In this document: one piece after another, positions 1 to 64,000 of the stretch
How positions within the stretch are numbered: position 1 is the stretch's first letter
Layout of the letters: every line of letters starts with the position of its first letter
NCBI RefSeq assembly: GCF_026151205.1
Contig: NC_087080.1
Span: 4,133,096 to 4,197,095, forward strand
Source of the DNA: Bolinopsis microptera
Lineage: Eukaryota; Ctenophora; Tentaculata; Lobata; Bolinopsidae
Length of the DNA stretch: 64,000 nt
Direction of reading: 5' to 3'
Notes under the pieces: generated by a model
Databases searched by the model: none
Seen by the model: the letters and a program-made list of their open reading frames with translations, nothing else
Told to the model about the DNA's origin: nothing
Program-made: the position numbers and the translations under genes

Positions 1-159
1 CAGCAATAAAATCTAAAGATATTTCACATAAGTTATCTATTTAAAAAAATTCTCTATTAAAAACCATCATTCATCAGTCAGTACTATCGTTTGTTTGAAA
101 TTAAAATAAATAATTAAATAAAAATAATTCAGAAAATATATTTAAAGATAAAAACTGTT

Positions 160-165
160 TTTATT
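160..165 (-). terminator. polyadenylation signal, LITAF-like gene A
   Basis: AATAAA on the minus strand, about 145 bases past the stop codon of LITAF-like gene A. The spacing suits a short 3' UTR. No transcript evidence is available. Confidence 0.4.
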
Positions 166-308
166 AACCTTTACAAAAATTTCATTCAAACTAACAAATA
201 AAAAGAGTTCCCATACTATCACATCACACTATTAAAACGCTATATAACCCAGCACTATCCTTCACTGTCCACTGTGTCCAGTACTCTACACTTGAACACA
301 CAAAACTT

Positions 309-1570
309 TCAAAGTCTATTCCAAGTATGAATGTGCACGTGACAGTGTGGACACTTGTGAACCACATCCTTGCAAGAGTCAGCAAAGAAGGGTATGATAC
401 AGCACATGAACCAGCCTCCGACCAGCAGTATAATACCCACTATCAGCCATGTGAACGTACCTGAGGGTCAGAAATAGTTCCAGATTATACTTTTCAGAAG
501 AACAGCACAAATACCATTTACATATTGTATCAGGGTCATTCATCAGTTCGTCGACGACAATTCCGTGACTGTACTGCAAGATTACTGTGACTGTACAGCG
601 ACTGTACTGCGACTGTACTGCGACTGTACTGCGACTGTACAGCGACTGTACTGCGACTGTACTGCGACTGTACTGCGACTGTACTGCAGCAGAATTGTAA
701 TCATGATCACTAAGATATTCCTATTCTTAAAGCATTCATAGTAAACCTGTAATAAACTCGATCTGAGTTAGTATAGTGTTTTGGCAGGTAAGACAGAATG
801 TATGGGTGGGATGCTTGCTCCAAACTATACTCTGTGCCGGTATTACTACAGTATTAGTAATAGTAGGGGTCTGGTGAACAACTTCAGGGTGCGGTACTCC
901 CACCAGGGGCGTCTTTTCTTGGCTTTCATACTCTGAACAGTGTTAAAGCTTTATTATTTATGGTTTACACTAATTTCAGACTGTTCCAGTTTTAATAAAC
1001 AACCAATATAATCGGTATAATTGCATGTGAATTCGGGAGTGTTCAAGAAGTTATGGCGCGTAACAATTCTAAGCACCTGCCAGGGTAAATTCTTAACAAT
1101 TCTAGGTACCTGCCTGGGTAAATTCTTGGCAATTGTAGGTAACTACCTAGGTTTTTTGTTTGTTGTTTGTTTACTACCTGGGTTGATGGGGTACTGATTT
1201 ACAGGGTAGCCAGCTTGAGCCGGGTATGTGGCAGACTGATCAGTACCGTACCCAGTTGGCTGACTCACTTGTGGATATAACTCCTGAAGCATGCAAAGTG
1301 CGTCAGATTCAAACAGAAGTTGCAACTTTTTGTATTTGGAGAGTTAATAATCATTGATATAATCAACGATTATTAATACTGGTTGACCGTTGGCTACATC
1401 AACATGTATGTAACAGTTATCATGAACTTTAAACTAAAATATTTGCCCAGCAGTGAAGAAAATGAAAGTTGTACCTCCGAAGGTGGAGCAGCTGGAGCTG
1501 TTCCAGCCTGGTCATGGTACGGTCCCTCGTAGGGTGGTGGTGGAGTTGATCTTTGTTGCTGATCAGCCAT
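309..1570 (-). CDS. LITAF/CDIP-like membrane protein, gene A (4 exons, 179 aa)
   Basis: Four exons on the minus strand join in frame: 1475-1570, 1178-1283, 747-932 and 309-460, all with GT-AG introns. The sum is 540 bases, or 179 residues plus stop. The N-terminus (MADQQQRSTPPPPYEG) is proline/tyrosine-rich with a PPPPY late-domain/WW-binding type motif. The C-terminal half is a LITAF domain: a first CxxC knuckle (FCLTC, exon 3), a hydrophobic segment (TFTWLIVGIILLVGGWFMCC) and a second knuckle (HKCPHCHVHIHTW, exon 4). LITAF domains bind one zinc through both CxxC pairs and insert into the cytosolic face of late endosomal or lysosomal membranes by the central hydrophobic helix, so that location is inferred. 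Exon 4 has the same length (152 bases) and nearly the same sequence as exon 4 of the neighbour at 1962-6081, and the 3' flanks are also similar, so the pair arose by tandem duplication. The start is the only ATG ahead of the PPPPY motif. Confidence 0.85.
565..690. repeat. 11-bp tandem repeat in intron 3 of LITAF-like gene A
   Basis: Repeats of gactgtactgc, with some copies reading gactgtacagc, fill about 125 bases of the last intron of LITAF-like gene A. The tract does not touch the exons. Confidence 0.8.
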
Positions 1571-1851
1571 ACTTTTGTAGACTGTTAAGCGTTCAAATCG
1601 AACTGCCTACGACATACTAGTTGTTTTTAACTTTAAGGAAAACGAATCATGTTGTTTGTTATTCTAATTTTGCAACAATTAAATCTAAAGAAATCTCACA
1701 TTGATTGTTTTTGTCAAAAAACTAACATTCATCGGTTAAAAACTAGCATTTGTCAACTAAACTATCATTTGTCCATCAGTGCTATCGTTTGTTTGAAAAT
1801 CAGAACACATACAATTCAAATCAGGAAATATATTGAAAGCTATTAAATTTT

Positions 1852-1857
1852 TTTATT
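1852..1857 (-). terminator. polyadenylation signal, LITAF-like gene B
   Basis: AATAAA on the minus strand about 105 bases past the stop of LITAF-like gene B. The flanking bases resemble those past gene A, consistent with duplication of the whole transcription unit. Confidence 0.4.
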
Positions 1858-1961
1858 AAACTTTAAAGTTCAGTTAAATTAAGTATTAACAAAAGATGTT
1901 CCATACAATCACATCACACTATTAAAACGCTAGATCACTCAGTACAATCCACTTGTACAAA

Positions 1962-4900
1962 TCAAAGTCTGTTCCACGTGTGGATGTGCATGTGGCAATG
2001 TGGGCACTTGTGTTCAACGTCCTTACAAGAGTCAGCAAAGAAGGGTATGATACAGCACATGAACCAGCCTCCAATCAAGATTATTATACCACCTATTAGC
2101 CATGTGAACGTACCTGAGGGTCAGAAATATTGCTCGATTATACTTGTTTAGTAGAACAGCGGTTCCATAAGTTAGCATTATTTTCTACACTTATCAAAAC
2201 CAGTAATAAGTTATTAATCAAGATATTCGTATTACAGGATAAGGTCCCTTCCAGCCATTGTCACCTGCCACCTAATTTGGCAGGTTTTACAGTAAGGCTG
2301 ATAATCAATTTAAAGCCTTAATATGATTCCCGTAAAATTAACCGCAATCCTGCCTATTTATTTTATACGCGCAGAGATGTATCTCACGTGATTATTAAAT
2401 TGAGTTGTTGATTATTAGAAAAGCCTGCAAAATTAAGACAAAACCTGCCTAACCTTTCCCCTACCCACAGCAGGTTTGCTCTATTTAGGCAAGTTTTCCG
2501 TTAAATATAAAGTCGAATGCTGCAGATTTAATGCAGATCCTGCGTAAGCTTAAATAATTCGAATCAACTTGTTGCGTGATTAAACCTATATTGGCAGGTA
2601 TTTGGATAATTTGAGTGTACAATGTGGAATACTGTAATGATCGTATAACTGTAAGGAATAGGACTGAGACTTGGGTTCCGGTTGTGCAACTACAGAATAC
2701 TACATTGTACATGGTTCTATAGTTTATACGTCATGTAGTCACTAGTCAGTGGCGAAACGACCGCCCCGGCTACCCCTGCTATGCGGGAGGGGGGCGGCCT
2801 CTTAGGTACGTTTCGCCGCTGCATATTAGTCCACTGTTACCAACACGGGGGTCTATGATAAGTTTGAGTATAAAAGTATAAAAACCGATTATTATTGGAA
2901 AATAACTGTTTGCTTAACTTAAGTTCTTATATTGCCATTTTAGATTAGATTGCTATGTTCTTATGTAGTGAGGACAGCACTTTTTCAGTTGCAGTGCAAC
3001 TACCAGTACAGCTGTTCAGTGTAAGATTGTAGCAGCTGAACATAACCTAAAAATACACATGTTTTATCGTTTTACTACCTACTTTATTACATTTAGTGAA
3101 TGCAGCTGCAGGTATTTTTAGATTATGTGATATTTGATCGGAAATTGGTGCATATTTTCGAATTCAATAAATCGATGATAACTGGTGTTGTCAGTGCATC
3201 TTTTTTACACAGAGGTGTATCTAATCTTCATACATCATATTGATTGATACTTTGCACCAACATCGTTTTTCAATTCAGAGGAATAACGGTTCTTTTGCGA
3301 TAGTCAAAACGCGACAACTAGCGCTGGATGGCGACAACTAGCGCTATCCAGCGCTAGTTGTCGCCATCCAGCGCTAGTTGTCGCTATCCAGCGCTGGATA
3401 ACGCTGGCCAGCGCAAAATATATATGTTCGATAATTGTCGCTATCCAGCGCCAGTTGTCGCCATCCAGCGCTAGTTGTCGCCATCCAGCGCTAGTTGTCG
3501 CTATCCAGCGCTAGTTGTCGCTGGCTATGCGACACTGTCGCACGCGATAGTTTGCGATGGCCAGCGCAACTGGCCATCGCAGAAAACAGTTCGATAACTA
3601 GCGCTGGATAGCGACAACTAGCGCTAGATAGCGACAACTAGCGCTGGCCAGCGCTAAGCGATAGCCATCGATATCCAGCGCAAAATTTTTGCGCTATTAC
3701 TCGTCAGCTAGCGCTGGCCAGCGCTGGCCAGCGCTAGCCAGCGCTAACCATCGCTAGCCAGCGCTAACCAGCGCTAGCCAGCGCTAGCCAGCGCTGGCCA
3801 GCGCTAGCTGACGAGTAATATCGCAATTATATTGCGCTGGCCAGCGCTGGCTGACGAGTAATACTAATATCGAGCGTGCTAAATCACTCTACAGTCGATC
3901 TTCGAGATTGTTCTGAAAGGGCCCCCGATGGTTGTAACCAACTTCAATCGATGTATTTTCGGACGCTAATTCCGAATCAACCCGCATGGGCCCATGACAT
4001 ATGGTTAAAATGCTCTCCTGACGAGATATTGGCGAAAAACTGTACATGTATCGATCACGTGATATGACCGTATAAGGAAGTTAGTCTAATTTCTCGTTAT
4101 TATTAGGGTTTCAGCATATGTTTTTGTTAAGGATTGGGTTAGGGTTAGGGTTGGGATCAGATTAGAGGGTTAAGGTTTCGAAAAGTCGTTCAGAACCAGC
4201 TAGAGTCAGAGAATGGGTTAAAAAAGTCACGTGACAGTCGAGTGTAAAGTGATTAATCATCATCCGACTAATATCGCAAGTATATGATTTTGATACATTG
4301 CGCTGGCTAGCGCTGGCCAGCGCTGGCTAGCGCTGGTTAGCGACAACTAGCGCTGGCTAGCGTTGGCTAGCGCTGGCTAGCGCTGGCTAGCGCTGGCTAG
4401 CGATGGTTAGCGCTGGCTAGCGCTGGCTAGCGCTGGCCAGCGCTGGCCAGCGCTAGCTGACGAGTAATAGCGCAAAAATTTTGCGCTAGATATCGATGGC
4501 CAGCGCTGGCCAGCGCTAGTTGTCGCTATCCAGCGCTAGTTGTCGCTATCCAGCGCTAGTTGTCGCTGGCTATGCGACACTGTCGCACGCGATAGTTTGC
4601 GATAGTGTCGCATAGCCAGCGACAACTAGCGCTGGATAGCGACAACTAGCGCTGGATGGCGACAACTAGCGCTGGATAGCGACAACTAGCGCTGGATGGC
4701 GACAACTAGCGCTGGATGGCGACAACTAGCGCTGGATAGCGACAATTATCGAACATATATATTTTGCGCTGGCCAGCGTTATCCAGCGCTGGATAGCGAC
4801 AACTAGCGCTGGATGGCGACAACTAGCGCTGGATAGCGCTAGTTGTCGCCATCCAGCGCTAGTTGTCGCGTTTTGACTATCGCAAAAGAACCGGAATAAC

Positions 4901-6081
4901 TGTTACGAAAGGCATTTATTTCCATAGAGTTTTACGGTCAATCCCAGCTTTTCTCATGGCCAAGCCCAGTAAGTATATCGATTCATGACGATACTGGAGA
5001 CTTCTGGGGTTTACAAGTTATCGTTATTTAATGCTATAATCATATTAGGGGGGAGGCACTAGGATCATTGCGGTCTGTTTAGACTGTAGAGAGAGTTCAT
5101 ACTTTCATACGACAATGTTATGCGTGTTTTCAAATATAATAGGCGGGTTTATACTTTTGCATTTCAACTGCGATAGTGAAGTCCCGGCCGTTATAGGCAC
5201 GGGTTACACTAGTGGATTTAAATAATTTTATTTAGGCAGGAGTGATGATATCGCAGACTTCGCAATTAAGTAGGCATGATTATGGTTAAATTCGCAGTGG
5301 CACTGGATGGAAGGGGCCTTACATACTAAGAGGGTAGTCAATAATAAGATATTCATATTTCTAAGATCTTTATATTAAACCTGTAATATAGTTGATCTCC
5401 GTGAGGATGGTATTTTGACAGTTAATACAGACGGTCTGTATGGGGTGCCTACCCCAAACTATATTCTGTGCTGGTATTATTATTGTGTTCTGTTGAACTA
5501 CTCCGTGGGGCGGTGGGCCCACCAAGGGCGTCTTCTCTTTGTTTCCATACCCTGAAAGGTAATAATCTTCATTATTTATGGTTTACACTTACCTCGGCCT
5601 GTTTCAGTTCCAATGAACAACCAATACAATCTGAATAATGTATAATATATGTATAACAATGTATAATAATATGTAATCGCATGTGATAATGTGCCTAATG
5701 TATAAAGCGCACAATAAATCAAGGTACCTACCAGGGCTGGCAGGGTACTGTTGAACTGGGTACTGTTGAGCAGGATATGAAACAGACTGATCAGTCCCGT
5801 ATCCTGGAGCATACACTTGTGTTGGATACTCCTGAAGCTGGACAATGTGGTGCGTCAGATTCCAACAGAATTAGAGAGTTAATAATAATTATTAATACTG
5901 GCTGACCGTTGGCTACATGATAGTCATCATGAACTTTTAAAGAAGGATTTGCCCGGCAGTTATGCTGTTATGGATAAGAAACTGAAAATTGTACCTCAGG
6001 AGGTGGGGCTGTTCCAGCCTGGTACGGTCCGGCCGGGTACTCGTACGGAGGCGGGGGAGTTGTGCCTTGTTGATCAGCCAT
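1962..6081 (-). CDS. LITAF/CDIP-like gene B (4 exons; exon 3 apparently frameshifted)
   Basis: Exons by homology to gene A are 5995-6081 (MADQQGTTPPPPYEYPAGPY), 5732-5831, 5381-5552 and 1962-2113, all with GT-AG borders. The last exon gives a hydrophobic helix (TFTWLIGGIIILIGGWFMCC) and the second zinc knuckle (HKCPHCHMHIHTWNRL). Exon 3 contains the first knuckle (VCINC) in the frame that joins exon 4. However, exon 2 ends in phase 1, and reading on from it leaves that frame near 5510-5524, where copy B has one base more than copy A, and then hits TAG. As assembled the gene cannot encode a full LITAF protein unless splicing differs. The extra base lies in a GGGGCCCACC stretch, so a sequencing or assembly error is a real alternative. 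Intron 3 is about 3.3 kb and holds a 75-bp MITE-like palindrome and the 1.6-kb foldback element. Product role as for gene A. Confidence 0.7.
2747..2821. mobile_element. 75-bp palindromic MITE-like element
   Basis: The ends are CAGTGGCGAAACG and CGTTTCGCCGCTG, giving near-perfect terminal inverted repeats round a GC-rich core. CAGTGGCG-type ends are common in hAT elements. The flanks (tcactagt and catattagt) are similar but not an exact duplication, so family assignment is tentative. Confidence 0.5.
3288..4892. mobile_element. GCGC-rich foldback transposon with 8-bp target duplication
   Basis: The ends are exact inverted repeats: GGTTCTTTTGCGATAGTCAA at the left and its reverse complement at the right. 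Both sides are flanked by ggaataac (3280-3287 and 4893-4900), an 8-bp target site duplication. Each arm of about 550-600 bp is built from short degenerate units round the palindrome AGCGCT (ctagcgctgg, gacaactagcgc, ctggccagcgc), so the arms can pair with each other and also fold locally. The unique centre (about 3850-4260) includes a TTAGGG-like run at 4128-4160. No transposase is present, so it is non-autonomous. An 8-bp duplication suits hAT, P or Merlin-type elements, but the GGTTC end is not a typical hAT end. It sits in intron 3 of LITAF-like gene B. Confidence 0.85.
5045..5155 (+). repeat. dispersed repeat, copy 1 (second copy at 10410-10513)
   Basis: About 100 bases shared with 10410-10513, including attagggg..ggcact, agagagagttcata and tgttatgcgtgttttcaaat followed by ataataggcggg. 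Copy 1 lies in intron 3 of LITAF-like gene B and copy 2 just right of the (CT)n tract. Family unknown. Confidence 0.65.
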
Positions 6082-6701
6082 ACCTGTCAGTCAGCTGACT
6101 TACACAGCATTTTAGGTACTTTTATATCATCCTGGGGTGGGAATTGTTAACTTTTAAGTTAAATTTAAATGACGATTATTATTGAACTTTGACACCGTGA
6201 CAGCTGAGGTCCACTGTGCACTACTATACGGCGGTAATTAAACAATTTTCGAAAGCCTCGTAACTATAAATCTTAATCGTAGATCAGATATCTATGTTGC
6301 AAGACCTACAGCTGCACACTGATTGTAGTTTGTGCGTCACGAATACGTGCAGGTGTAATGGCCAGTGGGGTATATTCACGTACCACAAGCTGGACTTACA
6401 CTTACAGCAAAGATAAAAGTGTGAGTAACCATCAAGAACAAAAGAAAACGAATGCTAGCTGCCTACCAGTACGGCGGATGTAATACGGACAGTGAACAAA
6501 AAGACACAATAGTAAATTTTGAGTACAAGTAAAACGTTAGTACAGTGAGCACATAAGTAAAAGAAAGACATATAAGGCAGTCTTACGCTTACTTAAATTG
6601 TCTTTATCTTTAAGTTTAATCTCTACGGTAGATAATTACGAATCATATAACATACAACGTTATATGCACGTAAATGGATGTGCAATTTGCAAATTTGATA
6701 A
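6082..6701. other. intergenic, presumed promoter side of LITAF-like gene B
   Basis: No coding region seen. The stretch lies directly upstream of the gene B start codon and so should hold its promoter, but I recognise no TATA box or other element with confidence. Confidence 0.4.
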
Positions 6702-6881
6702 GGGATCTTTCACATATTACGTAATCATTTTTTGGAACATTTTTACCCCCCCCCCCCACCCCTCCGTAATCAGTTTTACACATAGATATTGTGTCAAAAT
6801 TACACTATAGCCGCTAGCGTAATCATTCGGAAACGCCCCGCCCTCCCCCCTCAGCTGATTACGTAATATGTGAACGTCCTC
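6702..6881. mobile_element. PIF/Harbinger (Tourist-like) MITE, copy 1
   Basis: Inverted ends include TTCACATATTACGTAATCA and its reverse complement, inside outer ends GGGATCTTTC and GAACGTCCTC. TAA is duplicated at 6699-6701 and 6882-6884. A 3-bp TWA duplication is the mark of PIF/Harbinger elements. The copy at 36630-37125 has the same ends in a better preserved form (GGGGTCGTTC). A poly-C run lies inside. No transposase is encoded. Confidence 0.75.
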
Positions 6882-6884
6882 TAA

Positions 6885-8259
6885 TCATACAAATATAATA
6901 TCATACAAGCCAAAACGGGTGGCCAAAAAAACCTTTTACTAAACAAAATATCAACACATGGTACCAAGACAGAGTGGACACAACGATAATACCAACTTCG
7001 ACGACCTCATTATCTTTAGCAACATTGTACACACCCCGTTATAATAGAATATAGAACGTGTATACTTGATACAATGTACTCATTATACATTTAATACAAG
7101 GTATGCAAGGTCACATCGAGGTGATAATATTGTGATAATAAGGGCCAATATCGCGAATTAACAAAGGAGAAACACACGGACCTTACACAGAAATAACGAG
7201 CAGGGCCGTATTATTCGGGGTTATTTAAAAACCTTTTTACGATTTAATTTTGATGGGCTTGAAGCTATTGCATGATACATTTTGAAGAGACAATGTAAAA
7301 GGGCTAGCGGAAATATTGCTTTAAACAATAGGTTGTCCAAAAGTGATGTGAAATTGTATACGTGTTTTACAGTCATATGTACTTATACTTGTAGCTAAGG
7401 AACTGAATTCAATTTCAATTGTATATATTACATAACTTGCTGCGAACAAATAAAATGGCTTAGCGTTTTGCTGCGACAAACAATTTGGTTTTTCAATTTA
7501 GTCACTTTAGCAAGAACCGTTGATCTTACTGTTATCATTCATCTAAAAGAGTTTGGCTGCCCCATTGCCACTAAACTGCCACGGTAACAATGATTTCATG
7601 CACAGATTCGATTACAATGTCATCGGTACTGTCAGGTGACCATGATAATTTCATATCACAACTGCACTGTTGCGTCAAATCGGCTGACAAAGTTACACGC
7701 AAAAAATGAATCTATAACCGAATAAAGTTTGTAAATCAAATTAGCACCATAACGTGTGCTAAACATGATACTCAAGTGAGCGCTGCAGTAGTATAATAAC
7801 TATAAACGACATGTGGAAACTCAACACAGCTTCAAACACCTGTTAGATTGTAAAGCTAAAGTACCACTACCTACCGTCCTAATAAACCGAGCGAGTGTTC
7901 TGAGGAACACACACTTAAAGTCACTGATCACTGGGTGTCACGTTACATGTTGGACGAGATTGTAATGGCAAACGCCCACGTGGATTCCACTTCTTAGTGC
8001 AAAACGTTAGTTAGTAAACACGGAAAACCGCTGAGTGATAGTTGTGCCTTAATAATGCCTATTGACATGGTTGTTAAACATCTGGTCCAATTATTGGCTC
8101 CAACAATCAACTCATATAATCTGACGAAACTATGAACTACATAGTATGAATATTATTTCGAATCAAGAACGGTATCGAGTTAAGAATCCTCATAGATCCA
8201 CGATTACTCATGCAGTTAGCAGTGAGCTTAATCAATTATGAAACAAGTGCACGACGCGA
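6885..8259. other. intergenic, nothing recognised
   Basis: No gene, RNA or repeat of known kind was recognised between the Harbinger MITE and the hAT element. Confidence 0.4.
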
Positions 8260-8639
8260 GTCAAAATTAGGTTTGCCAACCGATATTATCGGCCGATAAT
8301 TATTGGCGATAATTTGCCAAAATCTTTATCGATTATCGCGATAATTCTCGAGAATAATCGCGATAATCTACCAATTTTTATTAAGGGAAAATAGCCTAAT
8401 ATAAATTTAACATATTTTTCTAATCTGTTTCTTTGTTTGTCATGTTAAACCCGACTGCTACCATAATAATTGCAATGTGATGGTATGCTGACGTGCTATG
8501 TAGTCGGTATAAGTGTTTATAAAGTTGCGGCAGTGAAAATTTAAATGTCGTGTTATATTATCGCATCTTAGTTAGTAACTATCCAGTTAGTTACTATCTA
8601 GTTAGTTATGAGTTAAGTTTGGTAGTTTGGAGGTTGTAT

Positions 8640-9090
8640 GATCAGAAGCAGTTATTTTGGTTTGTTGAAGCACGGAAAGAAACTCATACTGCAACGAGAC
8701 TGCAAAACCTGTTCGAGCTTGCTATGTAGTGTGTAGTATGTTGAAGAGATATGACCGGATAACTGATGCAGTGAACGAAGTTGTGGTTGACTCGGAGCTT
8801 GGTAATCTAATACGGAATACAGGAGAGACTGAGTCAGTTAAAGACACCATTAAGACTGTGTTAAAGAGACAACAATCTCCTTCAAGCAGAATTAATTGTT
8901 CAGTTTATTAATAGCAAGCTGGAAGAGTCGAGAGATAGAATCACAACTTTCTCGAACCCTTCTTGATAGGATACGTACACGATATGTCAGGAGAAAGAAC
9001 CTTAACTTCGTATGATCGCTGTTAACGTTCTACTTAGCTGGGGTGCATCGGCAGAGTCAGGATTTAAAAGCGCTTATAGGCGCTTATGAT
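8640..9090 (+). pseudogene. hAT transposase remnant
   Basis: Disconnected open stretches resemble hAT transposase segments in the usual order. SMLKRYDRITDAV (about 8735-8775) recalls the block following the TRW motif. LLDRIRTRYVRRKNLNFV (about 8964-9016) recalls the middle-to-late helical part. WGASAESGFKSAYRRL (about 9040-9087) recalls the C-terminal dimerisation motif (A-S/T-x-x-x-E-x-x-F-S). Stops and frame changes separate them. Assignment is by pattern memory and by position just inside the hAT left end. Confidence 0.45.
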
Positions 9091-9497
9091 TGCTTTTCTA
9101 CCGCTTTTCCTATCACCCATGGCATGGCCTGGTTGGCATGAATTTCGTAGGAGCGACTCAAACGCGCAAGCTGGCGCAGTTTATTTGTTGCCGTTTTACT
9201 ATCTAATAACCAGATTTTACAAGCTATCTCAGCACGCGCGCGGCTTTTCTAGCGCGTATACATTACTTTTTTCCTATTACATACATCCTGGGTTTAGACC
9301 AAGAGACAAACTAAAAGTGATTTGGTCACTGGTCAGATCACTTGTTAACAATGAGACCGACAAATCTAAAATAAAGTTTTCAAGATGTGTGTGTTTTGTC
9401 TGTGTGTCCGCGTGTAATTTCCGAGCGGCTTAATGTTAATCAAGAAAACGGTAAGAGTTACGGGGCTGGTTTTTTTCGGTATAGTGCCGACAAAACT

Positions 9498-9569
9498 TTA
9501 CTGGGCCGCGCTCAGCCTGTCATTCCGCCAAATCTTTAATGAACATAATAGCCTGGGGTCCTCAGGTAA
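9498..9569 (+). mobile_element. minute 72-bp inverted-repeat element, copy 1
   Basis: Starts TTACTGGGCCGCGCTCAGCC and ends GCCTGGGGTCCTCAGGTAA, so the ends are inverted repeats TTACTGGG / CC(C)AGGTAA. The direct repeat acaaaact lies immediately outside (9490-9497 and 9570-9577). Three more copies are at 9678, 18267 and 45040. It encodes nothing. Family unknown; the size of the duplication suits Mutator, hAT, P or Merlin-like donors. Confidence 0.75.
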
Positions 9570-9677
9570 ACAAAACTATGACATGAGGAAGCCAAATGGT
9601 AAAGGTTTTTTTAAATCGGTCGGTGGTAAGTGGTTTAATTGATGGTTTAGTTGATGGTTTTGTACCACAAATGTTAC

Positions 9678-9755
9678 TTACTGGGCGGCGCTCAGCCTGT
9701 CATTCCTCCGAATCTTTTTTGTTTATAAACATAATAGCCTGGGGTCCCCAGGTAA
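9678..9755 (+). mobile_element. minute 78-bp inverted-repeat element, copy 2
   Basis: Same family as 9498-9569 (TTACTGGGCGGCGCTCAGCC ... GGGGTCCCCAGGTAA). An exact 9-bp target duplication, aaatgttac, lies at 9669-9677 and 9756-9764. The near-perfect palindrome CCTGGGGTCCCCAGG makes a strong hairpin at the right end. Only 108 bases separate it from copy 1. Confidence 0.8.
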
Positions 9756-9798
9756 AAATGTTACATAAAATAGCTTTAGCAGAATGGCAAGAGTTGCG

Positions 9799-10326
<528 letters not shown>

Positions 10327-10409
10327 ATTACTGTATATGTGGCTGCATAAGTAGCGGCATAATTGGGTTAGCCCGGTAAGATTCGCTGTAATGTTATACC
10401 CTACGTTTA

Positions 10410-10513
10410 TTAGGGGAGGGGGCACTGTTAGTGTTTGGGGTCTGTTTTGACTGCAGAGAGAGAGTTCATACGACAATGCATGTTATGCGTGTTTTCAAAT
10501 ATAATAGGCGGGT
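10410..10513 (+). repeat. dispersed repeat, copy 2 (first copy at 5045-5155)
   Basis: Matches 5045-5155 in the same orientation. It lies inside the hAT shell just right of the (CT)n tract. Confidence 0.65.
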
Positions 10514-10519
10514 GTGGTG

Positions 10520-11630
10520 CGGAGTTAACAAGGGTTAATTTCTATAACGATACAATTGGAGAAATGGGTCACATAATGCAGGTTTTGACTCAGTAACTTA
10601 ATAACATGATCTCTTTTGCCAGCTCTACTACACATTCTAGCACTGTGAAAGTCTACTTTAAACTTGGACGAAGGAGCCAACGAAGCACCATTAGGTCACG
10701 GGTCAGAACACCCTTTACAGAAAGACCAATAACTTGAAGCGAGACTCATGTGATGTAAGTAAAACTAGTACTCGTGATCTAGTAGGAAGGATAGTAGCCG
10801 ACAAGCCACTGATAGCAGACGGCAAATGGTATTAGTACTTGAACACATAACATTACCCCTATGAACTCAGGAAATCAACATCCCAACAAGACTACTGACT
10901 AACAGAATAGTGATCTTTGCCTTTTGTGTTTACTTGCTCGGGAGCTGAGAACCTAGTCTAACACTAGCGCTCAACAGTTTCTTGCTTTCAGTTTGTAGAG
11001 TTGTTTCGTGTGATTCAGCTGCACTGTCCAGTCCGAGTACTCCCCCTCCGCCATAGTGTCCTCTGGTTTTAAAGTGTCCTGTACCTTGATGGCAAGCCTC
11101 GAGAACTAATGTTTGTTTTTCAGGTACGACAACTCCGGTCCGTAAAATAATAATAATGGGGAGGGGGGGTCGCTATAAGATGACACGGCAATCGTACATG
11201 ATTCAGCCTTGTAAATTTCAAGATATATTAAGTTCGTTAGCAAGATTCTATTAAACTATTCCTATTACAGAAATGTTTATTTGCTTGTTGGTTGTTCCTT
11301 CCGATGGTTACGACATGAGACAGAGATTATGCTGCAGTTGTTGAGATTTTAAGCCTTATCAATAGTACATTAACTTAGAGCAGGGTCTGTTGGAAAGTTT
11401 CCTAGTCCCGTTATAAAGCTTACAAGTACTCTGTCAGTGCTCATGCTCTGAGCAACTCCTAGGGGTCCAACTTCCTTAAGTTTGTAGTAATGTAGCAGCT
11501 AGAGATCTATTTAACAATAACATTAACTTAGAGCTGGTCAGTTGAACAGTTTAAAATTCTGGTGGCGAATCTCTTAAACAACAACATTAACTTAGAGCTC
11601 CACTATTGGGTGTTGCCAAGCTCGCTTCGG
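10520..11630. other. hAT interior without recognised gene
   Basis: No gene recognised. The phrase cattaacttagagc recurs near 11370, 11520 and 11585, hinting at a decayed tandem repeat next to the 65-bp array. Confidence 0.4.
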
Positions 11631-11636
11631 TTCGGC

Positions 11637-12953
11637 CACTAACCTTTAAGATTACAGTTCCTAGATACTGAAAGAGTTACAGGCTTGTTGTACATCACGG
11701 CCACTAACCTTTAAGATTACAGTTGCTTGATATTGAAAGAGTTACAGGCTTGTTGTACATCACGGCCACTAACCTTTAAGATTACAGTTGCTAGATACTA
11801 AAAGAGTTACAGGCTTGTTGTACATCACGGCCACTAACCTTTAAGATTACAGTTGCTAGATACTGAAAGAGTTACAGGCTTGTTGTACATCACGACCACT
11901 AACCTTTAAGATTACAGTTGCTATATACTGAAAGAGTTACAGGCTTGTTGTACATCACGGCCACTAACCTTTAAGATTACAGTTGCTAGATACTGAAAGA
12001 GTTACAGGCTTGTTGTACATCACGACCACTAACCTTTAAGATTACAGTTGCTAGATACTGAAAGAGTTACAGGCTTGTTGTACATCACGACCACTAACCT
12101 TTAAGATTACAGTTGCTAGATACTGAAAGAGTTATAGCCTTGTTGTACATCACGACCACTAACCTTAAAGATTACAGTTGCTAGATACTGAAAAAGTTAT
12201 AGGCTTGTTGTACATCACGGCCACTAACCTTTAAGATTACAGTTGCTAGATACTGAAAGAGTTATAGCCTTGTTGTACATCACGACCACTAACCTTAAAG
12301 ATTACAGTTGCTAGATACTGAAAGAGTTATAGGCTTGTTGTACATCACGACCAATAACCTTTAAGATTACAGTTGCTAGATACTGAAAGAGTTATAGCCT
12401 TGTTGTACATCACGACCACTAACCTTAAAGATTACAGTTGCTAGATACTGAAAGAGTTATAGCCTTGTTGTACATCACGACCACTTACCTTAAAGATTAC
12501 AGTTGCTAGATACTGAAAGAGTTATAGGCTTGTTGTACATCACGGCCACTAACCTTTAAGATTACAGTTGCTAGATACTGAAAGAGTTATAGCCTTGTTG
12601 TACATCACGACCACTAACCTTAAAGATTACAGTTGCTAGATACTGAAAGAGTTATAGGCTTGTTGTACATCACGGCCAATAACCTTTAAGATTACAGTTC
12701 TAGATACTGAAAGAGTTACAGGCTTGTTGTACATCACGTCCACTAACCTTTAAGATTACAGTTGCTAGATACTGAAAGAGTTATAGGCTTGTTGTACATC
12801 ACGACCAATAACCTTTAAGATTACTGTTGCTAGATACTGAAAGAGTTACAGGCTTGTTGTACATCACGACCACTAACCTTTAAGATTACAGTTGCTAGAT
12901 ACTGAAAGAGTTACAGGCTTGTTGTACATCACGACCACTAACCTTTAAGATAC
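11637..12953. repeat. 65-bp minisatellite, about 20 copies
   Basis: Tandem unit of 65 bases containing cactaacctttaagattaca, gttgctagatactgaaagag and ggcttgttgtacatcacg. Copies differ at a few recurring sites (ggcttg/gccttg, cggcc/cgacc, cttt/ctta), and the variants alternate in the middle of the array, which suggests higher-order duplication. No conserved frame. Confidence 0.95.
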
Positions 12954-13375
12954 TACTATAGAAAATTATGATCCTTGCCAGAACAGAATCTTTTATTATT
13001 TTATACAATCTCTCTTCTGTGTTGTAAAATATTTTTAGGGACTACGGGTGAAAGATGAATAATTAAAATTCCAATGGATAACTGAGGTCAGTCGGTCCTA
13101 TCACGTGACCGCTGATCCTATCACACGTGACTCACTTTGATTCGTAAATACTCGGACACGCGTTCTCATAAGTAACGTGTCGCATACCGACTAGGATAGT
13201 CTGCATACGACTACGTCACCAGAGCTCAAGCTACTTGATCAGACCTTACATGGACTAGTGTATCGCGTGTAATTGGATTCAATTATAGGAGCTGTGCAAC
13301 TTTATTGCAGCATCTTGATCTGGTATCACCTTCTGAAACCAAGCAGGCAGCTGGGCCAGAGATTTTAAAATAGAA

Positions 13376-13588
13376 GGATTTTTTGTTAATGAACATCGAA
13401 GCGAAAATCATGTAACCCTATGTTTTCGTCGTTGCCAAATAAAAGCCATACTACATGGTACAGAGCTAGATGATGAAGAGAAATTAAAACATATCATATC
13501 TGATTTTTTAAATTTCCTCGAACAAATCTTTCAAGATAATAATGAAATAAAACCAAAGTGGAAACTATTAAAGTGTAAAACTTCATGA
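13376..13588 (+). pseudogene. unidentified coding-like fragment inside the inverted repeat
   Basis: Seventy codons open to a TGA, starting GFFVNEHRSENHVTLCFRRC and ending in a charged, helical-looking tail. There is no in-frame ATG. The composition is protein-like and the start is repeated, inverted, in the right arm (about 15180-15235), so it is probably an internal piece of a mobile-element protein. Another open stretch at 14869-15114 (minus, HLAVIDDIISYRLIGWHR...) may be part of the same. I recognise neither. Confidence 0.3.
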
Positions 13589-14414
13589 TTCGAGTGGTCA
13601 ATTGTATTCATAGGTCTGCTTTATAGATTGAAATAACCTTTTATTTAAAACAATTGTTCCATTATTTGTCTGGGACGAAGTTATGGCACGTGGTCAGTGG
13701 TCACATCTAGCAAATGTTGAATAATAGTCACTAGCCGCATCAACCAAGACGTTGTTATGTACACGTGCTTATAGCGTAACGCGAACGTTACTATTTGTCA
13801 CCCACAAACAGTTGGACTTGTATATTAATGTCTTAGTAATTTTCATAGTAGTGGCTTCTTCATAGAACTTACGATCATGATAATCTATTTTTCAAAAAAT
13901 CTAAAAGTAATCATTAGTCGAAAATTGGGAACAATTTTCATCTGCATGAACGTTTCTTGGAAAATTATCCCCAGCTGTATGCTTCGGCAATGGTACTTTT
14001 GCTAAGCATACAGCTGAAGACATGATTTTCAAAGACAATAATTACGGCAAAATGGAGAGCAAATTGTCGATTACGATTTTTCAAGTCGAGGCTCGGAAAA
14101 TTTACTCGCTTAGTTTCTTACTTCACTCCTAGAATTGTGCTCTGCAGGAGATAATTTTGTTTGCAGACTGCGCCTGATGTTCGAATTTTCCACTCAAGTG
14201 CACGTATTGTTTAATCAATTCGCAGTTATAACCCGTTACCGATTTAATATGTATCGGCAATCTCGTATCAATATCCTTTTTAAACTATTTTCACAACTAC
14301 AATTAAATACATTTATTGAGGGCTTATGTCACTGAAGATGACGCCTTGCAACATGTTTGACGATAGCCTGTAGATTGATAGTTTGATCTCAGTATTTACA
14401 ACAATTCATCTAGT

Positions 14415-14775
14415 TTGATTGATTCAAAGGGAAACAAATTCCTCTATCAATATCTAACACCCTGTATATATATAAAGCGAGACGCGATATATATATGGAT
14501 GGATCCGTACCATTTTACTGACACCACGGTATTAACTTTAACGCGGCTTTCCGCAAAAACCGTAAAAGATGTAGGGACAACTGAAACTTTTTTGACTGAT
14601 GCTTTAATGGCATTCAAATCTGCATGAAAAAATTGGCCAAGAAATAAGAATTTTAGTGCCCAAAATTTGGACGCGTCAAAAACGCGAATTAAATATGTAA
14701 TAATTATTTTAGTCTCTCGAGTCTTGACACCGCTTTAGGGTTAGACGGGTTCCTGCTAGTTCATATAACAGGAGC
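14415..14775 (+). repeat. dispersed repeat family X, copy 1
   Basis: Matches 43980-44995 in the opposite orientation. Shared blocks include ttactgacaccacggtatta, the aaagcgagacg block with TA-rich flank, aattcgcgtttttga when inverted, and gtcttgacaccg...gggttcctgctag. This copy lacks the 611-bp insertion found in the other. Confidence 0.75.
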
Positions 14776-16419
14776 GTCAACCTATCCGTAAGCAGCCCTA
14801 ACACAACCCTAAAATATTGTTAGTTCATCCTGAAAATGCTATGAAGACTTGAAAAACTGCTTAAGTGCTTATAGAAGTCCCGATAAAATCCTTGGTAGTC
14901 CTTTTCGATTTTGGTTGATATCCGTATTCGTTGATCTTAAGCAAATATTTGGAAAAATGTCTTTCGTCTTCTGAACTCGAGATATTTCCTTCATAAGCCC
15001 TATCATTAGCTGAGAACTAGAGTCATTGTTTACAATTACTGAGATTCGGCAGAGAGACCGGTGCCATCCGATAAGCCGATAGCTTATAATATCATCTATG
15101 ACAGCCAAGTGCATTTTAAAGTAATTTGCCCTTGAGTATGATAATTATAACCAGTTTTATTTTGTTTAGCGTCCTCGAAAACATAGGGTTACATGATTTT
15201 CGCTTCGATATTCATTAACAAAAAATCCTTCTATCTTCAAATTTCTGGCCCAGCTGCCTGCTAGGTTTCAAAATCAAGGTTTACGAATCAAGGTCACGTG
15301 ATAGGATCAGCGGTCACGTGATAGGATTGACTGTCTCGTGACCTCAGTTATCTCTTATATAGTTATATGGCACAAGTAGCTTCGATTGATCAGCTCTTAA
15401 TTGGGCTACAATCCTTGAGAGGCCTATAATTACCCAATTGTAAATGAACGATATCTCATTCTACAGTATGATGAGAGCGTAAAAAGAATGCTTCCCGGAA
15501 TCAGCACAATAAAGGGAACAAGATGCTGTTGGAATTTTAATTATTCATCTTCCACCTGTAGTCCCTAAATATGTTATATTAAAGTTTTGTTTCATATTCC
15601 TTATATTGTATGATGAATACCTTCGCAGTTCGCTTTCTTAGTCAAAATAGCATTAACTGTTCAAATATTTCTGGAAACAATTCTTATCGGTAAATTTATG
15701 TATTACGGAAATATTTTATGCACACCGTCAACAAGCTGCAAATAAAACAAGCAAGCCTTATCAACTTCGTGATAACTGATAGGCAACTGATAAGCAACAA
15801 GAATTTTAGCAGCATCCGATATTGATCTCTAATATGGAACGTTATAGGACCCCGGTATTCTAGCTGCAGATTTATTTAATTGACGATGTCAATTCATGGC
15901 AGCTCGGCGCGGCACAGTAACGCATCGCGCTACAACAGATGTATATCATTATCAAGACTACAAAAACCTTGATACGTAAACCTTGATACGTAATTCTAAT
16001 TCTCTGCAGAGAAAAAATAGTCCTAAAGAAAATTTGTCGATGAAAAATGGGCTTGTTAAAGGGCAATGCTAATATTGCAATTGATTCTATAGCAAAGCAT
16101 TAAGCAATAAAGCACACGATACGGATAATGCTATCAAAGTTTTCTATTTTTATCTTATTCTTTAAAGTTCTGATTTTTTTATTTACCGATTTTTGGAAAT
16201 TAAATTCAATTAATGATATTGTAACTATATAATGATGATGTAACAAGGTTACATAGCATAGGAGCATAATTCAAGTATGCATAGTGCTGACACATATTAC
16301 TTTTATTATTTTGCCAAATTTATCGCCGAAAACCGATATTATCGTGATAATTTTGAAAAATGTATCGAATATTGTGGTTTAAAAAAGTTGTACCGATAAT
16401 GGCAACCCTAGTCAAAATA

Positions 16420-17040
16420 CGAAAATCTCACGCAGGACTAAACACAAAACCAAAAATCAAACACAATTACAACTTTTACAAGCTGGACTGCAATCAAAAC
16501 CCACACGCCTCTAAAATCTGAATATAGCCAGTCACTTATCACTTATCACTAGAGGAGTAGTGAAGGTACGATCAATGCTCTAACTCAGCCGTGTTCAATG
16601 TGGTATAACTATAACTAAAAGAATGTACCAGGCAGGTTATATTACATTTACAGGCTGAGGCTTAATGTATATATACATTGTATCAGTATAGATACAGAGG
16701 ATAAACTCGACAACAGCATGAGCAAACAGCGTCCATTTTATTGTAATTATTTATTGTAATTAAGCTCATTCTTTCATAGTCAGGGTGGTATAATTTTTCA
16801 ATAAAACGCTAAAAAGTTAAGATTAAAGACCTTAGGAGATGATTGCAATGCGTCACAAATGCAATTGCAATCTCGATCCCCTGTATAATAACGATGTTTC
16901 TGTATAATAACACAAACTGATAGTGATTACTATTAATGTATTAGCAACCCTCCCAATTTAGAACTCCTAACCTGCTTAAACTAAAATGTCCTTGACGCTG
17001 TAAGTCTGTAACACTAACAACCGAAACCGACAGATCCTGC
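16420..17040. other. intergenic, nothing recognised
   Basis: No gene or repeat recognised between the hAT right end and the 36-bp minisatellite. Confidence 0.4.
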
Positions 17041-17045
17041 CTACA

Positions 17046-17985
17046 CCATGCAGCACTATCCCTCCTTCTCCTCTGACCTCTGCCTACACCATGCAGCACT
17101 ATCCCTTCTTCTCCTCTGCCTGCACCATGCAGCACTATCCCTCCTTCTCCTCTGCCTGCACCATGCAGCACTATCCCTCCTTCTCCTCTGCCTGCACCAT
17201 GCAGCACTATCCCTCCTTCTCCTCTGCCTACACCATGCAGCACTATCCCTCCTTCTCCTCTGCCTGCACCATGCAGCACTATCCCTCCTTCTCTTCTGCC
17301 TGCACCATGCAGCACTATCCCTCCTTCTCTTCTGCCTGTACCATGCAGCACTATCCCTCCTTCTCCTCTGCCTGCACCATGCAGCACTATCCCTCCTTCT
17401 CCTCTGCAGCTGCACTATACAGCACTATCCCTCCTTCTCCTCTGCCTGCACCATGCATCACTATCCCTCCTTCTCCTCTGCCTGCACCATGCAGCACTAT
17501 CCCTCCTTCTCCTCTGCCTGCACCATGCAGCACTATCCATCCTTCTCCTCTGCCTGCACCATGCAGCACTATCCCTCCTTCTCCTCTGCCTGCACCATGC
17601 AGCACTATCCCTCCTTCTCCTCTGCCTGCACCATGCAGCACTATCCCTCCTTCTCCTCTGCCTGCACCATGCAGCACTATCCCTCCTTCTCTTCTGCCTG
17701 TACCATGCAGCACTATCCCTCCTTCTCCTCTGCCTGCACCATGCAGCACTATCCCTCCGTCTCCTCTGCCTGCACCATGCAGCACTATCCCTCTTTCTCC
17801 TCTGCCTGCACCATGCAGCACTATCCCTCCTTCTCCTCTGCCTGCACCATGCAGCACTATCCCTCCTTCTCCTCTGCCTGCACCATGCAGCACTATCCCT
17901 CCTTCTCCTCTGCCTGCACCATGCAGCACTATCCCTCCTTCTCCTGACTCCTCTGCCTGCACCATGCAGCACTATCCCTCCGGCC
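17046..17985. repeat. 36-bp minisatellite, about 26 copies
   Basis: The unit contains tgcctgcaccatgcagcact followed by atccctccttctcctc, 36 bases in all. Because 36 is divisible by 3, several frames on both strands stay open for up to 300 codons (for example a 12-residue repeat [12 protein letters not shown]). I treat this as a by-product: there is no signal peptide, splice context or non-repetitive coding flank, and the array contains a frame change near 17409. Confidence 0.95.
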
Positions 17986-17999
17986 TACCGTATGCGTAA

Positions 18000-18266
18000 A
18001 CAGGTGCATGCCAACTGCTGATGTAATTAAAAAAGCATCTAGACAAGTATCCATATTCCTAAGTTTCTAAGTCTCTAAGTCTCTAAGTTTACGTTCTACA
18101 ACTTTTAGTAAACTATTAATAACATGATGACGTAATAAATAAAGAGTCCTACCACTTACCAGACATCATGATAGAACTATTACGATACAAACAACAAAGA
18201 CCCCGTTGAAGATTTGGCAACACAATCAAATATTTGAAAATTCCAGCGTTGTTTTAAAACAACTAT
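18000..18266. other. intergenic, nothing recognised
   Basis: Short AT-rich spacer between the 36-bp minisatellite and copy 3 of the minute element; no feature seen. Confidence 0.35.
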
Positions 18267-18341
18267 TTATTTGGCGGCGCTCAGCCTGTCATTCCGTCAT
18301 ATTATCTTTTATGAACACAAAATCCCGAGGTCCCCGGGTAA
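18267..18341 (+). mobile_element. minute 75-bp inverted-repeat element, copy 3 (decayed)
   Basis: Same family as 9498-9569: ggcggcgctcagcctgtcat ... gaggtccccgggtaa. The left end is degraded and no target duplication is visible, so this is the oldest of the four copies. Confidence 0.65.
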
Positions 18342-19699
18342 GAGCTTATTCACTTTTTATAATACAGACAGAGTGGGTAACTCTGATATTCCTTTGCTTT
18401 ACTTTGCTCTCTAGAACGACGATGTTATATGCACCATATGTAATAGTTTCTACATACGTCCTTAGTCCGAATAGGCAGTAAGTAACTAGTTCACTAATGG
18501 TATTGGGACTGCTGCTATGGCAAAATATAATGGTCTTTGTGAATAGTGAGTTACTAGCTCACTAATGGTATTGGGACAGCACGGTAATATTGACCCCAGG
18601 CAAAGAGCTGGAACGCAAACGCCCCATAAAATCCAGCTTTATATAGTTGAGTCAACTGGAATCTAACCATTTTTTTAGTAGAAAAGGGATCTGTATGCAT
18701 GATCAGATATGCGCTGGTCAATAACCATTGCATCTCTGATCCTGCATGGCTGCATTGGTCATATACTCATTACTCTTTCTTGATCTTGGTAGCTCAACCG
18801 TTGTTTTTATTTTATAACCTACGGCAGGACCCATTGTATAATGTCTAGTAGGTATCTACCCTGTCCCTTGATACATAGCCTATACTATTTTCAAGAAATT
18901 CGGGTCATAAAAGATTTTATTCAAACGATTGCGATCGTTTTTCCGCCATGCAGCAATCTCATATTTAATTTAAAGAATTTTTTATTGGGGGGGGGGGGGG
19001 GGGGGGGAGGTGTTCAACATGGTTTGACAGTTCTCAGACATCTCGCTGTTGAGTTATTAGGCGAAACCCTAGTTTTATGCTCTCGTGAGTAGCAACAACA
19101 AAATATTTCAGCTTCTCTCGAGATTTTAGTGTTAATCTTGGGCATTAAAATGAGTAAAATACTGATATGAGTCTCCAGGTTGTATTAAAATGTCCAAATT
19201 CATAGAATTAAGGGGTAGTAGAATTTGGTTGTTAATGCCTTATAGCTGATATTTTTGCACTATGCAGTATGCATAATCGACACACGATCAGTAACAATAT
19301 TTTTCATTTTGCTGATGTCCCTCAGTTATTAGCCCATTTACCACCCAATTTTAATAAGACACCAAGCTGATATCCGGGGAATATCATTACATTCATAGGC
19401 TATTCGATATCTCATAATATGGCTCTTCTGTTGATTATTGTCGCAGCACAGACCTTCACAACATGCTCACAAATAGTCAATTCAGTAAATTATTTAATGA
19501 GGATTACATTTTGGAGACCAGAAATGTTGTTTATAATCTATTTCGTGAAAGATTTCCTAAAAGTAAGCTATGACTTAGTATCCATATGCCATGCACACTT
19601 TGAAACCATATCTTCGATGTTATGTTTTTTTGTTTGGTTGTATAAGTATAACTTTCATTTAACTGATTGGGATCTGACACATGTAATATTGTAATGATC
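18342..19699. other. intergenic with a 21-base G run
   Basis: No gene supported. A run of 21 G lies at 18987-19007. A phrase ctcactaatggtattgggac is repeated near 18491 and 18558. The open frame at 19419-19694 has no recognisable domain and no splice context. Confidence 0.4.
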
Positions 19700-19963
19700 T
19701 TTCTAATTTCTAATTCTAATTCTAATTCTAATTCTAATTCTAATTCTAATTCTAATTCTAATTCTAATTCTAATTCTAATTCTAATTCTAATTCTAATTC
19801 TAATTCTAATTCTAATTCTAATTCTAATTCTAATTCTAATTCTAATTCTAATTCTAATTCTAATTCTAATTCTAATTCTAATTCTAATTCTAATTCTAAT
19901 TCTAATTCTAATTCTAATTCTAATTCTAATTCTAATTCTAATTCTAATTCTAATTCTAATTCT
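19700..19963. repeat. (AATTCT)n microsatellite, about 260 bp
   Basis: About 43 uninterrupted copies of the hexamer. The Ser-Asn frame is a by-product. It ends about 110 bases before the start codon of the plus-strand secreted-protein gene, so it lies in that gene's promoter or 5' leader. Confidence 0.97.
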
Positions 19964-20072
19964 GTTGTATAATGTGGTATATTTTCTTGCGTAGTTTTTA
20001 GAATTTTAACAGAGCTTTTCGACGTTAAATTCGTATCATATTGTTAGACATCAAGAACAGTGTGATAAAACG

Positions 20073-23040
20073 ATGCGGATAATCTTGCTGCTGTCCCTTC
20101 TCTTTATTGAGAATTCTGCTCAGAATCTAGATAAAGGTAGGATCACCATTAACCATGATTTGTTACGCAACTTATATTGCTAGCAGTCAAATAATATTTT
20201 GAAATAATGTTTCAGTCGAATGAACTATGAAATGAACAATCGATCCAATATATTCATAACACAACAATCGTCGAGTAATTTCTATAACTGATAATATTTT
20301 ACTCATGACATTATTATCTATAGATATAACCAGCAGATGTACTGTACTCTGCTTTAAGATAATAAATTAACGTGATTATAACAACAGGCTGGAAAGCGGT
20401 AAAACGTGGGGTTCATATAGACTTCAATCTGGATCAGCATTATCTTGAAATAAGAACTGATAGCACGCTAGGGAGTGACGATCAAGTGTACGTGGACTTC
20501 TACAATTCAGAGGGAGAACTTGCAGGAGGACTCTTCTTCTTCTTCTACTCCACTCCTCAGTACCAGTTCGTGGGTTGCAGCTCGGAATCCACAAACTTTT
20601 CAACTGACCTGCCTACTGCAACAGACAAGGTATGGAGGGTAACGTTAACTAGAACCTCAGGTATCAGACTAGTGGTACACTGTAACGAGGTGGAGGTGCT
20701 CAACAACCTGATGTCAACGTGTAGTTACAGTGGCTGGACCGGGTATTGGAGCAGGAACATTGCAAAGATATGGTTCCAATCCGCTGACACTGCAACAGAT
20801 TTCTATAGACCTCAGCTAGGTAACTGTGTAATTCAAGATGAAAAATCAGGTTCAGTTAAATGAACTGTCAATTGTCAAACGAATTATCAAAAGAATATAT
20901 TCAAAACATATCGATCGTCGAGTAATTTCTATTAGTATACTATAGTTGATCATACTTGTCTCATGATATTATTATCTACCAGCTGATGTACTGTAATCTG
21001 CTTTAAGATAATAACGTGGTTATAACAACAGGCTGGAAAGCAGTACAACGTGACGTTTTTATAGACTTCGATCTGGACCAGTATTCTCTTGAAATAAAGA
21101 CTGATAGCACGCTAGGGAGTGACGATAAAGTATGTGTGTGGCTCTACGTTTCACCGAGTGGTGGAAACTATTTAACAGGAATCGAATTATACTTCTTCTC
21201 TACTCCTTATTACAAAATCGGGGCATGCAAGGTGAGCAGCCCTTTCCCTACTGACCTGCCTACTGCAACAGACAAGGTATGGAGGGTAACCTTAACTAGA
21301 ACCTCAGGTATCAGACTAGTGCTACACTGTAACGAGGTGGAGGTGATGAACATCCTGATGTCAGACAAAACGTGTGATAATAGTAACTGGAACACAAAAT
21401 GGAGCAAGAAAATTTCACATATATTGTTTCCTCTTTCCTGTGACACTGCCTCTGATTTCTACAGACCTCTAACAGGTAGCTGGGTAGTTAAAGATACCTG
21501 TGAACATGACGCATAATATTTGATATATTTCTAAATACAATTTGTTGGCATTTATGGTGTAAGTAATCTCTGTATGAAAAACATGAACTATCAAACTTCT
21601 TTCAATTATCAAGGGCAATATTATCAAGGGCAATATTTGTCAGGATGTAGTGGACTGAAGGCTGAGTGGACGAGTACGATTGAGACAGCAGCTAAGTTTC
21701 CAGTAGACCCAGGAACCGTCGTGAAAGTGAATTGTTCTTTCGCAGGAGCTCTGAACAAAGGGAGCAATGAAGTGACTTGCACAACAGGGACAGAATTCAC
21801 CTTCTTAAAAGAGCCTTGTTGCTTAAGCGCAGGTAAATCATAATATTGATATTTGTTATCAATTAATCTGGTTAAATTATTGATCTGGTTAAATTATTGA
21901 TTTGAGAACTGACTTTTTGGACTAAGTGGATGCATAAAAACAGGTCAACACTTCAAAATGTCCCCAATCAACGAATCTATTATTATCTGGGGATAAAATC
22001 CAAATGCCCAAAATTACCCTTCCATGTCCAAAATAACCCCTGTCCATATTTACCCTACACTACCGAGTTAACTTAGATATCAATTAAAACAATTAGAAAA
22101 TCTGATAAATACATATCCTGCCCAATATTTTAACTTAGATGTTGTAATGAACCTCGGAAATTCCCAGAATTTCCAGTCATTCTGTGCTTGAAGTTGAATA
22201 TGATTTTATGTTTAAGATATATCTCCTTAAGTTTAGCAGATCATTTATATAAGAAGTGTATCTGAATTAGAGAAGATGCTTACGTTTAATTAACAAACGA
22301 AGCTTTTTGTGTTTAACCAAGGGACAATTCGACACGGTTGATGACATTCCATGGAAGTGAGATTCGGAGATGATATATGACTATGAGGATGACGCTTGGA
22401 GAAAGAGTTATTCTTAGGCCAGCACAGTCGATAGGGTTGTTCCGGTACTCAGGGGCCAGTAGGCCGGTTTCGACCGGCTACGTCATGTTTTGATAAGCTT
22501 TCTAGTCTTAGTAATCCAGTTGTTTTTCTTAATTTGATGTGAGCGTTTAATTTAGCTGTCTTGCTTCTAATTTAAGAGTTCAGACGTGAATTGATAATAA
22601 TCTTGTTTTCAAGTTTCTATTCCAGTTTCCTTCATTTATCTAATTTTATGTGGCTATAGTAAAACGTCATTTATATCTAGGTTCAACCAGACACGAATAC
22701 ATCTTGCAGGTTTGTTGATAAGTTTCCTCCTAAACTAGATGACCACTCCGAGGAAACAACACGCGTGTTGGGTTCGTTCTAGAGGTAAATTACTTTTCTA
22801 TTAGTCTCAGCATGTCAGATCTAAGTATAATAAAAAGGTAATTGAACATCGTAGTTCCTTATTCTCAATTATATCCATTATACAAAATTACGTTGTCGTT
22901 TTCCAGGTCAAATGTCCACGAGGATTCCTGCTAATACCGTGTTGTTACTTGCTATGTTCAATACCAGCTTGATCGGGCCAAGAAATATTGATTCTCCTTC
23001 GTCAGCCGAGGTAATTAGTTCAGTAACAACGTCTACATAA
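20073..23040 (+). CDS. secreted modular protein with two repeated ~145-aa domains and a cysteine-rich module (5 exons, 420 aa)
   Basis: Exons 20073-20136, 20388-20819, 21032-21475, 21644-21832 and 22907-23040 join with GT-AG borders. Every intron is phase 1, and the sum is 1263 bases, exactly 421 codons including stop. Exon 1 is a signal peptide (MRIILLLSLLFIENSAQ). Exons 2 and 3 encode homologous beta-rich domains; shared phrases include GWKAV, TDSTLGSDD, TDLPTATDKVWRVTLTRTSG and a C-terminal FYRP. Exon 4 is a shorter domain with Cys at both ends (CSGLKAEW ... VKVNCSF ... EVTCTTGT ... EPCC), reminiscent of sushi/CCP folds. Exon 5 carries a short hydrophobic run (TVLLLAMFNTSLIG) that is a weak candidate for a membrane or GPI-type tail. 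I do not recognise the repeated domain by name. Function is unknown: extracellular binding or adhesion is inferred from architecture only. Exons 2 and 3 and their flanking intron bases are near-duplicates. The last exon rests on phase, acceptor and open frame alone. Confidence 0.75.
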
Positions 23041-24237
23041 AGTAGTAGATTATAGAGTAAGACTTGACACTCGACATTTCCTTTTATATTAATATTTACA
23101 TGTGCAAGTTTAAAGTAGTTTCCGCTTGGCTATGTCATAAATTGTTTTAACACCATAGTTAAAAGATATTGTTTTCAGACCAGACTTCCTTCACCATTCG
23201 TGACGATACTCCATTCCACAATCCACCTACACCATTGCTTCGAAATAGACTTTGAAAAGTGATTGCACCATCATATATTTGGACACCAAGATATTTCCCT
23301 TAAATAGGTTATGAGAAGATGTTCTCCCGTGTCAAGTAATTAGTATAGTACAAAAAGCTTACTTCCATTGTTATATAATCATTTTTTAATAAGAAGGTTT
23401 TTGTTCATTAATTAGTAGATCTATATTCTTGCTTACATTGGTGTATCAATTTGTGTTAACCCACTAAAATTGAAAGTCTTAATTATAATCATTATACCGC
23501 AACAAATTAAATAAGAAGTCGTTAGTAGCATGACGATCTAAATTCCAGCAAAACTATAATTTCCCTAAAACCAAAGTTATAAGACGCTCAATAGTGGGTT
23601 CAGAACCTTCCGAGACGGACTCTCTTTATATAACCTGGGCCTCCCATGTTTTATAGTTCTAGCCAAGTCAAAAGGAGCTCTTAATAAATAATTTCTTGGA
23701 GGAAATAAAGTACTACATATCATGGACATGGGAGAGGTGATTATTGCCCGGTACTAGCAACTAACACCTGTTTAATAATTGGTACCGTGGTTAATAACAG
23801 ATATCAATTAAAACAAGAAAACCTGATAAATACATATCTGCCCGATATTTTTTTCTCAAATTTTTAAACCCTTTTGAATATCTTCCTTGCAAACTTCAAG
23901 GATAATTTTGGCCGGCAATCTTTTCAGTGAAAATCGGTAGGGACCGTTCCCAGAAATATCCAGTGCAAAATATCTGGAGGTCCCAACATGTTGTTTCAAC
24001 TCTAAACATCAAGTTTAAGTTATGCCGTTATAATAGTCCTGGATGGAATTTCAGGGAATTTATATGATACATTTTAAACGGGATCGTCATTCATCAGGGT
24101 CCATAATATCATTATACGTTTATCAATATCATACATTTTGCATTTATCATGGCTGAATTCAGTGAATTGCAGAATTCAATTTTCATCTTTATTGTTTTGT
24201 CAGTTATTTTGCGATAGTCTAAACGCGATAGCCAGCT
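23041..24237. other. intergenic, nothing recognised
   Basis: AT-rich, no gene recognised. AATAAA near 23685 on the plus strand might serve the gene upstream, but it is over 600 bases past the stop. Confidence 0.35.
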
Positions 24238-24330
24238 TGTAGTTTACAACCTACCAGGACGCGCGCCGAGTTGGACTTGTCGACGGTTCCAATATATGGA
24301 ACAGATATTTTACGAGTATCACCCGTTAAT
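24238..24330 (+). repeat. dispersed repeat, inverted copy at 52375-52460
   Basis: Shares accaggacgcgcgccgagtt-like and gagtatcacccg blocks with 52375-52460 in opposite orientation. The preceding ttgcgatagtctaaacgcga resembles the end of the foldback element at 3288, suggesting one wider family. Confidence 0.6.
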
Positions 24331-24379
24331 AGCCAGCGCTTACTAGCGGCAGCGCTGATTTATTAAATAAAGAATTAAT

Positions 24380-24530
24380 ACAGGGTGGCCCAGAAGTAAC
24401 TGCCCACACGTAACCCTCTAATATTTCAAAAAATATAGAATATAGATAATAGATATAGGTCAAACTTAGATTTCCTGAAAGTTTCGTAAAATTTACTTTA
24501 TTACAGAGGGTGTGGCACGCCACACCCTGT
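24380..24530. mobile_element. possible mariner-like MITE
   Basis: The ends ACAGGGTGGCCCAGAAGTAA and, inverted, ACAGGGTGTGGC share ACAGGGTG. Such ends are seen in mariner-type elements. No clear TA duplication and only a short end match, so the call is weak. Confidence 0.35.
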
Positions 24531-24937
24531 TTTTCACTATTGTCGTCACAGTGAGAACGCTTTTTTTAAAGCTAAGAACTCCAAGGTTTTTCGACACATT
24601 TGGTTCAATAATTGAAGTGCTTTCCCAAAGTTATGATCATGTTCAGATACGTGATCCCTGCACTGTGCACTTAATCAGTGGTATTTTCAGTTTCACTCGT
24701 AGTCTTCAATTGGTACATGAATATTTCTTCTTTTTGTAGTTGCATCATCATTTTGTATCCTGTAAGGTATCAATAAAATGGAAAAGCACTTCTAACGAAT
24801 TGTTAGACGACAAGATGATTGCATTTGTGTTTCGTATCATGCCTCAAAGACTGTAAAGAAAATGAAGTGAAATTAAAATATTTGTGGTCTGTGGAACGTT
24901 TAGCTAGATTAGCTGAGAATATGAAAGTAGCTTCATG

Positions 24938-25135
24938 ATGCGATGTATTTTCGATGCTGATTCCGAAACACCCCCTTACACAGGGTCAAAACACCCTCCT
25001 GAGGAGCTATGAGCAAAACACTGTTTTGGTCACATGACATGCCAGTAAAACGCGAATTCGATTATTTAGGGCTCTGGTTAGGATTATGGTTTTGGTTAAT
25101 ACCCCAAGTCACGCTGACGAGTGAATAACTATTTT
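24938..25135 (+). repeat. inverted repeat arm with telomere-like motif, left
   Basis: Contains tgtattttcgatgctgattc and a degenerate TTAGGG-like stretch (ggttaggattatggttttgg). It is inverted relative to 25560-25860, and part of it matches the centre of the foldback element at 3950-4030. Confidence 0.55.
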
Positions 25136-25559
25136 ACTATTACTATGTATATATAGTATTAGTAAAAGCCTCCAAATGCAGTAAATGTTTAATAGTACTT
25201 AACCGAACCCCAATCACCAAGGCTCCACCCGGTTTCTGTCACCTTGATAATATGTTAAGTTCTCCCGGTGGATATTTATTCTTTAAAGGGGGATATACCA
25301 CGGTAATTGTAATATTACTCAACATATCAAAATTACTCCTCCTAAAAATTGGATCTGCATCATGTATCAAAGACAAACTCCAATATAAAGCAAAAAAGTA
25401 TGTGTGGAATGTTGAGGTGTATTTCTTACATTAAAACTAGATTTATTATAATGCTAACATTAAGAAGTGAAACTGTAAAGTTAGTTGCCCTACTACCACT
25501 AAACTATCGACTGCCAGACTTTGGGGATGGAGTGATATGACCGGCTTTTACTAATTCGC

Positions 25560-25860
25560 TCGCCCAAAAATTTCACGTGACTTTGGTTTTTATGGTTTTG
25601 CAGCCGTACAAAACAGTTTTACATAAACCCTAATCCCAACCCTAACCCTAACCATAACCCCGAAGCTATCCATAACCCTGACCACAACCCTAACCCTAAC
25701 CCGAGCCCTAAACAATCGAATTCATGTTTTACTAGCCTGTCACGTGACCAAAACGGTTTTTTGCCCATAACTGAATAACTCTCCAGGGAAGTATTTTTAC
25801 CCTACGTCATGGAGGGTGATTCGGAATCAGCGTCCAAAAATACACCGATTCTGATCAATT
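25560..25860 (+). repeat. inverted repeat arm with telomere-like (CCCTAA)n island, right
   Basis: Contains ccaaccctaaccctaacc and further degenerate CCCTAA units at 25626-25712, then gattcggaatcagcgtcc, which pairs with the left arm. Also TCACGTGAC motifs near 25575 and 25740. Confidence 0.65.
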
Positions 25861-25869
25861 TCATACCCA

Positions 25870-26452
25870 AACTCAAAGGGCCTTTTCACAAGAGTTTTTT
25901 TTTAAATTCGGGCGAGCGATTTATAGTAGGAGCGGATATGACCACCATATACGTCATCAAGTAATTAACATGCAAGCTTGAAGCACCGTGGGAAATTAGA
26001 GAAGCTGACATTGGGGAACCAATCAATTAGCCTAAACCACCTGAGAAATAGTAACCTTCAAATTTCCAATGACCATGAATATTGTAGTATAAGTTGCCCT
26101 ACTACCACTAAACTACCATTAGTTTCACGTCTTGTTATAAACAATAAACATACATCAAAGTAATAGTTAATGTTTCTAGCTTTCACCCAACAAAAAAAGG
26201 CGGATATGGGATAGTAAACAATAAACATTACATGTTATATGTACCTGTATATATATTAATAATATAGTGGCATTTATATGTGTATGGTATATTGGATTAG
26301 AATTTGTTACGTAAATAGAAAAATATATAAAGAAGTTGAAATAGTTTGAGAAGTTTGATTGAGGGTGCTGATATTTTGACAGTAGCAGTAAAATAACACC
26401 ATGTATCACCAGTTAAACTTAAAGTAGCGAAATTAGCGGGACAGTAAACATG
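25870..26452. other. intergenic, nothing recognised
   Basis: No gene or repeat recognised. Confidence 0.35.
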
Positions 26453-26626
26453 TCATCTGTCACTGCGTGCCTCTTCGGCTGTAGACTTTGTGTCGCTATT
26501 TTCCTTCCGTCTGCAGTATTTCTTACTTGGTACGTGTTCACTTGGATCTGGTGTGTTGCCACCAGGAAAATGTGAATCCAACAGAATAGTCATTTGTAGA
26601 CTAATGACGGACGGGGGTACGGAGTC
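26453..26626 (-). pseudogene. possible piggyBac transposase C-terminal exon
   Basis: Open frame after a good acceptor (tttgaccattttag), reading DSVPPSVISLQMTILLDSHF, then PGGNTPDPSEHVPSKKYC and a basic tail to TGA. The HFP ... Cys arrangement recalls the start of the cysteine-rich C-terminus of piggyBac-type transposases, but the later cysteines are missing. No upstream exon was found. It could be an unrelated terminal exon. Confidence 0.3.
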
Positions 26627-26629
26627 CTA

Positions 26630-27712
26630 AAATGGTCAAATCTACTGCTGACGTTATCTGTAATACATTATGTGAACGGTCCTTTTTGCTTTTTCGTTTG
26701 TGGTACGTGTTAGCTAAAACAAACAGGTAATCATGACGTCATATGACGAGAGAGAGACCCAATATAATTAGACTACTGTTGACTGTGTCAGTGACTCACG
26801 TTACCTCGTAGGTGGTTTTCAGTAAAGTAAGTTGAGATTACATCGAATACTGAACAACAGCATGATATTCATATCGTCGCTCCATGGTGACGATAATTTA
26901 AAGACTGAGTGGGTATTTAGGGAATTCATGCCATTAGAAATGAGATGAATCAGACATCAGTGTGCTAAAGGCTTCCTCGGAATTTCAATTAGATACCTTT
27001 ATTCCCTAAAGCATAAGTCGGGTCCGAAATAAATGATCTGTGATGAAATTTGTCTTCCAGGTAAAGTGGAGGGCTTTCTAGAATTCCTGTATTCTAATCG
27101 AATGAATTGTCACCCCATGTTAAAACAATACCATACCGAACGTATTACTGCTGAGATAGATAATTTTATATCGAGTTACATATTGCCACCGCACTGTGAA
27201 TGCGAAGCAGAGAAGTCACATACGCTGCGCGTTCCCGCGAATTGTATGTGAGCAATTGCGCAAACATTTCCTGAACAAATTTCCCCGCGCGTGCCCTTTG
27301 CCGCACAAAATTGAAAACATCTCTCAACGCACGAACAACCGTGAGTTTAGTCCAGGGTCAACCTTTGTATGTTTATAATATAAGTGGTTAGTTCAGAACG
27401 TTTATTCCAGATTTTAAGAAGAAAGCAAATTAACAGACAAAAGTATATGTTGATCAGCTGAATTTCGTCTTGAATTAGTCGAGTACCGTTACTGGTTGAT
27501 AGTTCCATGAGAGTTATGTATACATTGTTTATCTTATTGTGCTGAAGGAGCTATTGAGATTATAGCTCACAGTGGCGAATTGGACACATTTATTATACAC
27601 AGAAAGATTTTCCATAAAGAAAGGGGGTCTTATTGCAAGGAAAATGCGTCTAAAGATATATCCGCTTAGGAGGCTTCCACGTGTAACACATAACTTGTAG
27701 GTCTTATTTGTA
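26630..27712. other. intergenic, no gene supported
   Basis: Short open stretches at 27033-27251 and 27196-27378 have no recognisable domain. Nothing else seen. Confidence 0.35.
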
Positions 27713-27713
27713 C

Positions 27714-27905
27714 AAGGTATTGAAGTATGCAAGGTATTGAAGTATGCAAGGTATTGAAGTATGCAAGGTATTGAAGTATGCAAGGTATGGGAGTATGCAA
27801 GGTATCGAAGTATGCAATGTATCGAATTATGCAAGGTATTGAAGCTTGCAAGGTATTGAAGTATGCAAGGTATCGAGGTATGCAAGGTATTAAAGTATGC
27901 AAGGT
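27714..27905. repeat. 17-bp tandem repeat, about 11 copies
   Basis: Unit caaggtattgaagtatg with substitutions in later copies. Frames over it are by-products. Confidence 0.95.
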
Positions 27906-27909
27906 AGGG

Positions 27910-29260
27910 TGAGGGTATGGGAGGTTAGAGAATTTGTGCAATAGTAGATGATATTTTGACGTCGATAATTAGAACGACTAAATGGCGTCAATTTTGTAAA
28001 GCTGTTCATTTTTAAATTTCTTTGAAATACCCGCAATTTCAACTGAAAACTAGATTTTAGCAAATAATTTGATTTTGATTTACAAAACAGCTTTATTTGT
28101 TAAATTTAAACATCTTGATCTGACCATTATAGCATTATATAATATATATGTACTGTTTACGCTGTGCTCAATTATAGCGACGACTTGCCAGCTGCTTCGC
28201 TCTACAAAGGAGATAACTTTTAACTGCATGGGCATGCCGGCATGCAGCTTGCATTTCTTGGAAATACCAGCCAATTCTCGGAACTAACATCATTTGTTAT
28301 AGAAGCTGGAGAGAGAGAACTTTAATTGTTCGTACCATACTACACGCGGTGTATGGAGCAAGTAAGCTTTCTGCAACCAACTGAATCATCATTCAATAAA
28401 ATCATAATTGTTAAAATGTTATTAATATTAATTATAACATTTTTCAGTATGGAATACAAAAACGGATATATTATTGAGTGCATTAAAGCAGGTCATTTGG
28501 CGTCATGCAAATAAACAACTGCACTATGCAAGTGTATTAAACGTTATATATTTTAATTTCACTATTATATTTTACTTACTTATTATAATTTACTATATGT
28601 AACGTGCACTGCACTTATTTTATCAGTTTGATTGACAATACACCATTTTGAGAATTGAAGCTAAATCGACCTTATTATCCCATTTTCAAATTTAGATTAA
28701 GCCATTTTACAATACTGGAAATGTATTTATTATTGTTGTGAGGGACGGTGTGAATGGCTGTGAAGTCCACACCTGCTAAAATAATGATAATATTATCTTA
28801 ACAACGTATTTATCTAGGGCGTAACCTTAGTCTTATTTTGGGGATGCGCCGATAAGCGATGCGAGCCGGCTCCAGCTGATGTGGGGCTGGCGGCGATTGA
28901 GCTACTGAGAACCCAATAGGTTCTTGGAATCCGTCTTTGTTTCTAGGAATTGATGACACTTTGATTTCTGACACTTAATTTCAGACAGGTGGTCACCGGA
29001 GAGCAGAATTGTGTTAATTAAGAATACTTGACGAGCGCCGGCCCCTTGAGCTTTTAATTCACACTTCACTACTCCCACAATGTGCACCAGTGGTCTTAAA
29101 TTGTAAATTGGAAATTTATGGAAATTTAAAACACAGTAAACTGCCCCACCACTGCTAAATTTAACGCTGTAAAGTGTAAATGTACCAAATTGTTTGAGGA
29201 GGATTCCATTTCGAAGTATCAATAACCCAAAAGATATCCCCCAATTCCTATATAAAATAC
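27910..29260. other. intergenic, nothing recognised
   Basis: No gene supported. The open frame 28902-29309 (minus) shows no domain and runs into the next repeat. Confidence 0.35.
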
Positions 29261-29263
29261 ATA

Positions 29264-29508
29264 GGGGGGGGGGGTCATAAGAATCTGAGAAATATATATA
29301 TACACTCAAAAATAGTTATATACCAAATCATTCTCCATATCGGTGCAATATGGTCCAATTAAATTGAGATGAAAAAATATTTGAGATGAAAAAATATTTG
29401 AGATGAAAAAATACTCAAAAATAATTTTTGAGAATGAGAATTTGGCCATTTTCGTCGGGACTCTCAAAAATACTCATGAGTCATGACACCCCCCCCCCCC
29501 CCCCCCCT
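29264..29508. mobile_element. poly-G/poly-C-ended inverted-repeat element, copy 1
   Basis: Begins with a G run and ggtcataagaatctgag and ends with tactcatgagtcatgacacc and a C run of about 18. The interior shares aaatcattctccatatc and gagaatgagaatttgg with 37800-38120. A tandem triplication of atttgagatgaaaaaat lies inside. Family unknown. Confidence 0.55.
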
Positions 29509-29509
29509 A

Positions 29510-30566
29510 TATAAAAGCCGCGAGGTATTCAGGTCGGTTAAGTGAATCAACAAATTGGAAGGTAGTTGAATGGCCTGATGGCCAGACACAAGAAAGGAAT
29601 TTTAAAAGTTTGCCGAGAAAGTGACCATATAAATGTACCAACAAACTAGCGAACTTTGAGCTCAACTTACATACATTTCATTCACACATTTCCCCGTATC
29701 ACGTGATTGAGAGTCCACAATACTCGTGCAGCTCACTGGTACTACACTTTGAACACATTCTTCTTTTTTTAACTCGATTCGAAGTTCGAAAATCCATTTC
29801 TCTGTAACAATATTATATATGGGCGGAAGTATAAATTATTTAAAGTAGTAACCTTTATTATTTACATAATAATAATATTCTCATCATGGTACGTGGTATT
29901 TGGGGAGTCCCAGGTCCCTGTATGGGCTCTTTTCGCAGCTACATTTCTTGAAGATAAGTAATACAATTAAAGTATCGAAATACAGTGCCCTAACAGGTGA
30001 CTGCACGGGGGGGGGGCATGAAATTACAGGGGAAAATATTGTGAAGTGTGTTTTAATCAATGTAACACTTAATGCAAGACCTAATGTAGGACTCATTTTT
30101 ACAACTTAATATGGAAATATAGTATGGATAAATATTTCACCTTGATTAAGATGACTGGCGAAGGAAACTGAAATCACCATTATCCCAGATAATAAGGAAA
30201 TTAAATTTTTTTATCACAAATTGAATTATCTTCAGAATTGTTAAGTTATACAGAATACGAGTAATAAATTCAATTTTGTCTGAATACAACTTCACGCATG
30301 ATTTTACAAATTAAATCTGAATTATCTGTAACCTAAGCCGGTTGTAACTTTCCCATAAAAAGTGTCAAAAAGTATCATCAATTTTACTTGAGCACCAAAA
30401 CTCTTTATCTAGCTCTCCGACACAGATGCAAGGATAATTTAATGTTAAAATTTGTACATTTTTGCGCTTACCATCTAACAAGCAAATAATTTCAAAACAG
30501 GATTCATACAAATTTTAAAGTTTACTATATAAATACTAAATAGACGCAACGATCGCCACTAATAGT
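29510..30566. other. intergenic, nothing recognised
   Basis: No gene supported. A G run lies near 30007. Confidence 0.35.
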
Positions 30567-30703
30567 GTGGCGAGGGCCGCGGTGTGAGTGGAGTAATTAA
30601 TTGAACATCATCAAGGTATATTATATAACTAGTATTTAAGAAATATTATATAACTTGATGATGTTCAATCTTTCAATTAATTACTCCACTCACACCTCGC
30701 CAC
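30567..30703. repeat. long near-perfect hairpin, 137 bp
   Basis: The left arm (gtggcgag ... gtgtgagtggagtaattaat) is repeated inverted on the right (attaattactccactcacac ... ctcgccac), with arms of about 60 bases and a loop of about 15. Small mismatches (ggccgcg, tctttc) interrupt it. It is probably a MITE. No clear target duplication. Confidence 0.75.
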
Positions 30704-30867
30704 TTCTTCTGCTACTCAGGATTACTCTCAGGAATGATAACTTGTTGGACAGCTGCCAACCCCCTAACCTTCCTGTTTTTTTATGTACATATCACATAAT
30801 ATGTTATGTTAATATGTTATCTGGCACGATACTGTGTGTACAGTTTCTATAATATGAGTTTTATAGA

Positions 30868-31412
30868 GTGGTGAGTAGGGCTGGGAGTTTATATCTAGGT
30901 TAGTTTAAAAGTAGTGAGAAGTAGGGCTGGGAGTTGATATATAGGTTAGTGTAAAAGTGGTGAGAAGTAGGGCTGGGAGTTGATATCTAGGTTAGTGTAA
31001 AAGTGGTGAGAATTAGGGCTGGGAGTTGATATCTAGGTTAGTGTAAAAGTGGTGAGAGGTAGGGCTCGGAGTTGATATCTAGGTTAGTGTAAAAGTGGTG
31101 AGAAGTAGGGCTGGGAGTTGATATCAAGGTTAGTGTAAAAGTGGTGAGAAGTAGGGCTGGGAGTTGATATCTAGGTTAGTGTAAAAGTGGTGAGAATTAG
31201 GGCTGGGAGTTGATATCTAGGTTAGTGTAAAAGTGGTGAGAAGTAGGGCTGGGAGTTGATATCTAGGTTAGTGTAAAAGTGGTGAGAAGTAGGGCTGGGA
31301 GTTGATATCTAGGTTAGTGTAAAAGTGGTGAGAAGTAGGGCTGGGAGTTGATATATAGGTTAGTGTAAAAGTGGTGAGAAGTAGGGCTGGGATTTGATAT
31401 CTAGGTTAGTAC
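30868..31412. repeat. 46-bp minisatellite, about 12 copies
   Basis: Unit containing gtggtgagaagtagggctgg, gagttgatatctaggttagt and gtaaaa. Copies are nearly identical. Confidence 0.95.
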
Positions 31413-31434
31413 TTAGTGTAACATACGTTTATCC

Positions 31435-31602
31435 AAGAACAAATTTGCTCCACTGCACACAGAATGTCTACCAACAAGGACCAGATCTGTTTCAGCAGTT
31501 AAAAATCTAGGCATTAAAATATATAACAAGTTGACAGGGAAATACAAGCATGATCATATTATGAAGACGATTTACGGAAGCAACACTGACTTGGGAGAAT
31601 AG
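31435..31602 (+). pseudogene. possible LINE reverse-transcriptase C-terminal fragment
   Basis: Fifty-five codons open to TAG include APLHTECLPTRTRSVSAVKN then LGIKIYNKLT. The pattern (basic, then G-x-K-x-Y/W-N-x-L) is like the C-terminal tail of many non-LTR ORF2 proteins. Short and unsupported upstream, because the 46-bp array abuts it. Confidence 0.35.
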
Positions 31603-31609
31603 TATTCAT

Positions 31610-32175
31610 GCTTGCACATTTGGTACATAATATATCTGATATATCTGAATGGCCCTGACTATCTAGTATCCACAGGAAATGTTTTCGTGTATCTATCATG
31701 GACAGTGGACACTCTCTCAAACCTATTGCTCCTCATGCAGCATCCCATGATGGACAAATGTCGTTTAGTGTTTTTGGACACAAAATCTAAAACGATCCTC
31801 CACTGCACCATCGGTTAAAAATTGGGTAGTATCCAAGAAGCTGGAAGCTGGAATCCCGACCCAGTCCGTGAACCACAACCTACAGCTAAAAATACAATTA
31901 CTTCAAGGTAGTTGTAACTCTCTGTAACAATGGTGTAACATGATCTGCTGCTCCCCACACATTTGTCAATACACACAGCATGACCCATATCAGGTGCACT
32001 GAATATATTATTCTATTTTTAGACTATCGTTCCCACACTTGTGTTGTATGGTAGTCAGGTAGTGGGAGTAAGACATAAACCGGTTGTTGGACTAACATGA
32101 ACGTGGCCATGCAATGGTGCCAGTGTCCCGATTAAAGATAAGGCGGAAAACCCAAAGACCGCATATCATGATCAT
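31610..32175. other. intergenic, nothing recognised
   Basis: No gene supported. Confidence 0.3.
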
Positions 32176-32390
32176 GACATATGGAGTATGCTACCTTTCA
32201 ATTCTTCAGAATTCAGATAAGAAGGGATTATCTTTAGTTTTATGTATATTCAGTATGCGACTTTTCAATTCTTCAGAATTCAGATAAGAAGGGATTAATT
32301 TTAGTTTTATGTTTATGCAGTATGATACCTTTCAATTCTTCAGAATTCAGATAAGAAGTGATTATCTTTAGTTTTATGTTTCGTTCCAAC
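32176..32390. repeat. about 71-bp tandem repeat, 3 copies
   Basis: Three copies of ttcaattcttcagaattcag, ataagaagggattatcttta and gttttatg, each followed by cagtatg-like spacer. Confidence 0.9.
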
Positions 32391-33328
32391 TCGAGTAACC
32401 AAAAACCACGATTGCCGAGTAAGATTCAGCACTGGTTGGATATTCTAATATTAATAAAGTTAACTTGAAACCGGATGCGGAGTACAGGTCGCGAAATCTC
32501 ACAGAATCGTTAATGATGGGTACCAGTTAAAAAGCTGATACAACATCGCGAATCCGGGCCGGCATCCTGATTACTCCAGATAATGGAAACTTTTCTCTGG
32601 AAAAGTTAACCGCCCAATTCAATTATACTGCTTCTAGATGTAATATGTGTGTTGTATGTGGTAATAGGGTTTTCATTCGGACAAAGAGTTAACCAAGGTA
32701 AAAGTATAAGTAGGGCTTTTCATTGTTGTTATAGCAAAACAAAAGTTAAGATCTAGTGTTTCGTCGCCATATATTTGTTTTGTTAGCAACATAGAACACT
32801 CAACATATTTATTCGCTATAAATACATAAATGTTTACATTTCACGCCTAATTATTCAAGACTTTTTGGAATCAAATCAGTGGTGTAACTTGGTTAACGGA
32901 TTCTGGACAGAGTCTGGGGCAGCGCTACGAACATATCATTACTATTGTATGGGAACCTTGATATTTTGTGCTCCTTAGGTTGAAAATATCAGCCCAAGAA
33001 ATATTTTAAATATGGACTATTAAACGCAAAGATTTCGTCATATTCCAGATATAATTATATCGTAAGTATTTGTAAACAATCCACAAGTTGGCAAAATTCT
33101 TCAATCATAAGTCTCAGAAATGTAACCTACATAACATGTCATGTTACAAATTCATTACAATTTTTCACGCGTTGGCACAAGTAAAAACGTAACGAAATAT
33201 TGAAGGCACGACATATTTTGAGGCCTAAAATATTGGAGCCTGACAGAGGTTAAACTGTTTACAGTTATGTATTTCATTTTGCTCACGTAGGGGTCCATTG
33301 TAATACAATTAACGGGCCCTTAATCTAT
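32391..33328. other. intergenic, nothing recognised
   Basis: No gene supported. Confidence 0.3.
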
Positions 33329-33465
33329 TCTATGCAATCTCCTCGGTCTACTCAGCCGAATGATAGGAAACTTGATTGAGAATTAAATGAGGAGGGGTAC
33401 CTGTTAAAATTTAAAGAAACTTCCTAGGATACCCCTTCAGTACATACTGTAAACATAGTACTATT
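33329..33465 (+). repeat. dispersed repeat family Y, copy 1
   Basis: About 137 bases matching 45965-46101 in the same orientation, including aaatgaggaggggtacct, cttcctaggatacccctt and tgtaaacatagtactatt. Sharp start and end in both copies suggest a short interspersed element. No inverted ends seen. Confidence 0.8.
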
Positions 33466-33755
33466 AACTATTAACTGTTATTATTATTACTCTTTTTCAA
33501 GAACTATACCCTACAACCACACCCAATCTATTCTCTTTGAAGAACTATACCCTATAGCCACACCCAACCAATGACTTGGGGCAATCCTCACAATATGCTA
33601 TACATAACACATATTGGGTACGAGCTCCAAGTGGGTCTCTGTGATTAAGTAAACAATAGAAGAGACAATAACACATACTTTTAGTCATTAACACAACAAT
33701 TACTCTGATAATCTAGGCATCTACTACATGTTATTCTCTTATACCCATGATCTGA

Positions 33756-34311
33756 GGGCCACGTCCGGTCCTATATTCGGGTGTTACTATGTCTCAGCTT
33801 CTGAAGGTCCTAGAGGCTTATAGATGAAATTTAACAAAACAGAATCTGCATATTAATATACCCAATATATAAGACATAAGTTATTAAAAAACATATTGCC
33901 TAAAACCTTCAATTTTCGATAAAATCGCCAACCATTTTGGGCGTGGCGTCGTGGGCGTACACTTACGGTGGAAACTTTCGGATGAGTTCAAAAAACCGCA
34001 ACTGACATATTTATATATGACTTAAGCAGAAACATTTGCTTTGAAATACTTAATTTAAAGAAATTGGCGGAAAACTGATTTTCGGTTACACAATACACTA
34101 CACATGTCATCCAAACTTATGAAGCAATAAACACCCAATATGGTTTTTGGCGATTTTTGGCACGTAAATGTGCAGGGCAAAATGTTTATATCAATTATTT
34201 GTATATGAATATAATATGCAGATTCGGCTTCGTTTAAGTCCATCTACAAGTCTCTAGGACCTTCAGAAGCTGATATACAATTTCACCTGAGGGCGAATAT
34301 TGGGCGTGGCC
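33756..34311. mobile_element. inverted-repeat MITE, about 556 bp
   Basis: GGGCCACGTCC...TATTCGG on the left pairs with CGAATATTGGGCGTGGCC on the right. Inside, agcttctgaaggtcctagag pairs with taggaccttcagaagct, and agaatctgcatatta pairs with aatatgcagattc. A possible catgat duplication lies a few bases outside each end. No protein encoded. Confidence 0.6.
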
Positions 34312-36626
34312 ACATGATTTATTCCCAAGATAAAAACTTTTGCTCAGAAATATCAGAGAATTTGCAGGTAGATGTTGACAAATTACCGTCCGATTATATT
34401 ATCTTGAAACTTTGTTACACATTCCTATATTCCGCAATATTTCCCCGGCTACATTTAAACGGTACGTGGTAATTCTTATTCACACGGTAAACGAGCTTTA
34501 GCTGCAGTATTATATATTGTGGTGTGAGCATGGCAAAATACGTGGTCTCTGTACTTTCTTAGATTCAATATTTTTATTTTTATCAACATGATGACTCCAA
34601 TTACAAAGAACGGTCTCACATTTAGACTCTGTACTAATTGGCACATTCTCCGTTCTCATTACTCACAATATATTCATCACAACATATTCATCACAATGTT
34701 GAACACAACAATGTTCATTACAGCATGCTTATTCCTAACCCTGAAATAGCCCGGCTCCACCCTGACTTACCGAGAACAAGGGAACAGTACGGGTAGTACA
34801 CTCATTTACGACAAAATATATAAGTGTACAACAATGCACTCGCTGAACACATAAGTGTGCACACATAAATATATAGTGCTGCACTGTGTATGTTTTCGTA
34901 GAAACAGCCGCTCATTTCTGAGAAACAGAGAGAGTATACGGCAAGTGTTTGTACTCAAGCACAGCTGCCTTTGAATCGAGCTCTGCGGGGTTAAGAGAAA
35001 GGTAGAGCGCGCTAATAGACTATGTGGTATACAGAGGAGCCAGGAGGACAGATCTAAAGGAACAGGACAGGAATATACACAATACACATGATCACCTCAT
35101 CACCTGCTCACCCCGACCGTACGACGCTTCTGCCTCCTGGAACCTCTCTTTCTCTCTTCTCGCCCCGTGTCTGTTAACAATATTAAATAGACTATAGCCC
35201 GTAACATGTCATACTCTGTATATGTGGCCGGAAGTCGCCCTGAAATGCAGCATAATTTATGCGAGGAGGGAGGACTCTATAGTAACGGCTGGAATGGTTC
35301 ATTAGGACTCAGTGTTAACTGGTAAAGAGGCGATAAAGAGGCGTTCGAGGGCAGGTGAAATATTACCGTAAATGCATGGTGGAACCGGCAAATAATCAGT
35401 TAATATCAAGAGTAAACTGTATTACTTTCTTACCAATGATAGTGCGGCTACTTAGCAGGTTAAAACATGTTGTAATAGGAATCGTTGTGATAAAGAGGAA
35501 AATGTCCTGTTCCCTGATAATTTACGATGAAATTAGATAAGAGAGGTACTCACTTGAAATTTGAATTAGAGATGAGGGAGAACTTATTTTTACCCATTTA
35601 TCAACTTATAAAAAAATCGTTATCATTTGAGCGGCATGCTTCTAGTAGTTTTCATCTAAAATCAATTTAGCGTTATCCACTATCCAGGATATCACAGTAA
35701 TGCAATCGACCTCACCAAAGCTGTAATTAATTGCAGCCTTACAAAAGCAGCCCGCCAATTCTTCAAAACTGTCTAACTTGCCCCACAACTGTCTAACTTG
35801 CCCCACAACAAACACTGGTAATCAATCATAAAGAATGGAATGATGTTAGTATGCTACTAAAGCGTAGTACTAATCGTTAGTTTGTAAAGTAAATACGAAA
35901 ACTATTGTATTAGCTTCAAGCCATTCAGCTACTGTCCTTACATATTATACAGACGGTATTCGGTAAGCCATTGAGGTAGTCTTTTATAGAGGAATTGGCT
36001 GCCGGCCAAAACTTGGCTGAAAGTTAACTTCACGGTGCTGTCAATTATAGTGCCAACAAATTATATACGTATGTCATACATGACATATGACGACATTAAT
36101 GACAAGAAAAAGCAAAGTTAGGTCTGCTAGGAGGGCATTAAATTTGCATATTATTATTATTCCTGTATAACATTATAAATATTCATCAATAAAAGCCGAC
36201 GACGGGATGTGGAAATATTTAAAATATCTTATTCGTGCGTATTTCCAATCAAGATTCAAGGAACAAAGCATGATATATGTAAAGTTTTAAAGTTTCAAAG
36301 CATTTCAAAGACTTCATTTATTTAGAGAACATGAACATAATTTTTTAAGTTCTGTAGTTCTGTGCAAGCAGGATATTTTAACATTTTTAACAGCCCCTGC
36401 GCTTACTTTCCATGTTTCCATTTAACATCATGTAATTTAAATCAGTTTTTTTATTTGCTATTAGTTACAATAGCAAAGTGAACAGCTGTGTTCACCTTAG
36501 GTAGTCCCATAATGGAAATAAACTCCAAAATGGCAATATTTATTGCAAAAGAATTCGCTGACGCGACACGCACTCTAGTTCGACAACTTAAGGTTGCCAG
36601 GAATCACCCCTGTCGAAGTTCTTCGG
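34312..36626. other. intergenic, nothing recognised
   Basis: No gene, RNA or repeat of known kind was recognised; the open frames here are short and lack domains or splice context. Confidence 0.35.
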
Positions 36627-36629
36627 TAA

Positions 36630-37125
36630 GGGGTCGTTCACATATTAAGTAATCAGCTGAGGGGAGGGGGTTTCCAACTGCTTACAGTTGATTACGGGGG
36701 GAGGGTTTGGTTGTTGATTACGTAATCAAAATTTTGTTTCTTTACCCTCTAGAATAAAAACAATTTGACAATATTTTAATTCCACTCAATTTCACTCTGA
36801 TAGTGACAAATCATTGTTATTATATCCGGCCAAGCACCTTTCAAACTACTTACTTTAGCAGCCGTATTAGATAGGGGGGCCAATGGCAAAATGGAGAATT
36901 CAAAATTTAAAAAACCCAATTTTTTAATATTGCTGTCAGGAGGGGGGTTGGGTCTTGATTACGGTTGATTACGGAAGGGGGAGTGGAGGGTTAAAATTGC
37001 TAAAATATTGATTACGTTATATTCTTTGGTGGGGTTTCACTTCTGGTATTGGCTTCATTCCCGTTCCTTTTCCTAATTCTTTATACTTATTTTTTTATAT
37101 AGTTTAATGAGATGGGAACGACCCC
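36630..37125. mobile_element. PIF/Harbinger (Tourist-like) MITE, copy 2
   Basis: The ends GGGGTCGTTC and GAACGACCCC are exact inverted repeats, and TAA is duplicated at 36627-36629 and 37126-37128. GATTACG-rich subterminal repeats and TTCACATATTAAGTAATCAG match the copy at 6702-6881. It is about 320 bases longer than that copy, so the two are different deletion derivatives. Confidence 0.85.
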
Positions 37126-37129
37126 TAAG

Positions 37130-37799
37130 TGTCGAATTTTAAAGACGAACTTAAGAGTTCCGGTTTGTACGTGTACCGAAAAAATCCTCCCGGCCCCAAT
37201 ATATGAAGATAAATAGCATATATCTCATTCGATTTTAGAAAGATGGGAATGTTAATAGAGATCACACATTAATCCGATTATGAGAACTTGAAATGTGGAA
37301 TATTTTGTCTTCCACACGACATAGGAATGCACAAAAAGACAAATACCTCCTGTATAAAATCCGTTTGAAGATTAGATCCATTGAAGAGGACAGACAGAGG
37401 AAAGTAGCAAGAGACAGGCTCATGCTTCCGACAGGATAAGATTGCAGATAAACAGATATAGCATGGTGCAGGTCGTGAACATGATATACTTATAACCAGT
37501 GAACATAATGTTATTTGGTACTAAGATCATACAATATGGTAAGGTGAAGCCATGCCGGCGGCTATCTTCCCGTCTGTAGGCTTTTAGCCAAGTCTGTTGG
37601 GATAGTAATGACTGATCAATGAGCGTATCTATCTGCCTCATTATGATATATGGAGCGTTATTAATATTAAGGGTGATTATAGGAGCAATTAAATGATTGC
37701 AACTTTATGACTTATCACTTAATAATGTGTAAAATGGTTAATTCTGGGGTAATGGCATTCTTATTTCTTTAGCAGCATTAAGTAATTTAATTTCATCGA
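37130..37799. other. intergenic, nothing recognised
   Basis: No gene supported. Confidence 0.3.
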
Positions 37800-38120
37800 T
37801 AGGGGGGTCTGAGAATTTGACCATTTTCGCCGGGAATACTAAAAAATGTCTCAAAAATTATTTTTGAATCTGAGAAAATCAGCATGGATTTCTCATCTTC
37901 TCAAAAATTGTCCACTCAAAAATCATTTTTAAATCTGAGAAATTCAGCATGGATTTCTCACTTTCTCAAAAAATTTCCACTCAATAATAGTGATATACCA
38001 AATCATTCTTCATATCAGTGCAATGTGGTTCAAAAATACTCCAAAATAATTTTTGAGAATGAGAATTTGGCATTTTCGTCGGGACTCTCAAAAATACTCA
38101 TGACACCCCCCCCCCCCTCC
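37800..38120. mobile_element. poly-G/poly-C-ended inverted-repeat element, copy 2
   Basis: Starts aggggggtctgagaatttga and ends tactcatgacacccccc; ccattttcgccgggaatac at the left pairs with attttcgtcgggactctc at the right. A block with atctgagaaattcagcatgg is duplicated inside. Same family as 29264-29508. Confidence 0.6.
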
Positions 38121-41100
38121 CCTCTTTGATTGATAACGAGGCAGGACACGTACAATTTGATTATTTGAAAAATATGGACACCGATTTTTATGCTGTATAT
38201 TTTTCTGACCGCCTTATCTGCTTTAATTTGGCAGGCCTTAATTACGAAGTAACTTTAGTTCCCACATCCAGAAACACAGATGTCTGGGAGTATATAATTT
38301 TACTACAGATCGTTGAATGGTTCATCAAATAGTTGGATTCAAACCAGTGCATTATTAAATGTACATACCACCTGGTGGGAAGATAGTGATTCCTAATTAC
38401 AAAGTCAATAAAACACATTATATAATTGAAATGTTTTAAAATAGGGCATTCCTTTCAAAGCTCACAAAATAAAAATCAACGAAGTGATAGGCGTCTGGAG
38501 GTTAACATATGTAACATCAAAAGGCAAGAGGAAATATTTTAGGGCAACAGTCGTCCTTTTAATAAGACAGAGGCAAGAACTGACTTGAGGCACCGTGAGG
38601 TACAGAAAAAAATGGTACAACCTTCAACCTGCTTCTTGATTTAAAAGACCAAGATTTATATATCCCCGCATTCCAAGGAGACACATCTGCGTTTTTAATA
38701 GTTTAAGCAGACTGTGTGGGCAGGTTGGGGGTCACTCCATTTTGCCTGTTCACTTTGATACCATCAAATCAATTGTAAATACGTTCAGCTAAAACTTTCC
38801 AATCTCTATTCTCAAGTTGTGGGTGGTAGATGTGATCTTTATAAAAGTGTATTTCAAGTGTGTTTAAAGTGTATCGTGTTTACACTACACGGTGTTGTAA
38901 TGTTGTAGCTGAACGTAGCCTAAAAATAAAATACTCGTAAGAAATCGTTCATGCTTCTGAAAACACCTCTTTTAAGGTGATTGAAATGACAGGACCATAC
39001 CTAGACGATTCTGATATCCGAATATCCTAAGTACATTCCTGACAATTATGTTAGAAACCATCACGTGATAGCTCGCCACCACGTGACTTTACCGTACCTA
39101 CCACGTGATCCGGAAGAGGCGATCAAATTTACAGAATATTTAAAGCCATTGTGATTTACGAATTGAAAGTTTTCGGGAATTTTGCTGATATTTTTTGTTA
39201 GGCGATCAATGTATTATGCACATAAATGGTCGTGCATTTGGTTAATAAATGCTCAATGCTCATATTTGATAATAGAGAAACGCCACGCTAGGACGAGAGG
39301 AGGATTAAATCTCCTTGCCCTAAAGGAATGTAACATTTCAACATTACATTCCGCAGTCTCATGACCTTTTGCTACAGGCAAAACGAAATGAAAAAAGGCA
39401 TGTTAACGCGCTTCTTGATTCATGAACAATCAACTTTTTGGACCAAAATATATCTTCTCGCCATGGCCATAGAAAGAAAGTTAAGAAATTCTGCAGATTA
39501 GGTTTAGTTCACCTGATCACCTTTCCCGGATCCTAACGACTTCATTAAGAACATCTTAAATCAATGTGTGGCTAACTCCGTAGCTCACCCCTTCCACTCA
39601 TTTTGAATAAAAAACCTCAAATCATCAAAAAATCGAAAGTAGGGCACTGTTATTATAGTTAAGACATTTAACGATAATCATCATTACTAAGTTACTCCAA
39701 TATACTATCATCAAGTTCCTTACAGCTTTAAAATTAACTTAATTACCAAAGAGAATTGACTAACTCCTAATCATTGATACGATCATGATGATTTCAGTTT
39801 TAGTCTTAGACCGTTAAGTTTTACCACGAAAAAATCCTTTACATTGTCGGATCTTTCCGGATCTTAAAATTAATGGATGATTGCCATAACAGTGTCATAC
39901 TAACAAAAAGATGATTACTTACCGGCAAATATTGTATGATTAACTTGTACTACCGTCAATACAATTCAATATTTCCTGGTATGTAGATTCATTAATTTTA
40001 TTGTTTAAGTTGCTTCCACATATTATGTAAACGAATCGAGAAATCGAAGGATAATTTAAGAGTGAGAACTCACAAATTGAACAAAAACTTTGGCACATGT
40101 AAAAATCAATTAGTTTATTATTAAATGTTTTAAGCCTGGCTCTCCTTAAAATTTTGAATTATGAAAAGACAATAGCGCACATTGGTATTCTGAATGAAAA
40201 GTATGATGCATACTGTAACCAGCAAATTTCATACTGACACTAATTGTACCGGGACACATTGTTCCATAACCTTTCACAAACCAGGCCTGGCCGAGACAAA
40301 AATAATTCTAACAGCCTTAAATTCTCTAATTATATTTTCATTGTGTAATACATGACTATATACCTGGCTAGATGCCAATATTTCGCAGGAACACAAAACA
40401 GTTGTTACAATTTATGACATTCACCTCTCTAGACTTATCTTAGATGGTTAAAATATTAATCAAAGCGGCAGCAATCGTTTTCAAAATCTTTTTGTTATAT
40501 AAATGGGTTCTAAATTCTTAGAACAAAACTCAACCACTTAACTTTTTCATCTTTATGAATACTAATTTCAGAAATTTCAGATAAAACTTAAAAAACATAA
40601 CAGAGCTCTTATTATAATGTAAATTATTTCGGTGAAGTAAAATTTACTTACCATCACAATATAGAACTCAGGTAATAAACCGTGGTTTGCACGTTAGTAC
40701 CTCTTTCAAAATGAAAGAAACCTCCCCATATGAATAGCCTCAATCATTTTATTTAACAGATTTTTTTCATTGGAAAATGTTATTTTAAGCTTCATTATTG
40801 GTATTATTTCAACCAATTCAAAAACAAGATATATCTGCTATAAAATGGTTGAGACTTAACAATTTATTCCCAACCAGGTCACATATACACTATCACTGCC
40901 AGCAGCAATTACTCGATATATATGCGATCGTCTTTCTACTACACGAGACACATCGATCCAGTAAAGGTACACAAACACAATCCACAACGACTGAACATGA
41001 CACACTGTGCATATTAATCCGTCGTCGTCTTAAGTCAATAATAAACCACAATTATCAATTTAAATGTTCATAAAATAAAACATAACAGGGACCCTGACCT

Positions 41101-41673
41101 TACATATCCTGGCAGAAAACGGTTTTTATTGAACTAGGTCAAGTTGAGTACACATTGCCATCCAGAGGGTGGCAAATGGGGCCGCATTGCAATATCACAC
41201 TAAAATAATTAAATAGAGAGGGCCATATATCACGGGAAATGTCCCGCTAGTCCTTCTTTAACATAACAAGCAGCATATGAACCGCTATGTTTTTAAAGTG
41301 ACAAAAAGTGGAGTTGATAATCCTTGATCAGATAATCACTCTGCATAAAATATCTTAAATTAGTAACGTCTAAAATGAAGCGCTTCAAGAGTCCTGGACA
41401 TGAAAGCAGCTTGGTGATTTCTAAGTTTCTACTTCTGAATTCTGAGTCACTACAATCATTAAACAGTATTTACTTCGTATTCTGTATAGTTTTATTTTCC
41501 CATGTGCTGCAGCTAGATGATTACCTATTCTGCAGCACATCTTCGATCGAAGGTGGGATGTCTACAATGCTTCCACTGTAAAAAACACAGACAACCATTA
41601 TTTGAATGGATGTTGCATAACTCGCTCAAATTGTAATGAACATTTTGGTTCCATGTCAGACATCAATTTCTCT
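38121..41673. other. 3.5-kb stretch with no recognised gene
   Basis: AT-rich. No exon, RNA or transposon end was recognised. An open frame at 38126-38332 has ordinary protein-like composition but no domain and no splice support. CACGTG motifs cluster near 39060-39110. Confidence 0.35.
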
Positions 41674-43118
41674 TCAACTGTCAAAGCACTTGATGTAACT
41701 GGGCATTTCAAGGAATGGCATATCTTTGTAGTCATCGTCCGTACTATCGTCATGAACTGACGGAAAGATTTCATCTAGAGCATCAAGGATATCTCGATCA
41801 TTTTCAGGAAGGAGATTTCCATAACTGCTGATCAAGTCTAGATCATCGATATAACCTTCAGATGAGGAAGACTCGTTTGTGCTTGTGGAACTTTGAGGAG
41901 AGAGTGTGTCCCTCTTGGTCACAGTGACCTCAATTTTCTCTTGTTTGATGACAATTTGTGGCTCACCTTTCTTTTGCACATAGAGCTCATCTTCGTTCAA
42001 TTCATCGAGAATTGCAGGTGAGATGAAAGCTGAAATAACGTTATTTCCATTCTGGGTGTTTCCCATGTAAAATTGTCCAAAGACCATGATCGAGTCCAAG
42101 GAGTCTGCTTTTTTCACCCTGTATGCTAAGTTGAACTGCTTCTTTATGGCAGCATTATTAAAAGCTTCCATCACCTTGGGTAGATCAGTAGGAAGGATAC
42201 TGTCAAGAAAATTGTTGAATGCTGGTGTAAAATTCTGCATCTTTTCCAACAATTTGTGTCGCTTCAGTACGTCAAAATTCTGATCAAGAATTATTTCAGC
42301 AAAGTTAGTGTTTGAATACTGAAAGTTTTGGTGGTGGAAAGATGATTTATCAGCATAGAACGTTACAGAGCCAACATACACCTTGTCACCTGGAAGTAAA
42401 ACATTTTTTAGAATCAAATTTACTGAAACGATCTTAGCTTGATTTATTTACACAAAGTGAAGTATCGTGATAAATTTATTTAAAAAGATGTAAACTAAGC
42501 TAAGCATCAATAAGAGGAAAACCAAAATTTTGGGAAATGTGACTGATAATTGAGATAATTACCTTGGTGAGTCGTCAGAACTTTTCCATACATGTATGCA
42601 GGAGTAGGACTTGGTCGAAATGCCAGCTTTGAGCTCTTCTTCTTGATGGTTGTACAAGTTGACTGGCAATTATCAACAAACAGATCCCTCAGGACAAAAT
42701 CATGTTCAGGCATCAGTTTACTCAGGTGGGTGCCTATGATGCATCCTTGGATATTCAGTCGTTTCTGGAAGTTAGGTGACACATACAGAATGTGTCCCTC
42801 ACTGTCAAATGCCCAACCAAGATGTCCTTCTACAGCCAGCAAGTTGGAGATTGAGGCAAACTGAGCTAGTCGACTGTCTTTCAATGTAAAATCGTCAGAC
42901 AGCCATTTGGAGACATTAGACAATTTGAAGGTTTTGCTGACAGCCATCAAACATTTGTTGGTTGATAGTTTACTACCTGTGACATTAACAGAAAGTTCCC
43001 CGATAAGATTGCGAAACTGCTCACGGTTTTGTCTGGAGCGAGATCGTTCCTTTTGTTTTCTACCAGCAGTAGTCATTTCCATTTTCATGGGGGGCTTTCT
43101 TGTTATTGATGGTGCCAT
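41674..43118 (-). CDS. bHLH-PAS transcription factor, CLOCK-like, divergent (2 exons, 423 aa)
   Basis: Exon 1 is 42563-43118 and exon 2 is 41674-42389; the donor GTAATT and acceptor TTCCAG join in phase 1. Residues about 19-66 form a bHLH (NREQFRNLIGEL helix 1, loop VTGSKLST, then NKCLMAVSKTFKL helix 2), closest in feel to CLOCK/NPAS2. Residues about 85-200 are a PAS domain (FDSEGHILYVSPNFQKRL, then IIGTHLSKLMPEHD). The PAS-B part is weak or absent. The C-terminus has a SUMO-like site (VIKQEK), a Ser-rich stretch and an acidic tail that could activate transcription. Known family proteins dimerise through bHLH and PAS and bind E-boxes. Here the basic region (ERSRSRQNREQF) has Ser28 where the E-box-contacting Glu of CLOCK aligns, so canonical binding is doubtful. 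At 423 residues it is about half the usual CLOCK length. The start is the first ATG of the frame, 18 residues before the bHLH. Could be a lineage-specific paralogue. Confidence 0.8.
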
Positions 43119-43979
43119 TTCGAGTGCAGTATTATCATTTCTGGAGGCTTAAACCCTAAAATGTAATTTGGTTATGTATAGAAAATAAGGATGTACTTTG
43201 ATTTGCAGTGTTTAGAAAAAAAAGTTTGTACATTTTTTTCAGATTAAGAACATTTATACTAAGTACTATACTTGCATGTACTGTGTGGGTTAAGACCAGA
43301 GCTTCAAAAAATCATTTTTCTAGTTTTAAAATTTCATTTCATAACATATTTGAATGAGATTGAGCTACTGGAGGCAAACAAGTAGGAAAAAAACCAGATC
43401 ACAATATGACCTTGTGTTTCTGAGATGTTGCACTCATAAGTTTGACAACTTAAGCTAAAAAATTTAAACCTCAACTTTTCGAAAACACTGGTCACACTCA
43501 GTGTTCTTGGGAAAAATACCAAAAAAGCTTGTTTAATCTTGAACTTTACCCTCAATTCATTAAGGATTGCTATTTTCTAGAAAGTTAACCTCATATGGAC
43601 ACGTTCATAAAAAGGTGGCACTAGAGATTGATTTTTCACTGCCAAAATTGTGTGAAGCATTTTAAAATACTTGTATCTCAAGGAGTATGCTATGAAAGTT
43701 AACCAAATTTTAATAGGTGGTCCAAAAAGAGTCAAATGTCACATAATTAAGTCATTCATCTCTTTATATCTGTTAATTGTGCAGATATGAGCCAGAAATC
43801 ACAAAATATTCATTTCTTGCACCTCTAATGATGAATTTACATTCTGTGAGTGTGTCCTGCTTCTCAATGTGATTATTGAACCTTTTTGAGATAGTTGAGT
43901 GTTAAAAGTGCAAATAGTCACCGGTTAAATGTGGAGTTATGATGCAATTATCACACACATGGTTAACTCTGACTAATTA
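43119..43979. other. upstream region of the bHLH-PAS gene
   Basis: Expected to hold its promoter. No E-box cluster, TATA box or other element recognised. No gene supported. Confidence 0.3.
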
Positions 43980-44995
43980 TTTTAGAATGACTAGCAGGAA
44001 CCCGTATAACCCTAAAATGGTGTCAAGACTCAAGAGACCAAAATAATTAGATTTTATAAACGAACCTGGCACACAAAAGATTGTAATGCGGAGGTTGGCT
44101 GGCTCTACTATAATAAATACGACACTCCAACTTACAGAATGCTTGCTAGAGATAAAACAAAATATTATCAGACTATACATGCAGCATGAGTAACTGGTGG
44201 ATAAGCCTTCGGTAAAAACGGATCCGGAAAAGTCAATGCGGCACTCGGGTCCTTGGTATTGTCGTCGGTATATTGTCCATTATCTACGTTCTGCTTTCAT
44301 AGTTCAAACAATAGTGAGTTCTAAACATAAATATAACAGCTTTAAACCGACTAAGTATGAATGAATGAAATACCTGACAATCTACACTCCTATAAAAATT
44401 AAAAAAGCATGAGTAACTCGTAGTGATGTATGATTTCTAGAAAGTTTAAATTAAATTTGGCGCTCACAGGTCCTCGTGATCATGTGATCGCCGCATAATG
44501 TTCTGTAAATGCGCAGGGCACCTTCAAGCTTAAATTATTCACCATACTGAGGCCAGAGGCAGTCAACCAACGTGCGGCTTTATTTTTATGATATGATATG
44601 TTTTGATTGTTATTAATAAATACCAAAATTTAAATTTGTTTTACTAAAATTTGTTTTACTAATTATTACCTATTTAATTCGCGTTTTTGATACCACTTGG
44701 GGTACCAAATTTTGGGCTCTAAAACTTCTACCTCTTGGTCTTTTTTTTATTTTTTTCATGCTGATTTGGAGGCCATTAAAGCATTTGACCCAGTCAAAAA
44801 AGTTTCAGTTGTATATATTTTACGGTTTTTGCGGAAATCTGCGTTAAAGTTGATGCCGTGGTGTCAGTAAAATGGCACGGATAAATATATATATATATAT
44901 CGTCTCGCTTTATATATAGTAAGATGAATGTGATATGAATATCAACGGAATGATTGTAATAATGAACTCTATCGATCACAGTTATAGCATGCCTG
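43980..44995 (-). repeat. dispersed repeat family X, copy 2, interrupted
   Basis: Matches 14415-14775 inverted: ctagcaggaacccgtataac, gtgtcaagactcaagagacc, then after an interruption aattcgcgtttttgat, acggtttttgcgga and tcgtctcgcttta. The interruption is the insertion at 44050-44660. Confidence 0.75.
44050..44660. mobile_element. 611-bp insertion in repeat X with aatta duplication
   Basis: Found by comparison with the uninterrupted copy at 14415-14775. The host repeat reads on from 44049 to 44661 if one aatta (44045-44049 or 44661-44665) is removed, so it is an insertion with a 5-bp duplication. No inverted ends. The right end carries a repeated aaatttgttttact, which might be a low-complexity tail of a retroposon in minus orientation. 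The type is unknown. Confidence 0.55.
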
Positions 44996-45039
44996 TCTGC
45001 CAGTGATTAAGTGCGCCTGCATGCTATAAAGGTACAATT

Positions 45040-45109
45040 TTACTGGGTGGCGCTCAGCCCAAATCTCTATTTATGAGCATAAATATAGTAGCCTGGGGTC
45101 CCCAGGTAA
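45040..45109 (+). mobile_element. minute 70-bp inverted-repeat element, copy 4
   Basis: TTACTGGGTGGCGCTCAGCC ... CTGGGGTCCCCAGGTAA, flanked by exact 9-bp duplications ggtacaatt (45031-45039 and 45110-45118). The shortest of the four copies: the middle part between the two conserved ends is reduced, showing that only the ends are conserved. Confidence 0.85.
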
Positions 45110-45118
45110 GGTACAATT

Positions 45119-45964
45119 GTGCCCTGAATCAGGAGCTATTGTGCTTTGATAATTAATATTCAGCATGCCAAAAAGGGAACAACTGTGTATCACACTCGCG
45201 CTCAAGGGTGCAATCGCGCTCAAGGGGTCTGGTAGTGAAACAAATTTTAGTGAAACAAATTTAAAATTTTATCCTTTATTTTACAATCATAATATAATAA
45301 TATTTATAAGCCTCCGTTTTGAAAGTTTTAAATTTTAATACATTCACATTTCTATTTAAAATTCAATTTTATGTACAAGTCAATAACTGGCCGCCAAAGC
45401 CGCGCATTTTTGAAAACAGGATTAACTTGATTATAGTTATGCCACTATGTAAATTAAAAACTATCCGTGGTTTTTTCTTTTAAATAAATAAATTATAATT
45501 TTACCTAAGTCCAAAGCCAGCTTTGAAAAATTTACTATTAAATCATAATATATCGTCTACTTTAAATATTTACAATGCAACAATTCATTAATCTGTAAAC
45601 ACGCGTACTCCAGCCCCTAAACGCATAAATTGTTATGCGGCGCGGCTCAAGCCGCGCACGCACGTATTATTTTATACTGTTTGCTTTCTAATAAATATCG
45701 TGCCAATATGTACGTCTAAATTTAATTGTAAACGTTCATGTTTTGTGTAAAGTGAATCCAATTGGGACTAGTGACAAGGATAAGGTAGGATGTGCCAATT
45801 GCATATCATTTCTGATAATAACTTGTCTACTCTGATCTTGTTACTTCTTTTTTACTCTGGTTACAACATAATGCTTGTTGATTTGTCTACTGCTAGGCCT
45901 AAACAGGAAACATCATCGAATCCCAGTGTCACCTAGTCTAAGGAGTAGCTAAGAATTCATTGGA
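45119..45964. other. intergenic, nothing recognised
   Basis: No gene supported. Confidence 0.3.
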
Positions 45965-46101
45965 TCTATGCGATCTCCTCAATCGACTCAGCCGAACGAT
46001 AGGAACCTTGATTGAGGGTTAAATGAGGAGGGGTACCTATTAAAAGTTCAAGAAACTTCCTAGGATACCCCTTCAGTACATACTGTAAACATAGTACTAT
46101 T
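45965..46101 (+). repeat. dispersed repeat family Y, copy 2
   Basis: Matches 33329-33465 in the same orientation with few differences. Confidence 0.8.
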
Positions 46102-47275
46102 GCTATTACTATCATCGGTCTGGTCGTATACTGTATAGCTCTTAGAAATGCGGAACTTATTGTGTAATTCCAAACTATGACTTATAAACAATAAACACAT
46201 ATAACAATGACCCTATATAAAAATTCAAAAAAATCTTTCATAAAAACCCTTTGTATTGTAGTAGTAGCAAAGTATAAGTAGCTAATTCAATTTGTTGGCT
46301 CTAAATTAATATCTCAATCTGATATTTTAACTATACTACCACTATTTATTCCTCTTTCTCCTCCAAGAGCAATAATTGTCGTTCTTAACAAGTCAAATTT
46401 TATTCTATGACTTATAAGAATTAATATAAAGATTAATAAGCTTGCAGCTTCCGATGACAATGTGTTCAACCTGGTGTCATGCTTGAATTGGTTTTGGACC
46501 TCTTCATGCTTTTAATTTATTTATTATTATTATTTGGTATTATGAGCTGATATGTACATATACATACGGTATCTACAAATTAAGTGTATAGCGAGCATAT
46601 TTAACAATTTTTGATGATGATGAAAGCAAGCTTCTAAATTCGGGATAGCCTGTGGCAGGCAACGCCCGATTCTAATGCTTCTACAGGCCTACACAAGTGT
46701 AAGTAAGTAGGTAAATATTTCATGCTAGGCATGTGGCACCCATTACGGTAACCATCCATTGAGTTTTTGCTTTTTCGCTGTACTATATTGCACAGCTCCC
46801 CATTTAACCCTCACACACGATTTCTCGAGCATTCGGCTAAGCAATAATTTATTGCGAGCAGCTGTAACCGTATATATATATATATATAGATATCGTATAA
46901 AAATCATATAACTCAAAACTAGAATTTTAATAGAATATAGATAAAACTAAGATAAAATTAATGTCAGACCCGTCGCCACTCTCAGCAATCAACCAGGGCT
47001 CATAAAAGCTTAAGAGCGCCTGGGTCCGTTCACCAACTGAAATAATGTGAGTGGTACTGTGGTAAGACTTGACGGATGTTACTCGTCTAAATTTCTTCGA
47101 AGTAGCGCGCGCCGCTTTCTTCTCGAAATGTTCCCGATGGCAAGTGCTACGAAGTAGCGCTCGCCGGGCCTGATCATTAACAATAGTCAAGGTAAGACCC
47201 ATTTTAACTTGTATCACGTTGCGACCCCCATCGTCCTGACGATACAGGGGAGCCGCGCACTCGTGCGCGGTGGGT
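46102..47275. other. intergenic, no gene supported
   Basis: The open frame at 46927-47217 (minus) is rich in Arg/Lys/Ser but I recognise no domain. A short TA microsatellite lies near 46870. Confidence 0.3.
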
Positions 47276-47560
47276 CATACAACGCGACACAACGTATGAC
47301 AAATTTTAACAGCGTGTATATTGATCAGATACAAGCGCGCTAGCTGCTAGCATACTTGTATCATTTAATTTTAAATTAAATTTATTCGGATATATATAAA
47401 TTGATTATGCATTGAATTGGTGATAAATAATAATATTGTCTTTCTCAATATTATATTGACACTCGCTGTAACCCCTTTTGAGCGCGCGCGAAGCGCGCGC
47501 GGCCGGCCGGCCGCGTGCACGAGAGGTATACAACGTGTAGCAAATATTATAATTGATAAT
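47276..47560. repeat. palindrome-rich GC island
   Basis: Contains gcgcgcgcgaagcgcgcgc, ggccggccggcc, gcgcgctagctgctagc, and matching catacaacg and tatacaacgtg near the two ends. It looks like a decayed inverted-repeat element, but the ends were not resolved. Confidence 0.4.
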
Positions 47561-47907
47561 GACCAAAGCCCAATAATAAGGATTCATTTCAATTTTATGG
47601 CAAAATCCAGCATGTTCCGACAGCCTTTTATTTAAGTTTTGTAAGTTCTAACAACCGGTTTCGGTAAGGCAAAAACCAGCTAACTGCTAACCGGATAATA
47701 GATTGATGGGTAACAAATGTTCCAAAAAATTATAAAGTAATATATGAACGACCCCTATGCTTAATTGACGATATCAATTCTTTACATATAAAATATGACA
47801 CAGCTTTTCTGCTATTTAGGGCTGTCAAATATTGTCCCTGAGCACCATTTTCACAAAACTTAAAAATCTTCAAATCATCACGAAAAATAAATTGAAAGAT
47901 ATTGAAT

Positions 47908-48398
47908 GAACAATAATCGACCGGGATTCCCGGCGCCGTGAAATCCCGGCGCGGCGCCGAGGGAGCTATTTCTTCCCGGCCCCCGGCCGATTTTCAATTT
48001 TTGCCGGGAATTTGGCCGGGAATTTTTGATCGAAATCGGCCTAAAACTTTCATATAAATCTTTAAAAAGGATTTTCAATTTTGAAAGGATGATGTCCAGT
48101 GTCCAGAGTGCCAACTTTTATTTACTATTTCAGCTGAACAAATTTATTTTACCAAAATATATATGAAATCTAATTACCTTCTAAACTGTTCAATTGATAC
48201 GAACATTATATTGTCATATTAAAATAAGTTCAGATCCTAAGTCCTGAAAAGTTCTAACTTGACCGTGGATTTATTAAATTCACGGCCCCGGCCCCGGTCC
48301 CGGCCAAATTCCAGAACGGCCAATTCCCGGCCCCGGCAAAATTTGGACATTCCCGGCCCCGGCCCCGGCCAAATCCTACCCCCGGTCGTTTACTGAAT
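47908..48398. mobile_element. 491-bp GC-rich non-autonomous element inserted in an exon
   Basis: Defined by comparison with the uninterrupted paralogous sequence near 63540-63560. ttgaat is present once there and twice here (47902-47907 and 48399-48404). The ends share cgaccggg when inverted (aataatcgaccggg and agtaaacgaccggg). Both terminal parts are rich in CCCGGC/CCGGCC repeats round an AT-rich middle. No coding capacity. A 5-7 bp duplication does not settle the superfamily. Confidence 0.75.
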
Positions 48399-48434
48399 TT
48401 GAATAGTTCTTTCAATCTTGGATCGTAAAAAGTT

Positions 48435-50647
48435 TTAGGAAACGTCGGCTCGCCGTAGTTTGAGTCTATATAGTGCGGGAATAGTAGCCATTCCACCACG
48501 GACACCTCTGTGAATTACCTTGACATTCTGAAATTAAAGTAACATGAAATTTCAAAGGCGACGAATCATATTTACACAAAAATAATAAATTCGATTGAGA
48601 AACTGATGACACATTCTCCTAAATCGAATTCTAATCAGTAAGTCATCAGTAGAAACCTGGTCTTAAGGTGTAAGGACGTACTTGCAGTTGGAGCTATTGT
48701 TATTACGAAATAATCTGAATAAAACATAAACCAACCGGAAGTGTAGAACAGTCTACAAAGGTAGCTATCAGAATGTTACTAGGTTCCCCATCAGGCACAC
48801 TGAACTCCAAGGCTGGGGGCGGGCAGTTTGGGAGCGCTTTTTGTAAGTAATTCATCACAAGAGAGTCGGAAAGGGGAGACTGCTCGGCGATGAAGGAGTC
48901 ACGTACATGGAGCCGCAGGATGCCGTGACCTGGTGAAAATCCTTGACATGACGTCACGTGGTGTGGTGCTGTTCTTTACAACTGAAATTGGTTGTTTACT
49001 TTAGATTATAGCATTGTTTTAGTTGTGTAAGAGACAGCTCCACTGATAGCATTAAAGGATGATAATGTTTCAGATGACTATGCAACAAGCACAAAAAGTT
49101 AGCCCCTAAATTTAGAGCTCCTATTTCAGTTTAAAGACTAAAGCAGTGCTGGATTCATAAAATTGTAAGAAACATTTCAGTTAATTGTTTCGCATAGAAA
49201 TACCTTTCTCATGCAGATGTAGTCAGGTTCTGATTTATCGAGCCACACCGTGTATCGGTGGCCTATACAGAACTTAGTCTTCTCTTCCTGTTCAATGTCT
49301 GATTTTGTGTAATCTGGTAGTGGAATGTACTGCAGGATTTCTGAAATTAACGCACTGAGCGAGCAAAGGTGTAGAGAAAAGGTGTCGGCAAAATTAACTC
49401 AAACCCGGCATGATTTAAATCAGTTTGAAATAATCATTGATCAAGAAAACTTTCAGAGAAGAGAAGAATAACTACAGACAAGATTAAAATTCATGTGGTT
49501 ATTGATAACCTGTTGACTTACTGTCAAACACTGTCCCAAAGTAAGGTCTTTCCACACACTTGAACAAGGAACTACCAGTTTTGTAAATCTCTCCACTTTT
49601 TGAAGGATAGAACTTGTCAGCATTTTCCCCGGCTATTAGATTTACAACAAACTTCTTTGAAAATGGCTGTGGATCACGAGGATGAGGAGCACGATCAGTC
49701 TGACAAAACGGTGATTTTTCAGATGGGGGAAGAGTTCTGAAATTGGGAAGGACGGGCAATATTTCAGTCATTTGCATTAATTGAACAGTAGGATGGATGA
49801 AATTTGCGTTAGGATCCGGTAATTGGTCATCACTCAAACTCATATCAGATATTTCATCACCGTCGATATCATCTGGCAGATTTGCTGGTTGTGACATTAA
49901 ATGTCCGCTGGTGTCCTTTAACATTTGAATTAGAGCCCTTTCTTCACATTTCTTTTTACTTTTTCGACGTCGTTTCAATCGTTTATAAACTTGTTTCCCT
50001 GTTTTCTTCATGTCAGCTTCATATGATAAAGCATCTTGGTCCATGATAGAACTTACAAGCATTCTATTATCAGTCCTAGGTATGACGGTCAGTCCTAGGT
50101 ACGGCGGTTTCTGTGGTTCCAGTGGTTTCTGACCACTTAGCGACACAAGTGCCTCAAGTATTGAACCCTTTACAATCTCCTCTGACAGAGAGGGTTGAGC
50201 TGTGTTGGTGACACGGTCAGATTGAGTCTGTGCTGTGTTACCATCATGAGATGCAGGATAGTTGTGTTCTGAGTGGGGTCTAGGAGTTCCATCAAATGGG
50301 GTTTCACTAATAGAGTGGCAATAATCCGATGGTACTTGTCTGTATGGATCATGATATGGATCATGATATGGATCATGATATGGGTCATGATATGGATCAT
50401 GATATGGGTCATGATATCCAGTGCGTGTGTGGAGGGGATGAATATAACGAGTAGATAGAGCTGCATCTGGAGGGGGGTCAGCTTCAATGTATAAAGGTAT
50501 TTGTGTACTAGAAAGGGGGGAGCTGACTGGAGCCTCGTCTCTCAGATATCCTGGCGTTTCATGTAAAGACTTTAAGAATAATTGCCTGGGATCATCGCTG
50601 GGAGGTGGGTTTGGTTCAGTAGGAACAAAGTTCGACCATGGATACAT
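48435..50647 (-). pseudogene. unknown-function gene copy 1, broken last exon
   Basis: Exon 1 (49522-50647) encodes about 375 residues from MYPWSNFVPTEPNPPP. It is Pro/Ser/Asp-rich, with six HDPY repeats, a basic stretch (KRLKRRRKSKKKCEERA, a nuclear-localisation-like cluster) and a conserved-looking end (FVVNLIAGENADKFYP ... FGTVFD). Exon 2 (49204-49340) continues KILQYIPLPDYTKSDIEQ ... YICMRK. Exon 3 ends at 48736 (GILRLHVRDSFIAEQSP ... FVDCSTLP); its start near 48930-48960 is not resolved. Exon 4 starts at 48527 (NVKVIHRGVRGGM). Against the paralogue at 63443-64000, exon 4 lacks 10 bases after GGM, which shifts the frame to a stop at 48435. Beyond that, a 491-bp element sits in the former coding part. 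The truncated protein could still be made. I do not recognise the family; the basic cluster hints at a nuclear role, and no more can be said. Confidence 0.65.
50338..50424. repeat. 12-bp coding repeat (HDPY)n
   Basis: Six copies of a 12-base unit (tggatcatgata with one-base variants) inside exon 1 of the unknown-function gene, read as HDPY on the minus strand. In frame and nearly identical, so likely variable in length between individuals. Confidence 0.9.
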
Positions 50648-51297
50648 CCTGAAAAATCGGTTTAGTTGCAATTCGTTTACTAACCATTAACTAATATGGT
50701 ATTGACTTATGACTAAGTCCATAAAGAATGTGAGTAAATGATGCATAAGTAACTAAAATAATAAGTAACTAGATGCGATGAACTGTGCAGTTATCTTTAA
50801 ATAACCATCACGAAAAAAACGAGTACGATTTACAATTGGCGGTACAAGTGAGAATACCAATAGAGGGCCTCACCATGTTTTAACTCGAAACCTGCTGTCG
50901 CGCTGGGAACTTTAAACATACTTTACTACGACTCTACGAGGATTTTTGAACGTATATTGGACTGGACTAAAAGCATTGATTTGTATGTGTATTTTAATTA
51001 GCTGAACTTGATGACTGTTTCAAGAAAACCACCAATTCTGAATCTATAATAGTTGTGGGATATCCCTCATTCTTATTTCAAATTCAGTAAATGTTATTCT
51101 CGATTGCTCATTTTATGCCTAATTTGAATTAGAAGAATACGCATAATTATCATCTAAATATCAAAACTAAATACATTCTCACATTCAACTACATAGTATA
51201 AATATTAAAATATCAAACATGATAACAAACCAATATACTACTGCTAACATAAATTTACTGAAGTTTTCAATGACATTCGATTTAAAATAATAATAAA
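50648..51297. other. upstream of the unknown-function gene
   Basis: An acceptor-like ttgcaactaaaccgattttt then cag lies directly before the ATG at 50647 on the minus strand. An upstream non-coding exon is therefore likely; I could not place it. Confidence 0.35.
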
Positions 51298-52010
51298 AAT
51301 CGTAGACACCTCAGGTCCATTTTAAAGATCAAATGGCCTAAAGGTATGATAAGCAACAAAGCATTGTATGAAAGGTGCAAAGTTGAAAAGTTATCCAAGC
51401 GTATTGAACACCAGCGGTGGAAGATGTTTGGACACATTCTCAGGAGTATGGAGAACACCCCAGCCCAAACGGCTCTCTCTTTTGCTATTGAATCAGATAA
51501 TTTATTCATTGGTAGATTGGGGAGACCTAGAATGAACTTGTTATCGGTTTTAAGAAGTGATTTAAGTAGTAGAAATTTGCAAATGGACAACTTGCATGAA
51601 TTGAACGAAATTAGAGATATAGCTGCATGCAACAGATGTTGGGAAAATCTTTTTCAAGGGTACAGTTTACCGCATTAAGGTATTTTTAAGAATCATTTTT
51701 GTCGGTAAGATCCTGTTTTATAATAATAATAATAATAGTGTAGGAGTAGGATTGTTTTAATTTCTTTTTGCTAGGTTTTATAATACTTATTTGTATAATT
51801 TGTGATTGTTTCTCCCGGTTTTCTTCCCTTGCGTAGCAAGCCCTGTCTCTTGTAAAAACAACCTCGAAAGATTTGTAGATACACATAGTCTCTACACCTT
51901 TACCCTCTGGTCCCTAGGGTCAGCTGATCCCGGGCCAGAGGAAAACTACCGACTGCCAAGGTTTGACGCCTAGGCAGTCGAGACCTCTTATTGAGACCCT
52001 TTATAATAAT
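51298..52010 (+). mobile_element. 3' end of a non-LTR (LINE) retrotransposon
   Basis: 51298-51678 encodes the C-terminus of a reverse-transcriptase protein: NRRHLRSILKIKWPKGMISN, then LSKRIEHQRWKMFGHILRSM, GRLGRPRMNLLSVLR and a CNRCWENLF end. The R-R-x-W-x-x-x-G-H-x-x-R block followed by G-R-P-R is standard for ORF2 proteins of RTE/Jockey-like LINEs. About 330 bases of 3' UTR follow, ending in a (TAATAA)-like tail near 52001-52010. The 5' part is missing, as usual for truncated LINE copies. Confidence 0.75.
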
Positions 52011-52019
52011 AAAAATAGT

Positions 52020-52374
52020 AAATAATTACCATGCTGCGCTGCTATGGACGATAAAATTTAAATTCCTGAGAAAGTACATTGTACAATGTACATAATATAA
52101 TGTTTATCTATCATAGCGAATGAATACACGCTCATTAAAACTTACTTGATTATTTCTAAAAACACAAATCATTGAAATGACCCGTGAAATAAAATCTATA
52201 CATGCACAATAGTAAAAATGATACGTACTGAAACAAAAACTGATAAAAAACCGTAAATAATACTGTTCTGGCCATAAAAGTTGGCTATAATTGAAAAATA
52301 ATTGAACAATAATTATTAAATTATTGATAATTTGAAGTGAATCGTAATTCAAAATACGCCTACTCTGACTCTGA
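52020..52374. other. intergenic, nothing recognised
   Basis: No feature seen. Confidence 0.3.
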
Positions 52375-52460
52375 CTCTGTGCAGCAAAATGAGTTAGCGG
52401 GTGATACTCGACGAATCCAACTCGGCGCGCGTCCTAGTAGGTTATAAACCTACAACAAAA
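52375..52460 (-). repeat. dispersed repeat, inverted copy of 24238-24330
   Basis: Contains gggtgatactcgacgaatcc, aactcggcgcgcgtcctag and taggttataaacctac, matching 24238-24330 when inverted. Confidence 0.6.
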
Positions 52461-52646
52461 TGAGGCAAGTCCCAGAATGTGCCCGTTTTTTTACCACTAA
52501 TAGAAAATTACTTTTCCTGATCCTGACTGGACCCCATAGCTCTCGGCTTGCAGTAAGCTTATACTCTTCTACAATTATACATAATATAATTTTTATCTCA
52601 CAATCCCTCATCTAGAACTTGTATTTTAATTAATATTATATTTATC

Positions 52647-53520
52647 TTAAACTCTGGGAGTGAAGTCAACTTTGAAGTCCGGACCAGGAACAGCCGAAAC
52701 ACCTTGTATATTCCTGAACAATCCTTTGCCGATCTCTTGCTCTGACGTCATTTTAAAGTTATAAACCAAAGCTGCAATAAACAAACGTGTTTCAACATTG
52801 GCAAATTTTTGACCTATACAGTTGCGAGGTCCTGCAGAAAAGGGAACAAATGCGTAGGGGTTTCTGCCTCGGGAGTTTTTCTCTGAGAATCTTTCTGGGT
52901 CAAACTCCTCGGCGTTGTCCCAATGCTCAGGATCTCGGTGCAGCCACCAAATGGATACGTCAAGGTTGGTTCCGGCGGGCAGCATGTGACCATCAGCATA
53001 CATTGGTTCAGACAGCCTGCGACCCATGGTAGAAGCAGGGGGCTGGAGCCTCACGACCATTCCTAGGTACGGTAAACTTCCATGTTCAATATCATCAAAG
53101 TCCTTACCTTCCAGGTGGTCAGCGATTTCCTTGTAAAGACGTTCCTGGACATCTTGATGCCTACAAAGATAGTACACACAGAAAGCTATGGTTCCAGTAG
53201 TCGTGGCATGGCCAGCAAGTAATATTGTGTTGCATTCTCCGATTATTTGTTCGTCAGTAAAGTCCCCTCGCTCAGCCTGTTCGGAGACCATTTGGTCCAG
53301 GAATGCTCGTTTTCCTTTGTGCAGCTTAGTTTCACCCAACTCCAATGCCGTTTTCGCCTTATTTATCATTCCCATTATATGTTTGCTCAATTCATTTACA
53401 GAAGAATTCCAGCGTTTGCCACCCTGCGTCCTATTATAGTACCAATCGACCCACACCAATGGATTTGTGGATGCGGTTTTGTTAAAAAATTCTATTATCA
53501 GGGATGACAAATTTTACACT
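52647..53520 (-). pseudogene. CYP4-like cytochrome P450, partial copy 1
   Basis: About 290 codons homologous to the C-terminal half of family-4 P450s, ending at TAA 52647. Visible: the I-helix (LLAGHATTTGTIAF), WWLHRDPEHWDNAEEFDPERF and the heme loop FVPFSAGPRNCIGQKF with the Cys ligand. Defects: the I-helix acid is Ala (AGHATT instead of AGHDTT); the K-helix ExxR motif is destroyed by a 12-base in-frame deletion (VVRLQPP where copy 2 has VVKETLRLQPP); and there is no N-terminal half. An exon probably begins after ttgcag at 53520. A decayed trace of the preceding exon may lie at 53630-53685 but lacks its acceptor. P450 monooxygenases of this family usually hydroxylate fatty acids or related lipids at the ER membrane. 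This copy should not fold round heme normally. Confidence 0.8.
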
Positions 53521-54940
53521 GCAATCATAGTCGACGATAACTAAGTATCTTCTAATTCTTTTAAATCTGAGGCATATATAATTGATGTATCGAAAGGATA
53601 TTCCCTTTTTTACCACCTTACCATTCTGATTGATTTTGCACATGGCTGACATGTTTTAACTGGAGAAGGGGTTCGCACAGTGGTAGTTTTATAAACCACT
53701 TTTAATTTATTGACCTATTATACCTAGTGGTAGTTTTATAGACCACATTTAATTTATTAACTTATAATACTTAATATTTATTTTTGGTGACTGTATCACC
53801 CAGTTTTAACATTTGATAATTGTACAGTTTATTGACGACACATTGATTGAATGTTATTTTATATTCTAATTTATATTCTAGTTATTTTATTTATTTTTCA
53901 ATAGACGTCAACTTCCTGTTTTTTCTTCTATATTAGTTACTCATATCTCTTGTACAGACTGTTTTACAAGGACATTGACAGATGATACTCACATTAGGCA
54001 TTCATTATTGCATCTAAATTATTTCACTTGCATTAGGTTTAGAAATTTATTCTCTGGTTAACAGATTCAAATGTTTAATTAATTTGTAGTATGACAGTAA
54101 GGTATCGTATATAAGAAGTTATTTAATTTTGCTTGGGCTATTATATTGACTATTGAGGTTTAATGATGATATGGAATTTGAATATTATATAAATTTACAC
54201 TATGTGGTTGGGGCATTTTGCATAGTAAATATGGTTACTACTCCTATATATCATATTATTTGATTGGTATTCGATTTCTGATTATTTTCCTAGGAATATG
54301 ATTATTATATCTCAATTTGGCTTTAGGTAGGGTGCCCCGCTAAAAGAACTGGATTCTTCCAGGAAGCATCCCGTGCACAGAGCTTGGTCTACATATATAT
54401 TAAATTATTAACCATTCATTCTGTATGTGCACGAAAATTTATTTCAATCATGTCATAGGAGCAAAGAAGAACAACTGTCGAGTTATTCAAGGTCCATCAC
54501 AGCACCTGTATATATTATTGGAAACATGACCAAAAGACCAACTGGGACTAAGGTACTCGTGGAGACTTCGAGGCTAATGAGTTATAAAAACAGCGGAAAT
54601 CTCAAAATTCGCTCCTAAAGTTATACATCCTATTAAACAAGATAAGCGAAGAACACTCTAGCCATCCCTTAAAGTTAAATCATTCTTTGTGCTGATAAGA
54701 TGTTTAAATGGCGATTGTTAGCCAGAGGCCAGAGCATGATGAAAAGATAGTATATTCAGAACTATTCAGTATGCATGCAATTCATTCAAAGCACATCACC
54801 AATCATGTTCTAAGAATTGTAATATGGTAGATAATCACTGTACATAATTAGTGCAACTACATCAAAATTACTTTTGATTTAAAACTCTTTTAACATTCTA
54901 TAATGTATTTTTCATATTTTATAATCTCTTATCTTGAATC
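53521..54940. other. spacer between the two P450 copies
   Basis: Holds a possible decayed P450 exon (53630-53685) and a short direct repeat (tggtagttttatagaccac near 53681 and 53729). No other gene supported. Confidence 0.4.
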
Positions 54941-56764
54941 TTAAACCCTGGGAGCGAAGTCAACTTTGAAGTCCGGACCAGGAATAATGAAACAAGAATG
55001 GAGAGTCCTAAACAATCCTTTGCCGAGCTCTTGCTCTGAATTCATTTTGAAGTTATAAACCAAAGCTGCAATGAACAAACGTGTTTCAACATTGCCAAAT
55101 CTTTGACCTATACAATTGCGAGGTCCTGCAGAAAAAGGAACAAATGCGTAGGGGTTTCTGCCTCGGGAGTTTTCCTCTGAGAATCTTTCTGGGTCAAACT
55201 CCTCGGCGTTGTCCCAATGCTCAGGATCCCGGTGAAGCCACCAAATGGATACGTCAAGGTTGGTTCCAGCGGGAAGCATGTGACCATCAGCATCCATTGG
55301 TTCAGTTAGCCTGCGTCCGATAATAGAAGCAGGGGGCTGGAGCCTCAAGGTTTCCTTAACGACCATTCCTAGGTACGGTAAACTTCCATGTTCAATATCA
55401 TCAAAGTCCTTACCTTGTTCGTCAGTAAGCTCCCCTCGCTCAGCCTGTTCGTAGACCATTTGGTCCAGGAATGCTCGTTTTCCTTTGTGCAGCTTAGTTT
55501 CACCCAACTCCAATGCCGTTTTCGCCTTATTTATCATTCCCATTATATGTCTGTTCAACTCATGTACAGAAGAATTCCAAAGCTTTCCACCCTGCGTCCT
55601 GTTGTAGTACCAATCGGATTGGATTAAGGGGTTTTGGGAAGATGTTCTCATCGCAAATTCGGCCATCAGGGCCGCCATGGGAGCAAAAAGGGCTTTTGCT
55701 TCCTCCCCACTTTCGAACTCAATACCAAAAGATGTTTCGCATAAGCTATAAAATGTGGCTTCCTCTATAACTTCACATATAAGCTTGGTTGGGTCCGCTT
55801 TCAGCATCGAGACAAACAAACTGGCGTGTTTTTTCATCGTTTCGGAGAAGTCTTCCAGAATGTTAAAATGGAAAGCAGGAGTAAGCATCTTACGTCGTTT
55901 TTGCCATTCTTGTCCGGGGAGTACGAGGACACTGTTCTTCAGCCACCTGATATATTTGTAAATTAGAAAGATTTGATCATATGGGATACAAAAATAAACA
56001 ACCGGAACCATATATCATAATATATGCTATCTGTCTTAGATGATTTCTACATAGTATAGATTACAGATATCATATTATATAGAGGAAAATCGCAATTGAT
56101 TATGATCTGGAAATCTATCATAGCTACACTTTATGTTACTATTATTACTTATTTTCCAATCAATCTGATTAAGCTAAGAATACAGGAAAGAAATTAATTT
56201 ACCCAGAAACTGCATCGTATTGGAAGTTTTTGTTGATGTTAACGTTTGATTTGAGGAGGGGTTCAGCTGCAGTTACAGTGTTGAAACCTCTTCAAACCTC
56301 CCCTGATTTATTTATTATTGATATTGTTTGATTGTGCCGTAAAAATAAATATTTGTTTTATTTTGTTCAGGGAGAAATTCGATTGAAAAAAGAACTTTAT
56401 GTGAGACACTGATCCTGTTTTCTTTGGGTCTGTCATCTCGAAATATCGCTGTTCATACCTGAAAAGATCTCAAAATGGTCGGATATTTCAATTGTTGTTT
56501 GCAACTTTTAATAACATTCATAATGTAAACAATGAATTAACAGCAGTACTTTTCATGAAAAATCGCAGTGAGAATGAGAACGTACAGATAAAGAGTGTCC
56601 TTGGTAACGTCCATGAAGTGATGCATGTGTCCAACAATCGGTTTAGAACCGGGGGAGACAGGAATGTCAGTGTTGTTTCTAAAAAGGTAGAACCAGGCTA
56701 GAAACAGGGCGGTGACAAGCACCACTATCAGCAGTGCCACCAACATCGTTAAACTTGGCTGCAA
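54941..56764 (-). CDS. CYP4-like cytochrome P450, copy 2 (I-helix deleted)
   Basis: Exon 1 (56586-56764) encodes a membrane anchor (MLVALLIVVLVTALFLAW) and a proline hinge (IPVSPGSKPIVGHM). A short exon starts at 56458 (YEQRYFEMTDPKKTGSV), with its donor unresolved. Another ends at 56203 (TVTAAEPLLKSNVNINKNFQ). The main exon 54941-55946 runs from WLKNSVLVLPGQEWQKRRKM (helix C) through KETLRLQPP (ExxR intact) and DPERF to the heme loop FVPFSAGPRNCIGQRF. Compared with copy 1, 46 residues (138 bases) are missing in frame between TDEQ and GKDFDD: exactly the stretch with the I-helix oxygen-binding groove. The deletion leaves CAAGGTAAGG, which reads as a good splice donor. So this copy is better preserved overall but lacks a core helix. 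Tandem with copy 1, 1.4 kb apart, same strand. Confidence 0.8.
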
Positions 56765-58065
56765 AGTCGGAAATCAATGTGATTAATAAATTATCGATGA
56801 AAATTCTGAAATGAGACTAGAAATAGAAGAAGCTAATAAAAAGAAACCAGGAGCCGGTGAATGTGAACGGATCCCTTAAGTAAATAACAATTAACGAGTC
56901 ACAGATCACTAATGATCGTGGTAGATAAACAGAACACAAGTTATAAGCCCTTCCATTCCTCTCTCTATATCTGTTTATCTAACCTGACCCAATTAGCTGT
57001 AACAATCCTAGGAATATTTACGAATGTGTAGATTGGGTTATCACAATGTTGTAGGCTTATATCGAGTTAAATTCGTTAAATGTGAGAGAGCCGGAAGGGA
57101 ACGAGACAACAATGAAACCGAATCATGAAACTGAGCTGACTATAACGAGATTATATCAGCACCGCGTGGCAGTCACGTGACCTGCAAATGCTGGAGTGGA
57201 CGTGTAAACAGACTGTAGATTTGCTGGAAACTGCTATTGTTTCTAATTGCAGACCCGAGGAGACTTGAGGAATTTAGGGACAGCAATCTTTATACACATT
57301 CTTATCACGCATTGTTTGTGGTGAGGTAGAATGTTACCCACCACAAAAATGTTCACGAGTTGGATAAAACCTTAAAAAATAAAACCTCAACTGACTTCAG
57401 AAGAATTTAGATGAAAAAAGCTGACAAAAAGTTTCATGATTCGGTCACACAATCTCATGAGAGGAAAATTTTGGAAATATGGGACCAATTGTGATTTTGA
57501 AAATGGAGAACTAGGTGCGGCTGATGAGTGACCAGAGATGTTACAGCTTACTAACTATACTACCACTCAGTAAGTCTAACACACACTAGTTTAGGACCGG
57601 TAAATTCAGTTTTTATTTTCAGTATGCTACTGGTCAGTGGTCGGTTTAGATTAGCACAATTGACGGTACCTACAGAGGTTTTATTTATTACGAATGTGAT
57701 TATCTTAACCCCACTGATTCATCATTGAAATCAATAAAATGACAGTACAGCAGGCTATCGTTTCGATCTTGACTGTGCCATTGGTGCAGTTTCTGTGAAA
57801 ATCGATAAGGCTGTATTGTAATTAGTTATGAAACTCTTATAGTTTCAGACCTTTCCACTTAAAGTTAGTAATTCCTGATTATTACTAAAATCTGCCGAGA
57901 TTTACTGAACTCCAACTACAAATATTGGTGATTTAAGTATTCTTGAAACGAAAAATTTACTAATTTTTTTTGAAAATCATTTTTCTCCGCTTTTCATGCA
58001 ATTTGATCACTTTTGGCGGAAAAAAGTGTGTCAGCAGATCGATTTTTTCAGACGGATCTGTCTGT
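56765..58065. other. intergenic, nothing recognised
   Basis: Upstream side of P450 copy 2. No promoter element or gene recognised. Confidence 0.35.
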
Positions 58066-58069
58066 ACTA

Positions 58070-58520
58070 TAAAGCCGAAAATCTGGCTTTGAAATCTCAA
58101 ATTTGAAAACACCCGAAAATGCCCCTTTTCCGGCCCATTTTTCCCCCTGAAGGCCCAAATAACTGGTAACGTACTTCCAGATCCACCAGGGTGCCAACCA
58201 AACTCATTGGAGACGTTTTAGGGCGAAATATGGATGTCTCCAAAAAATTCCCATGGATTCCAAAATGTCTCCAACTTTTTACAAAATCTTTTCAAGTCAT
58301 TTCGAATCTTGGGAACCCGGATTTCTGCAACGGATCACACTTGTAACTTACCTCTATGCAACTCACCCACACCAATTTGGGCATGTCCCAGCCAACTAAA
58401 GCCGACAATCTGGCTTTGAAATCTCAAATTTGAAAACACCCGAAAATGCCCCTTTTCGGCCAATTTTCCCCCTGAAGGCCCCAAATAACTGGTAATGTAC
58501 TTCCAGATCTACCAGGTTGT
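58070..58520 (-). repeat. 338-bp satellite, diverged left block
   Basis: About 1.3 diverged units in the same orientation as the 60835-62340 block (aaagccgaaaatctggcttt, ttcccatggattccaaaatg, caactcaccca). Divergence shows it is older than the central block. Confidence 0.8.
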
Positions 58521-58909
58521 CAACTGTTAATGCCCTTTCATGTCATATTAGAACTGATAACTTATAAGATAGATTAGTTTTAGGCTGTTTTGGGCGAAAT
58601 CTGAAATTGAGAAAATGTCTCCATTTTGAGGAATCAGTATATAAATTTTGGATATTATGATTCCTCATATTTGGAAACATTTTGGAAACATTGTTTCCAT
58701 GGGAATTTCATGGGAATTGGAGGGGAATTGGAGGGGAATTACGTATTATTGACATTCATCCACTTAAATTAGCTGTATATGGTTTCAAAATGTTTTATAG
58801 GTAATAAAATTGTACCTAAACCTTTCATAAGCACTATCGGGCAAAAAAAAAAAGGGGGGGGAGGCAAATTTTTGCCAAAATCTTTTTCTAAAATTTTTTT
58901 CCGGAAATC

Positions 58910-60834
58910 GTTGAAATTGTACTGGGTGAGTTGCTTAGAGGTTGGACACATCTGGTCGATTGCAGAAAATCGGATTTCCAAGGTCCGAAATGACTTGAAA
59001 AGATTTTGTAAAAAATGGAAACATTTGATAATCCATGGGAATTTTTTGGAAACATCCGAATTTTGCCCTAAACGGTCTCCGATGAGGTTTGTTGGTATCC
59101 TGGTAGGTGAGGGAGGATGTTTCCAGTTAATAGGGGCCACCATGAAAACTCGGAGGCCGGAAATGGCCCTAAAAAAGGCCTTTTTGGGGTGTTTTCCAAG
59201 TGGAGCCAATTAAAGCCAGATTTTCGGCTTTAATTGGTTGGAACAGGTTGAAATTGTACTGGGTGAGTTGCTTAGAGGTTGGACACATCTGGTCGATTGC
59301 AGAAAATCGGATTTCCAAGGTCCGAAATGACTTGAAAAGATTTTGTAAAAAATGGAAACATTTGATAATCCATGGGAATTTTTTGGAAACATCCGAATTT
59401 TGCCCTAAACGGTCTCCGATGAGGTTTGTTGGTATCCTGGTAGGTGAGGGAGGATGTTTCCAGTTAATAGGGGCCACCATGAAAACTCGGAGGCCGGAAA
59501 TGGCCCTAAAAAAGGCCTTTTTGGGGTGTTTTCCAAGTGGAGCCAATTAAAGCCAGATTTTCGGCTTTAATTGGTTGGAACAGGTTGAAATTGTACTGGG
59601 TGAGTTGCTTAGAGGTTGGACACATCTGGTCGATTGCAGAAAATCGGATTTCCAAGGTCCGAAATGACTTGAAAAGATTTTGTAAAAAAATGGAAACATT
59701 TGATAATCCATGGGAATTTTTTGGAAACATCCGAATTTTGCCCTAAACGGTCTCCGATGAGGTTTGTTGGTATCCTGGTAGGTGAGGGAGGACGTTTCCA
59801 GTTAATAGGGGCCACCATGAAAACTCGGAGGCCGGAAAAGGCCCTAAAAAAGGCCTTTTTGGGGTGTTTTCCAAGTGGAGCCAATTAAAGCCAGATTTTC
59901 GGCTTTAATTGGTTGGAACAGGTTGAAATTGTACTGGGTGAGTTGCTTAGAGGTTGGACACATCTGGTCGATTGCAGAAAATCGGATTTCCAAGGTCCGA
60001 AATGACTTGAAAAGATTTTGTAAAAAAATGGAAACATTTGATAATCCATGGGAATTTTTTGGAAACATCCGAATTTTGCCCTAAACGGTCTCCGATGAGG
60101 TTTGTTGGTATCCTGGTAGGTGAGGGAGGACGTTTCCAGTTAATAGGGGCCACCATGAAAACTCGGAGGCCGGAAAAGGCCCTAAAAAAGGCCTTTTTGG
60201 GGTGTTTTCCAAGTGGAGCCAATTAAAGCCAGATTTTCGGCTTTAATTGGTTGGAACAGGTTGAAATTGTACTGGGTGAGTTGCTTAGAGGTTGGACACA
60301 TCTGGTCGATTGCAGAAAATCGGATTTCCAAGGTCCGAAATGACTTGAAAAGATTTTGTAAAAAAATGGAAACATTTGATAATCCATGGGAATTTTTTGG
60401 AAACATCCGAATTTTGCCCTAAACGGTCTTCGATGAGGTTTGTTGGTATCCTGGTAGGTGAGGGAGGACGTTTCCAGTTAATAGGGGCCACCATGAAAAC
60501 TCGGAGGCCGGAAATGGCCCTAAAAAAGGCCTTTTTGGGGTGTTTTCCAAGTGGAGCCAATTAAAGCCAGATTTTCGGCTTTAATTGGTTGGAACAGGTC
60601 CAAATTGTACCGGGTGAGTTGCATAGTAATATGACACATTTTATTTATCGTAGAAAACCGGAGTCTCAAGTTCAAAAATAATTAAAAAATATTTTCTTAA
60701 AAAATGGAAACATTTGATAATCCATGGGAATTTTTTGGAAGCATCCGAATTTTGCCCTAAACGGTCTCTGATGAGGTTTGTTGGTATCCTGGTAGGCGAG
60801 GGAGGACGTTTCCAATTAATAGGGAAAACACCCA
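58910..60834 (+). repeat. 337-338 bp satellite, forward block
   Basis: Five units starting near 58910, 59247, 59584, 59922 and 60260, and a diverged sixth from 60598. The first five differ at only a few bases. Each junction has a hairpin, CCAATTAAAGCC / GGCTTTAATTGG with an 8-base loop. The overlapping frames on both strands repeat with the unit and are by-products. Confidence 0.95.
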
Positions 60835-62340
60835 AAAAGGCCTTTTTTAGGGTCATTTCCGGCTACCAAGTTTTCTTGATGGCCTTTATTAACTAGAATC
60901 GTCCTCCCTGACCTACCAAGACACCAAAAAACCTCATCAGAGACCGTTTAGGGCAAAATTCGGATGTTTCCAAAAAATTCCCATGGATTATCAAATGTTT
61001 CCATTTTTTTACAAAATATTTTTAAATTAATTTTGAACTTGGAACCCCGGTTTTCTTCGATAAATAAGATGTGTCATATTACTATGCAACTCACCCGGTA
61101 CAATTTGGACCTGTTCCGACCAATTAAAGCCAAAAATGTGGCTTTAATTGGCTCAAATTGAAAAACACCCAAAAAGGCCTTTTTTAGGGCCATTTCCGGC
61201 TACCGAGTTTTCGTGATTGCCTTTATTAACTAGAATCGTCCTCCCTGACCTACCAAGACACCAAAAAACCTCATCAGAGACCGTTTAGGGCAAAATTCGG
61301 ATGTTTCCAAAAAATTCCCATGGATTATCAAATGTTTCCATTTTTTTACAAAATCTTTTTAAATTAATTTTGAACTTGGAACCCCGGTTTTCTTCGATAA
61401 ATAAGATGTGTCATATTACTATGCAACTCACCCGGTACAATTTGGACCTGTTCCGACCAATTAAAGCCAAAAATGTGGCTTTAATTGGCTCAAATTGAAA
61501 AACACCCAAAAAGGCCTTTTTTAGGGCCATTTCCGGCTACCGAGTTTTTGTGATGACCTTTATTAACTAGAATCGTCCTCCCTGACCTACCAAGACACCA
61601 AAAAACCTCATCAGAGACCGTTTAGGGCAAAATTCGGATGTTTCCAAAAAATTCCCATGGATTATCAAATGTTTCCATTTTTTAAGAAAATATTTTCAAA
61701 TTATATTTGAATCTCGGTTTTCTACGATAAACAAGATGTGTCCTATCGCTTTTGAACTCACCCGGTACAATTTGGACCTGTTCCGACCAATTAAAGCCGA
61801 AAATCTGGATTTAATTGGCTCAAATTTGAAAACACCCCAAAAGGCCTTTTTTAGGGCCATTTCCGGCCTCCAAATTTTCTTGATCGCCCCTATTAACTGA
61901 AATTGTCTTCCCTGACCTACCAAGACACTAAAAAACTCATTGGAGATCTTTTAAGGTAAAATTGGGATGTTTCCAAAAAATTCCCATGGATTATCAAATG
62001 TTTCCATTTTTTAAGAAAATATTTTCAAATTATATTTGAATCTCGGTTTTCTACGATAAACAAGATGTGTCCTATCGCTTTTGAACTCACCCGGTACAAT
62101 TTGGACCTGTTCCGACCAATTAAAGCCGAAAATCTGGATTTAATTGGCTCAAATTGGAAAACACCTCAAAAGGCCTTTTTAGGGCCATTTTCGGCCTCCA
62201 AGTATCTGTGATGGCCTCAATTAACTGGAAATGTCTTCCCTGACCTATCAGGACCCTAGATAACCTCATCAGAAACCTTTTTGGGCAAAATTAGGTTGTT
62301 TCCAAAAAATGTTTCCATTTTACAAAAGGCCATTTTCAGT
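60835..62340 (-). repeat. 337-bp satellite, inverted block
   Basis: About 4.5 units in the opposite orientation, starting at an inversion point near 60835-60890 where gcgagggaggacgtttcc meets ggatgatt-type complement (atcgtcctccctgacctacc). Units 60964, 61301 and 61638 are about 337 bases apart; the last units are more diverged and fade out by about 62340. Confidence 0.95.
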
Positions 62341-62344
62341 CTCC

Positions 62345-63442
62345 GAATACCCTTTTTTTTGCTCCAATTAACTTTTAATTGGAATCTGAAAATGGAGATA
62401 GTTATTTCTAATAGATCCTAAAAACTTTAATAACAAAGTTTGATATAACTCTAATAGCACACTGAGCTTGCTGGCAAATTTATGAAATTTTGATTTTATG
62501 GCAAATTTTGCTCCCCACCCCTTCTCGATTGGTTTAAACACTTTTACAGCATATATAAACTGATAAAGAACATAATAAACCAGTTTCCCGGTAATTTTGG
62601 GGAAATCAGACATCTAGAAAATGTTTCCATTTTGAGGAATCATTATATGAAATTTTGCGGAACGCGCTTGCGCCGAATCAAAAATATGTGTAAAAGTTTT
62701 TCTTGCGCGCATTTACTGTGACATAATGTGTCACGTGATAATCTGAAACTTTGAATGGTCATAACACCAAGAGATAAGCAACAGAGGTAAATCTGGCTAC
62801 GTAATATTTTCAAGTAGGTATCTAGAAGTTGTGTGAATATTTTGAAATCAAATTCGAGCGTTTACTTTGTGATTTAGCAAGGTGCGCAGGGAAAAAGCAA
62901 ATAACCGTCAGCACATGGCCATACAGCCTCCATAGTGGCATCTGAGATCGGCTATCGATGCGGCACTACTTACTAGTCCATAAAACAATCATTTTAGGAG
63001 CCTAGGGGCTCCAGCAGAAGAGTGCCTTATTTGCCCGTAAGAGCCTCTACTACGTAATCAACTTGAATCGCATGGATATATATAATTGCGCGCGTGCCAG
63101 TGCGTAGAGTTTTCTAAACTAACATTGATGCGTATTCCAAATCTCGCTGCAGAAGACCCTTTTGGCCGAGGAGGCCTAACAAAATGTCGCGCTGATATAC
63201 CAACTTTAATTTTTTTTTAATCTTCCGCATTTTAGTGATACAAAGAATAGTCATTTAATGGTGGATTTGATTCATAACAGCATAACTGAAACCAAGCTTT
63301 ATAGACAATAAACGTCTTACATCAGAAGAATCCCTCGTCATGAGTATTATTACACGGAAAAGGCCTAAGGGGAGAATTAATATTGCTATTAAAATGCTCA
63401 TTGTTAATTGTAACCATATATTTTAGATTTTCTTCATCTATG
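62345..63442. other. intergenic, nothing recognised
   Basis: tccattttgaggaatcatta (about 62625) echoes a phrase near 58620 on the same strand, so the satellite cluster may lie inside one larger element. No gene supported. Confidence 0.4.
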
Positions 63443-64000
63443 TCATGACACAGCTTCTCGGCTATTTAGGGCTGTCAAATACTGTCCCTGAGCACTATTT
63501 TCACAAAACTTAAAAATCTTCAAATCATCACGAAAACTAAATTGAAAGATATTGAATAGTTCTTTCAATCTTGGATCGTGCAAAGTTTTAGGAAACGTTG
63601 GCTCGCCGTAGTTTGAGTCTATATAGTGCGGGAACAGTAGTATGGAACAAGCCATTCCACCACGGACACCTCTGTGAATTACCTCGACGTTCTGAAATTA
63701 AAGTAACATGAAATTTCAAAGGCGACGAATCACATTTACACAAAAATAATAAATTCGATTGAGAAACTGAGGACACATTCTCCTAAATCGAATTCTAATC
63801 AGTAAGTCATCAGTAGAATCCTGAATAATAAGGTGTAAGCCGTAAGGACGTACTTGTAGTTGGAGCTATTATAATTACGAAATAATCTGAATAAGATATA
63901 AACCAACCGGAAGTGTAGAACAGTCTACAAAGGTAGCTATCAGAATGTTACTAGGTTCCCCCTGTGGTACACTGAACTCCAAGGCTGGGGGCGGGCAGTT
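63443..64000 (-). CDS. unknown-function gene copy 2, 3' part, runs off the window
   Basis: Last exon 63443-63691 after a tttcag acceptor: NVEVIHRGVRGGMACSILLF, then HYIDSNYGEPTFPKTLHDPR and an end at SREAVS. The preceding exon (from about 63917 to beyond 64000) ends FVDCSTLP with donor GTTGG, as in copy 1. The frame is open throughout, so this is the better preserved paralogue of the gene at 48435-50647. The duplicated block includes introns and 3' flank, so it is a segmental duplication about 15 kb away. Family not recognised. Confidence 0.6.

What the first reader, a model, noticed from the sequence alone, without database searches (positions are those of the whole stretch)
9498..9755. A 70-78 bp transposable unit with 8-9 bp target duplications
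Four copies (9498-9569, 9678-9755, 18267-18341, 45040-45109) share TTACTGGGYGGCGCTCAG at one end and GGGGTCCCCAGGTAA at the other. Three are flanked by perfect but different direct repeats (acaaaact, aaatgttac, ggtacaatt), which shows real insertion events. Only the ends are conserved; the middle varies in length. This is near the lower size limit for a mobile DNA element, and I cannot match it to a named family. It may be mobilised in trans by a transposase that makes 8-9 bp duplications.
Basis: seen in the sequence. Interest (0 to 1): 0.8.

Follow-up and report, generated by a model that had tools for sequence, protein, structure and literature searches.

The report
Tiny high-copy animal transposon (MITE)
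A gene-less piece of DNA mostly 70 to 90 base pairs long occurs thousands of times in an animal genome (probably a comb jelly) and usually sits between 8 or 9 base-pair copies of its target, so it is a real but very small jumping element that must borrow its enzyme from elsewhere.

Summary
Confirmed and extended. The four window copies exist as described; three have perfect 8-9 bp target-site duplications (TSDs). In the whole genome (264.65 Mb) the left 18-mer occurs 5,289 times at up to 2 mismatches (reversed-pattern control 3) and the right 18-mer 4,934 times (control 15). Of 102 independent two-ended copies, 75 carry TSDs (44 of 8 bp, 31 of 9 bp); re-paired flanks never gave more than 4. 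It is a non-coding terminal-inverted-repeat DNA transposon (a MITE), so it must be moved in trans. Indels concentrate in the AT-rich middle; a few copies form a chain of four palindromes. A ~345 bp relative has the same ends and 8 bp TSDs. Three ~3.7 kb intervals on contig C1 are bounded by inverted left ends and may be the autonomous partner, but I could not read them. The superfamily is unresolved: animal Mutator-like elements fit best (8/9 bp TSDs, palindromic termini, 88 MULE-domain matches in the genome), yet no MULE match lies in those intervals. Assembly statistics fit the ctenophore Bolinopsis microptera. Untested but interesting: the left end, with two CpGs, may carry the GC-rich ctenophore chromatin-loop motif.

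The parts
9498..9569 (+). MITE copy 1, 72 bp, both ends
   Evidence: left end 1 change and right end 1 change from the consensus
9490..9497 (.). left TSD of copy 1, acaaaact (8 bp); its partner is 9570-9577
9570..9577 (.). right TSD of copy 1, acaaaact
9678..9755 (+). MITE copy 2, 78 bp, both ends exact
9669..9677 (.). left TSD of copy 2, aaatgttac (9 bp)
9756..9764 (.). right TSD of copy 2, aaatgttac
9681..9695 (+). left terminal near-palindrome CTGGGCG-G-CGCTCAG of copy 2 (one mismatch), with two CpGs
9738..9752 (+). right terminal palindrome CCTGGGG-T-CCCCAGG of copy 2 (no mismatch)
18267..18341 (+). MITE copy 3, 75 bp, decayed ends, no TSD found
45040..45109 (+). MITE copy 4, 70 bp
45031..45039 (.). 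left TSD of copy 4, ggtacaatt (9 bp)
45110..45118 (.). right TSD of copy 4, ggtacaatt

Best explanation
A high-copy, non-autonomous terminal-inverted-repeat DNA transposon (MITE), usually 70-90 bp, with termini TTA-CTGGGCGGCGCTCAG and CCTGGGGTCCCCAGG-TAA. A transposase encoded elsewhere recognises the two ends (each end holds a 15 bp palindrome that would suit a dimeric binding domain), cuts the element out and joins it to staggered target cuts of 8 or 9 bp; repair yields the duplications. Shown: defined ends, thousands of copies, 8/9 bp duplications, a longer relative with the same ends and 8 bp duplications, insertion of the element into itself. Inferred: the cut-and-paste mechanism, the role of the palindromes, and the source of the transposase. 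Most likely source: a Mutator-like (MULE) element of the animal type (about 0.4); the remainder is spread over superfamilies I could not search. The middle varies because it is not needed for movement and because its AT-rich inverted repeat is prone to slippage or hairpin-linked indels.
For: 75 of 102 independent copies with 8/9 bp TSDs, 53 of them perfect, shuffles at most 4 of 102. 5,289 left and 4,934 right ends genome-wide, controls 3 and 15. 95 distinct interiors in 102 copies; indel events per site per copy 0.0485 in the centre against 0.0063 in the left inner segment and 0.0225 in the right inner segment. The ~345 bp family has the same ends, 41 long matches (40 of 1,445 candidates scored), and 8 bp TSDs in 4 of 4 two-ended loci held, of which L056 and L064 share flanks. 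Self-insertion with an 8 bp TSD in L133. Three convergent left-left pairs on C1 at 3,667, 3,672 and 3,778 bp; clusters of three that tight arose in 1 of 20,000 random placements. None of those six ends is in the C1 listing, so they share a non-standard interior. For MULE: 88 PF10551 matches in the genome, many in open frames of 200-500 aa; passages of PMC5225508 say that all 14 Aedes aegypti MULE families have 8-9 bp TSDs and that Muta1 ends in a 10 bp imperfect palindromic motif and has non-autonomous derivatives with variable interiors.
Against: No transposase was found inside any element with these ends. No PF10551 match lies inside the three ~3.7 kb intervals, and the 8 C1 matches are 3.2 kb (one) or at least 57 kb (seven) from the nearest exact left end (exact ends only). 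The ends are short and imperfect, whereas MULE TIRs are typically over 100 bp. 25 of 102 copies show no 8/9 bp TSD at up to one mismatch and 2 more only 7 bp. The sample required recognisable ends without indels, so end conservation is partly by selection of copies. The 3.7 kb spacing was noticed first and tested afterwards, and the intervals were not read.
Confidence: 0.9

Rival explanations
1. The element belongs to the Merlin superfamily (IS1595/IS1016-related DDE transposase), which also makes 8 or 9 bp duplications.
For: The 8/9 bp mix matches Merlin as described in passages of PMC8101967 and PMC4482050. PMC8101967 also reports one Merlin family with very divergent 5' and 3' TIRs, as here.
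Against: Merlin TIRs end in a conserved 5'-GG; this element ends in TTA. The candidate partner at 3.7 kb is long for Merlin (recalled, no call). The PF12762 search did not complete.
Confidence: 0.1
2. The element is a hAT MITE.
For: 8 bp TSDs in 44 of 102 copies. hAT remnants exist in this genome: PF05699 at E 8.8e-7 in L017, about 640 bp from a MITE.
Against: 31 of the 75 TSD-bearing copies have 9 bp; PMC4482050 gives 5-8 bp for hAT. The hAT terminal consensus (CAG/TAG, recalled) is absent. The PF05699 genome search did not complete.
Confidence: 0.06
3. Another or undescribed DNA-transposon superfamily (KDZ, P, or a ctenophore-specific one) supplies the transposase; the ~3.7 kb left-left elements are its autonomous members.
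For: No PF10551 match in the three ~3.7 kb intervals; termini TTAC...GTAA match no superfamily that I could check.
Against: No positive evidence; PF18758 and PF20700 searches did not complete (in part).
Confidence: 0.42
4. Segmental duplication or a satellite, not transposition, spread the unit.
For: 15 of 117 distinct copies share flanks with another, one copy type sits inside a larger repeat present at least 7 times (L038, L093, L101, L112, L113, L115, L116), and the left end has been captured in an 84 bp tandem array on C12.
Against: 102 copies have independent flanks and 75 of them have different 8/9 bp TSDs.
Confidence: 0.02

Closest known systems
Animal Mutator-like elements and their non-autonomous derivatives, e.g. 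Muta1 of Aedes aegypti (PMC5225508, passages seen)
   Same: 8 or 9 bp TSDs; palindromic terminal motif; hundreds of non-autonomous copies sharing ends with variable interiors; MULE transposases present in this genome.
   Different: Muta1 has 145 bp TIRs with subterminal tandem repeats and a 10 bp palindrome; here the whole element is about 80 bp with ~20 bp imperfect TIRs, and no MULE transposase was tied to these ends.
Merlin (PMC8101967, passages seen)
   Same: 8 or 9 bp TSDs; short TIRs; imperfect TIRs known in one family.
   Different: Conserved terminal 5'-GG is absent here; no Merlin transposase could be searched for.
CMITEs of Acropora corals (PMC2872659, passages seen)
   Same: About 100 bp, homogeneous small MITEs of a non-bilaterian animal.
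   Different: Conserved middle and varying TIRs with TTAA TSDs (piggyBac); here conserved ends, varying middle, 8/9 bp TSDs.
Placozoan Mutator TIRs at chromatin-loop anchors (PMC12221973, passages seen)
   Same: Transposon ends carrying a protein-binding motif in an early-branching animal; in ctenophores the loop motif is GC-rich with two CpGs, as is this left end.
   Different: For ctenophores that paper names no transposon family as motif carrier in the passages seen; the motif letters are only in a figure, so identity was not tested.

Membership tests
MITE (non-autonomous TIR DNA transposon) | defined ends with terminal inverted repeats | tested here: met
   imperfect TIR of about 20 bp, TTA-CTGGGCGGCGCTCAG against TTACCTGGGGACCCCAGG with gaps
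MITE (non-autonomous TIR DNA transposon) | target-site duplications of fixed length | tested here: met
   75 of 102 independent copies with 8 or 9 bp
MITE (non-autonomous TIR DNA transposon) | high copy number, no coding capacity | tested here: met
   5,289 left ends; 60-133 bp in the 102 copies
MITE (non-autonomous TIR DNA transposon) | an autonomous relative with the same ends | tested here: inconclusive
   three ~3.7 kb left-left intervals by coordinates, not read; ~345 bp non-coding relative
Mutator-like (MULE) | 8-11 bp TSD (animal families 8-9 bp) | tested here: met
Mutator-like (MULE) | MULE transposase between the same ends | tested here: inconclusive
   88 PF10551 matches in the genome, none in the three candidate intervals; termini of the MULE loci could not be read
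Mutator-like (MULE) | long TIRs, usually over 100 bp | tested here: not met
   about 20 bp imperfect; PMC5225508 reports 2 of 14 families under 60 bp, so typical rather than strictly defining; the element is not filed as a MULE
Merlin | 8 or 9 bp TSD | tested here: met
Merlin | terminal 5'-GG | tested here: not met
   terminus is TTA in the alignment
Merlin | DDE_Tnp_IS1595 transposase | not tested
   PF12762 genome search asked 23 times, never answered
hAT | TSD not longer than 8 bp | tested here: not met
   31 of 75 TSD-bearing copies have 9 bp
piggyBac-type MITE | TTAA TSD | tested here: not met
   TSDs are varied 8/9-mers

The most novel reading that the evidence does not exclude
The left end, TGGGCGGCGCTCAG with two CpGs, is a binding site of the ctenophore tethering proteins CTEP1/CTEP2, so that this MITE has scattered thousands of potential chromatin-loop anchors through the genome, each switchable by CpG methylation. 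Basis: the genome statistics fit Bolinopsis microptera; PMC12221973 (passages) reports a GC-rich, two-CpG motif in over 75% of Mnemiopsis loop anchors, with over 90% of looping promoters holding a DNA-transposon insertion. The motif letters were not available to me, so identity is untested.
Probability: 0.1. Interest if true: 0.85.

Novelty: new member of a known kind. Interest (0 to 1): 0.4.

Why it matters
It documents a very small and very successful DNA transposon, at about 5,000 copies, in what is probably a ctenophore, a lineage whose transposons are little described in the papers I saw. Its mixed 8/9 bp duplications and paired terminal palindromes make the transposase a findable target. 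If its GC-rich two-CpG left end proves to be the ctenophore loop-anchor motif, it would give a concrete transposon source for an animal 3D-genome system, which PMC12221973 leaves open.

Tried and rejected
Viral and prokaryotic collections: a 19-mer of the left end has one IMG/VR match (L097); the surrounding sequence is unlike the element and I take it as chance. A 22-mer has 0 matches in genome contigs; that collection holds bacteria and archaea, so this says little.

Other interior: a pattern meant to exclude the usual interior was mis-specified and matched it (819 matches, still used as a listing). The corrected one gave 8 matches, of which 3 lie in one satellite and the other 5 are MITE variants or a solo left end.

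hAT in L017 next to a MITE: the ORF holds a hAT dimerisation domain, but the MITE is complete and not joined to it. MULE beside L021: its first 1.5 kb shows no related terminus. MULE matches within 1 kb of an element copy: C4:8979653 lies 620 bp from a ~345 bp copy and C5:9858179 lies 736 bp from a MITE; read off the lists by eye, no formal test, taken as weak.

Hypermutable centre after insertion: of six incidental sets of copies with shared flanks, three differ in the centre by indels (L001/L008, L016/L017, L070/L071) and three do not (L072/L073, L038/L093, L101/L112/L115 second copy). Other sets were fetched because their centres were alike, and were not counted. Suggestive only.

Four-hairpin structure as a functional fold: an 87-nt copy folds well as single-stranded DNA (z -6.04, 0 of 200 shuffles), but the four window copies do not (z -1.50, 0.08, -1.96, -0.53). 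The second hairpin is recognisable in 11 of 102 copies, and with full 8 bp arms in 2. I do not claim that the chain is functional.

Rfam: only MIR474 at 3704-3813, inside an inverted-repeat element, taken as an artefact.

Full report
What is there. The four copies are present at the stated coordinates. Three have perfect and different duplications of 8, 9 and 9 bp; the copy at 18267-18341 is decayed and has none. The two copies at 9498 and 9678 are independent insertions 108 bp apart, as their duplications differ. Motif matches in the window exceed shuffles.

Genome. The window lies in a 264,652,675-base assembly of 232 contigs. Its largest listed contig has 26,206,493 bases and the window's GC averages 37.9% (my mean). 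Table 1 of PMC11797021, seen as a passage, gives Bolinopsis microptera 265 Mb, 13 chromosomes, largest 26.2 Mb, GC 38.5%; its 346 scaffolds do not match 232. I infer B. microptera or a very close relative; no gene was tested for this.

Copy number. An exact 20-mer inside the left end has 862 matches. The strict two-ended pattern has 203 matches at 21-51 bp gap and 101 at 52-82 bp, reversed controls 0. At up to 2 mismatches, single ends number 5,289 left (control 3) and 4,934 right (control 15). The forward and reverse counts are near equal, so there is no strand bias.

Duplications. From the window and the loci held (L074-L076 and L097 left out), I took copies with a left end at up to 3 substitutions and a right end at up to 4 within 140 bp: 117 distinct, 15 dropped for shared flanks, 102 kept. 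TSDs: 8 bp 44 (34 perfect), 9 bp 31 (19 perfect), 7 bp 2, none 25. In 500 re-pairings of left and right flanks the number with an 8/9 bp call was 0 to 4. An earlier subset of 80 gave the same picture. TSD sequences show no strong preference by eye; their GC is 0.41 against 0.39 in the flanks. Most loci come from contigs C1-C3, so the sample is regional.

Anatomy. Ends are TTA-CTGGGCGGCGCTCAG and CCTGGGGTCCCCAGG-TAA. Each holds a 15 bp palindrome with a one-base centre, the left with one mismatch, the right perfect. The two ends form an imperfect TIR. The interior reads CCTGTCATTCCGCCGAATCTTTATT..TTTATGAACATAATAG. 95 of 102 copies have a distinct interior. Indel events per site per copy are 0.0485 in the centre, 0.0063 in the left inner segment, 0.0225 in the right inner segment; substitutions follow the same order. 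The end zones were part of the filter and cannot be compared. Some copies duplicate short blocks in tandem (L058, L066). A fuller form with CGCCGAAT-CTTT-ATTCGGCG before TTATGTT-TATG-AACATAA gives a chain of four palindromes; it folds better than all 200 shuffles, but the four window copies fold no better or only slightly better than shuffles, and the second hairpin is clear in only 11 of 102 copies. Whether the fuller form is ancestral is inference.

Longer relatives. A ~341-373 bp family shares both ends. A search with a 345-nt query found 41 long matches, with 40 of 1,445 candidates scored. The 4 two-ended loci held (L053, L056, L057, L064) have 8 bp TSDs, one perfect and three with one mismatch; L056 and L064 share flanks. 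So one machinery probably moves both sizes. One copy sits inside the left end of another with an 8 bp TSD (L133).

Candidate partner. On C1 the first 100 exact left ends include five convergent pairs within 8 kb, three of them at 3,667, 3,672 and 3,778 bp; controls within 8 kb are 3 divergent and 8 same-strand pairs, none with repeated spacing near 3.7 kb. Three pairs within 120 bp of one another arose in 1 of 20,000 random placements; the spacing was seen before it was tested. None of the six ends is in the C1 listing, so they have an unusual interior. These may be ~3.7 kb elements with left-type ends at both termini, the likely autonomous members.

Which transposase. PF10551 (MULE) gives 88 matches, 131 of 131 candidates scored, many in long open frames. 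None lies in the three intervals; the 8 on C1 are 3.2 kb (one) or at least 57 kb (seven) from the nearest exact left end. PF12762, PF20700, PF18758 and PF05699 searches did not complete. Passages of PMC5225508 show that animal MULEs make 8-9 bp TSDs and that Muta1 ends in a palindromic motif; passages of PMC8101967 show that Merlin makes 8 or 9 bp TSDs but ends in GG, which this element does not. I give MULE about 0.4, an unsearched superfamily about 0.4, Merlin 0.1, hAT 0.06.

Beyond transposition. PMC12221973 (passages only) reports that ctenophore loop anchors carry a GC-rich motif with two CpGs bound by CTEP1 and CTEP2, and that over 90% of looping promoters in Mnemiopsis hold a DNA-transposon insertion. 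The left end here is GC-rich with two CpGs. The motif letters are in a figure that I could not see. This is a lead, at about 0.1.

Novelty. Four stretches of the ends searched as text in the held library gave 8 papers, all on unrelated topics by title; searches for MITEs with such TSDs, in ctenophores or of record size listed no match to this element that I recognised. Subscription papers and Repbase were not searched. I file it as a new member of a known kind.

Noticed in passing
window 3288-4892: A 1,605 bp element with 164 bp perfect TIRs (GGTTCTTTTGCGATAG...), internal tandem blocks of AGCGCTGGATAGCGACAACT type, and an 8 bp TSD ggaataac (3280-3287 and 4893-4900); it looks like a Mutator-type foldback element. 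Rfam's MIR474 match at 3704-3813 falls inside it.
   Followed up: partly
L058:518 onward: The same foldback terminus directly follows a MITE left end (TTACTGGGCGGCACTCAGC), the same point at which a MITE entered another MITE in L133; two cases only.
   Followed up: partly
L074-L076 (G000:C12, about 1,575,890-1,578,767): A tandem array with an 84 bp unit that begins with the MITE left end TTACTGGGCGGCGCTCAG: a transposon end captured into a satellite.
   Followed up: partly
window 58910-62310: Two adjoining tandem arrays with 337-338 bp units.
   Followed up: no
window 9802-10324: A perfect CT dinucleotide run of about 523 bp lies 38 bp after the second MITE's right TSD.
   Followed up: no
window 52647-53513 and 54941-56014, minus strand: Two adjacent cytochrome P450 coding stretches; the first matches PF00067 at 3e-61, the second is similar by eye.
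   Followed up: partly
L017:91-858: Remnant of a hAT transposase with an open frame of 256 aa, PF05699 E 8.8e-7.
   Followed up: partly
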